From Candidatus Omnitrophota bacterium (GTDB taxonomy: Bacteria > Hinthialibacterota > Hinthialibacteria > Hinthialibacterales > JAKPRU01), in the NCBI GenBank assembly GCA_029570205.1, contig JAKQSI010000053.1:22477-86476 (forward strand): a DNA stretch of 64,000 nt. The letters run 5' to 3'. The stretch's first letter is position 1; each line of letters opens with the position of its first letter. Shown here piece by piece: positions 1 to 64,000 of this stretch. Made by a program: the position numbers and the translations under genes. Under the pieces are notes generated by a model that saw only the letters and a program-made list of their open reading frames with translations, was not told the DNA's origin and did not search any database.

Positions 1-1535
1 GGAACCGATTCAAGAAGCGCGGGATTGACCAGGCAGAGATTGATTTTTGCGCGGTGATAAAGATGCGGCGTTTCCGTTGTGTAATCCAGCGAACGCCCTG
101 CGTATGCCGAGCAGACCGGCCCCACAAGATCGGGATTTCGCCACAGGCTGTCGCCATAGACCCTCAATCCGTAGGGCAACGCGGCAGACAAGAACATGCG
201 TCGGATTTCGGTTGTCGCGACCTGGAATGGAAGCCGGGGAGCCATCGTCCCCCAAACGGAAACGTATTTCGAACCGATTTCGGTCAAAGCCGATTGCAAT
301 ACATCCGGTCTGCCTGCGGGTCGGTTGTTCACAGCGGCTCGAACCTCCTGCATCAACACAGAAGTCTCTTTCAGATGTTGTTCCAGGAAAGGTTGATATA
401 AGCGGAATCCCGTTGCTCCCACATAAGCAACATCGGGAAATCCCAGATCGCCGGGCGGCCTGGAGTCATTCGGATTCCACTGCGAAAATCCTGTCGCAAA
501 GTGCAGATGATTGACTTTGCGGAATCCCATGTCTCTCAGTTCATCGACATGCTGTGGTTCCAGTCCCAATGCCAAGTCATAGCATTCGGGATCGACGGGA
601 ATCCGGGTGACAAATGACGGGCGATCCAGGAACCAGAGCACGCGACGGATTCCGGCATTCCCCATGGAACGCAGCTCGGCGTCGGAGAACTTGCTGCTGT
701 AAGCAGCGATGTGATATCCGGGAGTGACACCTCCGCAGGTTTCCACCCAGGCTTTCTCGTTGGGGAAGAAATTCTTCAATCCTTCGGGGCGATCCACAAC
801 CGCAACTGTGCAGCCCAAAGTCTGCGCATCCTGCGTAAATGCCCGGGATATTTCAGCCAGAGAATTGGAAGCGATCACCCAGTGCCTCGAATTGGGGAGA
901 CCGGGATTCGGTGCAGAAGCGGATTCCTTCAATGCGCGAATCCGGTCCGTGATTTTCGCAAGCGTCTCCTTTTCGGAAGGAATCAATCCCCTTCCCGGAA
1001 CCAATATACAATCATGCAGCAGCAGCGAAGGATGTTGTTCCAGCAGTCCCATCAGACCCTCGGCGCATTTCGCCCCGAAGAACAGACAAACACGAGGGTC
1101 GGCTAAGAACGGCCCACATTCCATTCGATTCAGACATTCCCAGAGGAGCTCAATATTTTCCTCACAGAGAATCGCGCGGGTCGGAAATTCCTTGCGCAAC
1201 AGGAATGGAAGAAGGGCTTGCAGGGAATACCCCAATCCGATATTCCATAGAATCACCAGCCCCTGTCCGGGAATGCTTACGTCTTTCCACAGTCGCAGGG
1301 CAGTCTCTCTGGGATTGGGAGGCGGATGCAGCCAATGGTCTCCAAAGGAATCACGGCAGGAAACCACCGTTTCTCCATTCTCCAATGTCGAGATCGAAAT
1401 GGCCGAATCCGCCCCGTCACCCCTTCGTTTCGCGCGAAGATGCGCTTCGAGGCTCGCCGCCAGACGGTCGAACCGACTTGCCAGGAGACGGACATTCCTC
1501 TCTGCCACAGAACAGGAAGAGTTGGGCGAAGTCAC
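1..1535 (-). CDS. CgeB-like glycosyltransferase with Maf-like N-terminal domain, 3' end cut by window edge
   Basis: An open frame of about 511 codons runs off the left edge. I chose the GTG whose first base is at 1535, because GGAGG lies 8 nt upstream. A GTG five codons further upstream (1550) is in frame but has no ribosome site. The C-terminal part contains the pattern YG..W (YGDSLW) followed by YHRAKINLCLVNP, which resembles the end of spore-maturation CgeB/YkvP glycosyltransferases. The first 160 residues, with WNIGLGYSLQALLPF followed by an acidic strand end (CEEN), resemble the N-terminal domain of the Maf/MptE-like flagellin glycosylation family. The family assignments are from memory of motifs. 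The substrate is unknown; protein or polysaccharide glycosylation is the likely role. It diverges from the ABC-2 permease at 1659. Confidence 0.6.
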   Translation of the reverse strand, partial: MTSPNSSCSVAERNVRLLASRFDRLAASLEAHLRAKRRGDGADSAISISTLENGETVVSCRDSFGDHWLHPPPNPRETALRLWKDVSIPGQGLVILWNIGLGYSLQALLPFLLRKEFPTRAILCEENIELLWECLNRMECGPFLADPRVCLFFGAKCAEGLMGLLEQHPSLLLHDCILVPGRGLIPSEKETLAKITDRIRALKESASAPNPGLPNSRHWVIASNSLAEISRAFTQDAQTLGCTVAVVDRPEGLKNFFPNEKAWVETCGGVTPGYHIAAYSSKFSDAELRSMGNAGIRRVLWFLDRPSFVTRIPVDPECYDLALGLEPQHVDELRDMGFRKVNHLHFATGFSQWNPNDSRPPGDLGFPDVAYVGATGFRLYQPFLEQHLKETSVLMQEVRAAVNNRPAGRPDVLQSALTEIGSKYVSVWGTMAPRLPFQVATTEIRRMFLSAALPYGLRVYGDSLWRNPDLVGPVCSAYAGRSLDYTTETPHLYHRAKINLCLVNPALLESV

Positions 1536-1658
1536 AATGAGAACCTCCACGTTTTCATGCTAACCGCATCGACAGGAAACGTATAGATACGATTGGCGAA
1601 ACCAATGGGACACATCTTCTCTAATCCTCGCACAATTGCAAAAATGGCGGGGGTGAGA

Positions 1659-2540
1659 ATGATGGAACGAATACAACCTTCCGAACAGGAATTGGAGAAA
1701 AAAAAACCGTCCTTGCGGGCGCGTCTCGCCCATTGGCTTCAATATCGAACCCTGTTGTGGGAGTTTCTCAAGCGGGACCTTCAAGCTCGATATGTCGGCT
1801 CCACCATGGGATTGTTCTGGTCCGTAATCAATCCCATCATCCTCCTGGGCCTCTATACTTTCGTGTTCGGTTTTGTGGTCAAACCGGACTTTACCGGCAG
1901 ATTCATTCCCGATACGTCGACCCCGCTGGATATCGCGCTGTATATTTTCTGCGGTCTCTTGCCCTGGTATTCGTTCCAGGAAGCCATCGTACGCTGTACT
2001 ACCTGCATTGTGGATAATGCGCACCTGATCCGCCAGATCCGATTTCCAGCGAAGATTCTTCCGGCCTACCTGGTGCTGTCCAGCGTGGTCAATCAGATCA
2101 TCGGAACAGTGGTTTTGGTGATCGGCATTTGGCTGATTCGTGGAACCCTGAGCGTGACCATGCTCGCCTTTCCGATCATTCTGCTTTTCCAGAGCATTCT
2201 TGCCTTTGGGCTGGGATTGTTTCTGGCAACCTTGCACGTCTATTTGCGGGACACCGCACCCCTCGTGAGCATCGCCGTAATGATTGTAATGTGGACAACT
2301 CCGATGTTTTACGTGCGGGAAATTCTTCCACCCCGCATCGACACCCTGGTGTTATGCAATCCGTTCTCGCACCTGATTCTGCTGTATCACAACATCTTTC
2401 TGCTGAAAACCTGGCCTTTATGGACGGATTGGCTGTGGATTGTCAATTGGGCGGTGGTTATTTCGATGTCTTTCCTTGCATTTTTCATCGGATATCGTAT
2501 CTTTACAAGATCCCACAGAGAGTTCATCGACGTGATCTAG
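1659..2540 (+). CDS. ABC-2 type polysaccharide/polyol-phosphate export permease
   Basis: About 293 residues with six predicted membrane spans. The block FLKRDLQARYVGS followed by LGLFWS-like residues and NPIILLGLYTFVFGFVV is the classic opening of Wzm/TagG/RfbA export permeases. These work with an ATPase to move undecaprenyl-linked glycan across the inner membrane. The longer frame opens at a TTG (1593), but GGGGGTGAG precedes the ATG-ATG pair at 1659/1662, so the start is set at 1659 (1662 equally possible). No ATP-binding partner (Wzt/TagH/RfbB) lies next to it: upstream is a divergent glycosyltransferase and 150 bp downstream is mgtE. The partner must be elsewhere. Confidence 0.85.
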   Translation: MMERIQPSEQELEKKKPSLRARLAHWLQYRTLLWEFLKRDLQARYVGSTMGLFWSVINPIILLGLYTFVFGFVVKPDFTGRFIPDTSTPLDIALYIFCGLLPWYSFQEAIVRCTTCIVDNAHLIRQIRFPAKILPAYLVLSSVVNQIIGTVVLVIGIWLIRGTLSVTMLAFPIILLFQSILAFGLGLFLATLHVYLRDTAPLVSIAVMIVMWTTPMFYVREILPPRIDTLVLCNPFSHLILLYHNIFLLKTWPLWTDWLWIVNWAVVISMSFLAFFIGYRIFTRSHREFIDVI

Positions 2541-2690
2541 ACGGTTTGTTTGCCTGTTCCGTCGAAAAATCGATAGGGAATACCGTGGAAGATCCTTTAC
2601 CAGAATTGTCGAAGCCGGAACCGCGCCAGGGGAGCATGAATCGTGCTCCGGATATCGCGTGGCCGACCGGCTTATGGAAACGAGACCTTC

Positions 2691-4061
2691 ATGCGTCACC
2701 AGGTACAAGTGCGTACAGCGGAACAAATGACGCACCACCTGCGCAGGCTTCTGCGCGAGGTTGCTCGTCCCCGTCTTGGTTCCTATTTGTCTGCCTACCA
2801 TAGCGCCGATCTGGCCTCCGCGTTTCCCCACCTGGACCCCGAAGAACGTTCCATTCTCTGGAAAAGCCTGGAACCCGCCAAGGCCGGGCGAGTTCTGTCG
2901 CAATGCCCTGAGGAGATTCAGGTCGCGTTTCTCTCGGAGGTCGATCCCCCATTGGTGACACAAATCGTCAGCCAGATGGAGCCGGACGACGCGGCGGATT
3001 TCGTCGAACTCGTCCCGGATGAACGCCGCGCAGAAATCCTCCAGGCCCTTTCTGATGAGGTTACCCGCAAGGTGGAGCAGCTGCTCAATTATCCGCCGGA
3101 CACCGCCGGTGGTCTTATGAGCACCCAATTCATCTCCTTTCCGGAGGGCACAACGGCCGCGGAGGCGATCCGGTCCCTGCGAGAATCTCCACCCCGTAAG
3201 ATTTATTACAATATCTATGTCGTGAACAAGGATGGGGTTCTGCTGGGCTGGTGTACCTGGCAGCAACTGGTGCTGGCTGACCCGCAGACTCGTCTCGAAG
3301 AACTGATCCCCGCCCGCTGCCCATCGGTCGATGCACTCACTCCCCAGGAGGAGGTCGCCCGGCTGGTTGCAAAATACGATATCGCCGCCATCCCCGTGGT
3401 CGATATCGACGGCAAACTGCTGGGCACCATCACCAATGACGATGTTATCGACGTCATCGCCGAGGAAGCCTCGGAGGACATGATGCTCGTCGCGGGCGGC
3501 AGCGAACTGGAACTGCACCAACCGTCCGTTGTGAAATCAGTAGCCTCCCGGATGCCCTGGCTCGCAATCACCTTCGCAGCCGGTTGCATCAACGCTTTTC
3601 TCATGGGACGATTGGAATCGATCACCGTGCCCACAAATCTCGTCGCGATTCTATTTTACGTCCCGATGACCATGGCCATGGGAGGCAACGTCGGTCTTCA
3701 AACATCTACCATGACCATACGACGGCTGGTTCTCGGAGAAACCGATTTGGGAACCTTATTCATGGATCTCTGGCGCGAATTGAGGGTCGGTCTTCTTATG
3801 GGAGTGACGTTCGGAATTACTGTGGGGACTGTCGCCGGATACATCCTTCCTTCGCGCGATCCGACTTTGGGAATGGTCGTTGGATTGGCGCTGTTTCTTG
3901 CTGTGACAGCTTCCGCTCTGATGGGTGCGATTGTCCCGATCGCATTTCACAAGTTCTCTGTCGATCCCGCGGTGGCTTCCAGCCCCCTGGTCACCGCCGT
4001 AAACGATCTCACCTCACTGACAATCTACGTCACCATCGCCTTTCTGCTGTTGAATCATTAG
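2691..4061 (+). CDS. mgtE: Magnesium transporter MgtE
   Basis: 456 residues, the normal size for MgtE. Order: cytosolic helical N domain (to about residue 130, with EPDDAADFVELVPDERR), two CBS domains (about 135-255, including LLGTITNDDVIDVI), then five membrane spans from about residue 275 to the end. The signature GNVGLQTSTMTIRRL lies in the membrane domain. The family forms a dimeric magnesium-gated channel. The start is the ATG at 2691; an upstream in-frame GTG at 2643 would add 16 residues with no family resemblance. It converges with the HDOD gene, the two stops overlapping by 4 bp. The 150 bp leader is too short and unstructured for a recognisable magnesium riboswitch. Confidence 0.95.
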   Translation: MRHQVQVRTAEQMTHHLRRLLREVARPRLGSYLSAYHSADLASAFPHLDPEERSILWKSLEPAKAGRVLSQCPEEIQVAFLSEVDPPLVTQIVSQMEPDDAADFVELVPDERRAEILQALSDEVTRKVEQLLNYPPDTAGGLMSTQFISFPEGTTAAEAIRSLRESPPRKIYYNIYVVNKDGVLLGWCTWQQLVLADPQTRLEELIPARCPSVDALTPQEEVARLVAKYDIAAIPVVDIDGKLLGTITNDDVIDVIAEEASEDMMLVAGGSELELHQPSVVKSVASRMPWLAITFAAGCINAFLMGRLESITVPTNLVAILFYVPMTMAMGGNVGLQTSTMTIRRLVLGETDLGTLFMDLWRELRVGLLMGVTFGITVGTVAGYILPSRDPTLGMVVGLALFLAVTASALMGAIVPIAFHKFSVDPAVASSPLVTAVNDLTSLTIYVTIAFLLLNH

Positions 4062-4933
4062 GGATTCGCCGGACCGCGGGGTATCAACAATTCCCCAATC
4101 GAAGCGATGTGCTGATCCAACTCGGCGGCAACCCGGTCCAGTATCTCCCGGGTGATTTGTTTCTGCTCCGTCGCTGTCCTGTCCAGCGGATACTGAAGCT
4201 GCCTAAGCTCCACACCGTATCCCCGCTCGATCACCATGACATCCGCCGCATGAACAATCACGGTCACCAGGGAACCTTCCGGAGTCACGGAAGGATAATG
4301 GTGATTTTGAATGGCATCCACCAACTCATGCGGGAAGTTCCAGCGATCCGCAAGAGCGGCGCCGACCTCCGGATGCGTGTAACCCAGGGTCTGCTGTTCC
4401 GCCTCCAGCAGGCTCAGATTCGCCCGGGTCATCAGTTCAATCAAAGTGGATTCGGTATCCTTGATCTGGCGATGAATCACAACCTTTCCGATATCGCGAA
4501 GCAAGCCGGCTGTGAACGCCGTGTCGTGAAGGCTTGGACGGATGTGGTAAGCAATCTGCTGACTGGCAACGGCACACGCAAACGAATTCGTCCAGAGTCC
4601 GCCCGCGCCGTGCCCGTAAATTGTTCGGTCACTCCCCAGGAGATCGCAGATTGTGCAGGTCAACACAAGATTCCGCACGGTGTGGAAACCCAGATACATG
4701 ATCGCCTGGCTGAGAGAGGAGATCACGCGAGGTAATCCATAATACGCCGAATTGCAGAGACGAAGGATGTTGCCGGTCAGACCCGGATCCTGCGAGATCA
4801 CCCCTGTCAGCTGATTCGCGGTCACATCCGCATCACGCGTCATCCGCATCACGCGAACGGCCACATCCGGCAGAGCGGGAATTTCCTTGACATTCTTGAA
4901 AATTGCTTCAAATCGGGATTCTTCTCTGCTCAT
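4058..4933 (-). CDS. HDOD-domain signalling protein
   Basis: 291 residues, mostly a single HDOD domain. Visible hallmarks are the N-terminal LPDVAVRVMRMTRD segment, ISQDPGLTGNILRLCNSAYYG and FTAGLLRDIGK. In a true HD hydrolase the last motif reads HD; here it is RD, as is usual for HDOD proteins, which are thought to have lost hydrolase activity. Members act as scaffolds in two-component and c-di-GMP signalling. I set the start at the ATG at 4933 rather than the TTG 60 bases upstream. No clear ribosome site precedes either. Single gene, between mgtE (convergent) and an HU gene. Confidence 0.85.
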   Translation of the reverse strand: MSREESRFEAIFKNVKEIPALPDVAVRVMRMTRDADVTANQLTGVISQDPGLTGNILRLCNSAYYGLPRVISSLSQAIMYLGFHTVRNLVLTCTICDLLGSDRTIYGHGAGGLWTNSFACAVASQQIAYHIRPSLHDTAFTAGLLRDIGKVVIHRQIKDTESTLIELMTRANLSLLEAEQQTLGYTHPEVGAALADRWNFPHELVDAIQNHHYPSVTPEGSLVTVIVHAADVMVIERGYGVELRQLQYPLDRTATEQKQITREILDRVAAELDQHIASIGELLIPRGPANP

Positions 4934-5054
4934 CGCGTTTTTTGGATCCGTACAAATATCTGTGGAACTCACACAGGAAATCGGAGTGGTCAATCAGTCG
5001 GGAATCTGCCGGTCAACACCCGCCAAACTGGTCTGGAAAAACAGGAATCCGCGC

Positions 5055-5357
5055 TTACCGCTCTTCCCTGGGGGTCTCCGCATTGATCCGCTCTTTCATC
5101 AACTGGCCCGGTTTGAAGCTGATGTGACGTTTGGCCGGAACGGTAATGATCTCACTCGTCTTCGGATTCCTCGCTTTTCGTTCGGGAGTGCTCTTCACCT
5201 TAAAAATACCGAAATTGCGGATTTCGATGTTGCCGTCACGCGACAGACCTTCGCACATCGCATCGAACATCGTCTGCACAATCTCTTTGACACTGGCGAG
5301 ATCAAAACCGGTCTTGGCTGCGACCTCTTTCACAATATCCTTTTTTGTGCTTGTCAT
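5055..5357 (-). CDS. HU/IHF-family DNA-binding protein (copy 1)
   Basis: 100 residues. The fold is clear: helical dimerisation half (TKKDIVKEVAAKTGF), then RNFGIFKVKSTPERKARNP, the beta-arm with the conserved RxxRNPxT core, and the C-terminal helix with KPGQLMKERI. HU/IHF dimers bend DNA and organise the nucleoid. The ATG at 5357 is preceded by GGGAGTGG with a 5 nt gap; a GTG three codons upstream would lie inside that site. A promoter and a perfect inverted repeat lie 60-110 bp upstream. A second paralogue is at 12334-12648. Confidence 0.95.
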   Translation of the reverse strand: MTSTKKDIVKEVAAKTGFDLASVKEIVQTMFDAMCEGLSRDGNIEIRNFGIFKVKSTPERKARNPKTSEIITVPAKRHISFKPGQLMKERINAETPREER

Positions 5358-5415
5358 ATCTGCCACTCCCGGAACGTCTTTACGTCCGTGCGTTCTTGTG
5401 TTCCGATTCCCCCAT

Positions 5416-5445
5416 ACTTTAGCCGATTCATAGGGATCAGGTCAA
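5416..5445 (-). promoter_or_regulatory. Putative sigma-70-type promoter of the HU gene
   Basis: On the minus strand TTGACC (5440-5445) is followed after 18 nt by TAAAGT (5416-5421), about 60 bp upstream of the HU start. This is a pattern match only. The -35 box lies inside the inverted repeat at 5440-5468. Confidence 0.45.
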
Positions 5446-5468
5446 GCGATAAGTTTAGTCGCTTGACC
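5440..5468. repeat. Perfect 10-bp inverted repeat overlapping the HU -35 box
   Basis: GGTCAAGCGA (5440-5449) and TCGCTTGACC (5459-5468) are exact inverted copies separated by 9 nt. There is no T-run after it on either strand, so it is a poor terminator for the sensor gene. An operator for a dimeric regulator is more likely, given its overlap with the promoter. Confidence 0.6.
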
Positions 5469-5531
5469 ATCTTATGCAACAAAATCAGGTTGGACAAGCG
5501 CAAGACCCCCCAAATCGAAGATGAAATGCGC

Positions 5532-7553
5532 TCAGGTTCTTGCAGCCGGGGATTTCACGGAAGGGGGCCGTCGCCCGCTTGATCCCCAGGAACGTGTCAG
5601 GTAGTTGCGGATAAGGCGGTTGATCCGGACCTCCGAATCCTTGAAACTCGGCGCCCGGCCCGATACACCGTGATCTCCACCGGGGGGAAAAATCCACCGG
5701 ACACAAAGAGGGGAAACTTCACCCTGGCGCAGGTCAAGCCGACATCCCAGCAACATCCGCAGAATGCAGATACCGACAATTTTAACCTGCTTCTGAAGCG
5801 GCCATGCGCCTTGTTCTCCCCCCTCCACAGGCACAATCAGGTCGGTCCGATCGTTTCCGATCGCTCGCAGAACCGACCGCGCCTGCGGGGAGAGGTCCAT
5901 GCCCATTTCAAATCTCAAAACAACTCCGCCGGAAGTAGGATTGTCAATAAAAAGATCCACGGGCGATGTCGAGCCTTCCTCCTCCGCCAAATCCAGAAGA
6001 ACCTCGATCAGGAGATCCAACACCTGCCCCAGAACCGTATCAACTGTCCAAACCGACGACTCGTTTCGTGAGGAATGAAACCGAATGGAAATCATGCGAG
6101 AAAAGAGGTCCGCCGCTTGCAGATGCCGTCCAAGCCAGGGGCCGATCGGCAGCGGCCCGAAATCGCTTGGTTCCAGGCCCCCTACCTGCCTCAAGGCCGA
6201 AAGACGCGCCAGCACATCCACATGACTGTCAAGTAACTCCCAAATTACAGGGACTTCCGGCAGGTTCTTACGCTCACTCAGAATTGCGGACAACCACGGC
6301 AATAATTCATGGAATAAAAATCGCTCCGTGAGGGGCGCAAGCCAGTCCCGGCTGCCTGGAGTATCCTCCATCCGCAAGAGCAGCAAAACATAAACAAGCC
6401 CATCCTCTTCGCGGCGCAAAACAATGGCTGTAGCCCGGCCCGTGGTACGCCCGCCCCGAAGCGGGTCCGGAACTTCCCACGTACATGCATCGCGATCCGG
6501 CCCCGACTGGCCTGCCACTCGTTTCACCAGACGAATCAGCGTTTCCTCCGTCAACACTCCCCCCTCTTGCCCCAACAGGTGCATCCATCTCTCCGCTACC
6601 GAATTCTGTGCAAGAATACTCCCTTTCCCATCCGTCAATACCGCGCCATCGGAGGTACTCTCGAACAGCTGCTGAAACGCATACATCGCCATCTCGTGTT
6701 CCCGCTCCGAATTCTCAGACTCCTGGGTAGAATGCGCTTGCAGCTCGTGGTAGCTGGATTCGGTTTGTCTCAGGCTGTCTTCTAAGATCACAACACGCTT
6801 TTGCTGTTGTGCCAGTCCATCAAGGACCCGGTTCACTTGTTCACCCAAATCGGCCAACTCGTTCGGCAAAGCGGCCGTGTTGACTCGCCCCCGGAATCCG
6901 CTGTTGATGATATAACGAAGGCGGTCCGCCGTTTCCACAACTCGTGCAGACAGAGTCGTCCGATACATTAGCACGCCCAGGAGAATCCCCAGAAAACCCA
7001 CGGAAGCAGCCACAAATGCGGTCTGAACCAAAAGACGATTCACAATCTCACGGACACGACGATTGTCCCAGAGAATCCGCAACTTCCCCCAATAACTTCC
7101 GTCCGGCGTTCGAACCGAGTAGAACGCTTCCCACCGGGACGGAAAAACAAACGGCTCCTCGCTCGCAAGGACTTCCTGCGAAGAAAGGTCCTCTCGCCAC
7201 GGACCGACCGTTCCTTGACCTTCGTCGTTCTCCGACGGAACACTGGAGGCATCCACTTTGCCGTACTTGTCGATCAGGGAAATCTCGCGAATGTAAGTAT
7301 GAATGCCCGCCAATTCACACAAAACCCGTTCGTTCGCTTGCTGGACTGAGGGATCGACAGGGTCCTGGGAAACGGTGAGTCGGTTCGCCGTCGATTCCGC
7401 CAACAACAAAACCTCCTCGCGGAACGTCTTCCCCTCCTCTGCATAAACTCTCCAGGAAAGAATCACCCCCGTCAGCGTTACAGCCAGCGCTGCCGCCAAT
7501 CCTAACTGAAACGAGAAACGGAGCCCCTGGTTCATTTGCTTGGTGCGCGCCAT
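5532..7553 (-). CDS. Membrane-bound PAS-containing sensor with degenerate histidine-kinase C terminus
   Basis: 673 residues. Membrane spans at about 14-36 and 176-197 bracket a periplasmic sensor domain of about 140 residues. A HAMP-like stretch follows (about 200-250), then a coiled coil (about 250-285) and a PAS-like domain beginning near YAFQQLFESTSDGAVLTDG. The last 270 residues have the layout of a kinase core. I cannot find a phosphoacceptor H-box, an N-box or clear glycine boxes; only FEMGMDLSPQAR sits where a DxGxG motif is expected. It is therefore probably not an active kinase, or it is very diverged. No response regulator is adjacent. Start ATG at 7553. Confidence 0.65.
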   Translation of the reverse strand: MARTKQMNQGLRFSFQLGLAAALAVTLTGVILSWRVYAEEGKTFREEVLLLAESTANRLTVSQDPVDPSVQQANERVLCELAGIHTYIREISLIDKYGKVDASSVPSENDEGQGTVGPWREDLSSQEVLASEEPFVFPSRWEAFYSVRTPDGSYWGKLRILWDNRRVREIVNRLLVQTAFVAASVGFLGILLGVLMYRTTLSARVVETADRLRYIINSGFRGRVNTAALPNELADLGEQVNRVLDGLAQQQKRVVILEDSLRQTESSYHELQAHSTQESENSEREHEMAMYAFQQLFESTSDGAVLTDGKGSILAQNSVAERWMHLLGQEGGVLTEETLIRLVKRVAGQSGPDRDACTWEVPDPLRGGRTTGRATAIVLRREEDGLVYVLLLLRMEDTPGSRDWLAPLTERFLFHELLPWLSAILSERKNLPEVPVIWELLDSHVDVLARLSALRQVGGLEPSDFGPLPIGPWLGRHLQAADLFSRMISIRFHSSRNESSVWTVDTVLGQVLDLLIEVLLDLAEEEGSTSPVDLFIDNPTSGGVVLRFEMGMDLSPQARSVLRAIGNDRTDLIVPVEGGEQGAWPLQKQVKIVGICILRMLLGCRLDLRQGEVSPLCVRWIFPPGGDHGVSGRAPSFKDSEVRINRLIRNYLTRSWGSSGRRPPSVKSPAART

Positions 7554-7586
7554 TTCGATTGGTATACGACCTTCCCACCCTCATAT

Positions 7587-7631
7587 AAAATGAAAAAGAG
7601 GGGCATGACTCGTTATCGGAGTATGCCCCTC
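7587..7631 (-). terminator. Intrinsic terminator of the large secreted-protein gene
   Basis: Read on the minus strand, GAGGGGCAT pairs perfectly with ATGCCCCTC (arms 7623-7631 and 7598-7606, 16 nt loop) and is followed directly by TTTTTCATTTT. It sits 70 bp after the stop of the gene ending at 7700 and before the sensor gene. Confidence 0.85.
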
Positions 7632-7699
7632 GCTATATAGTCATGAATAACAGAACCGATTGCCGGATCGCGCTAAGAGAATCGACACCCGACCATTTC

Positions 7700-10600
7700 T
7701 TACTGAGGCGGCAGAACGATTCCGTTGCCGGAAATACGGCCGATTTCCAGATCCCGAGCGATGTCGAATCCCAGAAACGGAGGATTCTCAATCGGTGTCG
7801 CCGCGCCGATTGCATGAATTCCGCCGTAACCATCCAGGACATAGAATCCATCGCTGCCGTCACCGACTACACCGTCTCCGTTAGAGTCAAGCGGGTTGAC
7901 CACAATATCGCGAGCAATATCGAATCCGAAATAGACAGGCGCCGGATTCATCACCAGAGCCAGATCGCCCGCCGTTCCCGGAATCTCCGTATCCAGAGGC
8001 GGCGCTCCCAGGAACCCGCCCGCTGTGGCATAAACCTGACCCAAACCGTTCAGCATCACCAGATCGCGGACTTGGCCCTGCGCATCTGTGACAATGTCGA
8101 ACGCCCGGAAGAGATCGGCATTCACAAGCACATGCGGGTTCTGCAACGGCGGTGTTGTGGTTGTGCCGTAGTGATGAATCACTCCCCAGCCGTCCATAAT
8201 CATGTAACCGACAGGCTGGTTTCCGTTGTAGACCACTTCCAAATCACGCGCAAGATCGGCGCCGAATCCGCTCTCGACCAGACTTGCATCGAACAGACCT
8301 TCAGCATCGAACACCGTATCGATTACACCGTTACCGTTCAGGTCTTCCGCCGGTATCGTAATCTCTCGCATCCCCAAGCTGGGGTTATTGGGATCAATCC
8401 ATACAAACTCAACCATTTCCGGGTCCAGAATTCCGTTCCCGTTCACATCTTCCGTGCTGAACGCAAAGATATCGTATTCTCCGTTTCCATTGCTGTCTTC
8501 CAGGAAAATGGAGCCATCTAACCGGACGCGGGGAGTATCTGCCGTGACTCGCGTATTCCCACTCGCGATGATCCGATCCCGAACCAAGTCACTAAAGAAC
8601 GGCGCATCTCCGAGTGTCCTGACAAATCCATTACCCGCCAGGACATAACCGGACACCGTGTTGTTTGCCGTGGAAGTGATTTCCAGATCCCGCGCAATGT
8701 TAGAATCTAAGTAGAAATCATCTTCCACAGAAGGCGCGCTGGAGCCACCAATCGGCCCGATAACCCAGCCATCGGCATAAAGTTGATAATAAGTCCCCGT
8801 GGCGTCCCGTGCCTCGGCAAGCGCACGCATCCTGTCAGTTAAGTAAAAGAGGCCGCTCCCTACGGTCCCGCCTGGCGTGTGAATCGCCCCGAATCCGTCC
8901 ATCACAAGATAGGGAACCGCTGTTCGGTGAGGCATGACATTGACAGGATTGCTCATATTCCCGGCCGCATCACGGGTAATCACAACAATCGTGTCGCGGT
9001 TTCTCGTATCCACGGTAACATAGAAACCTCCGGCGCTGTTGGCTGTTGTCACAGCCAGAAGCTCGAGAAGGCCGGCGTCACCGTAAATCGCCACCCTGCA
9101 CCCTTGCTCTACAGCCCCATCCTGCCCCGTAATAGCATTCGCTGTGACCGAGATAAGATTCGGGTTGGGATCGACCGCCTCGACATCCAGCGAAACCGGA
9201 ATCGGATCGGGACTGTAGTTGCCGAACTGGTCCATCAACGCAATAAATACCCTCTTGTGGCCCGAATAGGTCTGCGTACTCGCGCTCCAGAAGTTGTATC
9301 CCAGATTCAGGTTGTTCGCTCCCGGAATAGGAATGAAGTATCCCGGCGGCAATCCGATTCCAACCAAATTCCCATACGGAGCGCCGAGCAGCGCGTTCAT
9401 GGGTTTCACGTCAAGCAACTGGATATTATGAATATCCCAAACATCGAGCGTTTCGCTGTCATCCTTGTTTGCGAGAACGAAGACGAAGTTCAACGCATCC
9501 GCTGGCAGCCTCGGACCGACCGTGGCAAAGTTCGGAAAGATATTCAGTACGTTCAGAATGTCCGGTGCTTCCGAACCATTCTGAACCAGCTGAACATCGT
9601 CATCCGTGAAGATCAAAGGAAGAACTGTGGCAATCTCGGGTCCGCTCCGGTCAAATCCGGAACCATCGCCCGTGGAGATCTTCATAGAGCCGATAAATCC
9701 ACCGGTGAATGGATCCCGGGCAACCAGATAGAACTCTTTAATCAAGGTTGTCGAATTGAACACCGTAGCGTCCGGCAAATAAGTCGGGATCTGAAGAGGA
9801 TGATCGAGACTCCCGTCCGCTTGGGAAATCGGTGGAAAATCGAGATCCGTAAGGGGAAGCCGGAACAACAACCCATCGGTTTTTTCGGCAAACGCCACAA
9901 CCGCCACACCCGGCATCGGTCGCCCCGGATTCGCCGCATCTTCCACGACAACCTTCAGCTGAGCCGGAACCGTCGGACCGTTCAAGGTGAAATTGAGATT
10001 CGTGAATTTCACCAGAGAAACACCCGCAGCGGCTTTGCTCAGAACAACCTGCGTGTACTGACTGAAATTCCCGGCACGGTCAACTACCTGAATATAGACA
10101 ATCTGGCTGGCGATTCCCTGAATGCTGACCGTAAATACACCGGCCCCATTGGAGCTCGTTTGTGCAATGGCGCCCGACAAGACTCCGGCCGGCAGACTCG
10201 CCACGACCTGCCCTGTCTGCGCTGTATTGAGAATGTCCGCATTGACCGAATCCAGGCCGATTACAATGATTCCGGAATTCGGTTCCGCCGTGCCCGTTAT
10301 TGTCGTTGTGGGATATCCGACCGCTACATCGGCTTGGGTGACAACGGCGGGCTGAGCCGTATTATCGATGATCAATCTCGGCAGAAGACTGACGTTTCCT
10401 GCCGGATCGATCAGTGTGATATCAACGGTGGGAGAACGCGGAACATCGAACACAAACGAACCATCGGTTGCATCCGCCCAGGTTGTGCCGAGCCAGAAGG
10501 GTCCCCCTTCGCTGATGGCGTCCACTTGTTCTGCACGCACCACCAGTATCGAACCCGGTTCGACCACTCCCTGGATTCGCCCGACAAGCCCTGCGGCGGC

Positions 10601-11842
10601 CAGAGCCGCATTATCCTCGGCTTTTGCGACCGTCGGTCCCTCAAAAACTGTAGCCACCGTATCGGGATTTGTGAAAGCAATACCCTGTGCTGTGTTTCCG
10701 AAACGGTCTTGAACCAGGAGTGTCGCCTGACTTAAAGAAATATACATATCCCCACCCGCGTTAACCGCCTGGTGTATCTGCAGGGCGGACAACGCACCCT
10801 GATAATCGCAATTGGCGGAACCCACAACTACGACATTCCCGTCAACTGTCTGAACCGCATGGACACTGGAAAAAGCCTCCGCCGTGGTGGCCGGACCGTT
10901 GGCCATCGCCACCACACCTGCGGGCAAGGGGAATGTCCCATCCGGATTCCGACTGTTATTCGTTGTGAAAGTCAACGCGGCCGAGTCCAGGTCCGCCGTG
11001 ACATCATCCTGAATCGCTGCGGTATAAACCTGACCCGCCTGCGTCGTAATCCGCAAGTAAAGTTTGCTTTCGGGATACAGAGTGCGTGTTGAAGGCGCGG
11101 TATCCGCAATCGTCGGACGGGAGGAACTCAAATCCGGTATCGACCACGGATTGATGTTGCCGTCGCTGACATACGTGTTGCGGACGTTCTTCAGACTCTG
11201 CGTGTTGAATACACGGTAATTCAGCCACTCGGTCTCACTACCGACCGCGCTGCGCGGTACGCTGAATACCTCCACTTTGGCTCTCTCGGGAACAGCGCCT
11301 GGGAGGCCTTCGAATTCGTCGGTGAAATTCGGCCGCTGAGTCAGAAGCGCCTTGCCGAAAGTGATACCCGCAGTATCCGACACAATGTCAATGAGCTTGT
11401 GCGGGTCCCCGCTCGCCGTAGTGAAATCGATGGTGAACGTGGCGGTGAACGGCGTTGCGGGCGTGGTCGGGTCCGTGATTTCAACCCGAAGCGTCTGGCC
11501 CTGAGCTCCCAAGGAGACGAGAATCGGGCTTTCCGAAGGCGCAGGGAACGATCCCAACGCGCCGGCGGTTCCACGGCCAACTTCGATGAAGGTCGGATAT
11601 CGGACAATAACCGTGCTCCATCCCGGAACGGAACCCGTCAGTCCATAAATCGTGATCCTGGCCCCATCGTTCACGAGCAGGACATCGCCCACCCGCGAAC
11701 TATCCGCCGGATTCTCCGTCTGCAAATGCACACGAGAAACCGTCGCATTCTGTGCCCACACCGGGGCAGACAAGAGGCTGCTTACCATCAACAACCCGCT
11801 CACAAGGGCAACCGTGGTGAAAAGCCTATCGGCCTTTTTCAT
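7700..11842 (-). CDS. Large secreted protein with Ig-like modules and repeated DG-x-G-x-IH motifs
   Basis: 1,380 residues. The start is the ATG at 11842: GAGGAGG lies 7 nt upstream, whereas the ATG two codons earlier is too close. A signal peptide (KK, then a hydrophobic stretch ending APVWAQ) predicts export. The middle (about 400-720) holds adhesin-like beta-sandwich modules of the type that include EPGSI/EPNSG strands. The last 400 residues contain repeats of DGFGAIH, DGWGVIH and DGYGGIH, each near FDIARDLE-like text, suggesting a beta-propeller. Interspersed calcium-loop-like segments (DVNGNGILD, DLNGNGVID, DSNGDGVVG) resemble dockerin loops. Likely a cell-surface or matrix protein. No enzymatic motif was seen. 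A terminator follows. Confidence 0.8.
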   Translation of the reverse strand: MKKADRLFTTVALVSGLLMVSSLLSAPVWAQNATVSRVHLQTENPADSSRVGDVLLVNDGARITIYGLTGSVPGWSTVIVRYPTFIEVGRGTAGALGSFPAPSESPILVSLGAQGQTLRVEITDPTTPATPFTATFTIDFTTASGDPHKLIDIVSDTAGITFGKALLTQRPNFTDEFEGLPGAVPERAKVEVFSVPRSAVGSETEWLNYRVFNTQSLKNVRNTYVSDGNINPWSIPDLSSSRPTIADTAPSTRTLYPESKLYLRITTQAGQVYTAAIQDDVTADLDSAALTFTTNNSRNPDGTFPLPAGVVAMANGPATTAEAFSSVHAVQTVDGNVVVVGSANCDYQGALSALQIHQAVNAGGDMYISLSQATLLVQDRFGNTAQGIAFTNPDTVATVFEGPTVAKAEDNAALAAAGLVGRIQGVVEPGSILVVRAEQVDAISEGGPFWLGTTWADATDGSFVFDVPRSPTVDITLIDPAGNVSLLPRLIIDNTAQPAVVTQADVAVGYPTTTITGTAEPNSGIIVIGLDSVNADILNTAQTGQVVASLPAGVLSGAIAQTSSNGAGVFTVSIQGIASQIVYIQVVDRAGNFSQYTQVVLSKAAAGVSLVKFTNLNFTLNGPTVPAQLKVVVEDAANPGRPMPGVAVVAFAEKTDGLLFRLPLTDLDFPPISQADGSLDHPLQIPTYLPDATVFNSTTLIKEFYLVARDPFTGGFIGSMKISTGDGSGFDRSGPEIATVLPLIFTDDDVQLVQNGSEAPDILNVLNIFPNFATVGPRLPADALNFVFVLANKDDSETLDVWDIHNIQLLDVKPMNALLGAPYGNLVGIGLPPGYFIPIPGANNLNLGYNFWSASTQTYSGHKRVFIALMDQFGNYSPDPIPVSLDVEAVDPNPNLISVTANAITGQDGAVEQGCRVAIYGDAGLLELLAVTTANSAGGFYVTVDTRNRDTIVVITRDAAGNMSNPVNVMPHRTAVPYLVMDGFGAIHTPGGTVGSGLFYLTDRMRALAEARDATGTYYQLYADGWVIGPIGGSSAPSVEDDFYLDSNIARDLEITSTANNTVSGYVLAGNGFVRTLGDAPFFSDLVRDRIIASGNTRVTADTPRVRLDGSIFLEDSNGNGEYDIFAFSTEDVNGNGILDPEMVEFVWIDPNNPSLGMREITIPAEDLNGNGVIDTVFDAEGLFDASLVESGFGADLARDLEVVYNGNQPVGYMIMDGWGVIHHYGTTTTPPLQNPHVLVNADLFRAFDIVTDAQGQVRDLVMLNGLGQVYATAGGFLGAPPLDTEIPGTAGDLALVMNPAPVYFGFDIARDIVVNPLDSNGDGVVGDGSDGFYVLDGYGGIHAIGAATPIENPPFLGFDIARDLEIGRISGNGIVLPPQ

Positions 11843-11933
11843 TATCATTCCTCCTCAGGTTCCTGAGTTAAATCTACCCAGTGCTAGTCGCATCGAGCCG
11901 GCTTCGTTTCACAACGATCCGTCTTCGACCTTA

Positions 11934-12341
11934 CTATACCCCAACAGCCTGGGAGAGAGCCACCGGGCTGTCGATTTCCACATCCTGCATTGCTTGACTC
12001 CGGATATCCTCCACCGTGACATTCACGGCGGAAACCGAATGTCCGATCATCTCTTCGATCCAATGTTTCACTTCACTCTGAAGAGTCGCCGCAATCTGCG
12101 GGATGGGCATTTCATCCCACAAAGTCACGTTCAAATCCACAACCACATCCCCGGCGCCGACCGCCACTTTCACTCCGCGAACCACATCGCCATTCCGTAA
12201 AAATCCCTCCGCCCGTTGAACATCCAAACCACCGATAGCCGCCACACCAGGCGCCCGACAGGCACACAGAGCGGCAATCGTGGCAAACACATCATCCGCG
12301 ACACTCGGATCGCTCAAATTCGTCGTGGTGATCTCATCCAT
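11934..12341 (-). CDS. Asp23/Gls24-family protein
   Basis: 135 residues matching Asp23/Gls24 (DUF322): an N-terminal helix, the VAAIGG-like turn, a strand pair with GVKVAVGAGDVVVDLNVT, a PIPQIAATLQ segment and a C-terminal VNVTVEDI strand. In Firmicutes, members sit at the membrane and are tied to envelope stress; the role in this lineage is unknown. The start overlaps the end of the HU gene by 8 bp, so the two are probably cotranslated. Confidence 0.8.
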   Translation of the reverse strand: MDEITTTNLSDPSVADDVFATIAALCACRAPGVAAIGGLDVQRAEGFLRNGDVVRGVKVAVGAGDVVVDLNVTLWDEMPIPQIAATLQSEVKHWIEEMIGHSVSAVNVTVEDIRSQAMQDVEIDSPVALSQAVGV

Positions 12342-12648
12342 TTTCTCTTGGCAATTTCTCCGCTGCTATGGCTCCTTTAGCCACTCGATCTCTCATATAT
12401 TTGCCGGCCTTAAATTGTACAATATTTCTTGCCGGAACGTCAGCAGATTCTTTTGTCACCGGATTCCTTCCCACCCGCGCCGGTGTGCGTTTCACCCGAA
12501 ATACACCAAAATTACGAACTTCAATACGCCGCTCACGGGCCAGGGTTTCAATGAACGAATCAAATACGCATTCTACAATGGTCTTCGTGTGACTTTTTTT
12601 CTGGCGCGTCCGTTGCGCGACGATTTCAATAATTTCTTTTTTGGTCAC
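12334..12648 (-). CDS. HU/IHF-family DNA-binding protein (copy 2)
   Basis: 104 residues from the GTG at 12648 (reads TKKEIIEIVAQRT). The frame stays open to a TTG at 12720, but those 24 extra residues have no HU counterpart. The core RNFGVFRVKRTPARVGRNP and the following KESADVPARNIVQFKAGKYM carry the beta-arm and C-terminal helix. It differs from copy 1 by a lysine-rich N-terminal half and a 10-residue tail. It lies 110 bp downstream of the initiator tRNA in the same orientation and may be read through from the tRNA promoter. Confidence 0.9.
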   Translation of the reverse strand: MTKKEIIEIVAQRTRQKKSHTKTIVECVFDSFIETLARERRIEVRNFGVFRVKRTPARVGRNPVTKESADVPARNIVQFKAGKYMRDRVAKGAIAAEKLPRENG

Positions 12649-12759
12649 GGCGATTTCTCTGTCTGCCCAGTGGCTCGAAAAGAATCCTTCTTCTTCCGTA
12701 AACACCACCTCTGCCTTCAACAGTGCGACACAGCGTCACAGCCTGCGCCGCATAATGAA

Positions 12760-12831
<72 letters not shown>

Positions 12832-12917
12832 TCACTCCTTCTTAAACAGTCTCCAAACGACCGTACGTTCCTATCGTCCTCGACGCACCTGATTTCTAAC
12901 GATTAAGGTAAATCTAC

Positions 12918-12944
12918 AGTATAGCGATGCCCTTCTTATGTCAA
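12918..12944 (-). promoter_or_regulatory. Putative promoter of the initiator tRNA
   Basis: TTGACA (12939-12944) and TATACT (12918-12923) on the minus strand are near-consensus boxes with a 15-nt spacer, slightly short. Transcription would begin about 80 nt before the tRNA. Confidence 0.6.
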
Positions 12945-13066
12945 GGCGAATTTTGCCTCCGCGGACACAGAAAAACACTCCCTGTCGGCATTATTCCAGG
13001 TTTATATCCCAAACGGACAATCCCGAGAAACCTGATCGGGAAGTGGACCGGTTATCCGGACCGCTT

Positions 13067-13375
13067 TCAAGACGGTTGTTCTTCCTTCGACTTGACAACC
13101 ACTTCACCCTTTCGAGTATAGCCTAACCGCTCCCGAACCGCACCCTCCCAAGCCAGGGGATCCGTCTCCAGGGCTTTCGCCTCTGCTCGCAACCGATCCC
13201 GCTCCCTCGTCAGGTCCGAAATCTCCGTCTGAACACGCTTCACTTGCTTCTTAAAAACCGCCAAACGCTGATGCCGTTCGGCAACAAACCATCCACCGAC
13301 AAGTACCGCTGCCACCAGCAGAATCATCAGGGCCGGTGTAAACAGGTCGTGCAGGATGCCGTTCTTCAGATTCAT
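13067..13375 (-). CDS. ftsB: FtsB/DivIC-family cell division protein
   Basis: 102 residues: a short cytoplasmic start, one membrane span (about 14-31), then a leucine-zipper-like coiled coil (about 38-72) and the family's C-terminal segment AVRERLGYTRKGEVVV. FtsB bridges FtsL and FtsQ at the division site. It starts 15 bp after the enolase stop; an eno-ftsB order is common in Gram-negative bacteria, which supports the call and an operon. Confidence 0.88.
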   Translation of the reverse strand: MNLKNGILHDLFTPALMILLVAAVLVGGWFVAERHQRLAVFKKQVKRVQTEISDLTRERDRLRAEAKALETDPLAWEGAVRERLGYTRKGEVVVKSKEEQPS

Positions 13376-13390
13376 CTAAGTACCGTAAAC

Positions 13391-15044
<1,654 letters not shown>

Positions 15045-17234
15045 ATGCGAGAGGCTTCGCAAACGTTGCATAAATTGATTCACCGGCAGACTCTCTTATG
15101 GCTGATGCCGGTGTTGCTTGTCTCCGCGGGCTGTAAGACCGTTTCGCCCCGGAAGGCTCCTTCCGCCATGATGGCCCCGCCTGAAGTTTCCTCGGTTACG
15201 CCGCCTGTCCAGCCGGAAACGTCGGTTGATGTGGAACCACCGGCGACGGTCGAGGACATCACCGGGGAGCGGAAACTGACCAAGGGGCAAGAGAACCTGA
15301 TCCTTCAGGAGCTATGGGCCGGAACACTGGCGCACCAGAAAGGGGAGATTGAGGAGGCCCGTCTCCACTATCAACGGATTCTTGACATTGTGCCGGATTC
15401 TCCTCATGCGCTATGCCAAATGGCAAAGACTTATTTGGAAACAGAGAATTATGATGAGGCATTGAAGTATGCGGAGAAAGCGGTCCAGGCGGATCCCTCT
15501 AAGACCGATGCCCTCGAGATCCTGGGCCAGGCGTATGCGCAGAAAAAAGAATATGCCAAAGCCGCCGAGCAGTACCGGCGGATTCTGGAACTAAACCCGC
15601 ATTCCATTCCCGCTTTGCAGCAGCTGGCGGAAATGCGGGCGCTGGATGGAAAAGTCGATGAGGCGGTGGAGATCTATCGGCAGCTGGTCGTGGCCGATCC
15701 GGGCCGATCCGGGCTGTATTATTTTTTCATTTCCTCGATTCTGACCGATGCGCAGCGGTATCCGGAAGCGATTGAGGCTTTTCTGAAACTCCTTGATGAG
15801 TACCCCGATCATTACAAAACCTATTTTGATATTGCCGATTTATATGAGAGGCTGGGCAAGGTCGATGAAGCAGTGGATGTTTTTCTTCGCGCTTTGAAAC
15901 AGGGACCGCCGCCCCAGGTGGAGACACTGGTGCGTTCACGCCTGGCCCGTCTGTATTTACGTCGCGGCTCGCGCGCGGAGGCCTATGCGCAATATGCGCG
16001 GATTCGCCAGCTGAATCCGGAGGACAAAAGCGCCGTGTCTACCATGGCCCTGCTCCTTCTGCACGACAAGGAGTATGACCGTGCGCTCGGCCTGGCGGAT
16101 GAATTGCTCGCGGCGGACCCCATGGATCTTCAGTCCGTCTTGCTCAAATGCGACATTCTCGCGCAAAAAGATCAGTGGAAAGAGAGTGCGGACCTGTTCC
16201 TCAAGTCTTTTCAGGATGTCATTGAGCAAGTCGCCAAAGGACAATTTACACCGGACCGCGCGGATGAGTTTTGTGCCGCCCTGCTGGAGGCCAAAACACG
16301 GGTTTTGTTTATCCGATCCCAGCGGGTCGATGCGCTGATTGGGGTACTGCGTGATGGAATTCAAAAATGTCCCGAAAGTCGCTATTTCCCGCTGGCGCTC
16401 CTTGTCACGCGCGTGGAGGCCGATCAGAAAGACGCTCAGCTGACCGAGGAGATCGAACAGGTCCTTCGGCAATGGGATTCCTCGGTAGGAGAGAACGATC
16501 GCAAGAATTATCTGCTTTATCTCGCGGCATTATACGAGAATGGGACCCTCGGAACTCTCTCGGAGGGCGAATTTGCGCCGATCGTCATCGACATTCTTCT
16601 TCAGGCATCCGAGAAATTCACGGATGATGCCGCCTCTCCCCTGATCCTCTCTATTCTTCAGTTCAATGCAAACGACTGGGCCAATGCGGAAAAATCCCTT
16701 TTGCTTGTGACACAACGAACCCCCCCCAGCGATCCCAAACACCAGGAGGCGCTTGAACGTCTGGCATTGGCCTGCGAGAAAATGAAACGGGTGGATGATG
16801 CGGTTGGTGTGATTCGCAAGATGATTGAAATCGCGCCGGAAAAAGCCTCCCCATATAATATGCTGGGATATCTGTATGCGGAAAATAACCGGAACCTGGA
16901 AGAGGCGGAGACCCTTGTCAAGAAAGCCCTGGAAATTGCCCCGAACGACGGGAATTTCATCGACAGCCTCGGATGGGTGTACTATCGCCAGGGCCGATAT
17001 CAGGAAGCGTTAGACACATTGATTCTTGCCAGGCAGAAAAGCGGGCAAGACCACCCGGTGATTTGCGACCACTTGGGAGATGCCTATCAGGCGATGGGAA
17101 AGATACCCGAAGCAGTTGAACTCTGGCGGCGCGCTCTCGAAATCGGTCCGCAGTATCCGTTCGATTTCACCCCTGAATTCAAGCGCGCTGTGGAAGACAA
17201 AATCCGCAAATCGGAACAGCAACTGACACCATGA
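15045..17234 (+). CDS. Large TPR lipoprotein
   Basis: 729 residues. The N terminus (LLWLMPVLLVSAGC) ends in a lipobox with Cys about 26, so it is probably an outer-membrane or periplasmic lipoprotein. About a dozen tetratricopeptide repeats follow, e.g. PHALCQMAKTYLETENYDEA and ALEIAPNDGNFIDSLGWVYY; the second half resembles the TPR proteins that accompany lipoprotein or polysaccharide export. GAGGA lies before the ATG. Its stop overlaps the yqeK-like start (ATGA), so the two are translationally coupled. Confidence 0.88.
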   Translation: MREASQTLHKLIHRQTLLWLMPVLLVSAGCKTVSPRKAPSAMMAPPEVSSVTPPVQPETSVDVEPPATVEDITGERKLTKGQENLILQELWAGTLAHQKGEIEEARLHYQRILDIVPDSPHALCQMAKTYLETENYDEALKYAEKAVQADPSKTDALEILGQAYAQKKEYAKAAEQYRRILELNPHSIPALQQLAEMRALDGKVDEAVEIYRQLVVADPGRSGLYYFFISSILTDAQRYPEAIEAFLKLLDEYPDHYKTYFDIADLYERLGKVDEAVDVFLRALKQGPPPQVETLVRSRLARLYLRRGSRAEAYAQYARIRQLNPEDKSAVSTMALLLLHDKEYDRALGLADELLAADPMDLQSVLLKCDILAQKDQWKESADLFLKSFQDVIEQVAKGQFTPDRADEFCAALLEAKTRVLFIRSQRVDALIGVLRDGIQKCPESRYFPLALLVTRVEADQKDAQLTEEIEQVLRQWDSSVGENDRKNYLLYLAALYENGTLGTLSEGEFAPIVIDILLQASEKFTDDAASPLILSILQFNANDWANAEKSLLLVTQRTPPSDPKHQEALERLALACEKMKRVDDAVGVIRKMIEIAPEKASPYNMLGYLYAENNRNLEEAETLVKKALEIAPNDGNFIDSLGWVYYRQGRYQEALDTLILARQKSGQDHPVICDHLGDAYQAMGKIPEAVELWRRALEIGPQYPFDFTPEFKRAVEDKIRKSEQQLTP

Positions 17235-17860
17235 ATCTCTCAAAAGAACCTGACACGGTGGCGGACCTTCTTACCGCCCTGAAGGAGGTTTTGTCTCCCG
17301 AACGGATTCAGCACTGTATCGGTGTTCGGGACACCTCGGTGGAGTTGTACCGGGCCTGGAATGGGGATTCGGCGGACATCGAAATCCTGGCGCAAGCCGC
17401 GCTTCTTCACGATGTGGCGAAAGAAATGGATGGCGAGGCGATGCGGCAGGCGATTGCCGAAGGCTGGATTGTGTTCGGTAATGACCTGCTGGAAACGCGC
17501 GGCCTGGTTCATGCGCCTCTGTCGGCAGTGTACGCGGAGCGCCGGTTCGGCCTGCAAGACAGGGACGCTCTGTTTGCCATCGCCTATCATCCCACGGGGC
17601 ATCCCGATTTCGGCGATCTGGGCCTGGCGATTTTTCTCGCAGACTATCTGGAGCCGAACCGGACATTCGAGAACCACCGGGAAGTGTTGCTTTCATTGGC
17701 ATACAAGGACCCTGTCCCAGCTGCGTTGGAAGTTGCCCGGCAGAAAATCGACATTATGAAACTGAAGAATCGCTCCCCGCACCCGGTCTCAATCGCGTTT
17801 CACGATCACTTGCAGCAACGCCTCGAACCGGAAAAAGCCGCCGGTAAAATGCCGCTGTGA
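17231..17860 (+). CDS. YqeK-like HD-domain hydrolase
   Basis: 209 residues. The HD superfamily metal ligands are all visible: an early H (QHCIGV), LLHDVAKE, the HAPLSA helix, AIAYHPTGH and FLADYLEPNR. This pattern fits YqeK, described as a symmetrical diadenosine tetraphosphate hydrolase usually found near nadD and rsfS. Those neighbours are absent here; it is instead coupled to a TPR lipoprotein by a 4-bp overlap. The substrate is inferred from the family only. Confidence 0.82.
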   Translation: MNLSKEPDTVADLLTALKEVLSPERIQHCIGVRDTSVELYRAWNGDSADIEILAQAALLHDVAKEMDGEAMRQAIAEGWIVFGNDLLETRGLVHAPLSAVYAERRFGLQDRDALFAIAYHPTGHPDFGDLGLAIFLADYLEPNRTFENHREVLLSLAYKDPVPAALEVARQKIDIMKLKNRSPHPVSIAFHDHLQQRLEPEKAAGKMPL

Positions 17861-17985
17861 CCTAAAGATATCTCCCTGTATCTCTCCCGGCGGAATAGAG
17901 AACAGTACGATTGTTCGTGATTGAGTCCGCAATCCGCCTCAATCCACTATTCATCCTTCGTCCTTCATCGTTTACAATCGGCGCC

Positions 17986-18936
17986 ATGCCACATGAGCCG
18001 ATCCACCCGATTATCGAATTGACCGAACAGGAGGCCGCAAGCGTTCTGTCTTCGTGGCTGGACCGCGAGGTGCAGGTTCATGCTGTGCGTCGGCTGGTCG
18101 GGGGGTGTGTCAATACGGTGGTGCGGGTGGATTTCGATGGGGATGAGGTGGTTGTGAAATTGTCGCGCCTGGTGGGAGACTCGAAACTGGACGAGGAATG
18201 CGATGTCCTGAAATTCTTTGAGCAAGTCCCCTCGTTTCGTGTCCCGCGCCTGTTGTATCGGGATATTTCGGGCCGGTCGGTTCCGTACTCTTTTTACATA
18301 ATGGAGTACCTCAATGGAGTGAACATGGCGGATGCCTCTTCCATGCTGGGAGCCGGGGACCGTATGGTGATCGAGCGGGAAATCGCCGAGGCGGTGGTGA
18401 ACCTGCATGAACTCCGTCGTGAGCAGTTCGGCCCCTGTACCGGCGACGAGCAGGATCGGAAATGGAGCGCCTGTTTCGGTCGGCGGTTCGACCGCACTGT
18501 TGCGCAAATCCGCGAGAAACAACTCCTTGAACCGAATATCCTGGAACAGGTTATAGAAATTAAAAGGGCCTTTTGCCCCCTGTTGGATACGGCGGCTGCG
18601 CCGGCGCTGACCCATGGAGATATTTGGGCGACAAATATCATTCTGTCGCCTGCAAGCGGGGCTTGGTCGCTGGGGGGATTTGTCGATCCGGGCGGGCTGT
18701 TTGCGCACCCGGAATATGAACTGGCGTACCTGGATATCTGGAACACAGTGGGAAGGACTTTTCATGAGATTTACCGGTCTTATCATCCGATTGAGCCGGG
18801 TTATGAGTTGCGTAGACTTTTCTACTGGCTTCATACATTGTTGATTCATGTGCGTGCATTTCAGTCCGATTACTATCGTTCCGCTGCGCACCAGTTAATC
18901 GAGCAAATGATTCGGATGGTGAGGAAAGGGAGATAG
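17986..18936 (+). CDS. Fructosamine/aminoglycoside kinase-like phosphotransferase
   Basis: 316 residues from the ATG at 17986 (a TTG-started extension is unlikely). The protein-kinase-like fold of the APH/fructosamine kinase group is visible: GGCVNTVVRVDFDGDEVVVKL (nucleotide loop and lysine), IMEYLNG (hinge), THGDIWATNIIL (catalytic loop, HGDxxxxN) and GFVDPGG in place of the metal-binding D-x-D region. Fructosamine kinases carry HGDLWSGN, so the closest match is that family, which repairs glycated proteins or phosphorylates small amino sugars. The actual substrate is unknown. It starts 125 bp after yqeK. Confidence 0.75.
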   Translation: MPHEPIHPIIELTEQEAASVLSSWLDREVQVHAVRRLVGGCVNTVVRVDFDGDEVVVKLSRLVGDSKLDEECDVLKFFEQVPSFRVPRLLYRDISGRSVPYSFYIMEYLNGVNMADASSMLGAGDRMVIEREIAEAVVNLHELRREQFGPCTGDEQDRKWSACFGRRFDRTVAQIREKQLLEPNILEQVIEIKRAFCPLLDTAAAPALTHGDIWATNIILSPASGAWSLGGFVDPGGLFAHPEYELAYLDIWNTVGRTFHEIYRSYHPIEPGYELRRLFYWLHTLLIHVRAFQSDYYRSAAHQLIEQMIRMVRKGR

Positions 18937-18957
18937 ACGGTTGATACCCCCTTCAAT

Positions 18958-19028
18958 CCCCCCGTAAACGGGGGGAAGAGTTTCGCGGCCAACGGGGGAA
19001 CATTTTCCCTCCCCGTTTACGGGGAGGG
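18958..19028. repeat. Pair of C/G-rich intergenic palindromes
   Basis: CCCCCCGTAAACGGGGGG (18958-18975) and CCCTCCCCGT...ACGGGGAGGG (19007-19028) have the same GTAAAC/GTTTAC core in opposite orientation. They lie between the kinase-like gene and the oxidoreductase and belong to the set of palindromic intergenic repeats seen across the window. Confidence 0.75.
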
Positions 19029-19163
19029 CCGGGGAGGGGTTCTTGACGGTGTTGGTGGGGAGGGCTGGCGGTTCTTCAGTCCACTTTGTCCACAATGTTC
19101 GCTCCGGTTTCCGCCGGAATGATGGGGAACATGGGACATTATACAATATGGAGGTCACATTAC

Positions 19164-20462
19164 ATGCATGTCGGTATTATCGGTGGCGGAATGACCGGAC
19201 TGGGCGCGGCGGATGAGCTCTCGCGCAACGGGATTCGCTGCACGGTTTTCGAGAAGGACAGCGCTCTTGGGGGATTGGCCGGGTCGTTCCAAATCGACGG
19301 GGTGTACCTGGAGAAGTTCTATCACCATTTGTTCACCAGCGATACCGCCGCGAAAGAGATGATCGAACGTGTGGGGCTGGCGGACGACTTGCAGTGGCTG
19401 CCGACCTCGAACTGTTACTATCTCAACCGGATATACCGTCTCAGCACCCCCCTGGACCTGCTTCGATTTACTGCCGTCGGATTCATGGATCGCATTCGCC
19501 TGGGCGCGTTGGCTCTCAGGGTCCGAACGGTGAAAGACTGGAGACCGCTGGAGCAGATCACCGCGCGTGACTGGCTCATACAAATGGCCGGGGAAGGGGT
19601 TTACCGTGGGGTGTGGGAGCCGCTGCTGCGCGGCAAATTCGGGCGCTATGCCGATGAGGTGGCGGCCGTGTGGATCTGGAACAAACTGAAATTGCGCGGC
19701 GGGTCGCGTGGCAGCAAACAGGAAGAACGTCTGGGGTATGTTCGCGGGGGATTCGGACGGGCGATTGATTTGTGGGAGAAGCAGCTCCGCGAACGCGGCG
19801 TGGCGTTCCATTTGAATTCGGAGGTGAGCCGGGTTCAGGCGGAGAACGGTTCCGTAACCGGCCTGGTGGCCGATGGGCAATTCCTCGCTTTCGACAGTGT
19901 TCTGATGACTGCCGCTCCGGAAATCCTGCTTCAACTTGCCCCGGATCTCCCATCGGAATACCGGCAACAGCTCGCCAAAATCAAGTATCTTGCGAATACC
20001 TGCCTTGTGATGCGCCTGGATCGATCCCTTTCAGATGCGTACTGGTTGAATGTGGGAGATCCGTCGATCCCGTTCACCGGCGTCATCGAACACACCAACA
20101 TGCAGCGACCGGAGGACTATGGCGGGGCGCATATCGCTTACCTGTCGCGGTACCTGGATACGGATGATCCTTATTACCAAATGAATGCAGAGCCGCTTCT
20201 GGACGCCTATTGTCCGTATCTGGAACGGATGTTCCGTGGGTTCAGCCGGGACTGGGTCAAACAGGTGTGGAGATGGCGGGAACGTTACACCCAGCCGTTG
20301 ATCGGCTTGAATTACTCCAGGATCAAGCCGCCGTTTGAGACTCCGCTCAATCACCTCTGGCTCTGCTGCATGGCTCAAGTTTACCCGGAGGATCGGGGAA
20401 CGAACTACGCAATTGTCTACGGTCGGAAGGTCGCCGGGGAGATGCTTCGGATGAGCGGATAA
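19164..20462 (+). CDS. FAD-dependent oxidoreductase (protoporphyrinogen-oxidase-like)
   Basis: 432 residues from the ATG at 19164, preceded by GGAGG (8 nt gap); the track of codons open to 19086 has no such site. The N terminus VGIIGGGMTGLGAADEL with the acidic FEKD is a Rossmann dinucleotide fold, followed by GGLAGSF, as in amine oxidase/HemG/HpnE-like flavoproteins. A C-terminal FAD-contact segment (AQVYPEDRGTNYAI) is present. Such proteins occur in glycan and carotenoid/hopanoid loci; the substrate cannot be read from the sequence. Confidence 0.8.
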   Translation: MHVGIIGGGMTGLGAADELSRNGIRCTVFEKDSALGGLAGSFQIDGVYLEKFYHHLFTSDTAAKEMIERVGLADDLQWLPTSNCYYLNRIYRLSTPLDLLRFTAVGFMDRIRLGALALRVRTVKDWRPLEQITARDWLIQMAGEGVYRGVWEPLLRGKFGRYADEVAAVWIWNKLKLRGGSRGSKQEERLGYVRGGFGRAIDLWEKQLRERGVAFHLNSEVSRVQAENGSVTGLVADGQFLAFDSVLMTAAPEILLQLAPDLPSEYRQQLAKIKYLANTCLVMRLDRSLSDAYWLNVGDPSIPFTGVIEHTNMQRPEDYGGAHIAYLSRYLDTDDPYYQMNAEPLLDAYCPYLERMFRGFSRDWVKQVWRWRERYTQPLIGLNYSRIKPPFETPLNHLWLCCMAQVYPEDRGTNYAIVYGRKVAGEMLRMSG

Positions 20463-20495
20463 CGCGGTTCTTGGGTAGGAGTGTCCGCGGCGCTG

Positions 20496-21245
20496 TCACG
20501 CTTTCTCGATCCACCCCTCGGCGCCGCAACGGGGCACGACCGGGTATTGGTCGTACGCGGCGCACACAGGGAGATCGGCTCCCAATCCGAGACCTTTCAG
20601 CGCCCGCCCGTGCCGGGATTGTTCCAGAACTGCAAGCGGATCGTCCTGGTGCGATTGAAAATAGTCCAACGCAGCGACCGCCGAGTCGGCGAGATCGAAT
20701 CGCGAGGGCGAAATGCTTTGCAGGCCGTTCAGGATTCCCCCGGCGGCGAAGAAATCCTCCAGGCCAAACTCCCCCTCCTGACCCGCGCAAACACAGAGAA
20801 TCCGTGCAGGCGAATCGGATTCCAGGCGGCTGTGCAGGAACTCCACAACTGCCGAAAGGTTCACCAAAGCGCCCGCGATGACACATCGCGCTGTATGGGA
20901 ACGCACAAGCGCGACGGTTCCATTGGTTGTTTTCAGTACGATCCGTCGGTTACGGACCCGTTCGGGCACAAATTCACGCGGGGAGTTCCCCAAGTCAAAT
21001 CCCTCCGGCGGGAGACCGCCGACTTCGCCGCAAAGCAGCGCCGACTCCCCATCCCGGCGCAGGTTCTCGGAAACCCGAACGGCTTCCTCTACCGTCATTA
21101 CCGGAAAAATCCCACGCGCCCCGGAATGAAGCGCGGCGGCAATACTGGTTGTCGCACGGAGCACGTCGATTACCACGACCACGCTTTGCTCCAATGCAAA
21201 ATGGGCCAAACCGTTGGGTATTATGACAACATCTAGTGGAATCAT
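20496..21245 (-). CDS. comB: ComB-family 2-phosphosulfolactate phosphatase
   Basis: 249 residues from the ATG at 21245; the frame is open 91 codons further upstream, but that part has no family resemblance. Family landmarks: VVVIDVLRATTSIAAALHSGA, LLCGEVGG, FDLGNSP, LKTTNGT and LCVCAGQEG...EDFFAAGGI. ComB removes phosphate from 2-phosphosulfolactate in coenzyme M synthesis, but the family is widespread in bacteria that do not make coenzyme M, where the true substrate is unsettled. No other coenzyme M gene is nearby. Confidence 0.85.
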   Translation of the reverse strand: MIPLDVVIIPNGLAHFALEQSVVVVIDVLRATTSIAAALHSGARGIFPVMTVEEAVRVSENLRRDGESALLCGEVGGLPPEGFDLGNSPREFVPERVRNRRIVLKTTNGTVALVRSHTARCVIAGALVNLSAVVEFLHSRLESDSPARILCVCAGQEGEFGLEDFFAAGGILNGLQSISPSRFDLADSAVAALDYFQSHQDDPLAVLEQSRHGRALKGLGLGADLPVCAAYDQYPVVPRCGAEGWIEKA

Positions 21246-21291
21246 TGTTCTAAGTGCTGAGATAAGAATCCTGTCGGTATCTCCCCGAAAA

Positions 21292-22146
21292 TCAGCCGGA
21301 GGATCCGGATGAAGGGTCCGGGCCGGACGGCGAATCGGTTGTTCCTTCCGATGTTGGATCATCTGTGGTACGCGGTCCCGATTCGAGTGCATCCAGCCCG
21401 CTGCACAGAGCATCCCGCGCTTCCTGCACCGTTGGAAATCCACGAATCTCCCCCAGTACTTCCAGGCACCAGGACTGCGAGCTGACCACCGCCAGGGCAT
21501 ACGCGAGATCCTGCTCATTCAATTCGCTTCGCAGTCGGGTACAGAACTTCTCGACGGAGATTCGGTTTATGTCCGTCAATCCTGAAAAATCCACGAGGAC
21601 GAGACATTGACGGATATCGTGGACAACATCCTTGGCCAGATCGATCGCCGCGCCCGGTGTAAGCTTGCCTTTTACAGAAAATGTTCCAACTCGCTCCGAG
21701 TAAGAGAAATCGGCGCGCAGAGGTGGGTTGCGTTTTTGTGCCAGGGGATAAGTTCGACCTTCGTCCGACACATTGTCGAATCGAACCGCGAATTGCTGTT
21801 TCGCCGGAAGTACCCGCGTGATCTCGCCCTTCGATCGTCGAAGCCTGAATTGTCTACCCAGCTTTTTCAGCATGGTCTCAAAACGCTGCACGTCGGGGGC
21901 CGACAACAATGGGGCCAGTTGTTTGAATCCCTCCACGTCCAGACCTTCAATCAACTCCAGAACAAGCCCCTTTTTGATCCCACCATGAGATGGGAATCCC
22001 GCCAATAAACTCCCGCTTAAACTGAAATCCACCATCTGTGCTCCCCAGCACAGGAGAGAACCTTCTTCGCGAACCAGAACGGGACGGTTGATGACACGGC
22101 GAGGCGCACGGGATGGAAATCGCGCGGTCGAACGAGGTTTGAACAT
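21292..22146 (-). CDS. PilZ-STAS fusion protein (c-di-GMP receptor candidate)
   Basis: 284 residues. N-terminal PilZ domain: the RxxxR motif is R13-R17 and the DxSxxG motif is D40-G45 (DFSLSG), 22 residues apart as in c-di-GMP-binding PilZ proteins. A STAS-like domain follows from about residue 150 to 245 (GTFSVKGKLTPGAAIDLA, LVDFSGLTDINRISVEKF). The last 30 residues are low-complexity Ser/Thr/Pro/Gly. It lies 46 bp after the ComB-like gene and upstream of no partner gene in its direction; the Wzc/Wza pair lies beyond a 222-bp gap. A role in coupling c-di-GMP to envelope or polysaccharide regulation is inferred. Confidence 0.75.
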   Translation of the reverse strand: MFKPRSTARFPSRAPRRVINRPVLVREEGSLLCWGAQMVDFSLSGSLLAGFPSHGGIKKGLVLELIEGLDVEGFKQLAPLLSAPDVQRFETMLKKLGRQFRLRRSKGEITRVLPAKQQFAVRFDNVSDEGRTYPLAQKRNPPLRADFSYSERVGTFSVKGKLTPGAAIDLAKDVVHDIRQCLVLVDFSGLTDINRISVEKFCTRLRSELNEQDLAYALAVVSSQSWCLEVLGEIRGFPTVQEARDALCSGLDALESGPRTTDDPTSEGTTDSPSGPDPSSGSSG

Positions 22147-22368
22147 GTCTCAATCCTGGATTCCGGCCCACCTGAATCGATCCCGCCCCCAGTGAAGCGG
22201 ATGTCTATTAGCCGGTCATTCTATCTGCAATCCCCCAGACCCGACCGAACTCAATAAATTATGCGATATTCCTGCATCCGACAATACCAGCTGTCGTTTC
22301 TATGTCGGCGCCCGGATTTACATAACAGTTTTTTCACCTCTGTCTGCCTCAAGCGGATGATGGTTCTA

Positions 22369-24483
22369 TCAAATGGTCAAGGATTCAAGGAAGGGGGTGG
22401 CAGATTTCTTCTCGGATGCTGCGGAAGTCAGAATATCCAGTTGATATAATTCCAGGCGGTTCATCACCAAACCGATGATTTTGCCGCCGGAGGAATGAAT
22501 GCGACGCACGGCCATTTGAATTTCGCGCGATGTGGATTGTCCGCTGCCGGATATGAACAGGCTGACATCCGTCATGCTGCCGAGCAGCGCCGAATCGGCG
22601 GCAATCAATCCGGCCGGAGCATCCACAAGAATCCGGTTGAATTCCTTTTCCAACTCCGACAGAAGCTCCCGCATTTTCGGCGATCCGATCAGCTCCACGG
22701 GGTCGCAGGTCACCCGGCCTGCCGGAAGGATTGTCACACCGAGGATATCCACGCGCTTTAATGCGTCCTGGATGGGAAGAGAACCCGTAAGCAGATCGCA
22801 CAATCCCGGAACAAGATCTTTTTCAAACAGGGAATGAATCTGGGGTGAGCGCAGGTTGCCGTCTACCAGCGCCACGCGATGCCCTTGCTGGGCCAGAACG
22901 GATGCCAGGTTGACGGCGACAGTTGTTTTACCTTCCCCCGGTCGTGCGCTGCAGAGAGAGACTTTTCGAATCCCCTGCCGTTCGAGCGCCAGGTCCAGAA
23001 ATCTCCCTAACGACCGGAATGCTTCCGCCGTGGGAGAATGGGGCAAGTCCTGGGTTATCCGGCTGACTGAAAGCGGACGGGGTATTTTGAAGACCGGGAT
23101 CGCGGAGACTGTCGGCAACCCGGAAGCCCGTGATGCCTCATCGGGACTCCGCACCTTGCGGTCATGGAATTCGAGGAGGCACGCCAAAGCAATGCCGCCG
23201 CACAAGCCGCAGACCAGCGAAATCAGAAGCATAAACTGGGGCGAATGCCTTTGCGGTGTTGCGGACGCTTGCGCCCATGAATGCACCCGAACTTCCTTGA
23301 TCCGGACAGGATGGTCGTTTTCCCCGGAGGCTTTCTCCCGATTGATTCGTTCCGACAACGCCTCTCGTTCGGAGCGCATTTGCTCCAATTCGTCCTCCAG
23401 CGAAACGATGGTTGAATAGCGCTGGTTGTCTTTTTCCAATTGTCCTGCCAACTGCGTGTGTTGGTCTTCCAGCGCGGTCAGTTCACGACGCGCCTGCTGT
23501 TGTCGCGCCTTCGCCCGTTCGATGATTCGGTTTTCCTCATTGCGGATTTCGGTTTCGAGTGCGTCACGTTGACGCTGGAGCGTGATGTAAGTCGGGTGAC
23601 GCCTCCGATAGCGTTTCGAGACCTCTTGCCATTTCGCGTCGATTTCCTTCCATTGTTCTCGAAACCGGTCGAGGTTCTCGGACCGGAGGATTTCCCGATT
23701 GACTGTGCCGTCCGCCCGAAACAGGCTGTTGTAGTTCATTTCGGATTCAACCGCTTCCGCTTCGGCAGTTCGCAACCGATCCACGAGCTCGGTTTGTCGG
23801 ACGACCGTATCGGAGATGCTTTGCACAATCTCCGCGACGCTTCGGCCTTCTTTGAGAGTCTCAATTCTCTCTTTAATCTCCCGAATCCCTGTGTCGATCT
23901 TCGCAAAGGTTTCTCGGTCTTCCGCCGGGAGGGAAACCGTAAAACCGGCCCCCGCTGCGATTTCCTCCGCGATCGCATTGGCAAACGACGCCGAAATAAT
24001 CGAGTCCGGAGAGGTAAACTCCACATAGACCAAATCTTCTTTTTCAGCGTCTCCCCGCACAGCCACCTGGCATAAGAATGCGCATGTGACCCGACGTTGA
24101 ACCGCAGGGGGCAGACTCTCCAGGGTTCGACTGCCGGAGGCCGTCGAGATTCCTGACCGTGACAACATCCATCTTTTCGGTCGGTTGAGCACGTCCATTT
24201 TCCGGACGATTCTTCCCGGAAAATCGTCCTGACTGATACATCGTTTCAGTTCATCCGCGAGGGCATTCGAATCGGGTGGAGTTTGTCCGTCCGTTGTGGC
24301 AATCGTTTCAACGTGTAGACAGGCCGTGGCGCGGTGGGATGTTTGATGCAGGCGATGTGTTACAAATACCGAAGCGGCTGCGGCAGCGGTCACCCCCAGA
24401 ACAACCCCCCGATGCCGATACAAGAGGGAAACGGCGGAACGCAGGCGGCCGATAAACTGTTTGAGGGCGGAACGCGATTTCAT
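22369..24483 (-). CDS. Wzc-like polysaccharide copolymerase / BY-kinase-like protein
   Basis: 704 residues. A membrane span near 23-41, a long periplasmic coiled coil (about 190-400), a second span near 425-445, then a cytoplasmic P-loop domain. Walker A is SARPGEGKTT. The A' motif reads LVDGNLRSP instead of the usual DxD/DxR form, and Walker B reads ILVDAPAG instead of DxPP. The C-terminal tail has one Tyr rather than a Tyr cluster, so classic autophosphorylation is doubtful. Start: ATG at 24483 after GGTGAGG; a GTG at 24492 overlapping the Wza stop is the alternative. Pairs with the Wza-like gene upstream for capsule/exopolysaccharide chain-length control and export. Confidence 0.88.
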   Translation of the reverse strand: MKSRSALKQFIGRLRSAVSLLYRHRGVVLGVTAAAAASVFVTHRLHQTSHRATACLHVETIATTDGQTPPDSNALADELKRCISQDDFPGRIVRKMDVLNRPKRWMLSRSGISTASGSRTLESLPPAVQRRVTCAFLCQVAVRGDAEKEDLVYVEFTSPDSIISASFANAIAEEIAAGAGFTVSLPAEDRETFAKIDTGIREIKERIETLKEGRSVAEIVQSISDTVVRQTELVDRLRTAEAEAVESEMNYNSLFRADGTVNREILRSENLDRFREQWKEIDAKWQEVSKRYRRRHPTYITLQRQRDALETEIRNEENRIIERAKARQQQARRELTALEDQHTQLAGQLEKDNQRYSTIVSLEDELEQMRSEREALSERINREKASGENDHPVRIKEVRVHSWAQASATPQRHSPQFMLLISLVCGLCGGIALACLLEFHDRKVRSPDEASRASGLPTVSAIPVFKIPRPLSVSRITQDLPHSPTAEAFRSLGRFLDLALERQGIRKVSLCSARPGEGKTTVAVNLASVLAQQGHRVALVDGNLRSPQIHSLFEKDLVPGLCDLLTGSLPIQDALKRVDILGVTILPAGRVTCDPVELIGSPKMRELLSELEKEFNRILVDAPAGLIAADSALLGSMTDVSLFISGSGQSTSREIQMAVRRIHSSGGKIIGLVMNRLELYQLDILTSAASEKKSATPFLESLTI

Positions 24484-24488
24484 ACGCC

Positions 24489-25586
24489 TCACCCGGATTC
24501 AGATGCTTTGTTTCGAACGAGAATAACATCTCCCTCTTGAACGGATATATCCTCTGCCGTCGCGGATTGAATTGTGGCGAGCGGGTACTGCATCGTCCGG
24601 AGCGGGCTGGGACGGATCAGTTTCAACATTTCTTCGTTACGGTTCTCTTTGAATGCGATCGACGGAAGAATCTGTTTCAGGGTCAGATCGTCTTCCCACT
24701 GTCGAACCCCCGGCTCGACCACGTTCCCGCCCACATAGTACAAACCTTTTCCCAGCACAGTCACACAGTCCCCATCCTGCAAATCCAGGTCTTTGGCCCG
24801 CAGGTTGTTTCGAATTGCAGCCGGATCGACCAGGATTTCATCGGTTCCTTCGCGTCTCACAACAATCCATCCGGTCAATTCGTTTTCCTTCAGACCCGCC
24901 TCGGCCAGGAAATCGAACAGCGTAATGCGTACAATCCTGGCTACATCCACCGGCTCCTTGACCGCGCCGGTGAGCCTGATCCGTCCGGCTTCAGGGACAA
25001 TAATCTCATCGCCGGGACGCAACATGAAATTGAGCATCTTGCCCGCAAGTCCCTTGGAAAAAAGCAGGTGACGGTCAATCCGAACTTCTCTGGGACGTTT
25101 CCGTCCGCGAAGAATGATCTCCGAGGCCGCGCGGTCTTCCAGAATCCCGCCTTGATGTTCAAGGGCATCTCGAATCCGCATTTTCTCCTGTAACGGTGTT
25201 GCCCCCGGCTGCCCCACAGCTCCCTGAACCTCCACGACATATCCCGGGCGCTCTTTGATTTTCACACTCGCACGGGGAGTCCAGAGGTATTCCTCATCGA
25301 CCAGGCGTTTCTCAATATGTCGGGCCAGCTCCGTCGGAGTTTTCCCTGCGGCCTCCACCTTCTGCAACAGCGGAAATTGGAAAGTTCCGTCACGGCCCAC
25401 TTCGCGAGTCATGGTCAGCATGGGTTCGTCCTGAACTTCGATTTCGAGAATATCTCCCACGTCGATCACAAACTCATCTGCGGCCCAGACATAACCGCTG
25501 AAATTCAATGAGACAGGGATGAAAAAAACGACCAGGATGGGCAGAATCTTCCTGAGGAGGTCAACAATGGAGGCAGTTGTATTCAT
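24489..25586 (-). CDS. Wza-like outer-membrane polysaccharide export protein
   Basis: 365 residues from the ATG at 25586. A hydrophobic signal sequence ends in YVWAAD; no lipobox cysteine is visible, unlike E. coli Wza. The poly-export domain follows (VGDILEIEVQDEP..., GTFQFPLLQKVEAAGKTPTEL), then SLBB-like beta-grasp segments (VQGAVGQPGATPL, LTGAVKEPVDVARI, YVGGNVVEPGVRQW). The family forms an octameric channel that works with Wzc. First gene of a Wza-Wzc pair read leftwards. Confidence 0.9.
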   Translation of the reverse strand: MNTTASIVDLLRKILPILVVFFIPVSLNFSGYVWAADEFVIDVGDILEIEVQDEPMLTMTREVGRDGTFQFPLLQKVEAAGKTPTELARHIEKRLVDEEYLWTPRASVKIKERPGYVVEVQGAVGQPGATPLQEKMRIRDALEHQGGILEDRAASEIILRGRKRPREVRIDRHLLFSKGLAGKMLNFMLRPGDEIIVPEAGRIRLTGAVKEPVDVARIVRITLFDFLAEAGLKENELTGWIVVRREGTDEILVDPAAIRNNLRAKDLDLQDGDCVTVLGKGLYYVGGNVVEPGVRQWEDDLTLKQILPSIAFKENRNEEMLKLIRPSPLRTMQYPLATIQSATAEDISVQEGDVILVRNKASESG

Positions 25587-25913
25587 TCGCTCCGTGCTTT
25601 CCCGAAGATTCAAGACCGGCGCCGAATACCGTCCGGCGGACTACCCGGCGCCGATCTGCAATCAGTTCATAGTGACTTGGGCACGGCATCCCATGCCCGA
25701 TGCTCTCCCGCGTGCTTGTGCCGATCAGGCCGCTCCACCCTCGGCTTGCCCCCAGCCGGCAGAGTAGCCGGACGGCAGGGGAACATTCGCCTCTATTCTA
25801 TGTTCCCGCATCCGGATTTCGCAATAGATATGCCAATCGCGGCTTGGCGCTCTTCCCAGAACGTCCACAGTGAGGCATCCTGTGCCGGAACTTGTTACAG
25901 GGGCGGAGCTCAC
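25587..25913. other. Divergent intergenic region between the Wza-like gene and the ABC permease
   Basis: 327 bp with no convincing gene. A 9-bp element CCGGCGCCG occurs twice (25616-25624 and 25645-25653). The frame of the downstream permease is open through here from 25677 but codes a low-complexity, unfamily-like N terminus, so it is treated as untranslated. Confidence 0.5.
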
Positions 25914-27800
25914 ATGAAATCCTTCCTTCGAAAACTCTTCCGAAATCCGATCCTCATGGATTACGGAATGCTTGTGGTTCTCCTTGTGGTCAGCCTCTTT
26001 CTCAGCTGGGCCACCTATCGAGAGGGGGAGGCCATCACGGGAGTGGAAGGGGGCAGAAGTCTGGCCGAGAGCGCAGCCGGTCGGTTCCCCGGCGGTGTCT
26101 TCATCGTCATTTCCTCTAACACCGGCGCCGATTCTTCCGCATTGCCCGATTCGGAGTCGGTCCTGAAAACCTTGAACGATCTTCACTGCACCGTGGCGGC
26201 TGTCATTCCCGCCGCGGATTCGCTTCCGGCCTTTCGACGGGAGGTCCGCGAGGCGTATCGAAATCAAGCAAAAATAGACGGGATTATTCTGGTCGATTCG
26301 TCGAAGGAGCGTTGGCTGCGGTCTGCCCTGCGCGGTCTCGAAACCGAACGGGAACCTGCCGTGATTCTTCCGGTTCGTCGTAAGGAATCCGTTTTCCTGA
26401 AACAAGAGAACCTGGTCAACATTGTCCGCCAGGCATCTGTCATTGCCATCATTGCTGCCGGAATGACGATGGTCATTATCACAGGTGGGATCGACCTGTC
26501 CGTGGGGTCTCTGGTGGCGTTCTCCGGTGTGGTGACGGCGCTTTGCCTGAAACAGGCGGGCGGTGTTCCGCTTGTCGGATTGATTGCGCTGATTTTTCTT
26601 TTCGGTGGAATGGGAGGATTCAGCCTTGGAATGGTATTCGGAAGAAGACGATGGGGGCTGCTTGCCGGGGTCGCAATATCCATATTTCTTGCTTTTCTTT
26701 CAGGAACATCTGCGCAAAATCATGTCCTTGGGATCAGACCGGTTCTGCCGGCCACGGTTCAGGCCGTGAAAGATGCCGCGCAAAGTCAGGCCGGTGGTTT
26801 GTATCTGTTTTATGATGGGGCCAAGCCGGGTGCGCAGGAGTTTATTGAAAAACTCAAGCAGACGCTCGCCACACAGACTCAAATCCCCGTTCTGGGCGAA
26901 CGATGTGTTCTCGCAACCGAATCCGTCTCCGTTGAAGAGGCCGCCAAAGAGGCCGCCGAAGAAATCCTCGGTTCCCAGCCCGACTTGAAAATCCTGTTCG
27001 GCATGGATCGGGACATTCATTCCGGTCTGAATCGCGCCATTGATGCGGTCGGCGCAACCGAGCGCCTCGTCGCGGTTCGTGCCGTAACCGATAAAACCGG
27101 GCTTGTTTTATTTGCCGTGGTTGTGGGGATTCTGGTGGGCTGCCTGGGCGGGGCCATGTCCGGTGTCGTGATTACAGGCTTCGGGATACCGCCGTTCATC
27201 GCGACCCTGGCGATGATGCTGGTCGCGCGCGGGATCTCACGATATCTATGCAGTGGCGTGCCGATCTGGGATCTTCCGGAGGAATTTGAGTTCATCGGGA
27301 ACGGGTATCTGTTCCAGGAGGCGCTGGGAAACAAGATGCCTGTGCCGGTGGCCGTTATGATTCTCGTTTTTCTGGTGGGGCATTTTGTTTTGTCCGACAC
27401 ACGTTTTGGAAGGTATCTTTATGCCGTGGGTGGAAATGAAGAAGCGACCCGGTTGTCGGGTATTCAGGTCAATGCGGTTAAGTTCTTTGCGTATGTCATT
27501 ACGGGCGGGCTGTCTGCGGTTGCCGGGATTATCATGGCCGCGCGGCTGCAATGCGGTCATCCTGAAACGGGAGCGCTGTATGAATTGTATGTCATCGCGG
27601 CGTGCGTGGTCGGCGGAACCAGCCTCATGGGAGGACAGGGCAAGATCCTCGGCTCGCTGATCGGGGCGCTCTTGATCTGGGTGATCTTCAACGGATTGAA
27701 TCTTCTTTATGTGGACAGCTATTTACAGCAGGCCATTCTTGGATTAGTGATTTTCGTGGCCGTTTTGTTGGACCAGGCCAAGAAGCGTTTTTCAGGCTGA
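25914..27800 (+). CDS. Ribose-type ABC permease with two inserted periplasmic-binding-protein-like lobes
   Basis: 628 residues, about twice the usual RbsC-type permease (320). GGAG is 6 nt before the ATG. The permease core is unmistakable: NIVRQASVIAIIAAGMTMVI...GGIDLSVGS (about 169-198), GIPPFIATLAMMLVARGIS (424-442), RFGRYLYAVGGNEEATRLSG (498-516) and VVGGTSLMGGQGKILGSLIG (565-584). Insert 1 (about 36-160) lies after the first membrane span: a strand GVFIVISSNTG, then IDGIILVDSS and PAVIL resemble the N lobe of a type I sugar-binding protein. Insert 2 (about 265-394), after an extra membrane span, has AAKEAAEEILGSQPDLKILFGMDRD, resembling a C lobe. No ATPase or separate binding protein is adjacent. 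Sugar import or sensing is inferred. Confidence 0.85.
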   Translation: MKSFLRKLFRNPILMDYGMLVVLLVVSLFLSWATYREGEAITGVEGGRSLAESAAGRFPGGVFIVISSNTGADSSALPDSESVLKTLNDLHCTVAAVIPAADSLPAFRREVREAYRNQAKIDGIILVDSSKERWLRSALRGLETEREPAVILPVRRKESVFLKQENLVNIVRQASVIAIIAAGMTMVIITGGIDLSVGSLVAFSGVVTALCLKQAGGVPLVGLIALIFLFGGMGGFSLGMVFGRRRWGLLAGVAISIFLAFLSGTSAQNHVLGIRPVLPATVQAVKDAAQSQAGGLYLFYDGAKPGAQEFIEKLKQTLATQTQIPVLGERCVLATESVSVEEAAKEAAEEILGSQPDLKILFGMDRDIHSGLNRAIDAVGATERLVAVRAVTDKTGLVLFAVVVGILVGCLGGAMSGVVITGFGIPPFIATLAMMLVARGISRYLCSGVPIWDLPEEFEFIGNGYLFQEALGNKMPVPVAVMILVFLVGHFVLSDTRFGRYLYAVGGNEEATRLSGIQVNAVKFFAYVITGGLSAVAGIIMAARLQCGHPETGALYELYVIAACVVGGTSLMGGQGKILGSLIGALLIWVIFNGLNLLYVDSYLQQAILGLVIFVAVLLDQAKKRFSG

Positions 27801-27809
27801 GGAGACGCC

Positions 27810-27914
27810 ATGCTGCGGCGACGCAAACTCAAAACAGTCCGACTGTTTTTTTTGACACTTTATACGGCGTTGATCTACCTGCTGATCAAGATCCGGGGCA
27901 AAATCAAGGCCTGA
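27810..27914 (+). CDS. 34-residue single-span membrane microprotein
   Basis: MLRRRKLKTVRLFF then a hydrophobic stretch (about 12-26) and a basic tail RGKIKA. The ATG is preceded by GAGGAGACGCC and lies 9 bp after the permease stop, so it is probably in the same transcript and translated. Basic residues at both ends leave its topology open. No family recognised. It could be a small subunit or regulator of the permease, as with other transporter-associated microproteins, but that is inference. Confidence 0.6.
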   Translation: MLRRRKLKTVRLFFLTLYTALIYLLIKIRGKIKA

Positions 27915-27960
27915 ACGGCAATTCGATTCCTGCGCGGGAATCGGAGGAAATGGGCATCCC

Positions 27961-29112
27961 ATGAGAGAAATCACGGTCAATCTCCACGAACGCAGCTACA
28001 AGATTCTTGTTGAAAAAGGCACGCTTCAACGGGTTGGACGACGTGCCGAGCGGTTGGGACTGCACTCGCCCATCGCGGTGATTACCGATCCCACGGTGCA
28101 GAATCTCTATGGGGACGTGATCTGCACAATGCTTCGGAACCAGGGATACCAGTTCGGCCTGCTCTGCATCCCCGGTGGGGAAGCCTGTAAGAATCTCGAT
28201 ACGGTGCGGGTGTTGTACGATCAAATCATTGACCTTGGTGTCGAACGTCAGGGCGGTATTGTCGCTCTCGGCGGAGGGCTGGTGGGCGATGTCGCGGGAT
28301 TTGTGGCTGCAACCTACCTGCGCGGAATTCGTTTCATCCAGGTGCCGACCACTCTCCTGGCCCAGGTCGATGCCAGTGTGGGTGGAAAAACCGGCGTGGA
28401 TCACCCCAAGGGGAAAAACCTCATTGGTGCGTTTCATCAGCCCAGCCTGGTTTTAATCGACCCCTCCACGCTCAAGACCCTTCCCACGCGGGAACTCCTC
28501 TGCGGCCTGGCGGAAATCATCAAGCATGGAATCATCGGCGATCCCAAAATCTTCGCGTTTGTTCAAAAGAACCTGCGCGAACTGCTTTCGGTTGACGAGG
28601 AAACCTACGCGGACCTGGTCGCACGGAACTGCCGGTTTAAAGCGAAAGTGGTGGAACAAGATGAAAAGGAAGGCGGGTTACGCGCCATCCTGAACTTTGG
28701 GCACACCATCGGACATGCGATTGAATGTCTCACCGGCTACACTCGGTATCTTCATGGGGAAGCAGTTGCCATCGGGATGCTGGTCGAGACTCTTATCGGC
28801 GTTCGGATGGGAATCTCTTCGGAAGAGCTGTTTGAAGAGATTTTTGCCGTGATCCGTGATGCGGGATACCCGCTTGATCTACCCGATGTTTCTGCGGAGC
28901 AAATCGTCGAAGCCATGCGACGCGACAAGAAAGTTGTGCAGGGGACCATCCGTATGGTCATTCCCAAACGTCTCGGACAGATCGAGGTCCGCGAAATCAA
29001 AGAGGAGCGACGGATCCTGGAATCCTGGAAAGACTTGCAGAGTCGGCTGCGAACAATCGGAACTTCCGACAAGATGGATGCCCCAACCCGCAATGTGGGG
29101 GCCACAACCTGA
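27961..29112 (+). CDS. aroB: 3-dehydroquinate synthase
   Basis: 383 residues; converts DAHP to 3-dehydroquinate in the shikimate pathway using NAD and a divalent metal. Signatures: LGGGLVGDVAGFVAATYLRGI, the VDASVGGKTGVDHPKGKNLIGAFHQP loop, LAEIIKHGIIGD, and the metal ligands E (CGLAEIIK), H (FGHTIGHAIE) and H (YLHGEAVAIGM). About 20 extra residues follow the normal C terminus (from about residue 362) with no recognisable motif. The start codon at 27961 follows a GGAGG with a long 13 nt spacer. It begins 46 bp after the microprotein. Confidence 0.97.
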   Translation: MREITVNLHERSYKILVEKGTLQRVGRRAERLGLHSPIAVITDPTVQNLYGDVICTMLRNQGYQFGLLCIPGGEACKNLDTVRVLYDQIIDLGVERQGGIVALGGGLVGDVAGFVAATYLRGIRFIQVPTTLLAQVDASVGGKTGVDHPKGKNLIGAFHQPSLVLIDPSTLKTLPTRELLCGLAEIIKHGIIGDPKIFAFVQKNLRELLSVDEETYADLVARNCRFKAKVVEQDEKEGGLRAILNFGHTIGHAIECLTGYTRYLHGEAVAIGMLVETLIGVRMGISSEELFEEIFAVIRDAGYPLDLPDVSAEQIVEAMRRDKKVVQGTIRMVIPKRLGQIEVREIKEERRILESWKDLQSRLRTIGTSDKMDAPTRNVGATT

Positions 29113-29137
29113 GACGTTTTTTTTCGATGACACATTC

Positions 29138-30421
29138 ATGACCCGAATTGCGATTGTATCGACGGAACTCCCTGTGTTTCTGCCCGCGCCGACGGCCGGC
29201 GGCGGTGTGCGGATTGGGGGGATTGGAGCCGGACTTGCCGACCGGGGACATGAGGTTCTTTATTTTATTCCTCGGTCTGTACTGGGAGAAATCACACACG
29301 AGCAGGTGCGTGTTTATCTTCCCGAAACGCTGGATCGCGCTCTTGCCGAGTCCGGGATAGAAATCGCCCTGTTTGAGCAATGGCAGCCTCTCTCGTTCCT
29401 GAAAGAGCGCCTGGAAATTCCGACTGTTGTGGACTTGCCCGGCCCGCTTCTGTTGGAATATCTGTGGCGGGAGCCGGGGGCGGTAAACCGGCATATCATG
29501 GACAAGATCCGCTGCCTGTCTCTTGCGGATGCGTTCCTGATCGCAACGCCGCGACAGGAGTATTACTACGCGCCCTGGCTGCTTCTTGCCGGTGTGGATC
29601 TGACAAAGCGGCGTCCCATTCTCTGCCCGTTCGGTTTGCCGCTCCTGCCGAAATGCCGACAGGGAGTTGTGGCCGATGAACCGCGATTTTTCTTCGGCGG
29701 CGTTTTCTGGCCCTGGCAGAATCCGGCCCCGGCGCTACGCGTTGTCCTGGAGCGGATGAATCGCCTCCGACGGGGGCAACTCGTCATTGTCGGCGGCCCG
29801 CATCCGTATCACAGCCATCCGCACACCGAGGCGGAATTGTGGGACATCCTGGACAACCTGCACACATCGTTTCTCGGAACCCTGCCGTTTCAGGATTATG
29901 TGAATGAACTGCGCCATTCCGCGGTGGCCCTGGATCTCGGACCCTCCACGATAGAACGCAGCATTGCCTGTCCGCTTCGGACCGGCACGGCGCTCTGGGC
30001 GGGGACGCCCGTGATGATCTCTCCTGACTCCGCCTGGGCGGATGGTGTCGCTCAGCATCATGCCGGGTGGATCATCCCCAGCGCGACAGATCCGCTGTTT
30101 ATCGAAACAGTGGATGCCATCCTCAAAGAATCGGTGGATATTAAAATCCGCAGCGAAGGGGCGCGTACCCTTACCGAACAGTCTCTCGATGCAAAAATAA
30201 ATGCCGCCGATCTGGACCGATATGTTTATAGTCCCGAGCGCAGGGAGGTCTCTCCCATACGACTCGACAGCCGGTCTGTCGAGCGTGAAGACCTTCTCCG
30301 TCTGTTGCAGCGAAACATAGCGGAGTTGGAGAATCAGCAAGACCGCTTGCAGGCCGATCTCGATTCGATCCGCTCCCATCCGCTTTTCCGACTCTACAAA
30401 CGATTGCGAACATTCATCTGA
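29138..30421 (+). CDS. GT4-like glycosyltransferase
   Basis: 427 residues. The N-terminal half begins with a Rossmann strand and a donor/acceptor loop GGGVRIGGIGAGLADRGHEV, as in GT-B glycosyltransferases. The C-terminal half has FFGGVFWPWQNP, IVGGPHP, LGTLPFQDYVNELRHSAVALDL and TALWAGTPVMI, the layout of the GT4 donor-binding domain. A coiled-coil tail ends the protein. The start is the ATG at 29138; the frame is open from 28856 inside aroB. It lies 25 bp after aroB. The acceptor is unknown. Confidence 0.75.
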   Translation: MTRIAIVSTELPVFLPAPTAGGGVRIGGIGAGLADRGHEVLYFIPRSVLGEITHEQVRVYLPETLDRALAESGIEIALFEQWQPLSFLKERLEIPTVVDLPGPLLLEYLWREPGAVNRHIMDKIRCLSLADAFLIATPRQEYYYAPWLLLAGVDLTKRRPILCPFGLPLLPKCRQGVVADEPRFFFGGVFWPWQNPAPALRVVLERMNRLRRGQLVIVGGPHPYHSHPHTEAELWDILDNLHTSFLGTLPFQDYVNELRHSAVALDLGPSTIERSIACPLRTGTALWAGTPVMISPDSAWADGVAQHHAGWIIPSATDPLFIETVDAILKESVDIKIRSEGARTLTEQSLDAKINAADLDRYVYSPERREVSPIRLDSRSVEREDLLRLLQRNIAELENQQDRLQADLDSIRSHPLFRLYKRLRTFI

Positions 30422-30432
30422 AAGGAATCTTT

Positions 30433-31575
30433 ATGAAAACACACACGCTTGTCCTGGTTACGCTGTTCCTGTCCATCGGGACAACTGTTTTTGCTCAGGG
30501 TCAGGCTTCCGACCAAGGATTTGTACCGTTATTCAACGGGACAGACCTGAGCGGCTGGCAGCTCGCGGGCGGAGAGAAAATGTCGTTCTCCGTGCGGGAT
30601 GGCGCGATCTATTGCGACGGGACTGCGAACTATCCGCACTGGCTTCGGACGGAACGCATGTATGAGAACTTTGTTCTTCGTTTCGAATTCAAAGTTCCCG
30701 GCTGGTGTGAGAACGGCCTGTATATCCATGCTCCCCTGTTCGGGCGTTGTTCGAATGTGGGACTCGAATTTCAGATCAGTCATGATGTCGGCACCAGTGT
30801 GAAATCCACCGGCGCGATTTTCCCCGTTGTTCCTCCCATGGTGGCGGCCGCCAAAGACAAGAACCAATGGAACTCGGCGGAGATTATGATGAATTGGCCG
30901 ATCTACCAAGCCACTCTGAACGGCCAGGTCATTCAAAATGTCAACCTGGAAGAACACCCGGATCTCCAATATCGACCGCGTTCGGGATATATCGGCCTTC
31001 AGGACAACGGGTGGGAAACCGGATTCCGCAATCTGTCCATCCGGGAATTGCCGGGGCAGGAGCAGTGGATTTACCCGCTGAACGGCAAGGACCTGGATGG
31101 ATGGGAACTGCTCGGAAGACACTCGCCGAATGGGGGCGGGCAATGGCGCATGGAAGATGGCGCGCTGGTTGCATCCAACGGGGATGGTCACCTGGTGAAC
31201 AACCTGGACTTCAAGGATCTTGAGATTCAGCTGTATGTCCGCACGGAGGACATCGCGAACGGCGGAGTCTTCTTCCGCTGGAAGGATGAAAAAGATCGGG
31301 GGTATGAGATTCAGATCTTCGATAACCCCGATTCCAATCACCAGACCGGCAGCCTTTATGGAATTGCGCGCGCCAGCCACATGCCGGTCCGGTGCGGAGA
31401 ATGGTATCCCTTGCAGATCATTGTCAAAGGACCGCGCTGCATTGTCCGGTTGAATGGGGAGACCGTGGTCGATTACGACAAACTCGAGACGATCCGACCG
31501 GGGCATATCGCTCTGCAAATGCACAAGGAGAATTCAACGATCCGGTTCCGCGATCTCCGCGTGAAGAGGTTATGA
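30433..31575 (+). CDS. Secreted tandem DUF1080 (3-keto-disaccharide hydrolase-like) protein
   Basis: 380 residues: signal peptide (1-22, ends VFAQG), then two DUF1080 jelly-roll domains, about 28-205 and 212-380. Each starts with the family's Trp-rich entry (FNGTDLSGWQLAGG; LNGKDLDGWELLG) and contains GLYIHAPLFGR / GGVFFRWKDEKDRG and GYIGLQDNGWETGFRNLSIREL / GHIALQMHKENSTIRFRDLRVKRL. DUF1080 is linked to keto-glycoside hydrolysis. A tandem copy in one chain is uncommon in my recollection. It follows the glycosyltransferase by 11 bp. Confidence 0.88.
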   Translation: MKTHTLVLVTLFLSIGTTVFAQGQASDQGFVPLFNGTDLSGWQLAGGEKMSFSVRDGAIYCDGTANYPHWLRTERMYENFVLRFEFKVPGWCENGLYIHAPLFGRCSNVGLEFQISHDVGTSVKSTGAIFPVVPPMVAAAKDKNQWNSAEIMMNWPIYQATLNGQVIQNVNLEEHPDLQYRPRSGYIGLQDNGWETGFRNLSIRELPGQEQWIYPLNGKDLDGWELLGRHSPNGGGQWRMEDGALVASNGDGHLVNNLDFKDLEIQLYVRTEDIANGGVFFRWKDEKDRGYEIQIFDNPDSNHQTGSLYGIARASHMPVRCGEWYPLQIIVKGPRCIVRLNGETVVDYDKLETIRPGHIALQMHKENSTIRFRDLRVKRL

Positions 31576-31666
31576 ATCCCTGGATCTGGTGATACATCTT
31601 TCCGGTGGCTTTTTCTCCCCTTCTCCTGCCAGGGCGATGGTTGGAGTGTGAGTTCCGACATCCGCA

Positions 31667-33079
31667 TCAGCGCCCCATTAGTGCACCTGTGCCCAAATTC
31701 GCCGTGCCTTTCCTGTTATGAGTCACAATCTTGCCTGCAATATGATTCCGAACTTCCACAGGCAGCGCCCCTTCCGCCCTCCGGGCGTGATAAAGCGTCG
31801 CATAGGTGATGCCAAGAAATGCCCAGAAATAGAAACCGAAAATCCTCTCTTGGAAAAGACAATGAACCACATTGGCGATGAACCCCAGAAAACAGCCTAG
31901 AAGCAATGAGTCCCAGGGTTCGCCGTGCCGAATCCGAGTCGCGGCCTGGAGATGCCGATACACGGTGATCAGCAGAAACGCGGTCGCAAATAAACCGGCC
32001 AGGCCCGTTTCCGCCCCGAAACGAAGGTAAAAATTGTGGGGCGTGTGAGATCGGCTCAGAAGATCCTGAAGGATCGGGTCACCCATATACGGGGCATATT
32101 CGTGGTAATACGAGGAATAGTTTCCCAGTCCGACCCCGTTGAACGGATGAGCCAAAATCATCCTCAGTCCCACTTGCATCAGGTACTTTCGGCTGTTGAT
32201 GGAAGAACGGACAGTCTGCTCTCCCGGAACGGCCGGATGCGTCAATCCTTCAAGCGTTGAGATACGTTGCTGGGCGAACGGGGAAAACAAAAGCGCCTGA
32301 TAGAAAACAAATGCCAGCGTCCCCACAGCAATCAGCGCCCGTATCTTCTGCCTCATCGGGAACCGCAGCAGCATCACTGAAGCGGTCGCAAAAAGCGAAA
32401 CCCATGTCCCGCGTGTGCCGGCAAACACAATGGCAATCAGAAGAACCGGCAATAAGGCCATCACCCAACCGCTCCAAGCGAAACGCTTCCTGCTGAAAAA
32501 CAAAATACACACGCAGATACAAATGATCGGCTCAAAATAAAAACCGATTTCATTGGAGGATAACCATGTGATATCCCAAATCTCGGCAGAACGAGGCGCA
32601 AAACCTGCCCGGGATGCGCGAATCACCATCAGAATGGCACAAATCCCCGCGTTGAGCGCGTTGCCGATCAGGAAACTCTTATACACGTTGGAAGCAAGCA
32701 GGGCATTCACCACAATATAGAAAAAAAGAAAATAACAGCACCAGCCCGCAAGAAACTTCAGCCCCTGCATGGGGTAGGTCGTATCGAGCAAAGATAGAAG
32801 ACCGGCAATAAGAAAGAATGCACAAGCAGAGAATAACGGGATCTGCTTAATTGGCGGTTGAGAGGAGGTCAATGACTTGCCCACATAAGCGAACCCGACC
32901 AGCAAAAACGCACAAAGAAATCCATAAGGAATCTTGGATGTGTACACGTCCTCGAGTGTGCGCGTTCCGAAAAATCGATTCGTAAAAAACGCAATAAACG
33001 GAAACGCAAACCACAACCAGGACGGTCGAGAAAGACCGACCAGCAGTAGCGGAATCCCTGCGAGAAATAGAATCTCCAT
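31667..33079 (-). CDS. O-antigen ligase/polymerase-like membrane protein (Wzy_C)
   Basis: 470 residues, about 11-12 membrane spans. A large extracytoplasmic loop near residues 290-350 contains HPFNGVGLGNYSSYY and SHTPHNFYLRFGAETGL, the Wzy_C signature shared by O-antigen ligases and some polymerases. It acts on lipid-linked oligosaccharide at the periplasmic face. Translation start is uncertain (weak ribosome site). Unpaired; antiparallel to the DUF1080 gene. Confidence 0.85.
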   Translation of the reverse strand: MEILFLAGIPLLLVGLSRPSWLWFAFPFIAFFTNRFFGTRTLEDVYTSKIPYGFLCAFLLVGFAYVGKSLTSSQPPIKQIPLFSACAFFLIAGLLSLLDTTYPMQGLKFLAGWCCYFLFFYIVVNALLASNVYKSFLIGNALNAGICAILMVIRASRAGFAPRSAEIWDITWLSSNEIGFYFEPIICICVCILFFSRKRFAWSGWVMALLPVLLIAIVFAGTRGTWVSLFATASVMLLRFPMRQKIRALIAVGTLAFVFYQALLFSPFAQQRISTLEGLTHPAVPGEQTVRSSINSRKYLMQVGLRMILAHPFNGVGLGNYSSYYHEYAPYMGDPILQDLLSRSHTPHNFYLRFGAETGLAGLFATAFLLITVYRHLQAATRIRHGEPWDSLLLGCFLGFIANVVHCLFQERIFGFYFWAFLGITYATLYHARRAEGALPVEVRNHIAGKIVTHNRKGTANLGTGALMGR

Positions 33080-33177
33080 CCGGCCGGATACCTTAATGGG
33101 AGAGACAGAAAGAATCGTGCGCTTTCGATGGGACTTCGTTTACTCCAACGATGCCCGGACACCCATTCCGTTTCCTG

Positions 33178-36100
33178 TTATCCCCCCGTCCAGGAGTTGT
33201 ACACAGGGTGCGCAAACGAAGTGTCGTTTAGAACACGGAAGGTTTTCTTCAGCTGCATCGGATTCAAATCCCAGACTTGTACCCAGAACGCATTGTTGGC
33301 GCGGGCGTATCCCGTTGCGATCAATTCGTCATCCCCGTCCAGGTCCGCATCCATGGCAAAGTACTCGCTCAAAGATGGATCCTCGAATGCCGGGTCGTTC
33401 AACAGTACGATACTGCCGCCCAGTTTTACTCGATTCGCCAAATCCCACCGTTGAACCCAAATCCGGCCACGAGCCTCATTGGTAATCCCGATCGCCAGTA
33501 GTTCTTTTTTACCGTCACCGTCGCCGTCCGCCAAAACAAATCGATTCCCCTCAGGATAAGCGAATTCCGCGCTGTCAAGGAGCTTCAATCCTCCGTATTT
33601 CAGGACTCCGCTGTTCGGATTCCAGACCTGGACCCAGGTCCGCTTGACCGTTTCATTGGTCACACCGATGGCAACCAATTCGTCATTCGGGTCGGAATCA
33701 ACATTCCCGGCCAGAAACTGGTTCAAAAGCGGCAATGAGAACTCCGCGGAGCTCAGGATACGGAAAGAGAATTTCTGGAAATGATTCAGTGGATTTCTCA
33801 CTTGGCAGTACGTCCGGGGCGGGGTCTCGTTGGTTACTCCGACACTAAGCAATTCATCTGTCCCATCCGCATTCACATCCGCCACCATATTGTGATGCCA
33901 TGCCGGATTCGTATAGTCGAAAGCGGAATCGAACAGCAACCGGATGGTTTTCAACCGAATGCCTGTCTCCGGCTCCCAAGTCTGGAGGTAGTTTCGCCAG
34001 GATACCCCCCCCAGCGTCGCCACTCCGGTAACCAGCAATTCCATGTCGCCGTCATTATCGACATCGGCAGGCATGCACTCGGTCCACTGGGGAGACTGAT
34101 ATGCCGGGTCTTCCAGAACACGGAAACTCGGACGGATCTTTGTGCCGGTCATCAGATCCCGAACGGAAATCCAGGTTTTCACGGTCCCCTCTTCTGTGAT
34201 ATCCGCTGTCACCAATTCGTGTGTCCCGTCGCCGTCGAAATCCATTGTCAAAAATCGATCCCATTGTGGATAGGCATACTCGGCATAAAGATATCCGTCT
34301 ATCAGTTTTCCCCCGCCGAGCCGCAGCCCGGTCAACGGATTGAAGACCTGCGACCACACTTGGGGATTTGTATGGTTGGTAAATCCGATGGCGACAAAAT
34401 TGCCCGGATTGGCAATAATCCGCCGCGGAGATCGAAAAATTCGGAATTTCGCTGAGGCTGTGCCCGTCGATAAGCCCGCGTTCTGGGCCAGAAAGACCGA
34501 TTGAAAATCACCCACCTGCGTCGCCGAGGGAACCCAGCTGAAAACTCCCTGGTCGGCAAACGACAGGAAGGAACTCCCTGCCGGACCCGACAGCAAACTC
34601 AACGTGACCGACGGCCACCCGGGATCCGTCGCGTTGACAGTCAGATTGATCCGATTCTCCACTCGGCCTCCAATGGCCGTTGTCGGGCTTACCGGCTTCC
34701 CGCCGTATGAAATTGTGATCACCGGTGGAGGAACCGGGGTGGAAACCGGGGGCAATGTCGGCGTCACCGTCGGAGTGGGTGTATCTGCCGGTGTACTTGT
34801 GGGCGTATTAGTCGGCGTCACCGTCGGCGTATCTGTCGGAATATCTGTCGGCGTGTTTGTCGGCGTGTCCGTCGGAATTTCCGTCGGGGTATCCGTTGGC
34901 GTATAGGTTGGCGTATAGGTTGGCGTATTTGTCGGAATATCTGTCGGCGTATTTGTCGGCGTGTCCGTCGGAATTTCCGTCGGGGTATCCGTTGGCGTAT
35001 AGGTTGGCGTATTTGTCGGAATATCTGTCGGCGTGTTTGTCGGCGTGTCCGTCGGAATTTCCGTCGGGGTATCCGTTGGCGTATAGGTTGGCGTATCCGT
35101 CGGAATATCTGTCGGCGTGTTTGTCGGCGTGTTTGTCGGCGTGTCCGTCGGAATTTCCGTCGGGGTATCCGTTGGCGTATAGGTCGGCGTGTTTGTCGGC
35201 GTGTCCGTCGGAATTTCCGTCGGGGTATCCGTTGGCGTATAGGTTGGCGTATTTGTCGGCGTATAGGTCGGGCTGGGCGTGTCGGTTGGAGTCGGCCCCA
35301 CAACAATCACTTGGCTCACACTCATTACCCGGTTGTTGTTTTCATTCCATTCTGTCACAGATTGCCCGGAGTCCAGGAACACGTACAGATAGTATGTTCC
35401 GGGAGTTCCCGGCACGTTTACAGTCAGGCTGACATTGCGGGAGCTGCCGCCGAGCATGAGAGATGCCCTGTCAGTCGGCGAAAGCGCCAAATCATCCCCG
35501 TTTCCGATATTCTGATCCGAGGATAAGTACACGGTACTTGTGTGTAGATCGGCAATCTTCTGGAAAAACGATCCCAGCCCGTCATTGTACTCGACATAAG
35601 TCACATCGAGTGTTCCGCCCCCGGCCGGAAGCAAAAGCGAACTCGTGATGATCGGACCGGAGGTCAGCGTCAGATCCGGCCCCGTGGTCCCCAGCGTCGG
35701 AGTCGGCGTCACGGTGAAAGTCGGAGTGACGGTCGGCGTTGCAGTTGGCGGACTTGTCGGGGTATATGTCCGGGTTGCCGTGGGAGTCCGTGTGGGTGTA
35801 TTGGTGGGCGTAAATGTCCGGGTTGATGTCGGAGTCCACGTCCGCGTTGGAGTCCGTGTTGCCGTGTTCGTCGGCGTTGGAGTTGGATCGGAGACCGTTA
35901 TAGGCTGCGAAGTCCGAATGTACCTGTTGTTGCTTTCATTGGTCTCCGAGACATCACCATCGGCATCGATCACAACCACCAGATAATAAGTCCCGGCAGG
36001 GACTGCGAAACTGACCGTTGTGGTCACCTTCTGGTTGCTCCGTCCCGGAATGCCGGAAGAAACGTAGCAAGGAAAAACCTCTATATCATTGCCGATTTGC

Positions 36101-36324
36101 GTGTCGGATGAAAGATAATGACGGTTTGTATGACCTCCGGCGGAGGTACCCTGCGCATTCCGAACCGTATAAGTGAAATCGAGAGTGGCTCCCTCGCTTG
36201 AAACACTCCTTGAAGAGGTAATAGAGGGATTGCTGTTGAATCGCAAATCCGGCTGAGCCTCCACTGAGGAAATCCAAGTCCCAATCAGGACCACAAAAAG
36301 AGCTCGTGCGAGCCAACGGTACAT
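33178..36324 (-). CDS. Secreted CARDB / Thr-Pro-repeat / FG-GAP-like protein
   Basis: 1,048 residues from the ATG at 36324 (MYRWLARALFVVLIG..., signal peptide ending SSVEAQP); a start at 36369 would add 15 residues. Order: two CARDB-like domains (about 25-140 and 215-335), Thr-Pro-rich linkers (about 145-211 and 343-520), a short beta domain, and a repeated seven-bladed-propeller-like region (about 640-1,040) with Asp-rich turns such as VDNDGDMELL, VNADGTDELL, GDGDGKKELL and ADLDGDDELI. A surface-exposed or matrix protein is likely. The Thr-Pro tract is a DNA repeat (next entry). Confidence 0.85.
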   Translation of the reverse strand: MYRWLARALFVVLIGTWISSVEAQPDLRFNSNPSITSSRSVSSEGATLDFTYTVRNAQGTSAGGHTNRHYLSSDTQIGNDIEVFPCYVSSGIPGRSNQKVTTTVSFAVPAGTYYLVVVIDADGDVSETNESNNRYIRTSQPITVSDPTPTPTNTATRTPTRTWTPTSTRTFTPTNTPTRTPTATRTYTPTSPPTATPTVTPTFTVTPTPTLGTTGPDLTLTSGPIITSSLLLPAGGGTLDVTYVEYNDGLGSFFQKIADLHTSTVYLSSDQNIGNGDDLALSPTDRASLMLGGSSRNVSLTVNVPGTPGTYYLYVFLDSGQSVTEWNENNNRVMSVSQVIVVGPTPTDTPSPTYTPTNTPTYTPTDTPTEIPTDTPTNTPTYTPTDTPTEIPTDTPTNTPTNTPTDIPTDTPTYTPTDTPTEIPTDTPTNTPTDIPTNTPTYTPTDTPTEIPTDTPTNTPTDIPTNTPTYTPTYTPTDTPTEIPTDTPTNTPTDIPTDTPTVTPTNTPTSTPADTPTPTVTPTLPPVSTPVPPPVITISYGGKPVSPTTAIGGRVENRINLTVNATDPGWPSVTLSLLSGPAGSSFLSFADQGVFSWVPSATQVGDFQSVFLAQNAGLSTGTASAKFRIFRSPRRIIANPGNFVAIGFTNHTNPQVWSQVFNPLTGLRLGGGKLIDGYLYAEYAYPQWDRFLTMDFDGDGTHELVTADITEEGTVKTWISVRDLMTGTKIRPSFRVLEDPAYQSPQWTECMPADVDNDGDMELLVTGVATLGGVSWRNYLQTWEPETGIRLKTIRLLFDSAFDYTNPAWHHNMVADVNADGTDELLSVGVTNETPPRTYCQVRNPLNHFQKFSFRILSSAEFSLPLLNQFLAGNVDSDPNDELVAIGVTNETVKRTWVQVWNPNSGVLKYGGLKLLDSAEFAYPEGNRFVLADGDGDGKKELLAIGITNEARGRIWVQRWDLANRVKLGGSIVLLNDPAFEDPSLSEYFAMDADLDGDDELIATGYARANNAFWVQVWDLNPMQLKKTFRVLNDTSFAHPVYNSWTGG
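34759..35294 (-). repeat. Intragenic tandem repeat coding Thr-Pro linkers
   Basis: Repeats in 12-bp (four-codon) steps coding x-T-P-T. A 44-bp core starting GTGTCCGTCGGAATTTCC recurs five times at 34865, 34961, 35045, 35141 and 35201, with spacings of 96, 84, 96 and 60 bp, all multiples of 12, so length changes keep the reading frame. Confidence 0.9.
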
Positions 36325-36704
36325 GGAAATCGTTCCCAACTTCTTCGCTTCTGCGGCGATGACCTTCATCCGGACTCGGTTACCAAAGATTCAGGAGATA
36401 CGAGCAAAAAGCCAATTTTGAATAAGATAGCACATCTTCCATTGCGAAAACAAGTCAAAAAAAAGAATCCACACACATTCAATAATAATTATCGTATTTA
36501 TTTTCGCAATCATTAGGCCATTATACTCCCAAGGATTAACATTCCCGCAATATTCCCTTAAAACCACATCTTTTCAGCCAAGATTACACTTGTGGCGAGT
36601 CCATTGAAACATTATGTTGCAAATATCTTCAGCCCCAGTGTTCTCTGATTTGCTCAAATCGCTCCGTTTTTCTCATCTTGCGAAAGGTTTTGTGGTAGCA
36701 GATT

Positions 36705-36721
36705 GTCTCACAATGAGACAT
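36705..36721. repeat. 17-bp palindrome, possible operator
   Basis: TGTCTCACAATGAGACA has exact 7-bp arms around CAA. A related half-site, TTCTCACAATGAAAT, lies at about 36816-36830, so a regulator could bind both. No regulator is identified. Confidence 0.55.
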
Positions 36722-36782
36722 TTCTCTGAACGCCAACATACCTTGCCCACACCATCGAGATAAATAAACCGCTGATTGTCGC

Positions 36783-36810
36783 TTTCAATTCTTTGTGTTT
36801 AGCGTATAAT
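36783..36810 (+). promoter_or_regulatory. Putative promoter of the sugar transferase
   Basis: TTTCAA (36783-36788), 16-nt spacer, TATAAT (36805-36810), about 84 bp before the ATG. The -10 is consensus, the -35 weak. Confidence 0.5.
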
Positions 36811-36893
36811 CGTTTTGTATTCTCACAATGAAATGAAATGCTTTTTTGTTTGCACGAAGAAGGAGTCTTGTTTGAGCGGAACTGGATAACGAA

Positions 36894-38264
36894 ATGCCGC
36901 GCTTAGTAGACTCGGCTCTTTCGGCGCTCATCCTGCTTGTATGTGCCCCCCTGATCGCAGTGATCGCGCTTGCAATCCACCTCGAAAGCGGAGGCCCTGT
37001 TTTCTATCGTCAGGAGCGGATCGGCAAGGGCGGCAAGCCATTCCTGTTATTTAAGTTCCGCAAGATGCCCAAGGACCTGCCGAAACAAGGCCCCATGTTG
37101 ACCGGGCGTTTCGACCCCAGGCTGACCCATGTCGGCCGATTCCTGGAAAGAACCAAGCTGGACGAGCTCCCCCAGCTCCTGAATGTCCTTCGGGGCGACA
37201 TGACTCTGGTCGGCCCGCGACCCGAAGTGCGCAAGTTCATCTCCCATTATCCCGAAAAGTGGAAGACTGTCCTGTCGGTCAAGCCCGGCATAGTGGGGCT
37301 GAACCAGGTGTGTCATCGGAACGAATCCGAACTGTTTCCCACGGATTGCTTGGATATCGAGGAGTATTACATCCGCCATATCCTGCCCGACAAGCTGGAT
37401 ACCGACATCCGGTATGTGGAGCGTCGTGGATTCTGGTTTGACTTGTGGATTCTGCTGCGGGCGGCTTGGGTCACCCTCTTTGGAACAGTGACTTTGCGGT
37501 CCATGGAAGCCTACCGGAGCTATTTTGCAATCCTCATTCTGGACACTTGTCTTGCGGTAGCCTCCTACATCCTGGCGTACAGCGTGCGTTTCAGTGGACA
37601 GGTTCCTGTGCAGGATCGGGAGTTACTCTACCGGATGCTTGTTCCCGTGGCTTTGATTCGCGCGTTGGTTTTTGCGGTTTACGAGACGCCTCGTCACGTT
37701 CCCGGATATTTCTCTGTGCATGAAGTCGGGGTTGTTTTGCGTTCCATTGTGATTGGTTCCCTCGGGATCCTGGGCTATGCCTTTCTGGCGAACCTTCGCG
37801 CCCATTCTCGTGCAATTTTCTTCATCGATTCGGCATTCCTGGTGATCTTATTGCTGGGATATCGGTGGGCTTGGGCATGGTGGAAACACCGAAGCGGTAA
37901 TTCGGTGGGGAGTCCCAGGGTCGTAATTGCCGGTGTGAATCACGAAACCGTCAGGATTATCGAGACGCTCCAGCGAATGAGGGAGAAACTGATCGAGGTA
38001 ATCGGAGTTGTCGACACGGATGCAACCCGCCGTGGACACCATATCGCCGGAGTCGAGATCATCGGACTGGCCGGGGAAATGGACCTGCTCTTGGGAGTCC
38101 ATCATATTGATGCTGTCCTGATGGTTCGAAGCGCCTTGTCCGACATAATCGCCGAGCGGATCGAGCAAATCTGCGGTGACCATAATGTGAAAGTGTTCAT
38201 CGTTCCGGAATTAATCAACACCATCGAGACCATCGTCCCCAAACCCACAGCCCACCGGCAATAG
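36894..38264 (+). CDS. Sugar transferase (N-terminal) fused to a WbpM/FlaA1-type membrane-and-Rossmann half (C-terminal)
   Basis: 456 residues. Residues 1-195 are a bacterial sugar transferase of the WcaJ/WbaP type: one membrane span, QERIGKGGKPFLLFKFRKM, RTKLDELPQLLNVLRG and MTLVGPRPE, the catalytic Asp-Glu pair being D90/E91. It moves a sugar-phosphate onto undecaprenyl phosphate. Residues 207-330 carry four membrane spans with DTCLAVASYILAYSVRFSG and a Rossmann domain from 341 (RVVIAGVN...VIGVVDTDATRRG) of the CapD/WbpM N-terminal type; the dehydratase domain is absent. In known polyprenyl glycosylphosphotransferases such a bundle precedes the transferase; here it follows. The ATG is preceded only by a weak GGAT. 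Confidence 0.85.
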   Translation: MPRLVDSALSALILLVCAPLIAVIALAIHLESGGPVFYRQERIGKGGKPFLLFKFRKMPKDLPKQGPMLTGRFDPRLTHVGRFLERTKLDELPQLLNVLRGDMTLVGPRPEVRKFISHYPEKWKTVLSVKPGIVGLNQVCHRNESELFPTDCLDIEEYYIRHILPDKLDTDIRYVERRGFWFDLWILLRAAWVTLFGTVTLRSMEAYRSYFAILILDTCLAVASYILAYSVRFSGQVPVQDRELLYRMLVPVALIRALVFAVYETPRHVPGYFSVHEVGVVLRSIVIGSLGILGYAFLANLRAHSRAIFFIDSAFLVILLLGYRWAWAWWKHRSGNSVGSPRVVIAGVNHETVRIIETLQRMREKLIEVIGVVDTDATRRGHHIAGVEIIGLAGEMDLLLGVHHIDAVLMVRSALSDIIAERIEQICGDHNVKVFIVPELINTIETIVPKPTAHRQ

Positions 38265-38478
38265 ACCTGTAACTCACCATTGGCCCTTATCTGTCCCATT
38301 CATCCCATTTTCTTCTGACTGCTTCGAGTACAACTCTCGCACTGTTCCCGTTCCTCCCCTCCCAACACCGTCCCCTTTGTGTATCACCCCATCGACAGGT
38401 GACCGGCAAGAATAATTCCCTGTATTATACTATGTATATACAATAAACACAAAAATCTTTAACTGGAGATTCGCAACC

Positions 38479-39891
38479 GTGGGAAACATCGAATTATTCC
38501 AGCAGGTTAATCAGAATTTCGACAGGGCAGCGAAGCATGTGAAGTATCCGGAAGGGCTTCTGAAACAGATCAAAGCCTGCAACGCGACCTATCGCATGGC
38601 GTTTCCGCTGAAACGAGACGATGGAAGCCTTGAGGTGGTTTTCGCGTGGCGGGCCGAGCACAGCCAGCACAAACTCCCCACCAAGGGCGGGGTCCGATTT
38701 GCCGACAATGTCAACGAGGACGAGATAAAAGCCCTGGCCGCACTGATGACCTACAAATGTGCGGTTGTGAATGTGCCTTTCGGGGGTGCAAAAGGCGGCA
38801 TCCGGATCGACAGGCACAAGTACTCCGAGAGTGAACTTGAACGAATCACGCGCCGGTACACCTATGAGCTGGACAAGAAAAATTTTCTGGGACCCGGCAT
38901 AGATGTGCCCGCGCCGGACTATGGAACAAGCGCGCGGGAAATGGCCTGGATGGCGGATACCTATATCCAACTTCATCCCGGCCAATTGGATGCCCCGGCG
39001 TGTGTTACCGGCAAACCGATTTCTCTCGGCGGTGTGCGGGGACGGAAAGAGGCGACCGGACACGGCGTTTTCTTCGGCATCCGCGAGGCCTGTCGAATCG
39101 CCGAGGACCTGCGTCCCTTCGGATTGTCACCGGGATTGCAGGGCAAGCGTATCATAATTCAGGGACTCGGGAATGTGGGTTATCATGCGGCCCGGTTCCT
39201 CGAGAAGGGCGGCGCGAAAATCATCGCTATTGCGGAACACGACGGCGCGATCGCCTGCGAGAGAGGATTCGATGTCGAAAAGGTCAAGCAATACTTCCTC
39301 GACCACGGAACCGTTCTCAATTTCCCAGCCGCTACGAATATCCCTGACACGGCGGACGCCTTGGAACTGGAATGCGATATCCTTGTTCCCGCCGCATTGG
39401 AGAATCAGATCACTCTGTCCAATGTGGATCGAATCCGGGCAAAGATCGTCGCTGAGGCCGCTAACGGGCCGACGACTGCCGACGCCGGCGAGGAACTCGA
39501 AAAGAGTGGCGTGCTGGTCATCCCGGACATTTACCTGAACGCGGGGGGTGTCACCGTCTCCTATTTCGAGTGGCTGAAAAATCTTTCGCATGTCCGGTTC
39601 GGTCGTCTCAGCAAGCGGTTCGAGGAAAACACAAATACAACCATCCTGCGGGAAGTGGAACGCATGACCGGCAAGCAAATCCCCGCAGAAACTCTGGCCC
39701 GATTGGTCCATGGCGCAGATGAGGAAGACCTGGTCAACTCCGGGTTGGAGGAAACCATGATCTCCTCGTACCACGAAATCCGCGAAATTAAGAAGAAACA
39801 TGACGGTCGAATTGATTTGCGCACGGCGGCATTCATTGCGGCCATCGATAAAATCGCCCGCTGCTACCTGGACTTGGGCATTTTCCCTTGA
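38479..39891 (+). CDS. gdhA: Glutamate dehydrogenase family (NAD(P)-dependent)
   Basis: 470 residues starting GTG at 38479 after GGAG with a spacer of about 9 nt. Converts glutamate and 2-oxoglutarate/ammonia. Signatures: LPTKGGVRFADNVNEDEIKALAALM with the substrate Lys, VPFGGAKGGI with the catalytic Lys, the cofactor loop QGLGNVGYHAARF, and the acid AEHDG. About 470 residues is longer than the 420-450 typical. A TATACT -10 with weak upstream similarity sits at 38426-38431, 50 bp ahead. Leucine or phenylalanine dehydrogenase activity cannot be excluded by sequence. Confidence 0.9.
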   Translation: MGNIELFQQVNQNFDRAAKHVKYPEGLLKQIKACNATYRMAFPLKRDDGSLEVVFAWRAEHSQHKLPTKGGVRFADNVNEDEIKALAALMTYKCAVVNVPFGGAKGGIRIDRHKYSESELERITRRYTYELDKKNFLGPGIDVPAPDYGTSAREMAWMADTYIQLHPGQLDAPACVTGKPISLGGVRGRKEATGHGVFFGIREACRIAEDLRPFGLSPGLQGKRIIIQGLGNVGYHAARFLEKGGAKIIAIAEHDGAIACERGFDVEKVKQYFLDHGTVLNFPAATNIPDTADALELECDILVPAALENQITLSNVDRIRAKIVAEAANGPTTADAGEELEKSGVLVIPDIYLNAGGVTVSYFEWLKNLSHVRFGRLSKRFEENTNTTILREVERMTGKQIPAETLARLVHGADEEDLVNSGLEETMISSYHEIREIKKKHDGRIDLRTAAFIAAIDKIARCYLDLGIFP

Positions 39892-40053
39892 GATGTGCCG
39901 AAAGTCTCTTGATCCCCTCCCAGGAGATGGAAGAACTGTGATAGAATAAGATGAGTTCTCTATCGAGACGTACTGGTCATGGGGTACAGTTCCCGGAACT
40001 TGGCCATCTTTTCGGGGAGAAGGCGATAATGCTCTTGCCGGGATGAGTGTTAC

Positions 40054-40374
40054 ATGGCGAAGAACACTATGGATCTGGTTCGGGCTGCTGCGGAGAAGAG
40101 GCTGCTTTTCTTGCCTCATGCCATGCGACAAATGTCCCGATTCGATCCGATGATCACCACCGAAGAGGTTGCGATTGCTATTCGTTCTGGGGAGATCGTC
40201 GAGGATTATCCGGAGGATGTTCGCGGACATAGCTGTCTGATGATGGGAGTTGGACAAGAGGATCGTCCAGTCCATATTGTCTGTTCTCCTAAGACAGACT
40301 ATCTGGCAATCATCACGGCCTATCTCCCTGACACCTACAGATGGGATCAAGGTCTCAAAAGGAGGCTGAAATGA
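40054..40374 (+). CDS. DUF4258 protein, toxin-like
   Basis: 106 residues: MSRFDPMITTEEVAIAIRSGEIVEDYPEDVRG...CLMMGVG and PVHIVC.PKTDYLAIITAYLPD match the DUF4258 layout, a small alpha/beta RelE-like fold often paired with a zinc-finger or HTH antitoxin. The gene after it overlaps by 4 bp. Toxicity is inferred from gene organisation. The ribosome site is weak. Confidence 0.75.
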   Translation: MAKNTMDLVRAAAEKRLLFLPHAMRQMSRFDPMITTEEVAIAIRSGEIVEDYPEDVRGHSCLMMGVGQEDRPVHIVCSPKTDYLAIITAYLPDTYRWDQGLKRRLK

Positions 40375-40586
40375 AAGAATGCATTCATTGCCAGGGAATC
40401 ATGCGCAGATCCACAGCCCCTTTTTCCGTGGATCGCAAGGGATATCATCTCCATTGGGAAGCCGTTCCTGCATGGGTTTGCGAGCAATGCGGTGAATCGT
40501 ATTTTGAATCGCGAGAAGTGGATCTGATTCAACACGCGTTAATGGCTCTGGATCGTGAGAGCGATGCACTGTTGTCCGCGATTTGA
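40371..40586 (+). CDS. YgiT-type zinc-finger protein, MqsA-like antitoxin candidate
   Basis: 71 residues from the ATG in the ATGA overlap with the DUF4258 gene. Two CxxC pairs (CIHCQG, CEQCGE) frame the zinc-binding region typical of YgiT/MqsA antitoxin N termini. The C-terminal helix-turn-helix of MqsA is missing, as in the shorter YgiT-type partner of DUF4258. The pair forms one two-gene operon. Confidence 0.8.
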   Translation: MKECIHCQGIMRRSTAPFSVDRKGYHLHWEAVPAWVCEQCGESYFESREVDLIQHALMALDRESDALLSAI

Positions 40587-40711
40587 GCGAAGATCCAAAG
40601 GACCATCCGACGCTCTCTTCCAACCCATCCCCCGCTTCGGTTGCGGGATGGGCGCAATTATGTGAAGATGAGCCATCCGATTCAACAGGTATCCCAAGGA
40701 GGAAATCCCCC

Positions 40712-41989
40712 ATGAAACCACATACAACCATGGCAGTTGCGGCGATTTTCGTTTGCGTTGTTGTGGCTCCGGCCATATTCGGCGATTCCGCCATTCAGGA
40801 GATCGTTATCAAGAACGGCAAGTTCAGCCAGGAATGGTGCCCGATCAATGTCCCGGTCGAAAAGGCCATCGCACCCGGCGATCTGCAATACCTGAAATGC
40901 CCGGATGGAACCTGCCTGTCTGTCCAGGTGCGCCCGGAAGAAACCGGCAGTGTGATTACATTCATCCTGCCGAAATTAGAAGCCGATCAGACCTTGCGCC
41001 TTGTTCCGACAAACACCTCAAAAGAGGAACAGCCAATGCAGGTTCAGAAAACGGCGGATTATCGGATCGACATCAAGGCGGGCAATACCCTCATCACCTC
41101 GTATTGCTTCCAGCCGGATTCGGAAAAACCTTACCTGTACCCGGTCATCGGCCCGAAAGGGACACATTTGACCCGTGGGTTTCCCATGGAAAATCTGGAC
41201 TTTGAAAAGGAATTGAAGGCGCAGGATCATCCGCATCATCGCTCGTTCTGGGTAGCCTATGGCGATGTCAACGGCGGCGACTTCTGGATGATGGGGAAAG
41301 ACCCGAACCACCGCGACGCCCAGAAGACCGATGAGATTGCGGTCACACAGTCCGGGCCGGTGTACGGAAGGCTTCTTGCCAGGAACAGCTGGGTGAAGGC
41401 AGACGGGCCGCGAGCCGTTTCCGAACAGCGGGAATACATCTTTTACAATACACCCGAAGAAGCCCGCGTGATCGACAGCATTGTGACATTTACCGCGACG
41501 GATGGGGATGCTCTGTTCGGCGCTACCAAAGAAGGCGGAATCTGCTCGCTTCGCCTGAATCCCAAAATCGACGAGTCTCACGGAAACGGTGTCATACGTA
41601 ACTCCGAGGGCGGACGAGGTGCGAAAGAATGCTGGGCGCATCGCGCAACCTGGTGCGACTATTACGGAACGCTGGACGGCAACGTGGTCGGAATCGCCGT
41701 GTTCGACCATCCGACCAACCTGCGTCACCCGACCTGGTGGCACATTCGCGAATACGGCCTGTTCTCGGCCAATTGCTTCGGGCTGCGCGATTTCTTTCAA
41801 TTACCCACCAAGTCCGAGCGCGATCAGCCGAACAAACACGTAGGCGACTACCTGCTTCCGGCGGGCAAATCGCTAACCTTTAATTACCGTATCGTTCTTC
41901 ACGCAGGCGACACGGACCAGGCACAAATCGCCAACCGCTACGCGGCCTACGGCACCCCGCCCCAAGCGGAAGTTGTATGGAAGAAATAG
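40712..41989 (+). CDS. Secreted DUF6807 (PmoA-like) protein
   Basis: 425 residues from the ATG at 40712 (AAGGAGG 8 nt upstream; the frame opens earlier, at 40583, but lacks a signal). Signal peptide ends AIFGDS. DUF6807 hallmarks: YLYPVIGPKGTHLTRGFPM, DHPHHRSFWVAYGDVNGGDFW, AKECWAHRATWCDYYG and DYLLPAGKSLTFNYRIVLHAG. The His-rich segment may bind a metal. The family occurs beside polysaccharide-degradation genes in the PVC-like groups. Its reaction is not known. Confidence 0.85.
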   Translation: MKPHTTMAVAAIFVCVVVAPAIFGDSAIQEIVIKNGKFSQEWCPINVPVEKAIAPGDLQYLKCPDGTCLSVQVRPEETGSVITFILPKLEADQTLRLVPTNTSKEEQPMQVQKTADYRIDIKAGNTLITSYCFQPDSEKPYLYPVIGPKGTHLTRGFPMENLDFEKELKAQDHPHHRSFWVAYGDVNGGDFWMMGKDPNHRDAQKTDEIAVTQSGPVYGRLLARNSWVKADGPRAVSEQREYIFYNTPEEARVIDSIVTFTATDGDALFGATKEGGICSLRLNPKIDESHGNGVIRNSEGGRGAKECWAHRATWCDYYGTLDGNVVGIAVFDHPTNLRHPTWWHIREYGLFSANCFGLRDFFQLPTKSERDQPNKHVGDYLLPAGKSLTFNYRIVLHAGDTDQAQIANRYAAYGTPPQAEVVWKK

Positions 41990-42034
41990 CAGATTTCCCT
42001 GGAAAGGGTTGGGGGGAGGAAGATCCCGGGCGCC

Positions 42035-42117
42035 GCCGGCATCTTGCCGGTGATCGTCGGAATGAAGGGGGCTACACATGAGAAGATTTGTCTTCTCCCT
42101 CTCCCACCGGGAGAGGG
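42035..42117. repeat. Two palindromic intergenic repeats
   Basis: GCCGGCATCTTGCCGGTG (42035-42052), an 18-bp element found again at 51053-51070, is followed by a CCCTCTCCC-ACC-GGGAGAGGG hairpin (42097-42117). A third hairpin, AGAAGA-TTTG-TCTTCT, sits at 42081-42096. The stretch separates the DUF6807 gene from the phosphodiesterase. Confidence 0.7.
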
Positions 42118-42138
42118 TTGGGGTGAGGGAAATACCGG

Positions 42139-43941
42139 ATGTCTAGGTCCTTCTATTCCACACCATTAACCGCCTTCCTCCTCGGCTGTATCCTCGTCAC
42201 ACCCCCGACTCTATTCATTACCTTTTACAACCCTGTTTTCTTTAATCATCTCGGCTGGACTCTATTTCTCATTGCTCTCATTCCCGGCATAATCGGTCTT
42301 GTAGCAGGGCAGGGAATTGCCCTGCTTTTTCCCCGTTGTCGTGAGTTTCTTCCCTGCGCCAAATCTATTCTCATCATTGTAATCTTTCTGATTTGCGTAT
42401 GGTTTGGTGTTTGGGGAGTAGCTGTTTCATGCTCATCCCGCCCTCTCGGACCTGCCTGGCCGGATCTGGTAGTCATCGGTTTAGATGGGGCGACCTGGGA
42501 CATTATCGATCCCATGCTGCAGGCAGGCGATCTGCCTCATCTCGCCGCGCTGTGCAGGGATGGCGCACGAGGACCCCTGGAAACACTCAGTCCCATCTGG
42601 TCCCCGCTGATCTGGACTTCCATCGCTACCGGCAGGCGGCCGGAGGACCATGGTATTACCGGCTACTATGGAACCCGCGCCGATCTCAAGTCTGCACGGA
42701 TTTGGGATATAACGGTATCCCAAGGGAAACGAACCGGCCTGTTCGGATGGCTGCTGACCTGGCCGCCGGAGGAGCAATTTGTATTTACGGTCCCCTCGTG
42801 GATGGCACGATCTACCGAAACAATCCCCGCACGATATGGTTTCATACAGGAACTCAATTTGAACCGCGATTCATCGGGCGGCGACGTGCGCCCCCTGAGC
42901 ATTCTGTTTCGCGGAATCCTGAACGGGTGGCAAATCTCCACCGCAATGGAGTACGCAAAACACTCTCGGCGAATCGCGACGAATCCCGACGAGATTCTTA
43001 TCCGGCAGCATTTCAGCTCCGTTATGCCGTGTACGGATGTCTACCTGGCGCTGCTGCGCGAACAGAAGCCGCAAGTTACCTGTTTCTGTCTCTATGGAAT
43101 GGATCAGCTCGGCCATCGTTTCTGGAAAGATTTTGATCCGACAGGCTTTGAAGAAAATCCGCAAAAACCACGCCCGGAATACCGAAACGTTATTCCCGAC
43201 TACTATCGTTTGGCAGATGCCGCCGTCGGAAGGCTGCTTGCGGTTTTGCCGCAGGGAACGACTATCGTTGTGTTATCCGATCACGGCATGGGGCCGGATT
43301 ATGCCGCCCCGGCGCGGTATGTCCTCAATATGGACCGCATCCTCGAGTCGGCGGATATGCCGGATCGGTTCTCCGTCTCGTTCGCCCAGCGTCGCTACAT
43401 TCTTCATCCCCTGTCCGATCTTACAGATTCCCGGCGGGAAGCGGCGCGGATCAAATTAGCCGATGTGCGTCTGGCCGAACAGGAAACTCCTTTATTCGAG
43501 ATTTCGGAGGAGAATGGAGATATGATTCTGAATCCGCAAATCGAGATGCTGGCCGGCCCCGAATCCCCGCTCGCAAAAACACAGGGCCTTGTTGTAGAGG
43601 GACAATTGATCCCGATACAGGAACTCTGCGAGATTCGTCATCTCTCCGGTTCGCACCGCATGAACGGTATTCTCATTATTAAAGGGCCGGATATCCTGTC
43701 CGGCGCACCGATTCGGGACGCCGGAGTGTTAGACATTGCGCCGACAGTATTGACTGTTCTGGGATTACCTGTAAGTAGAGAAATGCCTGGACGAGTACTG
43801 GAGGAGATATTCTGTGAAGGTTATTTCGACCGGCATCCGGTATTGTGGGTCGACGCGTATCCCCCGCCCCCGGCGGTGAGCCATGATAAAGAAAATGAAA
43901 TTCAGATAGATGATCGTCTGAGAGGCCTGGGCTATATTTAA
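42139..43941 (+). CDS. Membrane-anchored type I phosphodiesterase/alkaline phosphatase-superfamily protein
   Basis: 600 residues. Three membrane spans (about 8-28, 38-60, 75-98) and an extracytoplasmic phosphodiesterase domain from about residue 105: VVIGLDGATWD (metal ligand), WTSIATGRRPEDHGITG (nucleophile Thr), YGMDQLGHRFW and VVLSDHGMGPDY (metal ligands). This is the layout of nucleotide pyrophosphatase/phosphodiesterase enzymes. Its natural substrate, perhaps phosphoglycan- or lipid-linked, is unknown. Single gene between palindromic elements. Confidence 0.85.
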   Translation: MSRSFYSTPLTAFLLGCILVTPPTLFITFYNPVFFNHLGWTLFLIALIPGIIGLVAGQGIALLFPRCREFLPCAKSILIIVIFLICVWFGVWGVAVSCSSRPLGPAWPDLVVIGLDGATWDIIDPMLQAGDLPHLAALCRDGARGPLETLSPIWSPLIWTSIATGRRPEDHGITGYYGTRADLKSARIWDITVSQGKRTGLFGWLLTWPPEEQFVFTVPSWMARSTETIPARYGFIQELNLNRDSSGGDVRPLSILFRGILNGWQISTAMEYAKHSRRIATNPDEILIRQHFSSVMPCTDVYLALLREQKPQVTCFCLYGMDQLGHRFWKDFDPTGFEENPQKPRPEYRNVIPDYYRLADAAVGRLLAVLPQGTTIVVLSDHGMGPDYAAPARYVLNMDRILESADMPDRFSVSFAQRRYILHPLSDLTDSRREAARIKLADVRLAEQETPLFEISEENGDMILNPQIEMLAGPESPLAKTQGLVVEGQLIPIQELCEIRHLSGSHRMNGILIIKGPDILSGAPIRDAGVLDIAPTVLTVLGLPVSREMPGRVLEEIFCEGYFDRHPVLWVDAYPPPPAVSHDKENEIQIDDRLRGLGYI

Positions 43942-44010
43942 TAAATTCGGCTCAATAGCCGCCGGCCTGGAAAGCACAAAACTCCGGCTCTCGCCGAAAT
44001 GACTGTGTTG

Positions 44011-44051
44011 CTTCTCTGCTCCCTCTCCCGGCGGGAGAGGGAGCAGAGAAG
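44011..44051. terminator. Perfect 20-bp-arm palindrome between convergent genes (likely bidirectional terminator)
   Basis: CTTCTCTGCTCCCTCTCCCG (44011-44030) is the exact reverse complement of 44032-44051, with one central base. It lies 70 bp after the phosphodiesterase stop and 29 bp before the stop of the pseudopilin gene in the opposite strand, so it could stop both. No T-run is present. Confidence 0.65.
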
Positions 44052-44079
44052 GGGATCTCCTGGACACTGGGACTTGCGC

Positions 44080-44634
44080 TCAGTTCAACGGCGAGGCATC
44101 CCCGCCGTACTTGATGATCGCACCCCGGCTCAGAATACCGTTGCTGGAATCGTACATGGCATCGCGGAAGAACTTTGCGTTCCAATTGTTCGGGCCGCTG
44201 TACGCCCAGTCCAGGTGAGGCCCGTGACCGGTTTTGGCGGGGCCGATACTGCTGACCATGTAAGCGTGAGGCGGTTTCCACCCCCATCCCAGACTGTTGC
44301 TGGTGTACTCCCAGGAATTGGTTTGGCTGTCAGGATTGAAGGTTTTCGGATCGTCGTTTCCCTGAAAATAGTCTTTCGGCATGGATGTCAGGTATGGAAT
44401 CGGCGTGGTGAGTTGCACGATATCGGATGCACCCGCCATGGTTTTGACATACTTCCCATAATCGAGACGATACATCTCCAGGGCGGTGGTTGTTGCCTTC
44501 ATATCGGCCTCGACTCGCGCCAGAGCTGCCTTAATTCGAGCGTTCATGAAATTGGGGACCGCAATCGCCGCCAGGATGCCGATAATCGCGACGACAATCA
44601 AGAGCTCGATCAAAGTAAATGCGCGCGATCTCAT
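44080..44634 (-). CDS. Type IV pilin/pseudopilin-like protein (copy 1)
   Basis: 184 residues. The prepilin N terminus is FTLIELLIVVAIIGILAAIAVPNF, preceded by the basic leader MRSRA with the cleavage Gly-to-Ala variant A/F. A soluble domain follows with ADMKATTTALEMYRLDYGKYV. AAGGGA precedes the ATG. The 44658-45215 gene encodes a close paralogue 23 bp upstream, so the pair is a tandem duplication. Confidence 0.9.
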   Translation of the reverse strand: MRSRAFTLIELLIVVAIIGILAAIAVPNFMNARIKAALARVEADMKATTTALEMYRLDYGKYVKTMAGASDIVQLTTPIPYLTSMPKDYFQGNDDPKTFNPDSQTNSWEYTSNSLGWGWKPPHAYMVSSIGPAKTGHGPHLDWAYSGPNNWNAKFFRDAMYDSSNGILSRGAIIKYGGDASPLN

Positions 44635-44657
44635 CGGGCAAATCCCTTCTGACCGTA

Positions 44658-45215
44658 CTATCGAAGCGGCGAGACATCGCCGCCGTAGTGTACGATCGCT
44701 CCGGGGCTGATTAGCCCATTGGACATATCATAAACCTGGTCCCGGAAGAACTGCTTGTCCCAATTGTTGGGACCGGTAAATGCCCAGTCCAATTGAGCGC
44801 CGTTGCCCGCCCTCCCCGGGCCGAGACCGCCCAGCACATACGCATACGGCGGTTTGTTGCCCCAGCCCTGGTCGCTGCCGGTGTAATCCCAGGTATCGAG
44901 TCTGCTGTCGGGATTGATGTCTTTCCCTTTTTCCTCTTTTTTCAGGAAGAAGTCTCTCGGAACGGAGTTCATATAGGCCACGGGTGTGGTCAACTGCCAC
45001 AGCTCCGAGGCTCCTGCCATGGTGCGGATGTATCTACCGTTGTCCAGGCGATACATTTCCAGGGCATCGGTCGCCGCTTTCATATCCGCCTGGGCGCGTG
45101 TCACCGAGGCCTTGATCCGCGCATTCATGAAATTGGGAACCGCAATCGCCGCCAGGATGCCGATAATCGCCACCACGATCAAAAGTTCAATGAGCGTGAA
45201 AGCCCGCGTTCTCAT
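44658..45215 (-). CDS. Type IV pilin/pseudopilin-like protein (copy 2)
   Basis: 185 residues from the ATG at 45215, with GGAGG 10 nt upstream; the frame opens further upstream at 45425 without a signal. It shares FTLIELLIVVAIIGILAAIAVPNF and MKAATDALEMYRLDNGRYI with copy 1 and ends with the same kind of INYGGD/VHYGGDVSPL tail. This ending is common to both copies and may be a folding or assembly element. The first gene of the pair. Confidence 0.9.
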   Translation of the reverse strand: MRTRAFTLIELLIVVAIIGILAAIAVPNFMNARIKASVTRAQADMKAATDALEMYRLDNGRYIRTMAGASELWQLTTPVAYMNSVPRDFFLKKEEKGKDINPDSRLDTWDYTGSDQGWGNKPPYAYVLGGLGPGRAGNGAQLDWAFTGPNNWDKQFFRDQVYDMSNGLISPGAIVHYGGDVSPLR

Positions 45216-45477
45216 GCTGGACAAACCTCCGAAAGCCTGTCGGTTTTGTTTGTTCCCCCGCACGTCGAACCATGCCGGGAACAATTTATTCTTATCTAAG
45301 TATACCCAATGTTCGCACAAATGGAATACCCGGTCAATCGGAGAAAGTCCAAAATGGCCATTTTCTTTAAGAGAATTGTCGGATAAATAGTATGATGATA
45401 TCAGGGCTGTTGTTGCTATATGCAATACGAATCAGTCCGTAGGAACGACACATGTGCCCCGCCACCGGCCGCCTTCT

Positions 45478-46845
45478 CTATCGCCGTTTTTCCTTTTCTT
45501 CCAGCCAGCGGCGTTTTTTCTCCAGGTCCTCCAGGCGATTCCGTTCGATGGAGGTCAATGTCGGCATTTTCACAGGCTGTCGTGACTTTTCAATCTGCGC
45601 TTTGCACTCGAGCAGCGCTCGGTCGTTGGGGGCTTTTTTCAGCCCTTCGTTGATACATTTCTCGGCCTCGACCACATTGCCGCTGTTGAGCAAGGCCGTA
45701 CCCATATACCGGTAGTAATCCGTCCCACGACCACGGATATACTGTCCCGATGCCTTGAACGCCTCCACCGCGCCGGCCCAGTCTCGATTCTCATATCGAA
45801 GCATTCCGAGCAGATGCCAGGCCGAACGGTCTCCGGGATTCCGTTTCAGCCCTTCTTCCAGAAAAGAAAGCGCAAGATCCTTCCGTCCGTATGCGGCCAG
45901 CTGCGAACCAAGCTCGATATTTTCGGCAGGTGTCTTCCGTTCCCTGGAATACAGCGCGAGAAACGCCTGTGCCTGCTGCGGCGGGATCTTGGCGACTGTG
46001 TCCGCTATACTTAATGCCTGTTTCGATCCTTCTCTGTCTCCCTGAAGCGTCCGTGCCTGTGCCACCTGTCGATATCCGTCGGCATTCAGCGGATTGATCT
46101 TCAATGCCGTGTCCAGGTCCGTCAGCGCCGATGTCGCATCTCCCAGCGCCAGGGAGGCTTTGCTGCGTTCCAACAGGGCGTTCGGGTTGTTCGGATATGC
46201 CCGGAGAGTTTCATTCAACAGCGCCACCGCCTCTTTGTACCGGCCTTCCTGATTGTAGATGTTGGCCCGCAGCAACTTGGGTTCCCCCAGGTTCGGATAG
46301 CGGCGGATCAGGTTGTCCAGAACGGTTGCCGCGCGGGAATAGTCCTTCTCTTTCCAATAGAGTTCTGCAATCTGGTAAGGAATTCGGGGATCGTTGGGCA
46401 GCTGTTGTTGCACAATTTCCAGCTCTTTAATGGCGTTCATGCTCTGTCCCGCGCTTGCCAGGATGGATGCCAGCTCCATCCGATACCCGATTTGAGCAGG
46501 ACCCTCCGGCGCATGCTCTACACAGAATCGCAGCTGCTCAACCGCCTCGCGGCTTTCTGGATCGACTTTGCGCAGTGCCTGAGCAAGACGATACCGGGCC
46601 TCGATATATTCCGGGCTGGCAGAAACGACCTCACGGTAAGCCTGGGCCGCCACGACAAAATTTTTCTGCAGCTCGGCCTGTTGTCCTCTGAGGAACGAAC
46701 GGGTGACCGTTTCGAGTGTCGAGGAGGCCCGGGTTGCCTCCTGCACGGCTCCCGCCGCTGAACTCTGTTCGGCGCCCGATGCAATCCACGGATTTGATGC
46801 CAGTGCCGAGAGACTCAAAAGCAGCGCCGTAATTCCATTCATCAT
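45478..46845 (-). CDS. Secreted TPR protein
   Basis: 455 residues. Signal peptide (about 1-24, hydrophobic then ASGAEQ), then at least nine TPR-type repeats, e.g. PEYIEARYRLAQALRK and PNNPNALLERSKASLALGD. A charged C-terminal helix ends with ERNRLEDLEKKRRWLEEKEKRR. Probably a periplasmic or exported scaffold. It stands alone, 260 bp upstream of the pilins, facing the same way. Confidence 0.8.
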   Translation of the reverse strand: MMNGITALLLSLSALASNPWIASGAEQSSAAGAVQEATRASSTLETVTRSFLRGQQAELQKNFVVAAQAYREVVSASPEYIEARYRLAQALRKVDPESREAVEQLRFCVEHAPEGPAQIGYRMELASILASAGQSMNAIKELEIVQQQLPNDPRIPYQIAELYWKEKDYSRAATVLDNLIRRYPNLGEPKLLRANIYNQEGRYKEAVALLNETLRAYPNNPNALLERSKASLALGDATSALTDLDTALKINPLNADGYRQVAQARTLQGDREGSKQALSIADTVAKIPPQQAQAFLALYSRERKTPAENIELGSQLAAYGRKDLALSFLEEGLKRNPGDRSAWHLLGMLRYENRDWAGAVEAFKASGQYIRGRGTDYYRYMGTALLNSGNVVEAEKCINEGLKKAPNDRALLECKAQIEKSRQPVKMPTLTSIERNRLEDLEKKRRWLEEKEKRR

Positions 46846-46858
46846 GATTCTATTCCTA

Positions 46859-46920
46859 TTCCGATCACTATCATCTTATCCCCGTTCCGATCACCATCAT
46901 TGTATTCCCATTCCGAATCT
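46859..46920. repeat. 26-bp direct repeat, two copies plus a partial third
   Basis: TTCCGATCAC begins at 46859 and 46885 and a partial TTCCGA at 46911, in steps of 26 bp; the units differ at about six positions. The spacing is about 2.5 helical turns. Confidence 0.6.
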
Positions 46921-47046
46921 CCCGGTTGTTTCTTCATGTATAGTGTATCAAAACCTTTCCTCCACATCACTGAAGAATTCCCCCGCTTTTTGATAAATTG
47001 ATCACACAGAGACCGATTGCTCTATGAGACCAAAACTCAAACCTCT

Positions 47047-47072
47047 CCCCCTCTCCGTCCTTGGAGAGGGGG
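47047..47072. repeat. Hairpin CCCCCTCTCC/GGAGAGGGGG
   Basis: 10-bp arms with a 6-nt loop, upstream of panB. Same C-rich palindrome type as those at 42097 and 44011. Confidence 0.7.
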
Positions 47073-47155
47073 CCGGGGTGTGAGGACAGATTGGGCGGTG
47101 AGAACGGTGCAGGGCGGTAAAGAGACAGACGCGGGCGGCAAGGAGAAATCCCGAA

Positions 47156-48037
47156 ATGCAAAAAGAACGCCGTGTTACAGTTCCAACTTTGCAGGAAATG
47201 AAAAAGCGTGGCGAGAAAATCGCCATGCTGACCGGATATGATTTTTTGACCGCTCAACTTCTGGATCGGGCAGGAGTTGATGTCATCCTGGTCGGCGATA
47301 CCCTGGGCATGGTTTTCCAGGGGCATGAGTCCACCCTACCGGTTACCGTGGATGAGGTGATTTACCATACCCGTGCTGTTCGGCGGGGGATCAGGTCCGC
47401 TCTGTTGGTGGCCGATCTGCCGTTCCTTTCCTACCAGGTTTCTATTGAGGAAGCGGTGCGCAATGCCGGGCGGATGCTCAAAGAAGGTGGCGCTGTTGCC
47501 GTAAAACTGGAGGGCGGCTCCACGGCGGTTCCGGTCATTTCGGCGCTGGTTCAGGCCGGAATCCCGGTAATGGGTCATGTCGGACTGGCTCCGCAGTCCT
47601 GCAACCTGATCGGCGGGCACAAGGTTCAGGGGAAAACCGTCGAAGATATCGAACAATTGCTTGAGGATGCTCAGGCTGTTGAGGATGCCGGTGCGTTCTC
47701 CATGGTGATCGAAGCGGTTCCCTGGCCCGTCGCGCGGGAAATCACAAGTTGTGTCACCATCCCCACGATCGGCATCGGCGCGGGGCCGTACTGCGATGGT
47801 CAGGTGCTGGTCACGCCGGATTTGTTGGGGCTGTTTACCGCTTTCAAACCGCATTTCGTGCGACGGTTTGCCCAGCTGGGCGATGAAACCCTCAAAGCCT
47901 TTGAGACTTATGTCTCCGAGGTCCGAACCGGCGGATTCCCGACTCTCGATGAGAGTTACTCCCTGGATGAATCGCTCCTGAAAGAATGGCAACAGATCAA
48001 CAGGGAAATCCCTATAGCGCCCGACAGGGAAGTCTGA
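47156..48037 (+). CDS. panB: 3-methyl-2-oxobutanoate hydroxymethyltransferase
   Basis: 293 residues. Catalyses the first step of pantothenate synthesis using 5,10-methylene-tetrahydrofolate. Motifs: VGDTLGMVFQGHESTLPVTVDE (metal ligands), ADLPFLSYQVS, KLEGG, PVMGHVGLAPQ, IEAVPWPVAREIT and the signature PTIGIGAGPYCDGQVLV. AAGGAG lies 8 nt before the ATG. No panC or panD adjacent. Confidence 0.97.
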   Translation: MQKERRVTVPTLQEMKKRGEKIAMLTGYDFLTAQLLDRAGVDVILVGDTLGMVFQGHESTLPVTVDEVIYHTRAVRRGIRSALLVADLPFLSYQVSIEEAVRNAGRMLKEGGAVAVKLEGGSTAVPVISALVQAGIPVMGHVGLAPQSCNLIGGHKVQGKTVEDIEQLLEDAQAVEDAGAFSMVIEAVPWPVAREITSCVTIPTIGIGAGPYCDGQVLVTPDLLGLFTAFKPHFVRRFAQLGDETLKAFETYVSEVRTGGFPTLDESYSLDESLLKEWQQINREIPIAPDREV

Positions 48038-48120
48038 CAGACCTGTCATACCTTACAAGGACCGCGCGGACCTTTTCCCCGAAAAATGAAGAATGTAGAA
48101 AGGGGGGTCCGGTCCCACGC

Positions 48121-49515
48121 TCACCACCCATATCTCTCCGGTCCCCAGTCTTTGCGCACAAGCTCCTGCTTGACATAGATCAGCGAATTGTTGGGTACAT
48201 CTTCCTGGAGGATCACCCCGGCCCCAATCAGGCTGTACGGTCCCACTTTCACACCCGGCATGAGAATCGCATTTACCCCTGTTCGTACATAATCCCCCAG
48301 GTAGGAGGCATTAGCCCCGTATGTCGGTATCTCACGCCGTCCGCGAACACGATGAATCGTCTCCTGATCGTCAAACCGCAATGTCCCGCACACCGTGGCC
48401 GCGCCCAAATCCGACGAGCGACCGATCACCCCCCAGTATTCGCCATAATGATACGAATACGCTCCATCCATCAACACACCGGCAAACTCGGCGCAATGCC
48501 CCACCACACACTCATGCCCGATCATTGTGTGGTCTCCGATCTGGCAGTATTCGCGAATCTTGCAGTTGTCCCCGATGCTGCTTTTTGCGTAGATAATTGC
48601 TCCGTCTATAATCTGCGTGTTCTTTCCAATCCAGCAATCGCCTTTGATTTTGACACCGCGCCCGATCACGCTGCCCTCGCCGACTGCAATGTGCCCGTCG
48701 ATCTCGGCGTCGGGATGGACTATGGCGCTCGGATGGATGTCATTTTCTTTCAGTTGCTCGGATGCGTAGTCCAGCCAGGCACGGTTCGCCGTCAGGATAT
48801 GCCACGGTTTATCCAGATCGATGATGGGGCCGACTGCCTTCAACGTATGCACGTTCCCGCCGTCTTTTCGGTACGACTCAATGGACTGTGCCAGTTCCCC
48901 TTCAAGAGGCGGCATGACCCCCACTTCCACACTCGTCATCAGGCCGGGATTCCGTTTCACATAATCCTCAAATGATTTCGGGAACACCGCAATTCCGCAA
49001 TATCGCATACATTCCTCTCGCGGGTGTCCGGCAATCCGCACCGCTTTTCCATCCTGCACATAAACGCCGATCCCCGCTTGTTGTTCCTCGCCGTTCCAAC
49101 CGGAGACCAGCAGGCTGATATCTTTCGGATGCCTTTCATGGAAACCCAGTAATGCCTGCAAATCCGCCGGGGTTACCAGCATATCGCCATACACTACAAG
49201 CGCCTGCTGTGCCACCATAACCGAGAATGCGCGCAACAGCGCATCCGCTGTCCCGACAGGCTTGGGTTGGTCGACACAGGTGATATTCTTGTGCCGAGCG
49301 GTCACTTCCCTCACCTGTCCGCACAAATGCCCGCAGACAACAATGATCTCGTCGATGTCCATCTGTCTGAGGTGCTCGATCGTCCGATCCAGCAGAGGCC
49401 GATTCGCAATAGGCAGGCCGGCTTTCGGATGCGTGTCTCCATAAGGCCACATCTTCTTGCCTTGTCCGGCAGCGAGAATCACGGCGGCGGTGTTCATTCT
49501 TTTTGAGTTTCCCAT
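48121..49515 (-). CDS. GlmU-like bifunctional nucleotidyltransferase / hexapeptide acyltransferase
   Basis: 464 residues. N-terminal nucleotidyltransferase: AVILAAGQGKKMWP followed by PKAGLPIANRPLLDRTI, YGD(M) metal motif, and a sugar pocket. C-terminal left-handed beta-helix from about residue 255 with hexapeptide repeats (IDGHIAVGEGSVIGRGVKIKG ...). In archaeal-type GlmU-like enzymes this order makes UDP-GlcNAc; in others dTDP/CDP sugars. The exact sugar is not assigned. Start ATG at 49515; a second ATG at 49497 is possible. Likely co-transcribed with the DegT aminotransferase. Confidence 0.8.
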   Translation of the reverse strand: MGNSKRMNTAAVILAAGQGKKMWPYGDTHPKAGLPIANRPLLDRTIEHLRQMDIDEIIVVCGHLCGQVREVTARHKNITCVDQPKPVGTADALLRAFSVMVAQQALVVYGDMLVTPADLQALLGFHERHPKDISLLVSGWNGEEQQAGIGVYVQDGKAVRIAGHPREECMRYCGIAVFPKSFEDYVKRNPGLMTSVEVGVMPPLEGELAQSIESYRKDGGNVHTLKAVGPIIDLDKPWHILTANRAWLDYASEQLKENDIHPSAIVHPDAEIDGHIAVGEGSVIGRGVKIKGDCWIGKNTQIIDGAIIYAKSSIGDNCKIREYCQIGDHTMIGHECVVGHCAEFAGVLMDGAYSYHYGEYWGVIGRSSDLGAATVCGTLRFDDQETIHRVRGRREIPTYGANASYLGDYVRTGVNAILMPGVKVGPYSLIGAGVILQEDVPNNSLIYVKQELVRKDWGPERYGW

Positions 49516-49638
49516 TTCTCTCTGAAGAATTATGAATCCAGAAGCGAACGCAGCGTGGGTTTAACCCCGTCTGCGCAGAGTGATCCACCGGGGGTTTCTA
49601 ATCCCCATCGGCCCCATTCGTCCTATTCCCTTTTTCCT

Positions 49639-50880
49639 CTACTCCGCTACGCCCCTCAATTCCCCGATATTCGCTTTAATCTTCGCAACCGCCTCCGCAA
49701 TATCGTCCATATCGGATTGCTCGCCGATCAGCATATTCTGTGTGAGCCACACCGCCTCCTCCCGGCAAACTCGTTCGCACACCGGGCAGCTGACCTTTGA
49801 ATAGTCCATATATCGCGCGCTTACCTTGTTCAATGCGGGCCAGCTCTCATCCAAATGCTGAAACAGGGGAAGCTTGTATAGCGGCACATATCCCTCGGAA
49901 CAGGGAACTCCTTCTGCTTGAAGCGCCTTCAGGAACACACTTCGGCTCACTCCGCCGAATTCCTGTGAATTGAACCGGAAGATATACAGATGGTAGGCGT
50001 GACGGGTTGCGCCGGGAGTCATCACCGTCGGTTCCACGCCGCCGATCTCACGCAGTCGGCTGTCCAGGTAAGCGGCATTCTTCTCGCGCCGGACACAGTA
50101 TTCCTCCACACGATCCAGCTGCACGATCAGCACAGCCGCCTGGAACGCGGACAGGCGATGATTCCCCGACATGTTGTGATGTTCATACCATTTGCCTGTG
50201 CGGACTCGCCCGCAGTTCTGAAACGAGAACAACCGGTCGAATATCTTCTCATCATGGGTCGCCGTCGCGCCGCCCTCGCCGCTCGTGACATTCTTCGATG
50301 ATTGGAACGACCATGTTCCCACATCCCCGATAGTCCCCGCCATCTTGCCTGCCCATCTCGCGCCGTGCGCCTGCGCACTGTCTTCCAGCACGCGCAGGTT
50401 GTGTTTCTTCGCAATACGCATAATCCGATCCATATCGGCAGGATTCCCCGCAATATGCACCGGGATGATGGCCCGCGTCCGGTCCGTGATCGCCTCTTCG
50501 ATCTTGTCGGGGTCTATGTTGTACGTGTCGGGGTCGATATCCACAAAAATCGGCACGGCATTCACCGCCAGGGTGGCGGTCGATGTCGCCATGAACGTAT
50601 ACGGTGGGAGGAGAACCTCCTCTCCGGCTCGAATCCCCAATGCCTGCAAGCCGATCGAAATCGCATCGGTCCCGTTTGTGCAGGAAATCGCGTATTTCAC
50701 GCCGAGAAACTCCGCGAATTTCTTGTCGAATTCCGCCACGGCCCGCGACCCGATTCCCCATTCCCCGCTGCGCACAACATCCATCAGCGCCTCTTCTTCG
50801 CGGATGTCTCGAACAGGCCACTTCGGAAACTCACGAGTCCGCACCGGCGTTCCGCCGCACACTGCCAATTTCGCCATCAT
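49639..50880 (-). CDS. DegT/DnrJ/EryC1/StrS-family sugar aminotransferase
   Basis: 413 residues from the ATG at 50880, with GGAGG 6 nt upstream. PLP site: the internal aldimine Lys is in WSFQSSKNVTSGEGGATATHDE; the cofactor pocket is GTDAISIGLQALGIRAGEEVLLPPYTF. The N terminus VCGGTPVRT resembles AHBA/aminoinositol aminotransferases. It would convert a keto-sugar or cyclitol to an amino sugar. It lies 123 bp upstream of the nucleotidyltransferase and probably supplies the surface polysaccharide. Confidence 0.93.
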   Translation of the reverse strand: MMAKLAVCGGTPVRTREFPKWPVRDIREEEALMDVVRSGEWGIGSRAVAEFDKKFAEFLGVKYAISCTNGTDAISIGLQALGIRAGEEVLLPPYTFMATSTATLAVNAVPIFVDIDPDTYNIDPDKIEEAITDRTRAIIPVHIAGNPADMDRIMRIAKKHNLRVLEDSAQAHGARWAGKMAGTIGDVGTWSFQSSKNVTSGEGGATATHDEKIFDRLFSFQNCGRVRTGKWYEHHNMSGNHRLSAFQAAVLIVQLDRVEEYCVRREKNAAYLDSRLREIGGVEPTVMTPGATRHAYHLYIFRFNSQEFGGVSRSVFLKALQAEGVPCSEGYVPLYKLPLFQHLDESWPALNKVSARYMDYSKVSCPVCERVCREEAVWLTQNMLIGEQSDMDDIAEAVAKIKANIGELRGVAE

Positions 50881-50915
50881 AAACAACCTCCTTCGGATGG
50901 TTCCTTATTTCGTAG

Positions 50916-51070
50916 GGTGGGTTCAAGCCCGTCTGCCGGCTAACCCACCGGATATCGCCGTCTTGGGTTGGTGGGCTACCGCTTCGCGGTTGAGCCACAC
51001 CCTGCACCTGCCTGACCCGCTCTCCCTCTGGGTGAGGGCCTTTCCGGGTGGCGCCGGCATCTTGCCGGTG
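50916..51070. repeat. Intergenic palindromic repeats
   Basis: GGTGGGTT (50916-50923) pairs with AACCCACC (50942-50949); a second hairpin, ACCGC-TTC-GCGGT, lies at 50978-50990; the 18-bp element GCCGGCATCTTGCCGGTG is at 51053-51070. This is the gap between the sugar-importer operon and the aminotransferase gene. Confidence 0.6.
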
Positions 51071-51133
51071 TTTTCCCACAATCCCTCTCCGACCCCCTCC
51101 GTAATGTTTAATTCTTAATTCCTAATTCGTAAT

Positions 51134-52000
51134 TCATTCCTTCAATGCCCCCGCCGTCAGCCCCTCAACGATCTGCCGCTGGAATATCAGGTAAATTGCA
51201 ATCATCGGGATGGTTGTTATGGTCAATCCGCATAAAAGATAATGATACTCCACTTTGTGGTATCCATAGAAGGCCAAAAGCCCCAGCGGAAGTGTCTTGA
51301 GAGATTCAGATTCAATGAAAATCAATGCCAGAAGGAATTCGTTCCAGGCTCCCAGCGCGGTGAAAATCCCCACCGTGGCAAGCGCAGGCGTGATGAGCGG
51401 GACGATGATTCGTCCGAATACCCCCCAACTCGTACACCCGTCAATAATCGCGCTCTCGTCCAGATCGCGGGGCAGATTCACCATGAATGCCCGAAGGATG
51501 TAGATCGACAGCGGCAGCGCCGTCCCGCTGTATGCCAGGATCAGGCACCAGCGCGTATCCAGCAGGTTCAGCTCCCGGAACTCAAGAAACAGCGGGATCA
51601 GAAAGGCTTCCGTCGGTATAATCAACCCGATCAGGAAAATGGTGAAAATCGTATCTCTTCCCGGAAACCAGAGTCGCGAAAAGGCATAAGCCGCCATGCT
51701 GGAACAAACCAATACGATAATCAGCGTCGCAAAAGTAACCGCCACGCTGTTCCATACGTAGGTCCCGATATTCCCCTTAGTCCAGGTATAAGCGTACTGA
51801 GCGGCTATGCGCGACAAATCCCAGTCTTTCGGCAATCCCCAGGGATTCAGCATGATTTCATAGCTCGTTGCCTTGAATGAGGAGTAAGTCATCCAGATCA
51901 GCGGAAAGAACATTGCCGCGCTGACCGCAATCAGAAAAGCATATAGCCCCAGCGCCGGCAGGGAGAATTGGAACGGACGGGATGCGGAGGTCTCGGACAT
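51134..52000 (-). CDS. Sugar ABC importer permease (MalG-like)
   Basis: 288 residues, six spans. Carries a MalG-type cytoplasmic loop consensus (DESAIIDGCTSWGVFGRIIVPLITPALATV) that docks the ATPase. The start codon overlaps the MalF-like stop by one base (TGATG). Third gene of the importer; no ATPase gene is adjacent in the window. Confidence 0.93.
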   Translation of the reverse strand: MSETSASRPFQFSLPALGLYAFLIAVSAAMFFPLIWMTYSSFKATSYEIMLNPWGLPKDWDLSRIAAQYAYTWTKGNIGTYVWNSVAVTFATLIIVLVCSSMAAYAFSRLWFPGRDTIFTIFLIGLIIPTEAFLIPLFLEFRELNLLDTRWCLILAYSGTALPLSIYILRAFMVNLPRDLDESAIIDGCTSWGVFGRIIVPLITPALATVGIFTALGAWNEFLLALIFIESESLKTLPLGLLAFYGYHKVEYHYLLCGLTITTIPMIAIYLIFQRQIVEGLTAGALKE

Positions 52001-52899
52001 CAGAACTCAATCACCTCCCGCCGATACTGGTAAATCTGGTAGATCAGCGTCAACAGGAAAACCAGCGCCGTCATGATCACTGCCAGCGCGCTTCCATAGC
52101 CGAGGTGGTCGAAATCGAATGCCTCCCGAACCAACCAGGTTGCCACCATTTCGCTGTAATGGTCCGGCCCGCCGTCCGGTGTCATCACATAGAACAGGTC
52201 GAATGCTCGAAATGCCCCTGTCGAGCAAATCAGAATACACACAGCCATCACTTCCCTGAGCAATGGGATATTGACGTGGCGAATACACTGGAACTCCGAG
52301 GCCCCGTCAATTCGCGCGCTTTCTACCAGGGATACAGGAATCCGCTGAAGCCCCGCATAAAACAGCATCATGTAAAATCCCGCGTAAATCCACCCGGACA
52401 CCACGCAAACCGCCGGCAACGCGGTATACGGATGCGCCAGCCAGGGCCACATCAGGTTCTCGAAACCCGCGCTCCTGAGCAGCTGATTCAGAATCCCATA
52501 CATGGGGTGATATACGAACTTCCAGATCAATCCCACCACAACAAGCGAAAGCATCATGGGAGTGAAAAAAAGGACTCGAAAGAGATGAAATCCGGGATAT
52601 CTCATGTTCACAATCAATGCCACCACGAGACCGAACAGAACTTCCACAATCAGCGTGGCAAACAGATAGCCGAAATTATTCGCGATGGACAGGAGAAACA
52701 CATCGTCCCGAAACAGCGCGTCCGTATAGTTCCACAGTCCCACCCATTGCCATCCCAACCCCGTGCGAATCTCCATGAAACTGCACACACCGGTCCCGAT
52801 TGTGGGAAGGAGAACAGTTCCCGCGAACAGCACAAACGCCGGAAGAACAAACAAAACCGGAGTCACCCAACCACGGAACGGAACCGTTCGCTGTCTCAT
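52000..52899 (-). CDS. Sugar ABC importer permease (MalF-like)
   Basis: 299 residues, six spans. The EAA-type loop reads LVESARIDGASEFQCIRHVNIPLLREVMAVC. Partner of the MalG-like gene, whose start overlaps its stop. It overlaps the binding-protein stop by 4 bp. Confidence 0.93.
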   Translation of the reverse strand: MRQRTVPFRGWVTPVLFVLPAFVLFAGTVLLPTIGTGVCSFMEIRTGLGWQWVGLWNYTDALFRDDVFLLSIANNFGYLFATLIVEVLFGLVVALIVNMRYPGFHLFRVLFFTPMMLSLVVVGLIWKFVYHPMYGILNQLLRSAGFENLMWPWLAHPYTALPAVCVVSGWIYAGFYMMLFYAGLQRIPVSLVESARIDGASEFQCIRHVNIPLLREVMAVCILICSTGAFRAFDLFYVMTPDGGPDHYSEMVATWLVREAFDFDHLGYGSALAVIMTALVFLLTLIYQIYQYRREVIEF

Positions 52900-54215
52900 G
52901 GTTTCTTGCCTCCCGAAAGCCCCAGGGCATCGTGCGCGCGAAGACGTTCAATCCGGCGGTCACACCGTTCAAGCGCCTCCTCCGGTGTGGAAAGTCCCCC
53001 GACAACACTGTTGATCGCATCATAAAAATGCCGTGCCACATCGGTACGGAACCCCGTATCCCCCGGGGGCACCAGAACCGGCGTGGATTCCGCCAAGTCA
53101 CGCATTTTGGCAAGGTGCGGCTCCAATTCCCCCTCCATGGCCGCCTTCACTGCGGTGAATACCCCGGATGACTCAACCAGGCGACGTTGGGATTCCGCCG
53201 AATGGAAATACCGCAGAAAACGAATCGCCAGCTCCTTCCGTGGACAGTCTTTGTACATCATAAATCCTGAAATCACACCCAGTATGCTTTCCTGATTCCC
53301 TTTTCCTCCCGGAATGCGAGGAGTATTGATGAAATCGAAATGCAACTCCGGGACCTCATTGATCCAATAATCCAGTACCCAGGAACCGATCGGATGAAAC
53401 AATGCTTCCCCGGTTCGAAACGTCATCTGCCCTTCCTCATCGGTCAGTCCGATTACGCCCGGATTGAAAAATCCCGATTGTTGAAGTTCCTGAAGCAGCT
53501 TAAGACCTTGTATGAAGTCAGGACACGCAAATTTCGTCCCGGGAGCAAGATTCAGAGTTTGCTTATAGAGATCTTCCCCTGCCACACGCGAGATAATATG
53601 AGCGCCCCAGTTTCCCAGCACCCATTTATCGTTATTCCCCGCCGTGATCGGTATCAGCCCCGCTTCTTTTGCCTTGCGACAGACTTCCACAAACTCTTGC
53701 CAGGTTTCAGGAACATCCGCTTGAAGGGTATTCAGAAGGTCCACATTGTACCAGAGAATCGTGGTGATCCCGACGGTATTGGGGATCATATAGATTCGGC
53801 CATCGACTTCCGTCCACGGCCACACATAATCATAGAATTCATCTTTCCAACCGTCTTTCTCCAGGTATTCGGTCAGGTCGGCGGCCCGTCCCGCTGCATA
53901 GTCTCGCTGCACAAGCCACCCGCCCCACTGAAAAAACACATCCGGGGGATTCCCACCCGCAAACAGCTTTACCAGCCCAAGGTCCTGGTAGACCTCATCC
54001 TCAATCGCAATCTGAATCACCCGCACACCGGGATGGAGCCGCTCAAACTCGGCACAGATTTCATCATAGGTATCCTTGATCGTTCCGCCGGTTTCGGAAT
54101 GGGCAAACCGCAGCGTGTTCGGATCGGTGTTACGGCCCTCTTTGGGCGAACCACACCCGACCATTAAGCACATTGCGACGCATAATATATTTGAAAACAC
54201 GCAGCGCCATCTCAT
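52896..54215 (-). CDS. Family 1 extracellular solute-binding lipoprotein
   Basis: 439 residues from the ATG at 54215 (an upstream start would add nine unlikely residues). The lipobox is LMVGC with Cys at about residue 20. The family 1 sugar-binding fold is visible from TNPNTLRFAHSETGGTI, the hinge KLFAGGNPPDVFFQWGG and ETWQEFVEVCRKAKEAGLIPIT. First gene of the importer operon; sugar not assigned. Confidence 0.93.
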   Translation of the reverse strand: MRWRCVFSNILCVAMCLMVGCGSPKEGRNTDPNTLRFAHSETGGTIKDTYDEICAEFERLHPGVRVIQIAIEDEVYQDLGLVKLFAGGNPPDVFFQWGGWLVQRDYAAGRAADLTEYLEKDGWKDEFYDYVWPWTEVDGRIYMIPNTVGITTILWYNVDLLNTLQADVPETWQEFVEVCRKAKEAGLIPITAGNNDKWVLGNWGAHIISRVAGEDLYKQTLNLAPGTKFACPDFIQGLKLLQELQQSGFFNPGVIGLTDEEGQMTFRTGEALFHPIGSWVLDYWINEVPELHFDFINTPRIPGGKGNQESILGVISGFMMYKDCPRKELAIRFLRYFHSAESQRRLVESSGVFTAVKAAMEGELEPHLAKMRDLAESTPVLVPPGDTGFRTDVARHFYDAINSVVGGLSTPEEALERCDRRIERLRAHDALGLSGGKKP

Positions 54216-54354
54216 CGGTCCTGTTTGTCCTGTTTGTCCCATTTCCCTTCAATGCCGGGCGACCACGACATTCCCGCTCCGCAACACTAAAGTATCGTCA
54301 CGATACCCCAGACAGATTTGCGGCCAAAGGGCCGTCCGGTAGCATCGTTCGATC

Positions 54355-56019
54355 ATGAAGAATGCTCTTCTTTCGGGATGTGTGGCTCTGTTCCTGATTG
54401 TGTTTCTGGCGCTGCCGTTGGCGGCAACCCTTCGAGATGCGGTCTGGGACAACGGACAGCTTACACCGGATTATCTTTTCTATACTATCAGTGACCCATA
54501 CCTGCGAGGGCTTCTGGCAAACAGCCTCTTTCTGGCGTTGGTTGTCACGCTGATCTCGACCCTGATCGCCGTGCCTGCCGCAGCGACTGTCGGACGTTGG
54601 ACCTTCCCGGGGCAAACTCTCATCTTAATGATGTTGCTCGCGCCTCTCATCATTCCCCCGTTTGTCGGGGCAATCGGAATGAGGCTGATTTTGGGACGGT
54701 TCGGGCCGATCAATCTTCTGTTGATTCACCTGGGTCTCTCAAAAAACGGGCTGGACATTCTCGGTTCAGGGAAGATTTTCGGGATCATAGTTATTGAAAC
54801 CCTTCATTTCTTCCCGTTGCTTTTTCTGATGCTTTTAAGTCCCATGGCGGAAACCCGGGGTTCGCTGGAGGAAGCCGCTGCCGGACTCGGCGCAAGTTTC
54901 GGCCTGAGCGCCAGGAAGGTTCTCTTTCCGATGCTTCGCCCGACTCTCGTTGCGGGAATGCTGATTGTCTTTCTCTGGTCGCTGACCGATCTCGGCGCAC
55001 CGCTCATATTCGATTATCGCTATTTGATCCCCGTCAAAATCTTTGACACCACCAGTGAAATCGGTTCGTCTCCCGTAGGGTCCGCGCTGGTGGTGGTGTT
55101 GCTGGCGGTCGTGCTGGGGATTTTTGCCCTGTCGCGGTGGATTCTCGGCAAAAATGTCGCCTGGCGTTCGGTCAGGGAATCCGCTCCGCGTCCCATGCCG
55201 CTTGCCGGGATTCCTCTCTTTTTAAGGATGATCTGGCTTGTGCCGCTGGCGGCAGTTTCGATCCTCCCGCATTTAATGATCGTTCTCATTTCCATTTCGG
55301 GACGTTGGGCGATGGCGGTGTTTCCGGAGTCATTGACATTGGAGTTCTATGTCCGTTGCCTGCTTGACCCAATCGGGTGGGGAGGCCTGACAAACAGTCT
55401 CTGGATGAGCGCGTGTGCGACAATTGTGGATGTTGCCCTGGCCTTGATTCTTGTTCACCTGGTGGTTCGGCAACGGGTAGAGTGGGGATGGCTGCTGGAC
55501 TTGGGGGCATCGTTGCCCCTGGCCATTCCGGGCGTTCTGCTTGCGTTCGGCTATTTGACCCTGTTCCTGGGAACCCCGCTCTCGCCGATGAACTCCGCGA
55601 TGCCCATCCTGATTATCGCTTATGCGACACGTCGTTTGCCGTACATGGTCAAATCCATCGCTGCCGGGGCCCAGGCCATTCCCGCCACCTGGGAGGAAGC
55701 CGCATATTCTCTCGGCGGTTCCGCGTTCCGGGTGTGGCGGAAAGTGACTTTGCCGCTGTTGTCTCCCAGCATCCTGGCCGGAGCGATCATGGCGTTCATT
55801 TTCTCGCTGCTGGAGGTCGGATGTTCGCTGATTCTAGCCTTTCGTGAGAGCGACTATCCCCTGACCAAAAGTCTGTACAGCCTGTTTGCCCGCGCTACCG
55901 AGGGACCGCAGAGCGCGGCGGCCCTGGGGGTGGTGGGTATGGCTATCCTGGCAATCGGCCTTTGGTTTTCCGCTCGACTACTGGGCCGCCGAATCGTGGA
56001 TCTTTTTAGACCGCTGTAA
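54355..56019 (+). CDS. FbpB-like double ABC permease
   Basis: 554 residues, about twelve membrane spans, two BPD_transp_1 halves. Each half has the cytoplasmic EAA motif: ETRGSLEEAAAGLGASFGLSARKVLFPMLRP and ATWEEAAYSLGGSAFRVWRKVTLPLLSP. This architecture suits iron(III)-, thiamine- or putrescine-type importers. No binding protein or ATPase lies alongside, so it may use a partner elsewhere. Divergent from the sugar importer operon. Confidence 0.88.
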   Translation: MKNALLSGCVALFLIVFLALPLAATLRDAVWDNGQLTPDYLFYTISDPYLRGLLANSLFLALVVTLISTLIAVPAAATVGRWTFPGQTLILMMLLAPLIIPPFVGAIGMRLILGRFGPINLLLIHLGLSKNGLDILGSGKIFGIIVIETLHFFPLLFLMLLSPMAETRGSLEEAAAGLGASFGLSARKVLFPMLRPTLVAGMLIVFLWSLTDLGAPLIFDYRYLIPVKIFDTTSEIGSSPVGSALVVVLLAVVLGIFALSRWILGKNVAWRSVRESAPRPMPLAGIPLFLRMIWLVPLAAVSILPHLMIVLISISGRWAMAVFPESLTLEFYVRCLLDPIGWGGLTNSLWMSACATIVDVALALILVHLVVRQRVEWGWLLDLGASLPLAIPGVLLAFGYLTLFLGTPLSPMNSAMPILIIAYATRRLPYMVKSIAAGAQAIPATWEEAAYSLGGSAFRVWRKVTLPLLSPSILAGAIMAFIFSLLEVGCSLILAFRESDYPLTKSLYSLFARATEGPQSAAALGVVGMAILAIGLWFSARLLGRRIVDLFRPL

Positions 56020-56119
56020 TACCTTCACGCCCCTGCCATTCTTCAATCCCCAATCCGCAATCTATTTACTCGGCGCCCGAAAATCTGTAATAATCAGACA
56101 AACAGCATGGAGATAACAA

Positions 56120-57844
56120 ATGACAATTCCTCCAGGGTCGCCATCCGGCAGCAAAGAACCGACTTCGGATATTGAATCTATCGGCGCAGCGGAATTGGAG
56201 CGTCGGCGGCAGCAACGAGGCGCCGGCGAAGGCGCGCCACCGGCAAGCGCCGGTCCGATGGGGGCGACTCCACGCGCTCGTCCACGCACACCCACCGAGC
56301 GCTTCTCTGCCCAACTCCAAATCAACCCCCGCAAAGATGAGACCGGCGAATATATTCGTCTGATTCGCGACGGGTACGCTGACCGGGTCGAGGCCATGAT
56401 CCGAGAGGCGGGACGGGACATTGAAGTCGGCAAAAAAACCGATCGATATTCCAAGGCCGCATGGGAAATTGTCGCGGAGTTCGAAACCAGGGCCAGAGAA
56501 TTCAGCAGTAAGACCGAACTTCTGAAGCGGGTGGAGGAGCGGATCGGCAACCTTCGCAAACTGGTCTCGGAGCAGGCCGATGCGGACGAAATCCAGAAGG
56601 TCCTCGGCCATGACCGCCTGACATCGGAGAAAATCGCCCGTCTTCTTCAGGATACCCGAGAATTCCGCGATGGACTCATCGAATTGGCCATATCGATCTT
56701 CGACCTCAGAGATCGCCTGGATGAACAGGTCCGGTCCGAGGCAAAACGCGAAGAGCAACTCCGACTCCGAATCACCGAACTCTCTTCCAATCTGTCCTCC
56801 AAGGAACGGGTCGATCTGGAGGTCCAGCTCGAGAAATCGTTGCGTGGTGTCAAGCACGAGCCGCGACTGGAAATCCTGGAGAAACTCGAAAAGAAGCTGA
56901 CCGAAAGCTCCCCCGAAGGAAAAGAACTTCGCAAGCAGCAGCTGCTCGACGAGGCACGATCTCATTTTCAGTCCGGCCATCCCGAAGCGGCCCTTCCATT
57001 GCTCGAAGAGGCCCATGATCTCGTCATTACGAGCGAGGAAGTCCTTTCTGAATTGGGCAAGACATACCGGCTTCTTGGACGGTACGAAGCCGCAGCGGAG
57101 GCCTACGGCAAACTGTTGAAAGGCGGGGATGCCGTGGAAATCCTGGTTCCGCTGGCTCAATGTCTGGAGGCGCTCGGCCGGACCGATCAGGCTCTGCACG
57201 CTTATGAGCGCGCCCTTGCTCTCCGGCCCGGTGACTTGGGGATACGAATCGCGGAGTGCGTTCTACTGTCGCAAAGCGGTCACTTCGAGGAGGCTGTTCA
57301 GGGACTGACCAATCTCGTGGCGCGTCACCCTGATTCCTGCGAAACGGCGCTCGCGCTTGCGCGCGTATATGCAGGGCGGGAGATGTTCCTCAGGGCACGA
57401 TCCATCCTGCTTAGCCTGACTCGACAACATCCCGAACGCCCGGATGTCTGGGCCGAATTGGCGGACGTGTGTTGGCGATCCAATGAGTTCGATGCCGCTG
57501 AATCGGCCTACCAGAAAGTTGTTGCACTCGATCCCAATTGCGTCCAGGCGCATGTTCGTCTGGGCGATTTGGCGCGCATGTCCGGTGATTTCCGGAGCGC
57601 AGAGGAGCGCTATCGAACGGCAGAAACACTGAATGCCGATAACTTCTCTGTTCTGTTGGGTTTGGGAATCGTTCTTCGGGAAAAAGGACAAGCGGAAGAG
57701 GCGGTCCGAAATCTGGAGCGTGCGGTTGCGCTGAATCCTAATGACCCCCAGGCGTATCACGAACTCGGCATGGCTTATCTGTCCATGGGAGACGCTCTTG
57801 CCGCAGGCAAAGCCATTCAGCACGCTCTCACCCTCTCCCAGTAG
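56120..57844 (+). CDS. Cytosolic TPR/coiled-coil protein
   Basis: 574 residues. A disordered, Arg/Pro/Ala-rich start (about 1-70) contains a GC-rich DNA stretch resembling a mobile palindrome. A coiled-coil region (about 90-280) is followed by nine or so TPRs from about 275, ending in the canonical PNDPQAYHELGMAYLSMGDALAA. A good ribosome site (TGGAGA) lies before the ATG. The stop codon lies in the first unit of a tandem palindrome array. Function unknown. Confidence 0.75.
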   Translation: MTIPPGSPSGSKEPTSDIESIGAAELERRRQQRGAGEGAPPASAGPMGATPRARPRTPTERFSAQLQINPRKDETGEYIRLIRDGYADRVEAMIREAGRDIEVGKKTDRYSKAAWEIVAEFETRAREFSSKTELLKRVEERIGNLRKLVSEQADADEIQKVLGHDRLTSEKIARLLQDTREFRDGLIELAISIFDLRDRLDEQVRSEAKREEQLRLRITELSSNLSSKERVDLEVQLEKSLRGVKHEPRLEILEKLEKKLTESSPEGKELRKQQLLDEARSHFQSGHPEAALPLLEEAHDLVITSEEVLSELGKTYRLLGRYEAAAEAYGKLLKGGDAVEILVPLAQCLEALGRTDQALHAYERALALRPGDLGIRIAECVLLSQSGHFEEAVQGLTNLVARHPDSCETALALARVYAGREMFLRARSILLSLTRQHPERPDVWAELADVCWRSNEFDAAESAYQKVVALDPNCVQAHVRLGDLARMSGDFRSAEERYRTAETLNADNFSVLLGLGIVLREKGQAEEAVRNLERAVALNPNDPQAYHELGMAYLSMGDALAAGKAIQHALTLSQ

Positions 57845-58099
57845 GACAGGCGTCCCTGCCTGTCACACCTCCCAGTAGGACAGGCGTCCCCGCCTGTCAC
57901 ATCTCTAGTAGGACAGGCGTCCCTGCCTGTCACACCTCCCAGTAGGCCAGGCGTCCCTGCCTGTCACACCTCCCAGTAGGCCAGGCGTCCCTGCCTGTCA
58001 CACCTCCAGTAGGACAGGCGTCCCTGCCTGTCACACCTCCAGTAGGACAGGCGTCCCTGCCTGTCACACCTCCAGTAGGACAGGCGTCCCTGCCTGTCA
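57840..58099. repeat. Tandem palindromic array, eight units of 33-34 bp
   Basis: Units begin AGTAGGACAGG at 57840, 57874, 57907, 57941, 57975, 58008, 58041 and 58074. Each contains GACAGGC-GTCCCT-GCCTGTC, a 7-bp-arm hairpin; units four and five have GGCCAGG, shortening the arm. The units are nearly identical with no spacers, so it is not a CRISPR. The TAG stop of the TPR gene is inside unit one. A related 35-bp array starts at 63819. Confidence 0.93.
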
Positions 58100-58125
58100 A
58101 AAACCTTTCCCCAACCCGCAATCGG

Positions 58126-58773
58126 CTATTTCACAACGTCGAACTCGAACTCATAATTCACCTTGCGATAGGTGACCCGCAACGTGTTGGGAGTGGACCC
58201 CGGCTCATCTTTCTCCCGAATCAGCCGGGTGATAAGAAGCCTCACATAAGTCGTGTTCTTGATCCGGCAAGGGAAGAAGAAACAGCCGCGTATTTGAGAC
58301 CTCGGCAGAATGGCGACAGCTGTGGTCGGGAAATTCCGGTCCGTAAAACTCGCATTCTCCGGAACAGCGATTGGAATGGTCGTGCCGAATCCGCCCGAGT
58401 GATGTCCATAAAAAATGCTGCCGGTGGCCCACGCAGATGTTCCCGAGCGGAACTCCTGAACGATCATACTCTCATATTGATTCCCCATCCCGTCGATTAA
58501 GACCGCGCGATCAATCAGCAGTTCAACCTCCTCCGAACCGGGATTATAGGCAACGACATCAAAAGTCACTATCTCGCATCCGCTTCCCGGCGGATTCCGA
58601 CCCTGCGAAACTTCCAGCACAATGCCTTCCTTTTCGACAACCTGAACGAAACCATCCCCGGTGGTCCGCGCGTCCGGCAACGGCGCAGGCCTCAGCTTTG
58701 GCGTGGCGCATCCCTGGCCTATGAAACACGCTATCGGCAGAATAACAACTGTGAGAAAACGCTGTTTCTTCAT
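58126..58773 (-). CDS. Hypothetical lipoprotein
   Basis: 215 residues from the ATG at 58773 (the open frame extends to 58845). Lipobox FIGQGC with Cys near 22; a beta-rich mature domain with VVEKEGIVLEVSQGR, ITVFDVVAYNPGSEEVELLIDRAVLI... resembles DUF4352-like immunoglobulin-fold lipoproteins. No enzymatic motif seen. AGAGG is upstream. It sits directly beside the palindrome array. Confidence 0.7.
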   Translation of the reverse strand: MKKQRFLTVVILPIACFIGQGCATPKLRPAPLPDARTTGDGFVQVVEKEGIVLEVSQGRNPPGSGCEIVTFDVVAYNPGSEEVELLIDRAVLIDGMGNQYESMIVQEFRSGTSAWATGSIFYGHHSGGFGTTIPIAVPENASFTDRNFPTTAVAILPRSQIRGCFFFPCRIKNTTYVRLLITRLIREKDEPGSTPNTLRVTYRKVNYEFEFDVVK

Positions 58774-58964
58774 CACAATCGCGCCTCTTTCGTGACAAGA
58801 TCGGATTTGTCGTGATATCCTTGTTCTGATTTTATCGTGAAGCAATCCAAAGTTCCTGGGGGATCTCCATCGAATTGCAGTCGTTCGAAAAACCGATTGG
58901 CACCGGGAATTTCCTTACTTCACGCAACGCATTTCAATACGGAATCAACGAGGAGAGTGGGGCA

Positions 58965-59576
58965 TTGGATCGACGAAAAGTCAAACGGGCCATATTGAGC
59001 GTCTCGGATAAGACCGGAATTGTGGAGTTGGCAAAAGGGTTACAGGAACTTCAGGTTCAGATTATCTCTACGGGTGGGACCGCCAGGACCTTGAGTCAGG
59101 CGGGAGTCGAGGTGACCCAGATCAGCGATTACACGGGATCGCCGGAGATTCTGGGCGGTCGGGTCAAGACTCTGCATCCCAAAGTGCATGGCGGTATCCT
59201 CTTTCGACGAGAGGATCAAGCCCAGATTCATGAGGCGGTCCGGTATGGAATCCCGCCCATCGATCTGGTCGTTGTGAATCTTTATCCGTTTCAGCGCACA
59301 ATCTCTCGGGAGAATGTGACCCTGGAGGAAGCGATTGAGAATATCGATATCGGTGGTCCGACTATGATCCGCAGCGCGGCCAAAAATCATGAAGGCGTGG
59401 CCGTTCTTGTGAATCCGGCCGAATATGAACCCATCCTGGCCGAAATGCGGGAACACGATGCCACGTTGAGCTTGATAACTCGCCGTCGTCTGGCCGTGGA
59501 GGCGTTTCGGCATACGGCCGAATACGATATGGCGATTTATTCGTATCTCTCCTCCATTCTCGAGAAACAGACTTAG
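58965..59576 (+). CDS. Stand-alone IMP cyclohydrolase (PurH N-terminal domain)
   Basis: 203 residues, starting TTG at 58965 (GAGGAGAG is 8 nt upstream). It matches only the MGS-like half of PurH: SVSDKTGIVELA, IISTGGTARTL, GGRVKTLHPKVHGGIL, LVVVNLYPF and IDIGGPTMIRSAAKN. It closes FAICAR to IMP in purine synthesis. The AICAR transformylase half (about 300 residues) is absent: a stop follows right after the MGS domain and the next gene is a regulator. Formylation must be done by another protein. Confidence 0.88.
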   Translation: MDRRKVKRAILSVSDKTGIVELAKGLQELQVQIISTGGTARTLSQAGVEVTQISDYTGSPEILGGRVKTLHPKVHGGILFRREDQAQIHEAVRYGIPPIDLVVVNLYPFQRTISRENVTLEEAIENIDIGGPTMIRSAAKNHEGVAVLVNPAEYEPILAEMREHDATLSLITRRRLAVEAFRHTAEYDMAIYSYLSSILEKQT

Positions 59577-59593
59577 TTCGACAGACAACTCAA

Positions 59594-60571
59594 ATGACTC
59601 ACCCACCCGCCGATTCCTTTTCCGATTCCGTGTTGCACCCGGGCACAGAGCGCAATGAGGGAACCATCCTTGTCGTCGACGACGAGAGGGTGATTTGCGA
59701 CCTCCTGATAGAGATCCTCTCCGAGAATCATAACTATGAATTGTTGAGCGCGGGCGATGGCGAAACCGCTTTGCAGATCTGCTCGCAGAGAGAGGTAGAC
59801 CTCGTGTTTACCGACCTGCGGATGCCCGGAATGGGCGGCCTGCGCCTCCTGGCGGAATTGAAAACAATCGTCCCCGAAACCCCTGTCGTTATTCTCACCG
59901 GGTACGGCAGTAAAGAGGATGTCATCCAGGCCCTTCGCCTCGGCGCCTCCAACTTCCTTCTGAAACCCAATGATGTCGAAAATGTCGCCTCAATCGCCGA
60001 AAAGATTCTTTCCATGCGTCAGCGCGAACGTCTCAGCGAGGAACTGTTCCAGTTCTTTGAGGAAGAGCAACATTGTTTCATTCTTCCCAGCAATCTGCGC
60101 TATCCCTTGCCGTTGATTGATTTTCTCACTGCACGGCTCGTTGTCCTGGGAATCTGCACCCATGCCGAACTGAAAAACATTCGCCTCGCTCTCGATGAGG
60201 CTTTGGTGAATGCGGTCGTGCATGGAAATCTTGAAATCTCCTCCGAGATGAAAGGAAACACCTTAACTGATCTCGTCCGGTATGATGAGGAAGTCCGAAA
60301 CCGGTGCTTGATGCACCCCTTCTGTTTCAGAAAAGTCATCGTAAAAAGTCAAATCGACCGCAAACGCGCACAGTTTATCGTTCAGGATGAGGGCAAAGGA
60401 TTCGACCATCGATCTCTGCCGAACGATTTCTCCAATGTCGATAACCTCGGGAGTTACGGACGGGGGCTTCTCTTGATTAAGACATTCATGGATGAAGTTA
60501 CTTTCAATGATTCCGGAAACACCATCACCATGGTCAAAAATGCGCGGGCGGCAACAAAGCAGAATCCATAG
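59594..60571 (+). CDS. Response-regulator receiver fused to an RsbW-like ATPase
   Basis: 325 residues. REC domain (about 24-140): acidic pair in VVDDER, phospho-Asp in VFTDLRMPG, Thr in VILTGYG, Lys in FLLKPND. A linker leads to an HATPase_c of the anti-sigma-factor type (about 180-325) with N-box DEALVNAVVHGN, G1 DEGKGFD, and YGRGLLLIKTF. Without a DNA-binding or kinase output, it likely binds an anti-sigma antagonist or sigma factor in a phosphorylation-dependent way. It starts 17 bp after purH. No cognate kinase adjacent. Confidence 0.87.
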   Translation: MTHPPADSFSDSVLHPGTERNEGTILVVDDERVICDLLIEILSENHNYELLSAGDGETALQICSQREVDLVFTDLRMPGMGGLRLLAELKTIVPETPVVILTGYGSKEDVIQALRLGASNFLLKPNDVENVASIAEKILSMRQRERLSEELFQFFEEEQHCFILPSNLRYPLPLIDFLTARLVVLGICTHAELKNIRLALDEALVNAVVHGNLEISSEMKGNTLTDLVRYDEEVRNRCLMHPFCFRKVIVKSQIDRKRAQFIVQDEGKGFDHRSLPNDFSNVDNLGSYGRGLLLIKTFMDEVTFNDSGNTITMVKNARAATKQNP

Positions 60572-60845
60572 CGGGAAACAAATTTATGGGCAGAATAATA
60601 TGTGGCAGAATCCTTGCAGGCTATTGTTTTTCCCGGCATTTCTTGCATACTGCCTGTCGATTGGGTAAAACCTCCAGGAAACGGCCGGGCCGTCGATCGG
60701 AATATCCCAGTTCTCAACTATATGTTTCTGAGCGGCTTGCGGTGTGAGGTGCGGGATTTCGGGAGTCTCCAGCGCCGGGCCGGCGATTTTCTTCCTTGAA
60801 CTTCCGAATGAAATGAAAGTTGCGCTCTTGCACAAATCGAGTAGT

Positions 60846-60873
60846 TTGAACGCAGAAAGTGAAAAGATAAAAT
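60846..60873 (+). promoter_or_regulatory. Putative promoter of the DRTGG/CBS/NuoE operon
   Basis: TTGAAC (60846-60851), a 16-nt spacer, and TAAAAT (60868-60873), 46 bp upstream of the first ATG. Confidence 0.6.
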
Positions 60874-60903
60874 CATCGCTTTGTTAAGTCGCGATGTTTT
60901 TTT
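60874..60903 (+). terminator. Terminator-like hairpin in the operon leader
   Basis: CATCGC (60874-60879) pairs with GCGATG (60891-60896) and is followed by seven T. It abuts the promoter's start site, so it would more readily end transcription coming from the REC-HATPase gene than act as an attenuator. Confidence 0.4.
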
Positions 60904-60919
60904 CAGAGTGGATTCGACG

Positions 60920-61288
60920 ATGGAACTTCAAGAGATCATTCGGCTGTTGAACGCGGAGCCGCTGGTGGCCCCCGAGCCGGGCCATCCCAGTTCGGTGCAT
61001 GATGTCTGCGCAGCGGACCTGCTTTCGGATATTCTGGCCACGAAGAAACGCGATTTTGTGATTCTCACCGGCCTCGTTACCCCCCAGGTGATCCGGGTGG
61101 CCGAAGCTACCGATGCGCTCGGCGTCGTGATTGTCCGGGGCAAGACTCCGCCGGAAGCCACCCTGGAGGCGGCGCGCAAAAGTCGAATCCCCGTATGGCG
61201 ATGTTCCATGCAGTTGTTTGAGTCCTGTGTTGCCTTGGCTCCGTTGATCGAGGAAAAGCGAACCAAAGAGGGTGTGGCCCCTACATAA
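60920..61288 (+). CDS. DRTGG-domain protein (first)
   Basis: 122 residues: a DRTGG domain with the signature TKKRDFVILTGLVTPQVIRVAEATDALGVVIVRGKTP. These small alpha/beta domains occur next to [FeFe]-hydrogenase genes, with a proposed regulatory or ligand-binding role. The ATG at 60920 has only GTGGA as a ribosome site. Two nucleotides separate it from the next gene. Confidence 0.8.
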   Translation: MELQEIIRLLNAEPLVAPEPGHPSSVHDVCAADLLSDILATKKRDFVILTGLVTPQVIRVAEATDALGVVIVRGKTPPEATLEAARKSRIPVWRCSMQLFESCVALAPLIEEKRTKEGVAPT

Positions 61289-61290
61289 CC

Positions 61291-62262
61291 ATGCGTATGC
61301 GCATCGATCCCGTTACCTACACGCCGTTCCATGAGGCCCTGTACGACCTGCGGGTTCGTGACGCCATGTCGAAGAATCTGATTGTCCTGGGGCCGGAGGC
61401 CACCATGCTGGATGCTCAGATCGCCATGCGTGACCACCGCATTTCCGGCATCCCCATCGTCATCGACGGCGACAAACTTGTCGGTCTTGTCAGCATTCAG
61501 GATGTGATCGAGGCCCTCGTTGCAAATGATATTCATGCCCCCGTCGGTAAATGGATGACCGAAAAGGTCTACACCGTCCGCGAAAAAATCCCGCTCATTC
61601 AGGCCGTCAAGGAACTTCAGAAAAGAGGTTTCGGCCGATTGCCCGTCCTGAATGCCGAGGACCGGCTTGTGGGCATGTTGACCAACAACGATGTCACCCG
61701 TGCGGTCATGCTGCGTCTCAACGAGGAGGCCAGAGCGGCAGAACAACGCGAAGCCGATCTCATGGCCCGTTCCATGTCCGCTACGCAAGAGAGACCCGGT
61801 ATTGAACGAATTGAAATTCGGGTCGAGCCGATGGATCTGGATGCAGCCGGAACGTTTGCCGGCCTGGTCAAAAAAGCCGTGAAAAAGCGCGGAGTCTCGC
61901 CGGATGTCGCCCGACGTGCCGCTATCGCCGCTTATGAAGCCGAGGTGAATGTGATTCTCCACAGCATGGGCGGCATTCTGGAGGCTTTTCTCTCTGATCA
62001 GGATATCACCATCCTGTCGCGAGACCGGGGGCCGGGGATTCCCAATGTGGACGAGGCAATGAAAGAGGGATTCTCCACCGCGAATGAGGTCGTTCGCGCT
62101 CTCGGATTCGGCGCCGGAATGGGACTGCCGAACATGAAACGCTGCTCGGATGAGTTCTCCATCAGCGCACCGGCCTCCGGAACCACGGTCACCATGAAAA
62201 TCCTGTTCAATCCGCCCAGCCAGGCGACCCACCAGGAAAACGCCACGGAGGAGAAGACATGA
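61291..62262 (+). CDS. CBS-CBS-HATPase (anti-sigma-like) regulator
   Basis: 323 residues. Two CBS domains (about 20-130, e.g. VRDAMSKNLIVLGPEATMLDAQIAMRDHRISGIPIV) that could bind adenosine nucleotides, then an HATPase domain: N-box EVNVILHS, G1 DRGPGIP, GFGAGMGLPNMKRC. This resembles RsbW/SpoIIAB-like serine kinases. It combines energy sensing with a kinase output. Start 61291, or the ATG two codons later. The stop overlaps the next gene by 4 bp. Confidence 0.87.
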   Translation: MRMRIDPVTYTPFHEALYDLRVRDAMSKNLIVLGPEATMLDAQIAMRDHRISGIPIVIDGDKLVGLVSIQDVIEALVANDIHAPVGKWMTEKVYTVREKIPLIQAVKELQKRGFGRLPVLNAEDRLVGMLTNNDVTRAVMLRLNEEARAAEQREADLMARSMSATQERPGIERIEIRVEPMDLDAAGTFAGLVKKAVKKRGVSPDVARRAAIAAYEAEVNVILHSMGGILEAFLSDQDITILSRDRGPGIPNVDEAMKEGFSTANEVVRALGFGAGMGLPNMKRCSDEFSISAPASGTTVTMKILFNPPSQATHQENATEEKT

Positions 62263-62684
62263 CAAACCGGAAACCGCAGACTCTCTCGGAAGCCGCTTCG
62301 CTGATCGACGCTGTGCCGCTGGTCGGAGAGGGCGACGGGCCGGTGGAGGGAGTTTATTGCTCCGACTTACTTTCCGATGTTCTGGCGAATGCTCCGGAGA
62401 ATAGCCTGTGGATCACCGTACAAAATCACAGAAACATTGTGGCCGTTGCAGAAACACGGGATGTGACCGCGATTGTTGTCGCGGGTGGGCGGCCCGTTTC
62501 GGATGACACAAAGAAGCAGGCCGAACGGCTCGAAATCCCCATTTATTCCAGTCCGTTGACCGTATACGAAATCGCCGGACGCCTTTATGTTGCGGGAGTG
62601 GGAAGAGAGGAAAGATGTGGTCCACAGAGTCCACCCGGTCCACAATGTCCGCCCAGGCAGAAAATAGCAGGAGAACCGCAATGA
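62259..62684 (+). CDS. DRTGG-domain protein (second)
   Basis: 141 residues with the DRTGG core GPVEGVYCSDLLSDVL... and ALWITVQNHRNIVAVAETRDVTAIVVAGG. A strong GGAGGAG precedes the ATG. The last 25 residues are Pro/Gly/Arg-rich and derive from a DNA segment of short GTCCAC repeats. Overlaps its neighbours by 4 bp on both sides. Confidence 0.83.
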   Translation: MTNRKPQTLSEAASLIDAVPLVGEGDGPVEGVYCSDLLSDVLANAPENSLWITVQNHRNIVAVAETRDVTAIVVAGGRPVSDDTKKQAERLEIPIYSSPLTVYEIAGRLYVAGVGREERCGPQSPPGPQCPPRQKIAGEPQ

Positions 62685-63205
62685 CTCCATTTCAAACACC
62701 GCCGCCCGTATCCGCACTTGCCCCGGATATCTATGAACACCCCAGCGGGGACCCCCGTTTCCTGGAATTGGACCGGATCATTAACCGCGAAAACGGCCGG
62801 GAAGACTCCCTGATTCAGATCCTTCACGCGGCGCAGAGCATCTTCGGATACCTGGGCGATGATGTCGTTCAATATCTTTCCCGTCAAATGCGCGTGCCGG
62901 TCTCAAAAATCTACGGGGTGGTGACATTTTATCATTTCTTCACGACGATTCCGCGAGGCAAACACACCTGCATGATCTGCACCGGCACAGCCTGTTATGT
63001 GCGTGGAGCAGATCGCCTGGTGTCTCGTGTCTCCCAGGAATTGGGGATAGAACCCGGTCAAACCACGCCCGATGGACGAATCACACTGCAAACCGCTCGG
63101 TGTATCGGAGCCTGCGGTCTTGCCCCCGCTGTGGTGGTGGATGAGGATGTCTATGGAAAAGTCAAAGTGGATAAACTTCTCAAGCAGTTGAAAAAGCTGA
63201 CCTGA
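62681..63205 (+). CDS. NuoE/HndA-like [2Fe-2S] thioredoxin-fold subunit
   Basis: 174 residues starting ATG at 62681 (GGAG upstream; ATGA overlap with the previous gene). The helical half (LDRIINRENGREDSLIQILHAAQSIFGYL) precedes the thioredoxin-like half with four ligand cysteines: MICTGTACYVRG (CxxxxC) and TARCIGACGLAPAV (CxxxC). NuoE subunits link NADH dehydrogenase-type and electron-bifurcating complexes. No NuoF is in the window; it should follow the edge. Confidence 0.93.
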   Translation: MTPFQTPPPVSALAPDIYEHPSGDPRFLELDRIINRENGREDSLIQILHAAQSIFGYLGDDVVQYLSRQMRVPVSKIYGVVTFYHFFTTIPRGKHTCMICTGTACYVRGADRLVSRVSQELGIEPGQTTPDGRITLQTARCIGACGLAPAVVVDEDVYGKVKVDKLLKQLKKLT

Positions 63206-63222
63206 TCGGACTGACAGATTCC

Positions 63223-63789
63223 ATGCTGGAAGAACTGGCGCAGGACATACTGGATATCGGTGTCAATGCCGCCTCGGCGGAGGCAGGGCGGATCGCCATC
63301 CGTGTCACCGAAGACACATCCGCCGACCGTCTTTCAATCCTCGTTGCGGATAACGGAAAAGGGATGAGTGAGGAATTGCAGCAACGGGTTTTGAACGGAT
63401 TTGCCACCACCAAGTCAGGTCACAGTAAGCCGGTGGGCTTGGGTATCGCTTTGCTTCGTCAGGCGGCAGACCTCTGCGATGGCCGGTTTCGTTTGTGCTC
63501 CCGTGAGGGGCGGGGCACGCTCGTCGCGGTCTCCATGGTCCGTTCCCATATCGACTGTCCGCCGATGGGCGACCTTGCCGCCGCCATCATGGCGTTGTGT
63601 TCAACGGAACACGGAATGCAAATCCGGTTCGAACATCGGTACGATAACCGTTCCTTCGTGTTCGACAGTGCGGAGATCCTTCCACGGAGCAATGGAATGG
63701 TCTCAGCGCCGAAACTCATGGAAATCGACGAACTGTTGCGAGAGAAGGAACGAGGTCTGCTGGAAGTAACACATCGAGTGGGTTGTTAA
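63223..63789 (+). CDS. HATPase-domain protein, hydrogenase-associated type
   Basis: 188 residues: an ATPase domain with N-box DIGVNAASA, G1 ADNGKGMSEE, and VGLGIALLRQAADLCDGRF, plus a C-terminal domain without motifs. It looks like the ATPase component typically adjoining NuoE in [FeFe]-hydrogenase loci. No DHp domain, so it is not a classic sensor kinase. The last operon gene before the array. Confidence 0.83.
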   Translation: MLEELAQDILDIGVNAASAEAGRIAIRVTEDTSADRLSILVADNGKGMSEELQQRVLNGFATTKSGHSKPVGLGIALLRQAADLCDGRFRLCSREGRGTLVAVSMVRSHIDCPPMGDLAAAIMALCSTEHGMQIRFEHRYDNRSFVFDSAEILPRSNGMVSAPKLMEIDELLREKERGLLEVTHRVGC

Positions 63790-63818
63790 GGGACGTTGCC
63801 AGGCAGGACTGCCGCCTA

Positions 63819-64000
63819 CCGGTAGGACAGGCCTCCGTGCCTGTCGATGGTAGCCGGTAGGACAGGCCTCCGTGCCTGTTGATGGTAGCCGGTAGGACAG
63901 GCCTCCGTGCCTGTTGATGGTAGCCGGTAGGACAGGCCTCCGTGCCTGTTGATGGTAGCCGGTAGGACAGGCCTCCGTGCCTGTTGATGGTAGCCGGTAG
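63819..64000. repeat. Tandem palindromic array, 35-bp units, running off the edge
   Basis: Five full units begin CCGGTAGG at 63819, 63854, 63889, 63924 and 63959 and a sixth starts at 63994. Each holds GACAGGC-CTCCGT-GCCTGTT; the first unit ends GCCTGTC for a perfect stem. The hairpin core is shared with the 57840 array, though the linkers differ (TGATGGTAGCCGG versus ACACCTCCC). Confidence 0.93.

Follow-up and report, generated by a model that had tools for sequence, protein, structure and literature searches.

The window, a stretch of 64,000 nucleotides, carries a gene for an RbsC-type sugar ABC permease of the CUT2 class, followed by a microprotein gene and aroB (Table 1), and this order was kept in the congener G001. 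Inspection of the locus confirmed the preliminary description in that neither a binding-protein gene nor an ATPase gene adjoins the permease. Upstream, divergent genes (22369-25613) specify a protein for polysaccharide export and a chain-length/tyrosine autokinase protein, placing an exopolysaccharide cluster next to the permease, and downstream of aroB, at 30433-31575, is a gene for a member of the 3-keto-disaccharide hydrolase family (PF06439, E 3e-70).

Table 1. Coordinates of the permease, its parts and the adjoining genes in the window
Feature	Position	Strand	Basis
RbsC-type (CUT2, BPD_transp_2) sugar ABC permease with two inserts, 628 aa	25914..27800	+	ORF translation; Pfam/NCBIfam; orthologues in G001, G002 and G011
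Insert 1, residues 36-160, extracytoplasmic alpha/beta domain with weak collinear C-lobe likeness	26019..26393	+	hhalign; low-confidence secondary-structure prediction
Extra TM hairpin, residues ~217-267, with basic cytoplasmic turn GRRRW	26562..26714	+	Hydropathy; similar hairpin in L074
Insert 2, residues ~268-394, divergent C-lobe copy of an RbsB-type binding protein	26715..27095	+	hhalign; PDB profile matches; residue alignment
Canonical permease core, TM4 to C-terminus, including the GGNEEATRLSG segment	27096..27797	+	Best Pfam stretch, residues 393-616
34-residue basic-hydrophobic-basic microprotein	27810..27914	+	Class-wide single-copy family; neighbour of the permease by position only
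aroB, 3-dehydroquinate synthase	27961..29112	+	TIGR01357, E 3e-119; downstream

The sole domain recognised by Pfam in the permease was BPD_transp_2 (PF02653; E 3.5e-40, 138 bits against a cut-off of 26.8). The top NCBIfam match was the RbsC ribose permease model NF007067 (E 1.5e-75), which aligned in two separate stretches and fell under its equivalog cut-off, so the permease is assigned at family level only. The spacing between the GIDLSVGS and PPFIATL motifs is 233 residues, compared with 60-64 in nearly all relatives, and a further 125 residues are present after TM1; the usual, though not strictly defining, uninterrupted CUT2 membrane core of ~320 residues is therefore broken in this protein. 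Translation, motif spacing, hydropathy and conservation in relatives all agree with the earlier claim that the permease has reached double length through two large extracytoplasmic insertions. In two congeners, G001 and G002, the protein is 91-96 % identical over its whole length, with both inserts kept and changes mainly synonymous, and both inserts are also present in G011, a distant member of the class, at ~40 % identity over the second half of the permease. This retention and pattern of change indicate that the long form is not an artefact, but genuine and under selection. The permease core was the most conserved part, with 73 synonymous versus 10 non-synonymous changed codons. Fourteen genomes of this class were sampled, and two near relatives of the window genome are filed as Candidatus Omnitrophota. 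The two inserts occurred together in only four sampled genomes (the window genome, G001, G002 and G011), representing just two independent lineages. The G011 permease is split across two reading frames (L030:9511-11443), reflecting either assembly error or recent damage. A sequence search of the PDB returned no solved homologous permease, a scan of viral contigs found nothing, and no description of this architecture was found in the literature searched, absence there being weak evidence. A single-sequence AlphaFold model of the whole protein (pLDDT 45) was set aside for fold assignment.

Hydropathy places insert 1 between TM1 and TM2, and insert 2 after an extra TM hairpin, just ahead of canonical TM4. 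The N-terminus of CUT2/RbsC-family permeases is expected to lie inside; combined with the hydropathy profile, this orients both inserts outwards, as had been predicted, with insert 2 reaching the outside because of the extra hairpin. Insert 1 was also found without insert 2, at the same insertion site, in permeases of ~430-490 residues from four other groups searched as phyla (26/343, 23/132, 6/80 and 6/68 genomes). Among the longer loci examined, nearly all have the one-insert permease adjoining rbsB, rbsA or both genes, and rbsA was at most 1.5 kb away in 40 of 57 short loci. GH38 alpha-mannosidase genes were located near half of ten longer one-insert loci (5/10; L031, L051, L055, L056 and L057), a hint that some one-insert systems may take up mannose-type sugars. 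One of the one-insert permeases (L074, contig C779 of G727) lacks insert 2 and shows, at the insert-2 site, an additional hairpin whose turn reads GRRRR; this hairpin-only form is a plausible evolutionary intermediate. No branching order of two-insert, one-insert and ordinary permeases was recovered with resolution.

The 34-residue microprotein is a real gene, as proposed, given that changes among three congeners were mostly synonymous and at third positions (7 synonymous versus 1-2 non-synonymous codons). A 14-sequence profile gave one match, and no more, in every one of the 14 class genomes (E 1.6e-10 or better); the profile was built from those same sequences, but most are already recovered when the window sequence is used by itself. 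Only partial matches were returned from 372 genomes outside the class, with E above 0.003, which is about chance, and there was no match in Pfam or NCBIfam. Family members (the window copy, L169-L179, L028 and L029) are 30-40 residues long and share invariant L, T and Y positions as well as a KI.GK(L/I)K tail that is largely conserved, the weakest member being that of G011. Neighbouring genes vary, with the permease and aroB in the window, argD-argF in family f4, clpB in part of family f2 and B12-binding radical SAM genes elsewhere in the class. Presence in all 14 genomes, ten of which show no insert-bearing permease, together with these changing neighbours indicates that microprotein and permease are not a coupled pair, and the coupling suggested in the preliminary description is rejected. 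It is instead a predicted single-span membrane protein found throughout the class, and the family arguably merits separate study.

To characterize the inserts, we used profile-profile comparison (hhalign) against 35 RbsB-type binding proteins split into their two lobes. Neither insert was recognized by Pfam, even at E 10. Insert 2 matched the C-lobe with 97 % probability (E 4.9e-11, 103 columns), and its match to the N-lobe was at the level of chance in shuffle controls. A search of the PDB with the insert-2 profile also reached type I binding proteins within the C-lobe (3brs, E 0.0031; 4wut, E 0.043). The homology of insert 2 to the C-lobe found in sugar-binding proteins of RbsB type is clear, in keeping with the earlier reading of it as a lobe of a type I sugar-binding protein, and insert 2 is under purifying selection, its changed codons being 47 synonymous and 13 non-synonymous.

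The likeness of insert 1 is weaker. A profile built from 53 permeases scored 27 against the C-lobe over ~90 collinear columns, compared with 10.4 ± 2.2 (maximum 16.4) for 60 shuffles, 15 for the reversed control and at most 15.1 for pieces of the RbsA ATPase. Run separately, the one-insert and two-insert families gave C-lobe probabilities of 66 and 41 %, respectively; across the C-lobe comparisons, scores were 27-31. The N-lobe score of 12.3 was at chance, since the shuffles averaged 10.5 ± 2.3 and 13 of 60 scored as high. Insert 1 is thus probably a C-lobe relative too, as judged from these profile scores, and was not borne out as the N-lobe it had been taken for; with both inserts resembling the same half of a binding protein, the proposed pairing of an N-lobe with a C-lobe fails. 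The predicted order of helices and strands in insert 1 is a-b-a-b-a-b-a-b, at low confidence. An AlphaFold model built from three rows reached pLDDT 58 and pTM 0.52; no binding-protein fold was found for it with Foldseek or VIA-align, a result that is uninformative at this pLDDT. Matches of the model to proteasome-lid, deaminase and RadC folds (Z up to 6) were likewise discounted, the model confidence being too low to inform. TAL-effector repeats returned by a PDB profile search contained no single significant stretch and were rejected as a repeat artefact. Insert 1 was the fastest-evolving part of the permease, with 27 synonymous versus 20 non-synonymous changed codons relative to G001, and its identity between phyla was low (~20 %).

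Candidate partners of the permease were identified elsewhere in the window genome. Contig C42 carries an orphan binding-protein gene at ~15.0-16.1 kb and an orphan RbsA-type double-ATPase gene at ~44.7-46.2 kb, ~29 kb apart and neither adjoining a permease. The ATPase gene is near the contig end, and in G001 that side shows a convergent unrelated gene. In G011, an rbsB-rbsA pair without an adjoining permease was present on a different contig from the two-insert permease, whilst an intact ATPase was not recovered from the fragmented G002 assembly. In maximum-likelihood trees, the orphan ATPases of the window genome, G001 and G011 formed a clade (98/97) sister to the ATPases of one-insert systems (89/91), and the orphan binding proteins nested among those of one-insert systems (99/98). 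Within the class, only the four genomes with a two-insert permease showed this type of binding protein. The genome thus holds the RbsA-type ATPase and RbsB-type binding protein that typify a CUT2 system, though on unlinked genes, and by their sequence relationships the C42 proteins are most likely the partners of the permease. With the three genes unlinked in the window genome, this partnership draws on the trees and on co-occurrence in only two independent lineages. The orphan binding-protein gene lies immediately 3′ of a glycosyltransferase-like gene (PF13524; L139:7049-9260), an arrangement kept in three congeners.

Alignment of the lobes also allowed us to consider whether the permease could bind sugar itself. 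The binding proteins of related systems share three invariant positions in the C-lobe, namely R (in SVIQR), N (in GIND) and D (in VGFD), and by analogy with RbsB these presumably touch the sugar. In pairwise alignment the corresponding residues of the window insert 2 are F, D and R; insert 2 of G011 likewise lacks the invariant R, N and D, and the orphan binding protein retains all three. These replacements make a binding site built into the permease unlikely. The outward orientation and lobe-like size of both inserts, the absence of a binding-protein gene beside the permease and the precedent of permease-fused binding domains in GlnPQ and OpuA (PMC8025302, PMC11065425) would all suit a self-contained receptor, in which the inserts together supply both lobes of a single binding protein, form a ligand cleft and render a separate binding protein unneeded. 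Such self-sufficiency would call for a complete two-lobe domain with intact ligand residues. What was found instead is two C-lobe-type inserts, the first not N-lobe-like and the second with its otherwise invariant residues replaced, in a genome whose separate RbsB- and RbsA-type partners are complete and belong to the right clade. Moreover, the one-insert relatives use a normal binding protein. The suggestion that the transporter carries its own binding site is accordingly not supported, and we consider a self-contained receptor very improbable.

We therefore favour, as a probable though by no means settled reading, a permease that is the membrane subunit of a three-part CUT2 importer with scattered genes, the C42 proteins as its partners and the two C-lobe-derived domains as a docking or gating surface. 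The permease would be served by a periplasmic binding protein and an RbsA-type double ATPase, each a separate product encoded elsewhere, and the two domains derived from a binding-protein C-lobe would occupy outward loops of each permease subunit. In the dimer expected of such a permease, the inserts may form a larger surface for docking or gating as opposed to a sugar-binding site, and could hold the loaded binding protein or sense and report its state, in a manner modelled on the MalF P2 loop. A lobe is the part that docks on the permease, so a tethered copy could plausibly line the docking surface. We infer the partnership, the dimerization and the docking or gating role, the last by analogy, and C-lobe homology alone does not show docking.

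Several other explanations bear on the inserts. The rapid evolution of insert 1 runs against docking and would suit a looser arrangement, in which the inserts are structural decoration in permissive loops with no specific docking or gating role; the low identity of insert 1 between phyla fits this equally. Decoration sits poorly, however, with the persistence of insert 1 at an unchanged site across four further groups searched as phyla and with the clear purifying selection on insert 2, and we judge it unlikely, if still deserving of some weight. The derivation of the inserts from a lobe of the docking partner itself, combined with the loss of residues conserved for the ligand, might alternatively point to decoys, whereby the inserted C-lobes compete for the docking site or hold the binding protein inactive and so throttle the importer. 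Permanent tethering of such a competitor would call for some means of release, however, and as none is visible this seems improbable. Of similarly low probability is a speculative arrangement in which the C-lobe inserts associate with one another, or with the N-lobe of a binding protein that has docked, and create a hybrid cleft for a new ligand, allowing the permease to sense a sugar allosterically; if true, the receptor would consist of one and the same half-lobe present twice. Least probable of all is that the protein has ceased to be a transporter and now acts as a sugar-related sensor or scaffold. This would explain the separation of the permease from the ATPase and binding-protein genes, and both its orphan location and its additional domains are consistent with it, but the core is the most conserved part of the protein and matching orphan ATPase and binding-protein genes persist in the same genomes.

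These data suggest that halves of binding proteins have been copied into the loops of their own transporter type, giving rise to one-insert, hairpin-only and two-insert forms. Should the inserts dock the binding protein, they would provide a natural test of how CUT2 importers recognize a loaded binding protein. The insert-1 domain is widespread, yet has no Pfam or NCBIfam model, and permeases that carry it would simply be annotated as ribose permeases.

Compared with known systems, the window permease shares its membrane core with the RbsC/CUT2 permeases of ribose, arabinose, xylose and allose transporters, and its partner genes are also of RbsB and RbsA types. It differs from these in being twice as long, with its two extracytoplasmic inserts plus an additional TM hairpin, and in having its genes scattered as opposed to gathered in one operon. 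The one-insert CUT2 permeases are closer, having insert 1 at the same site with recognizable sequence and related RbsA and RbsB proteins, but they lack insert 2, occupy normal rbsB-rbsA-permease neighbourhoods and show the hairpin only in L074. MalF belongs to a different permease family, and its P2 loop is a different domain that does not derive from a binding-protein lobe. The resemblance to MalF lies in the presence of a large periplasmic domain in a permease loop, and it is by analogy with this loop that the functional model is proposed here; according to the titles of two studies (J Biol Chem 2009;284:17521 and J Bacteriol 2009;191:754, listed in PMC3328499), the binding protein of the maltose importer is in contact with this P2 loop through the transport cycle. 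In GlnPQ and OpuA, the permease is joined to complete two-lobe domains that bind ligand (PMC8025302, PMC11065425). The window permease is similar in that domains derived from binding proteins are covalently part of it, but these are single lobes in loops with the conserved residues gone, and separate binding proteins exist. In sum, the protein is most likely a CUT2 permease with two C-lobe-derived inserts that acts with a separate binding protein.
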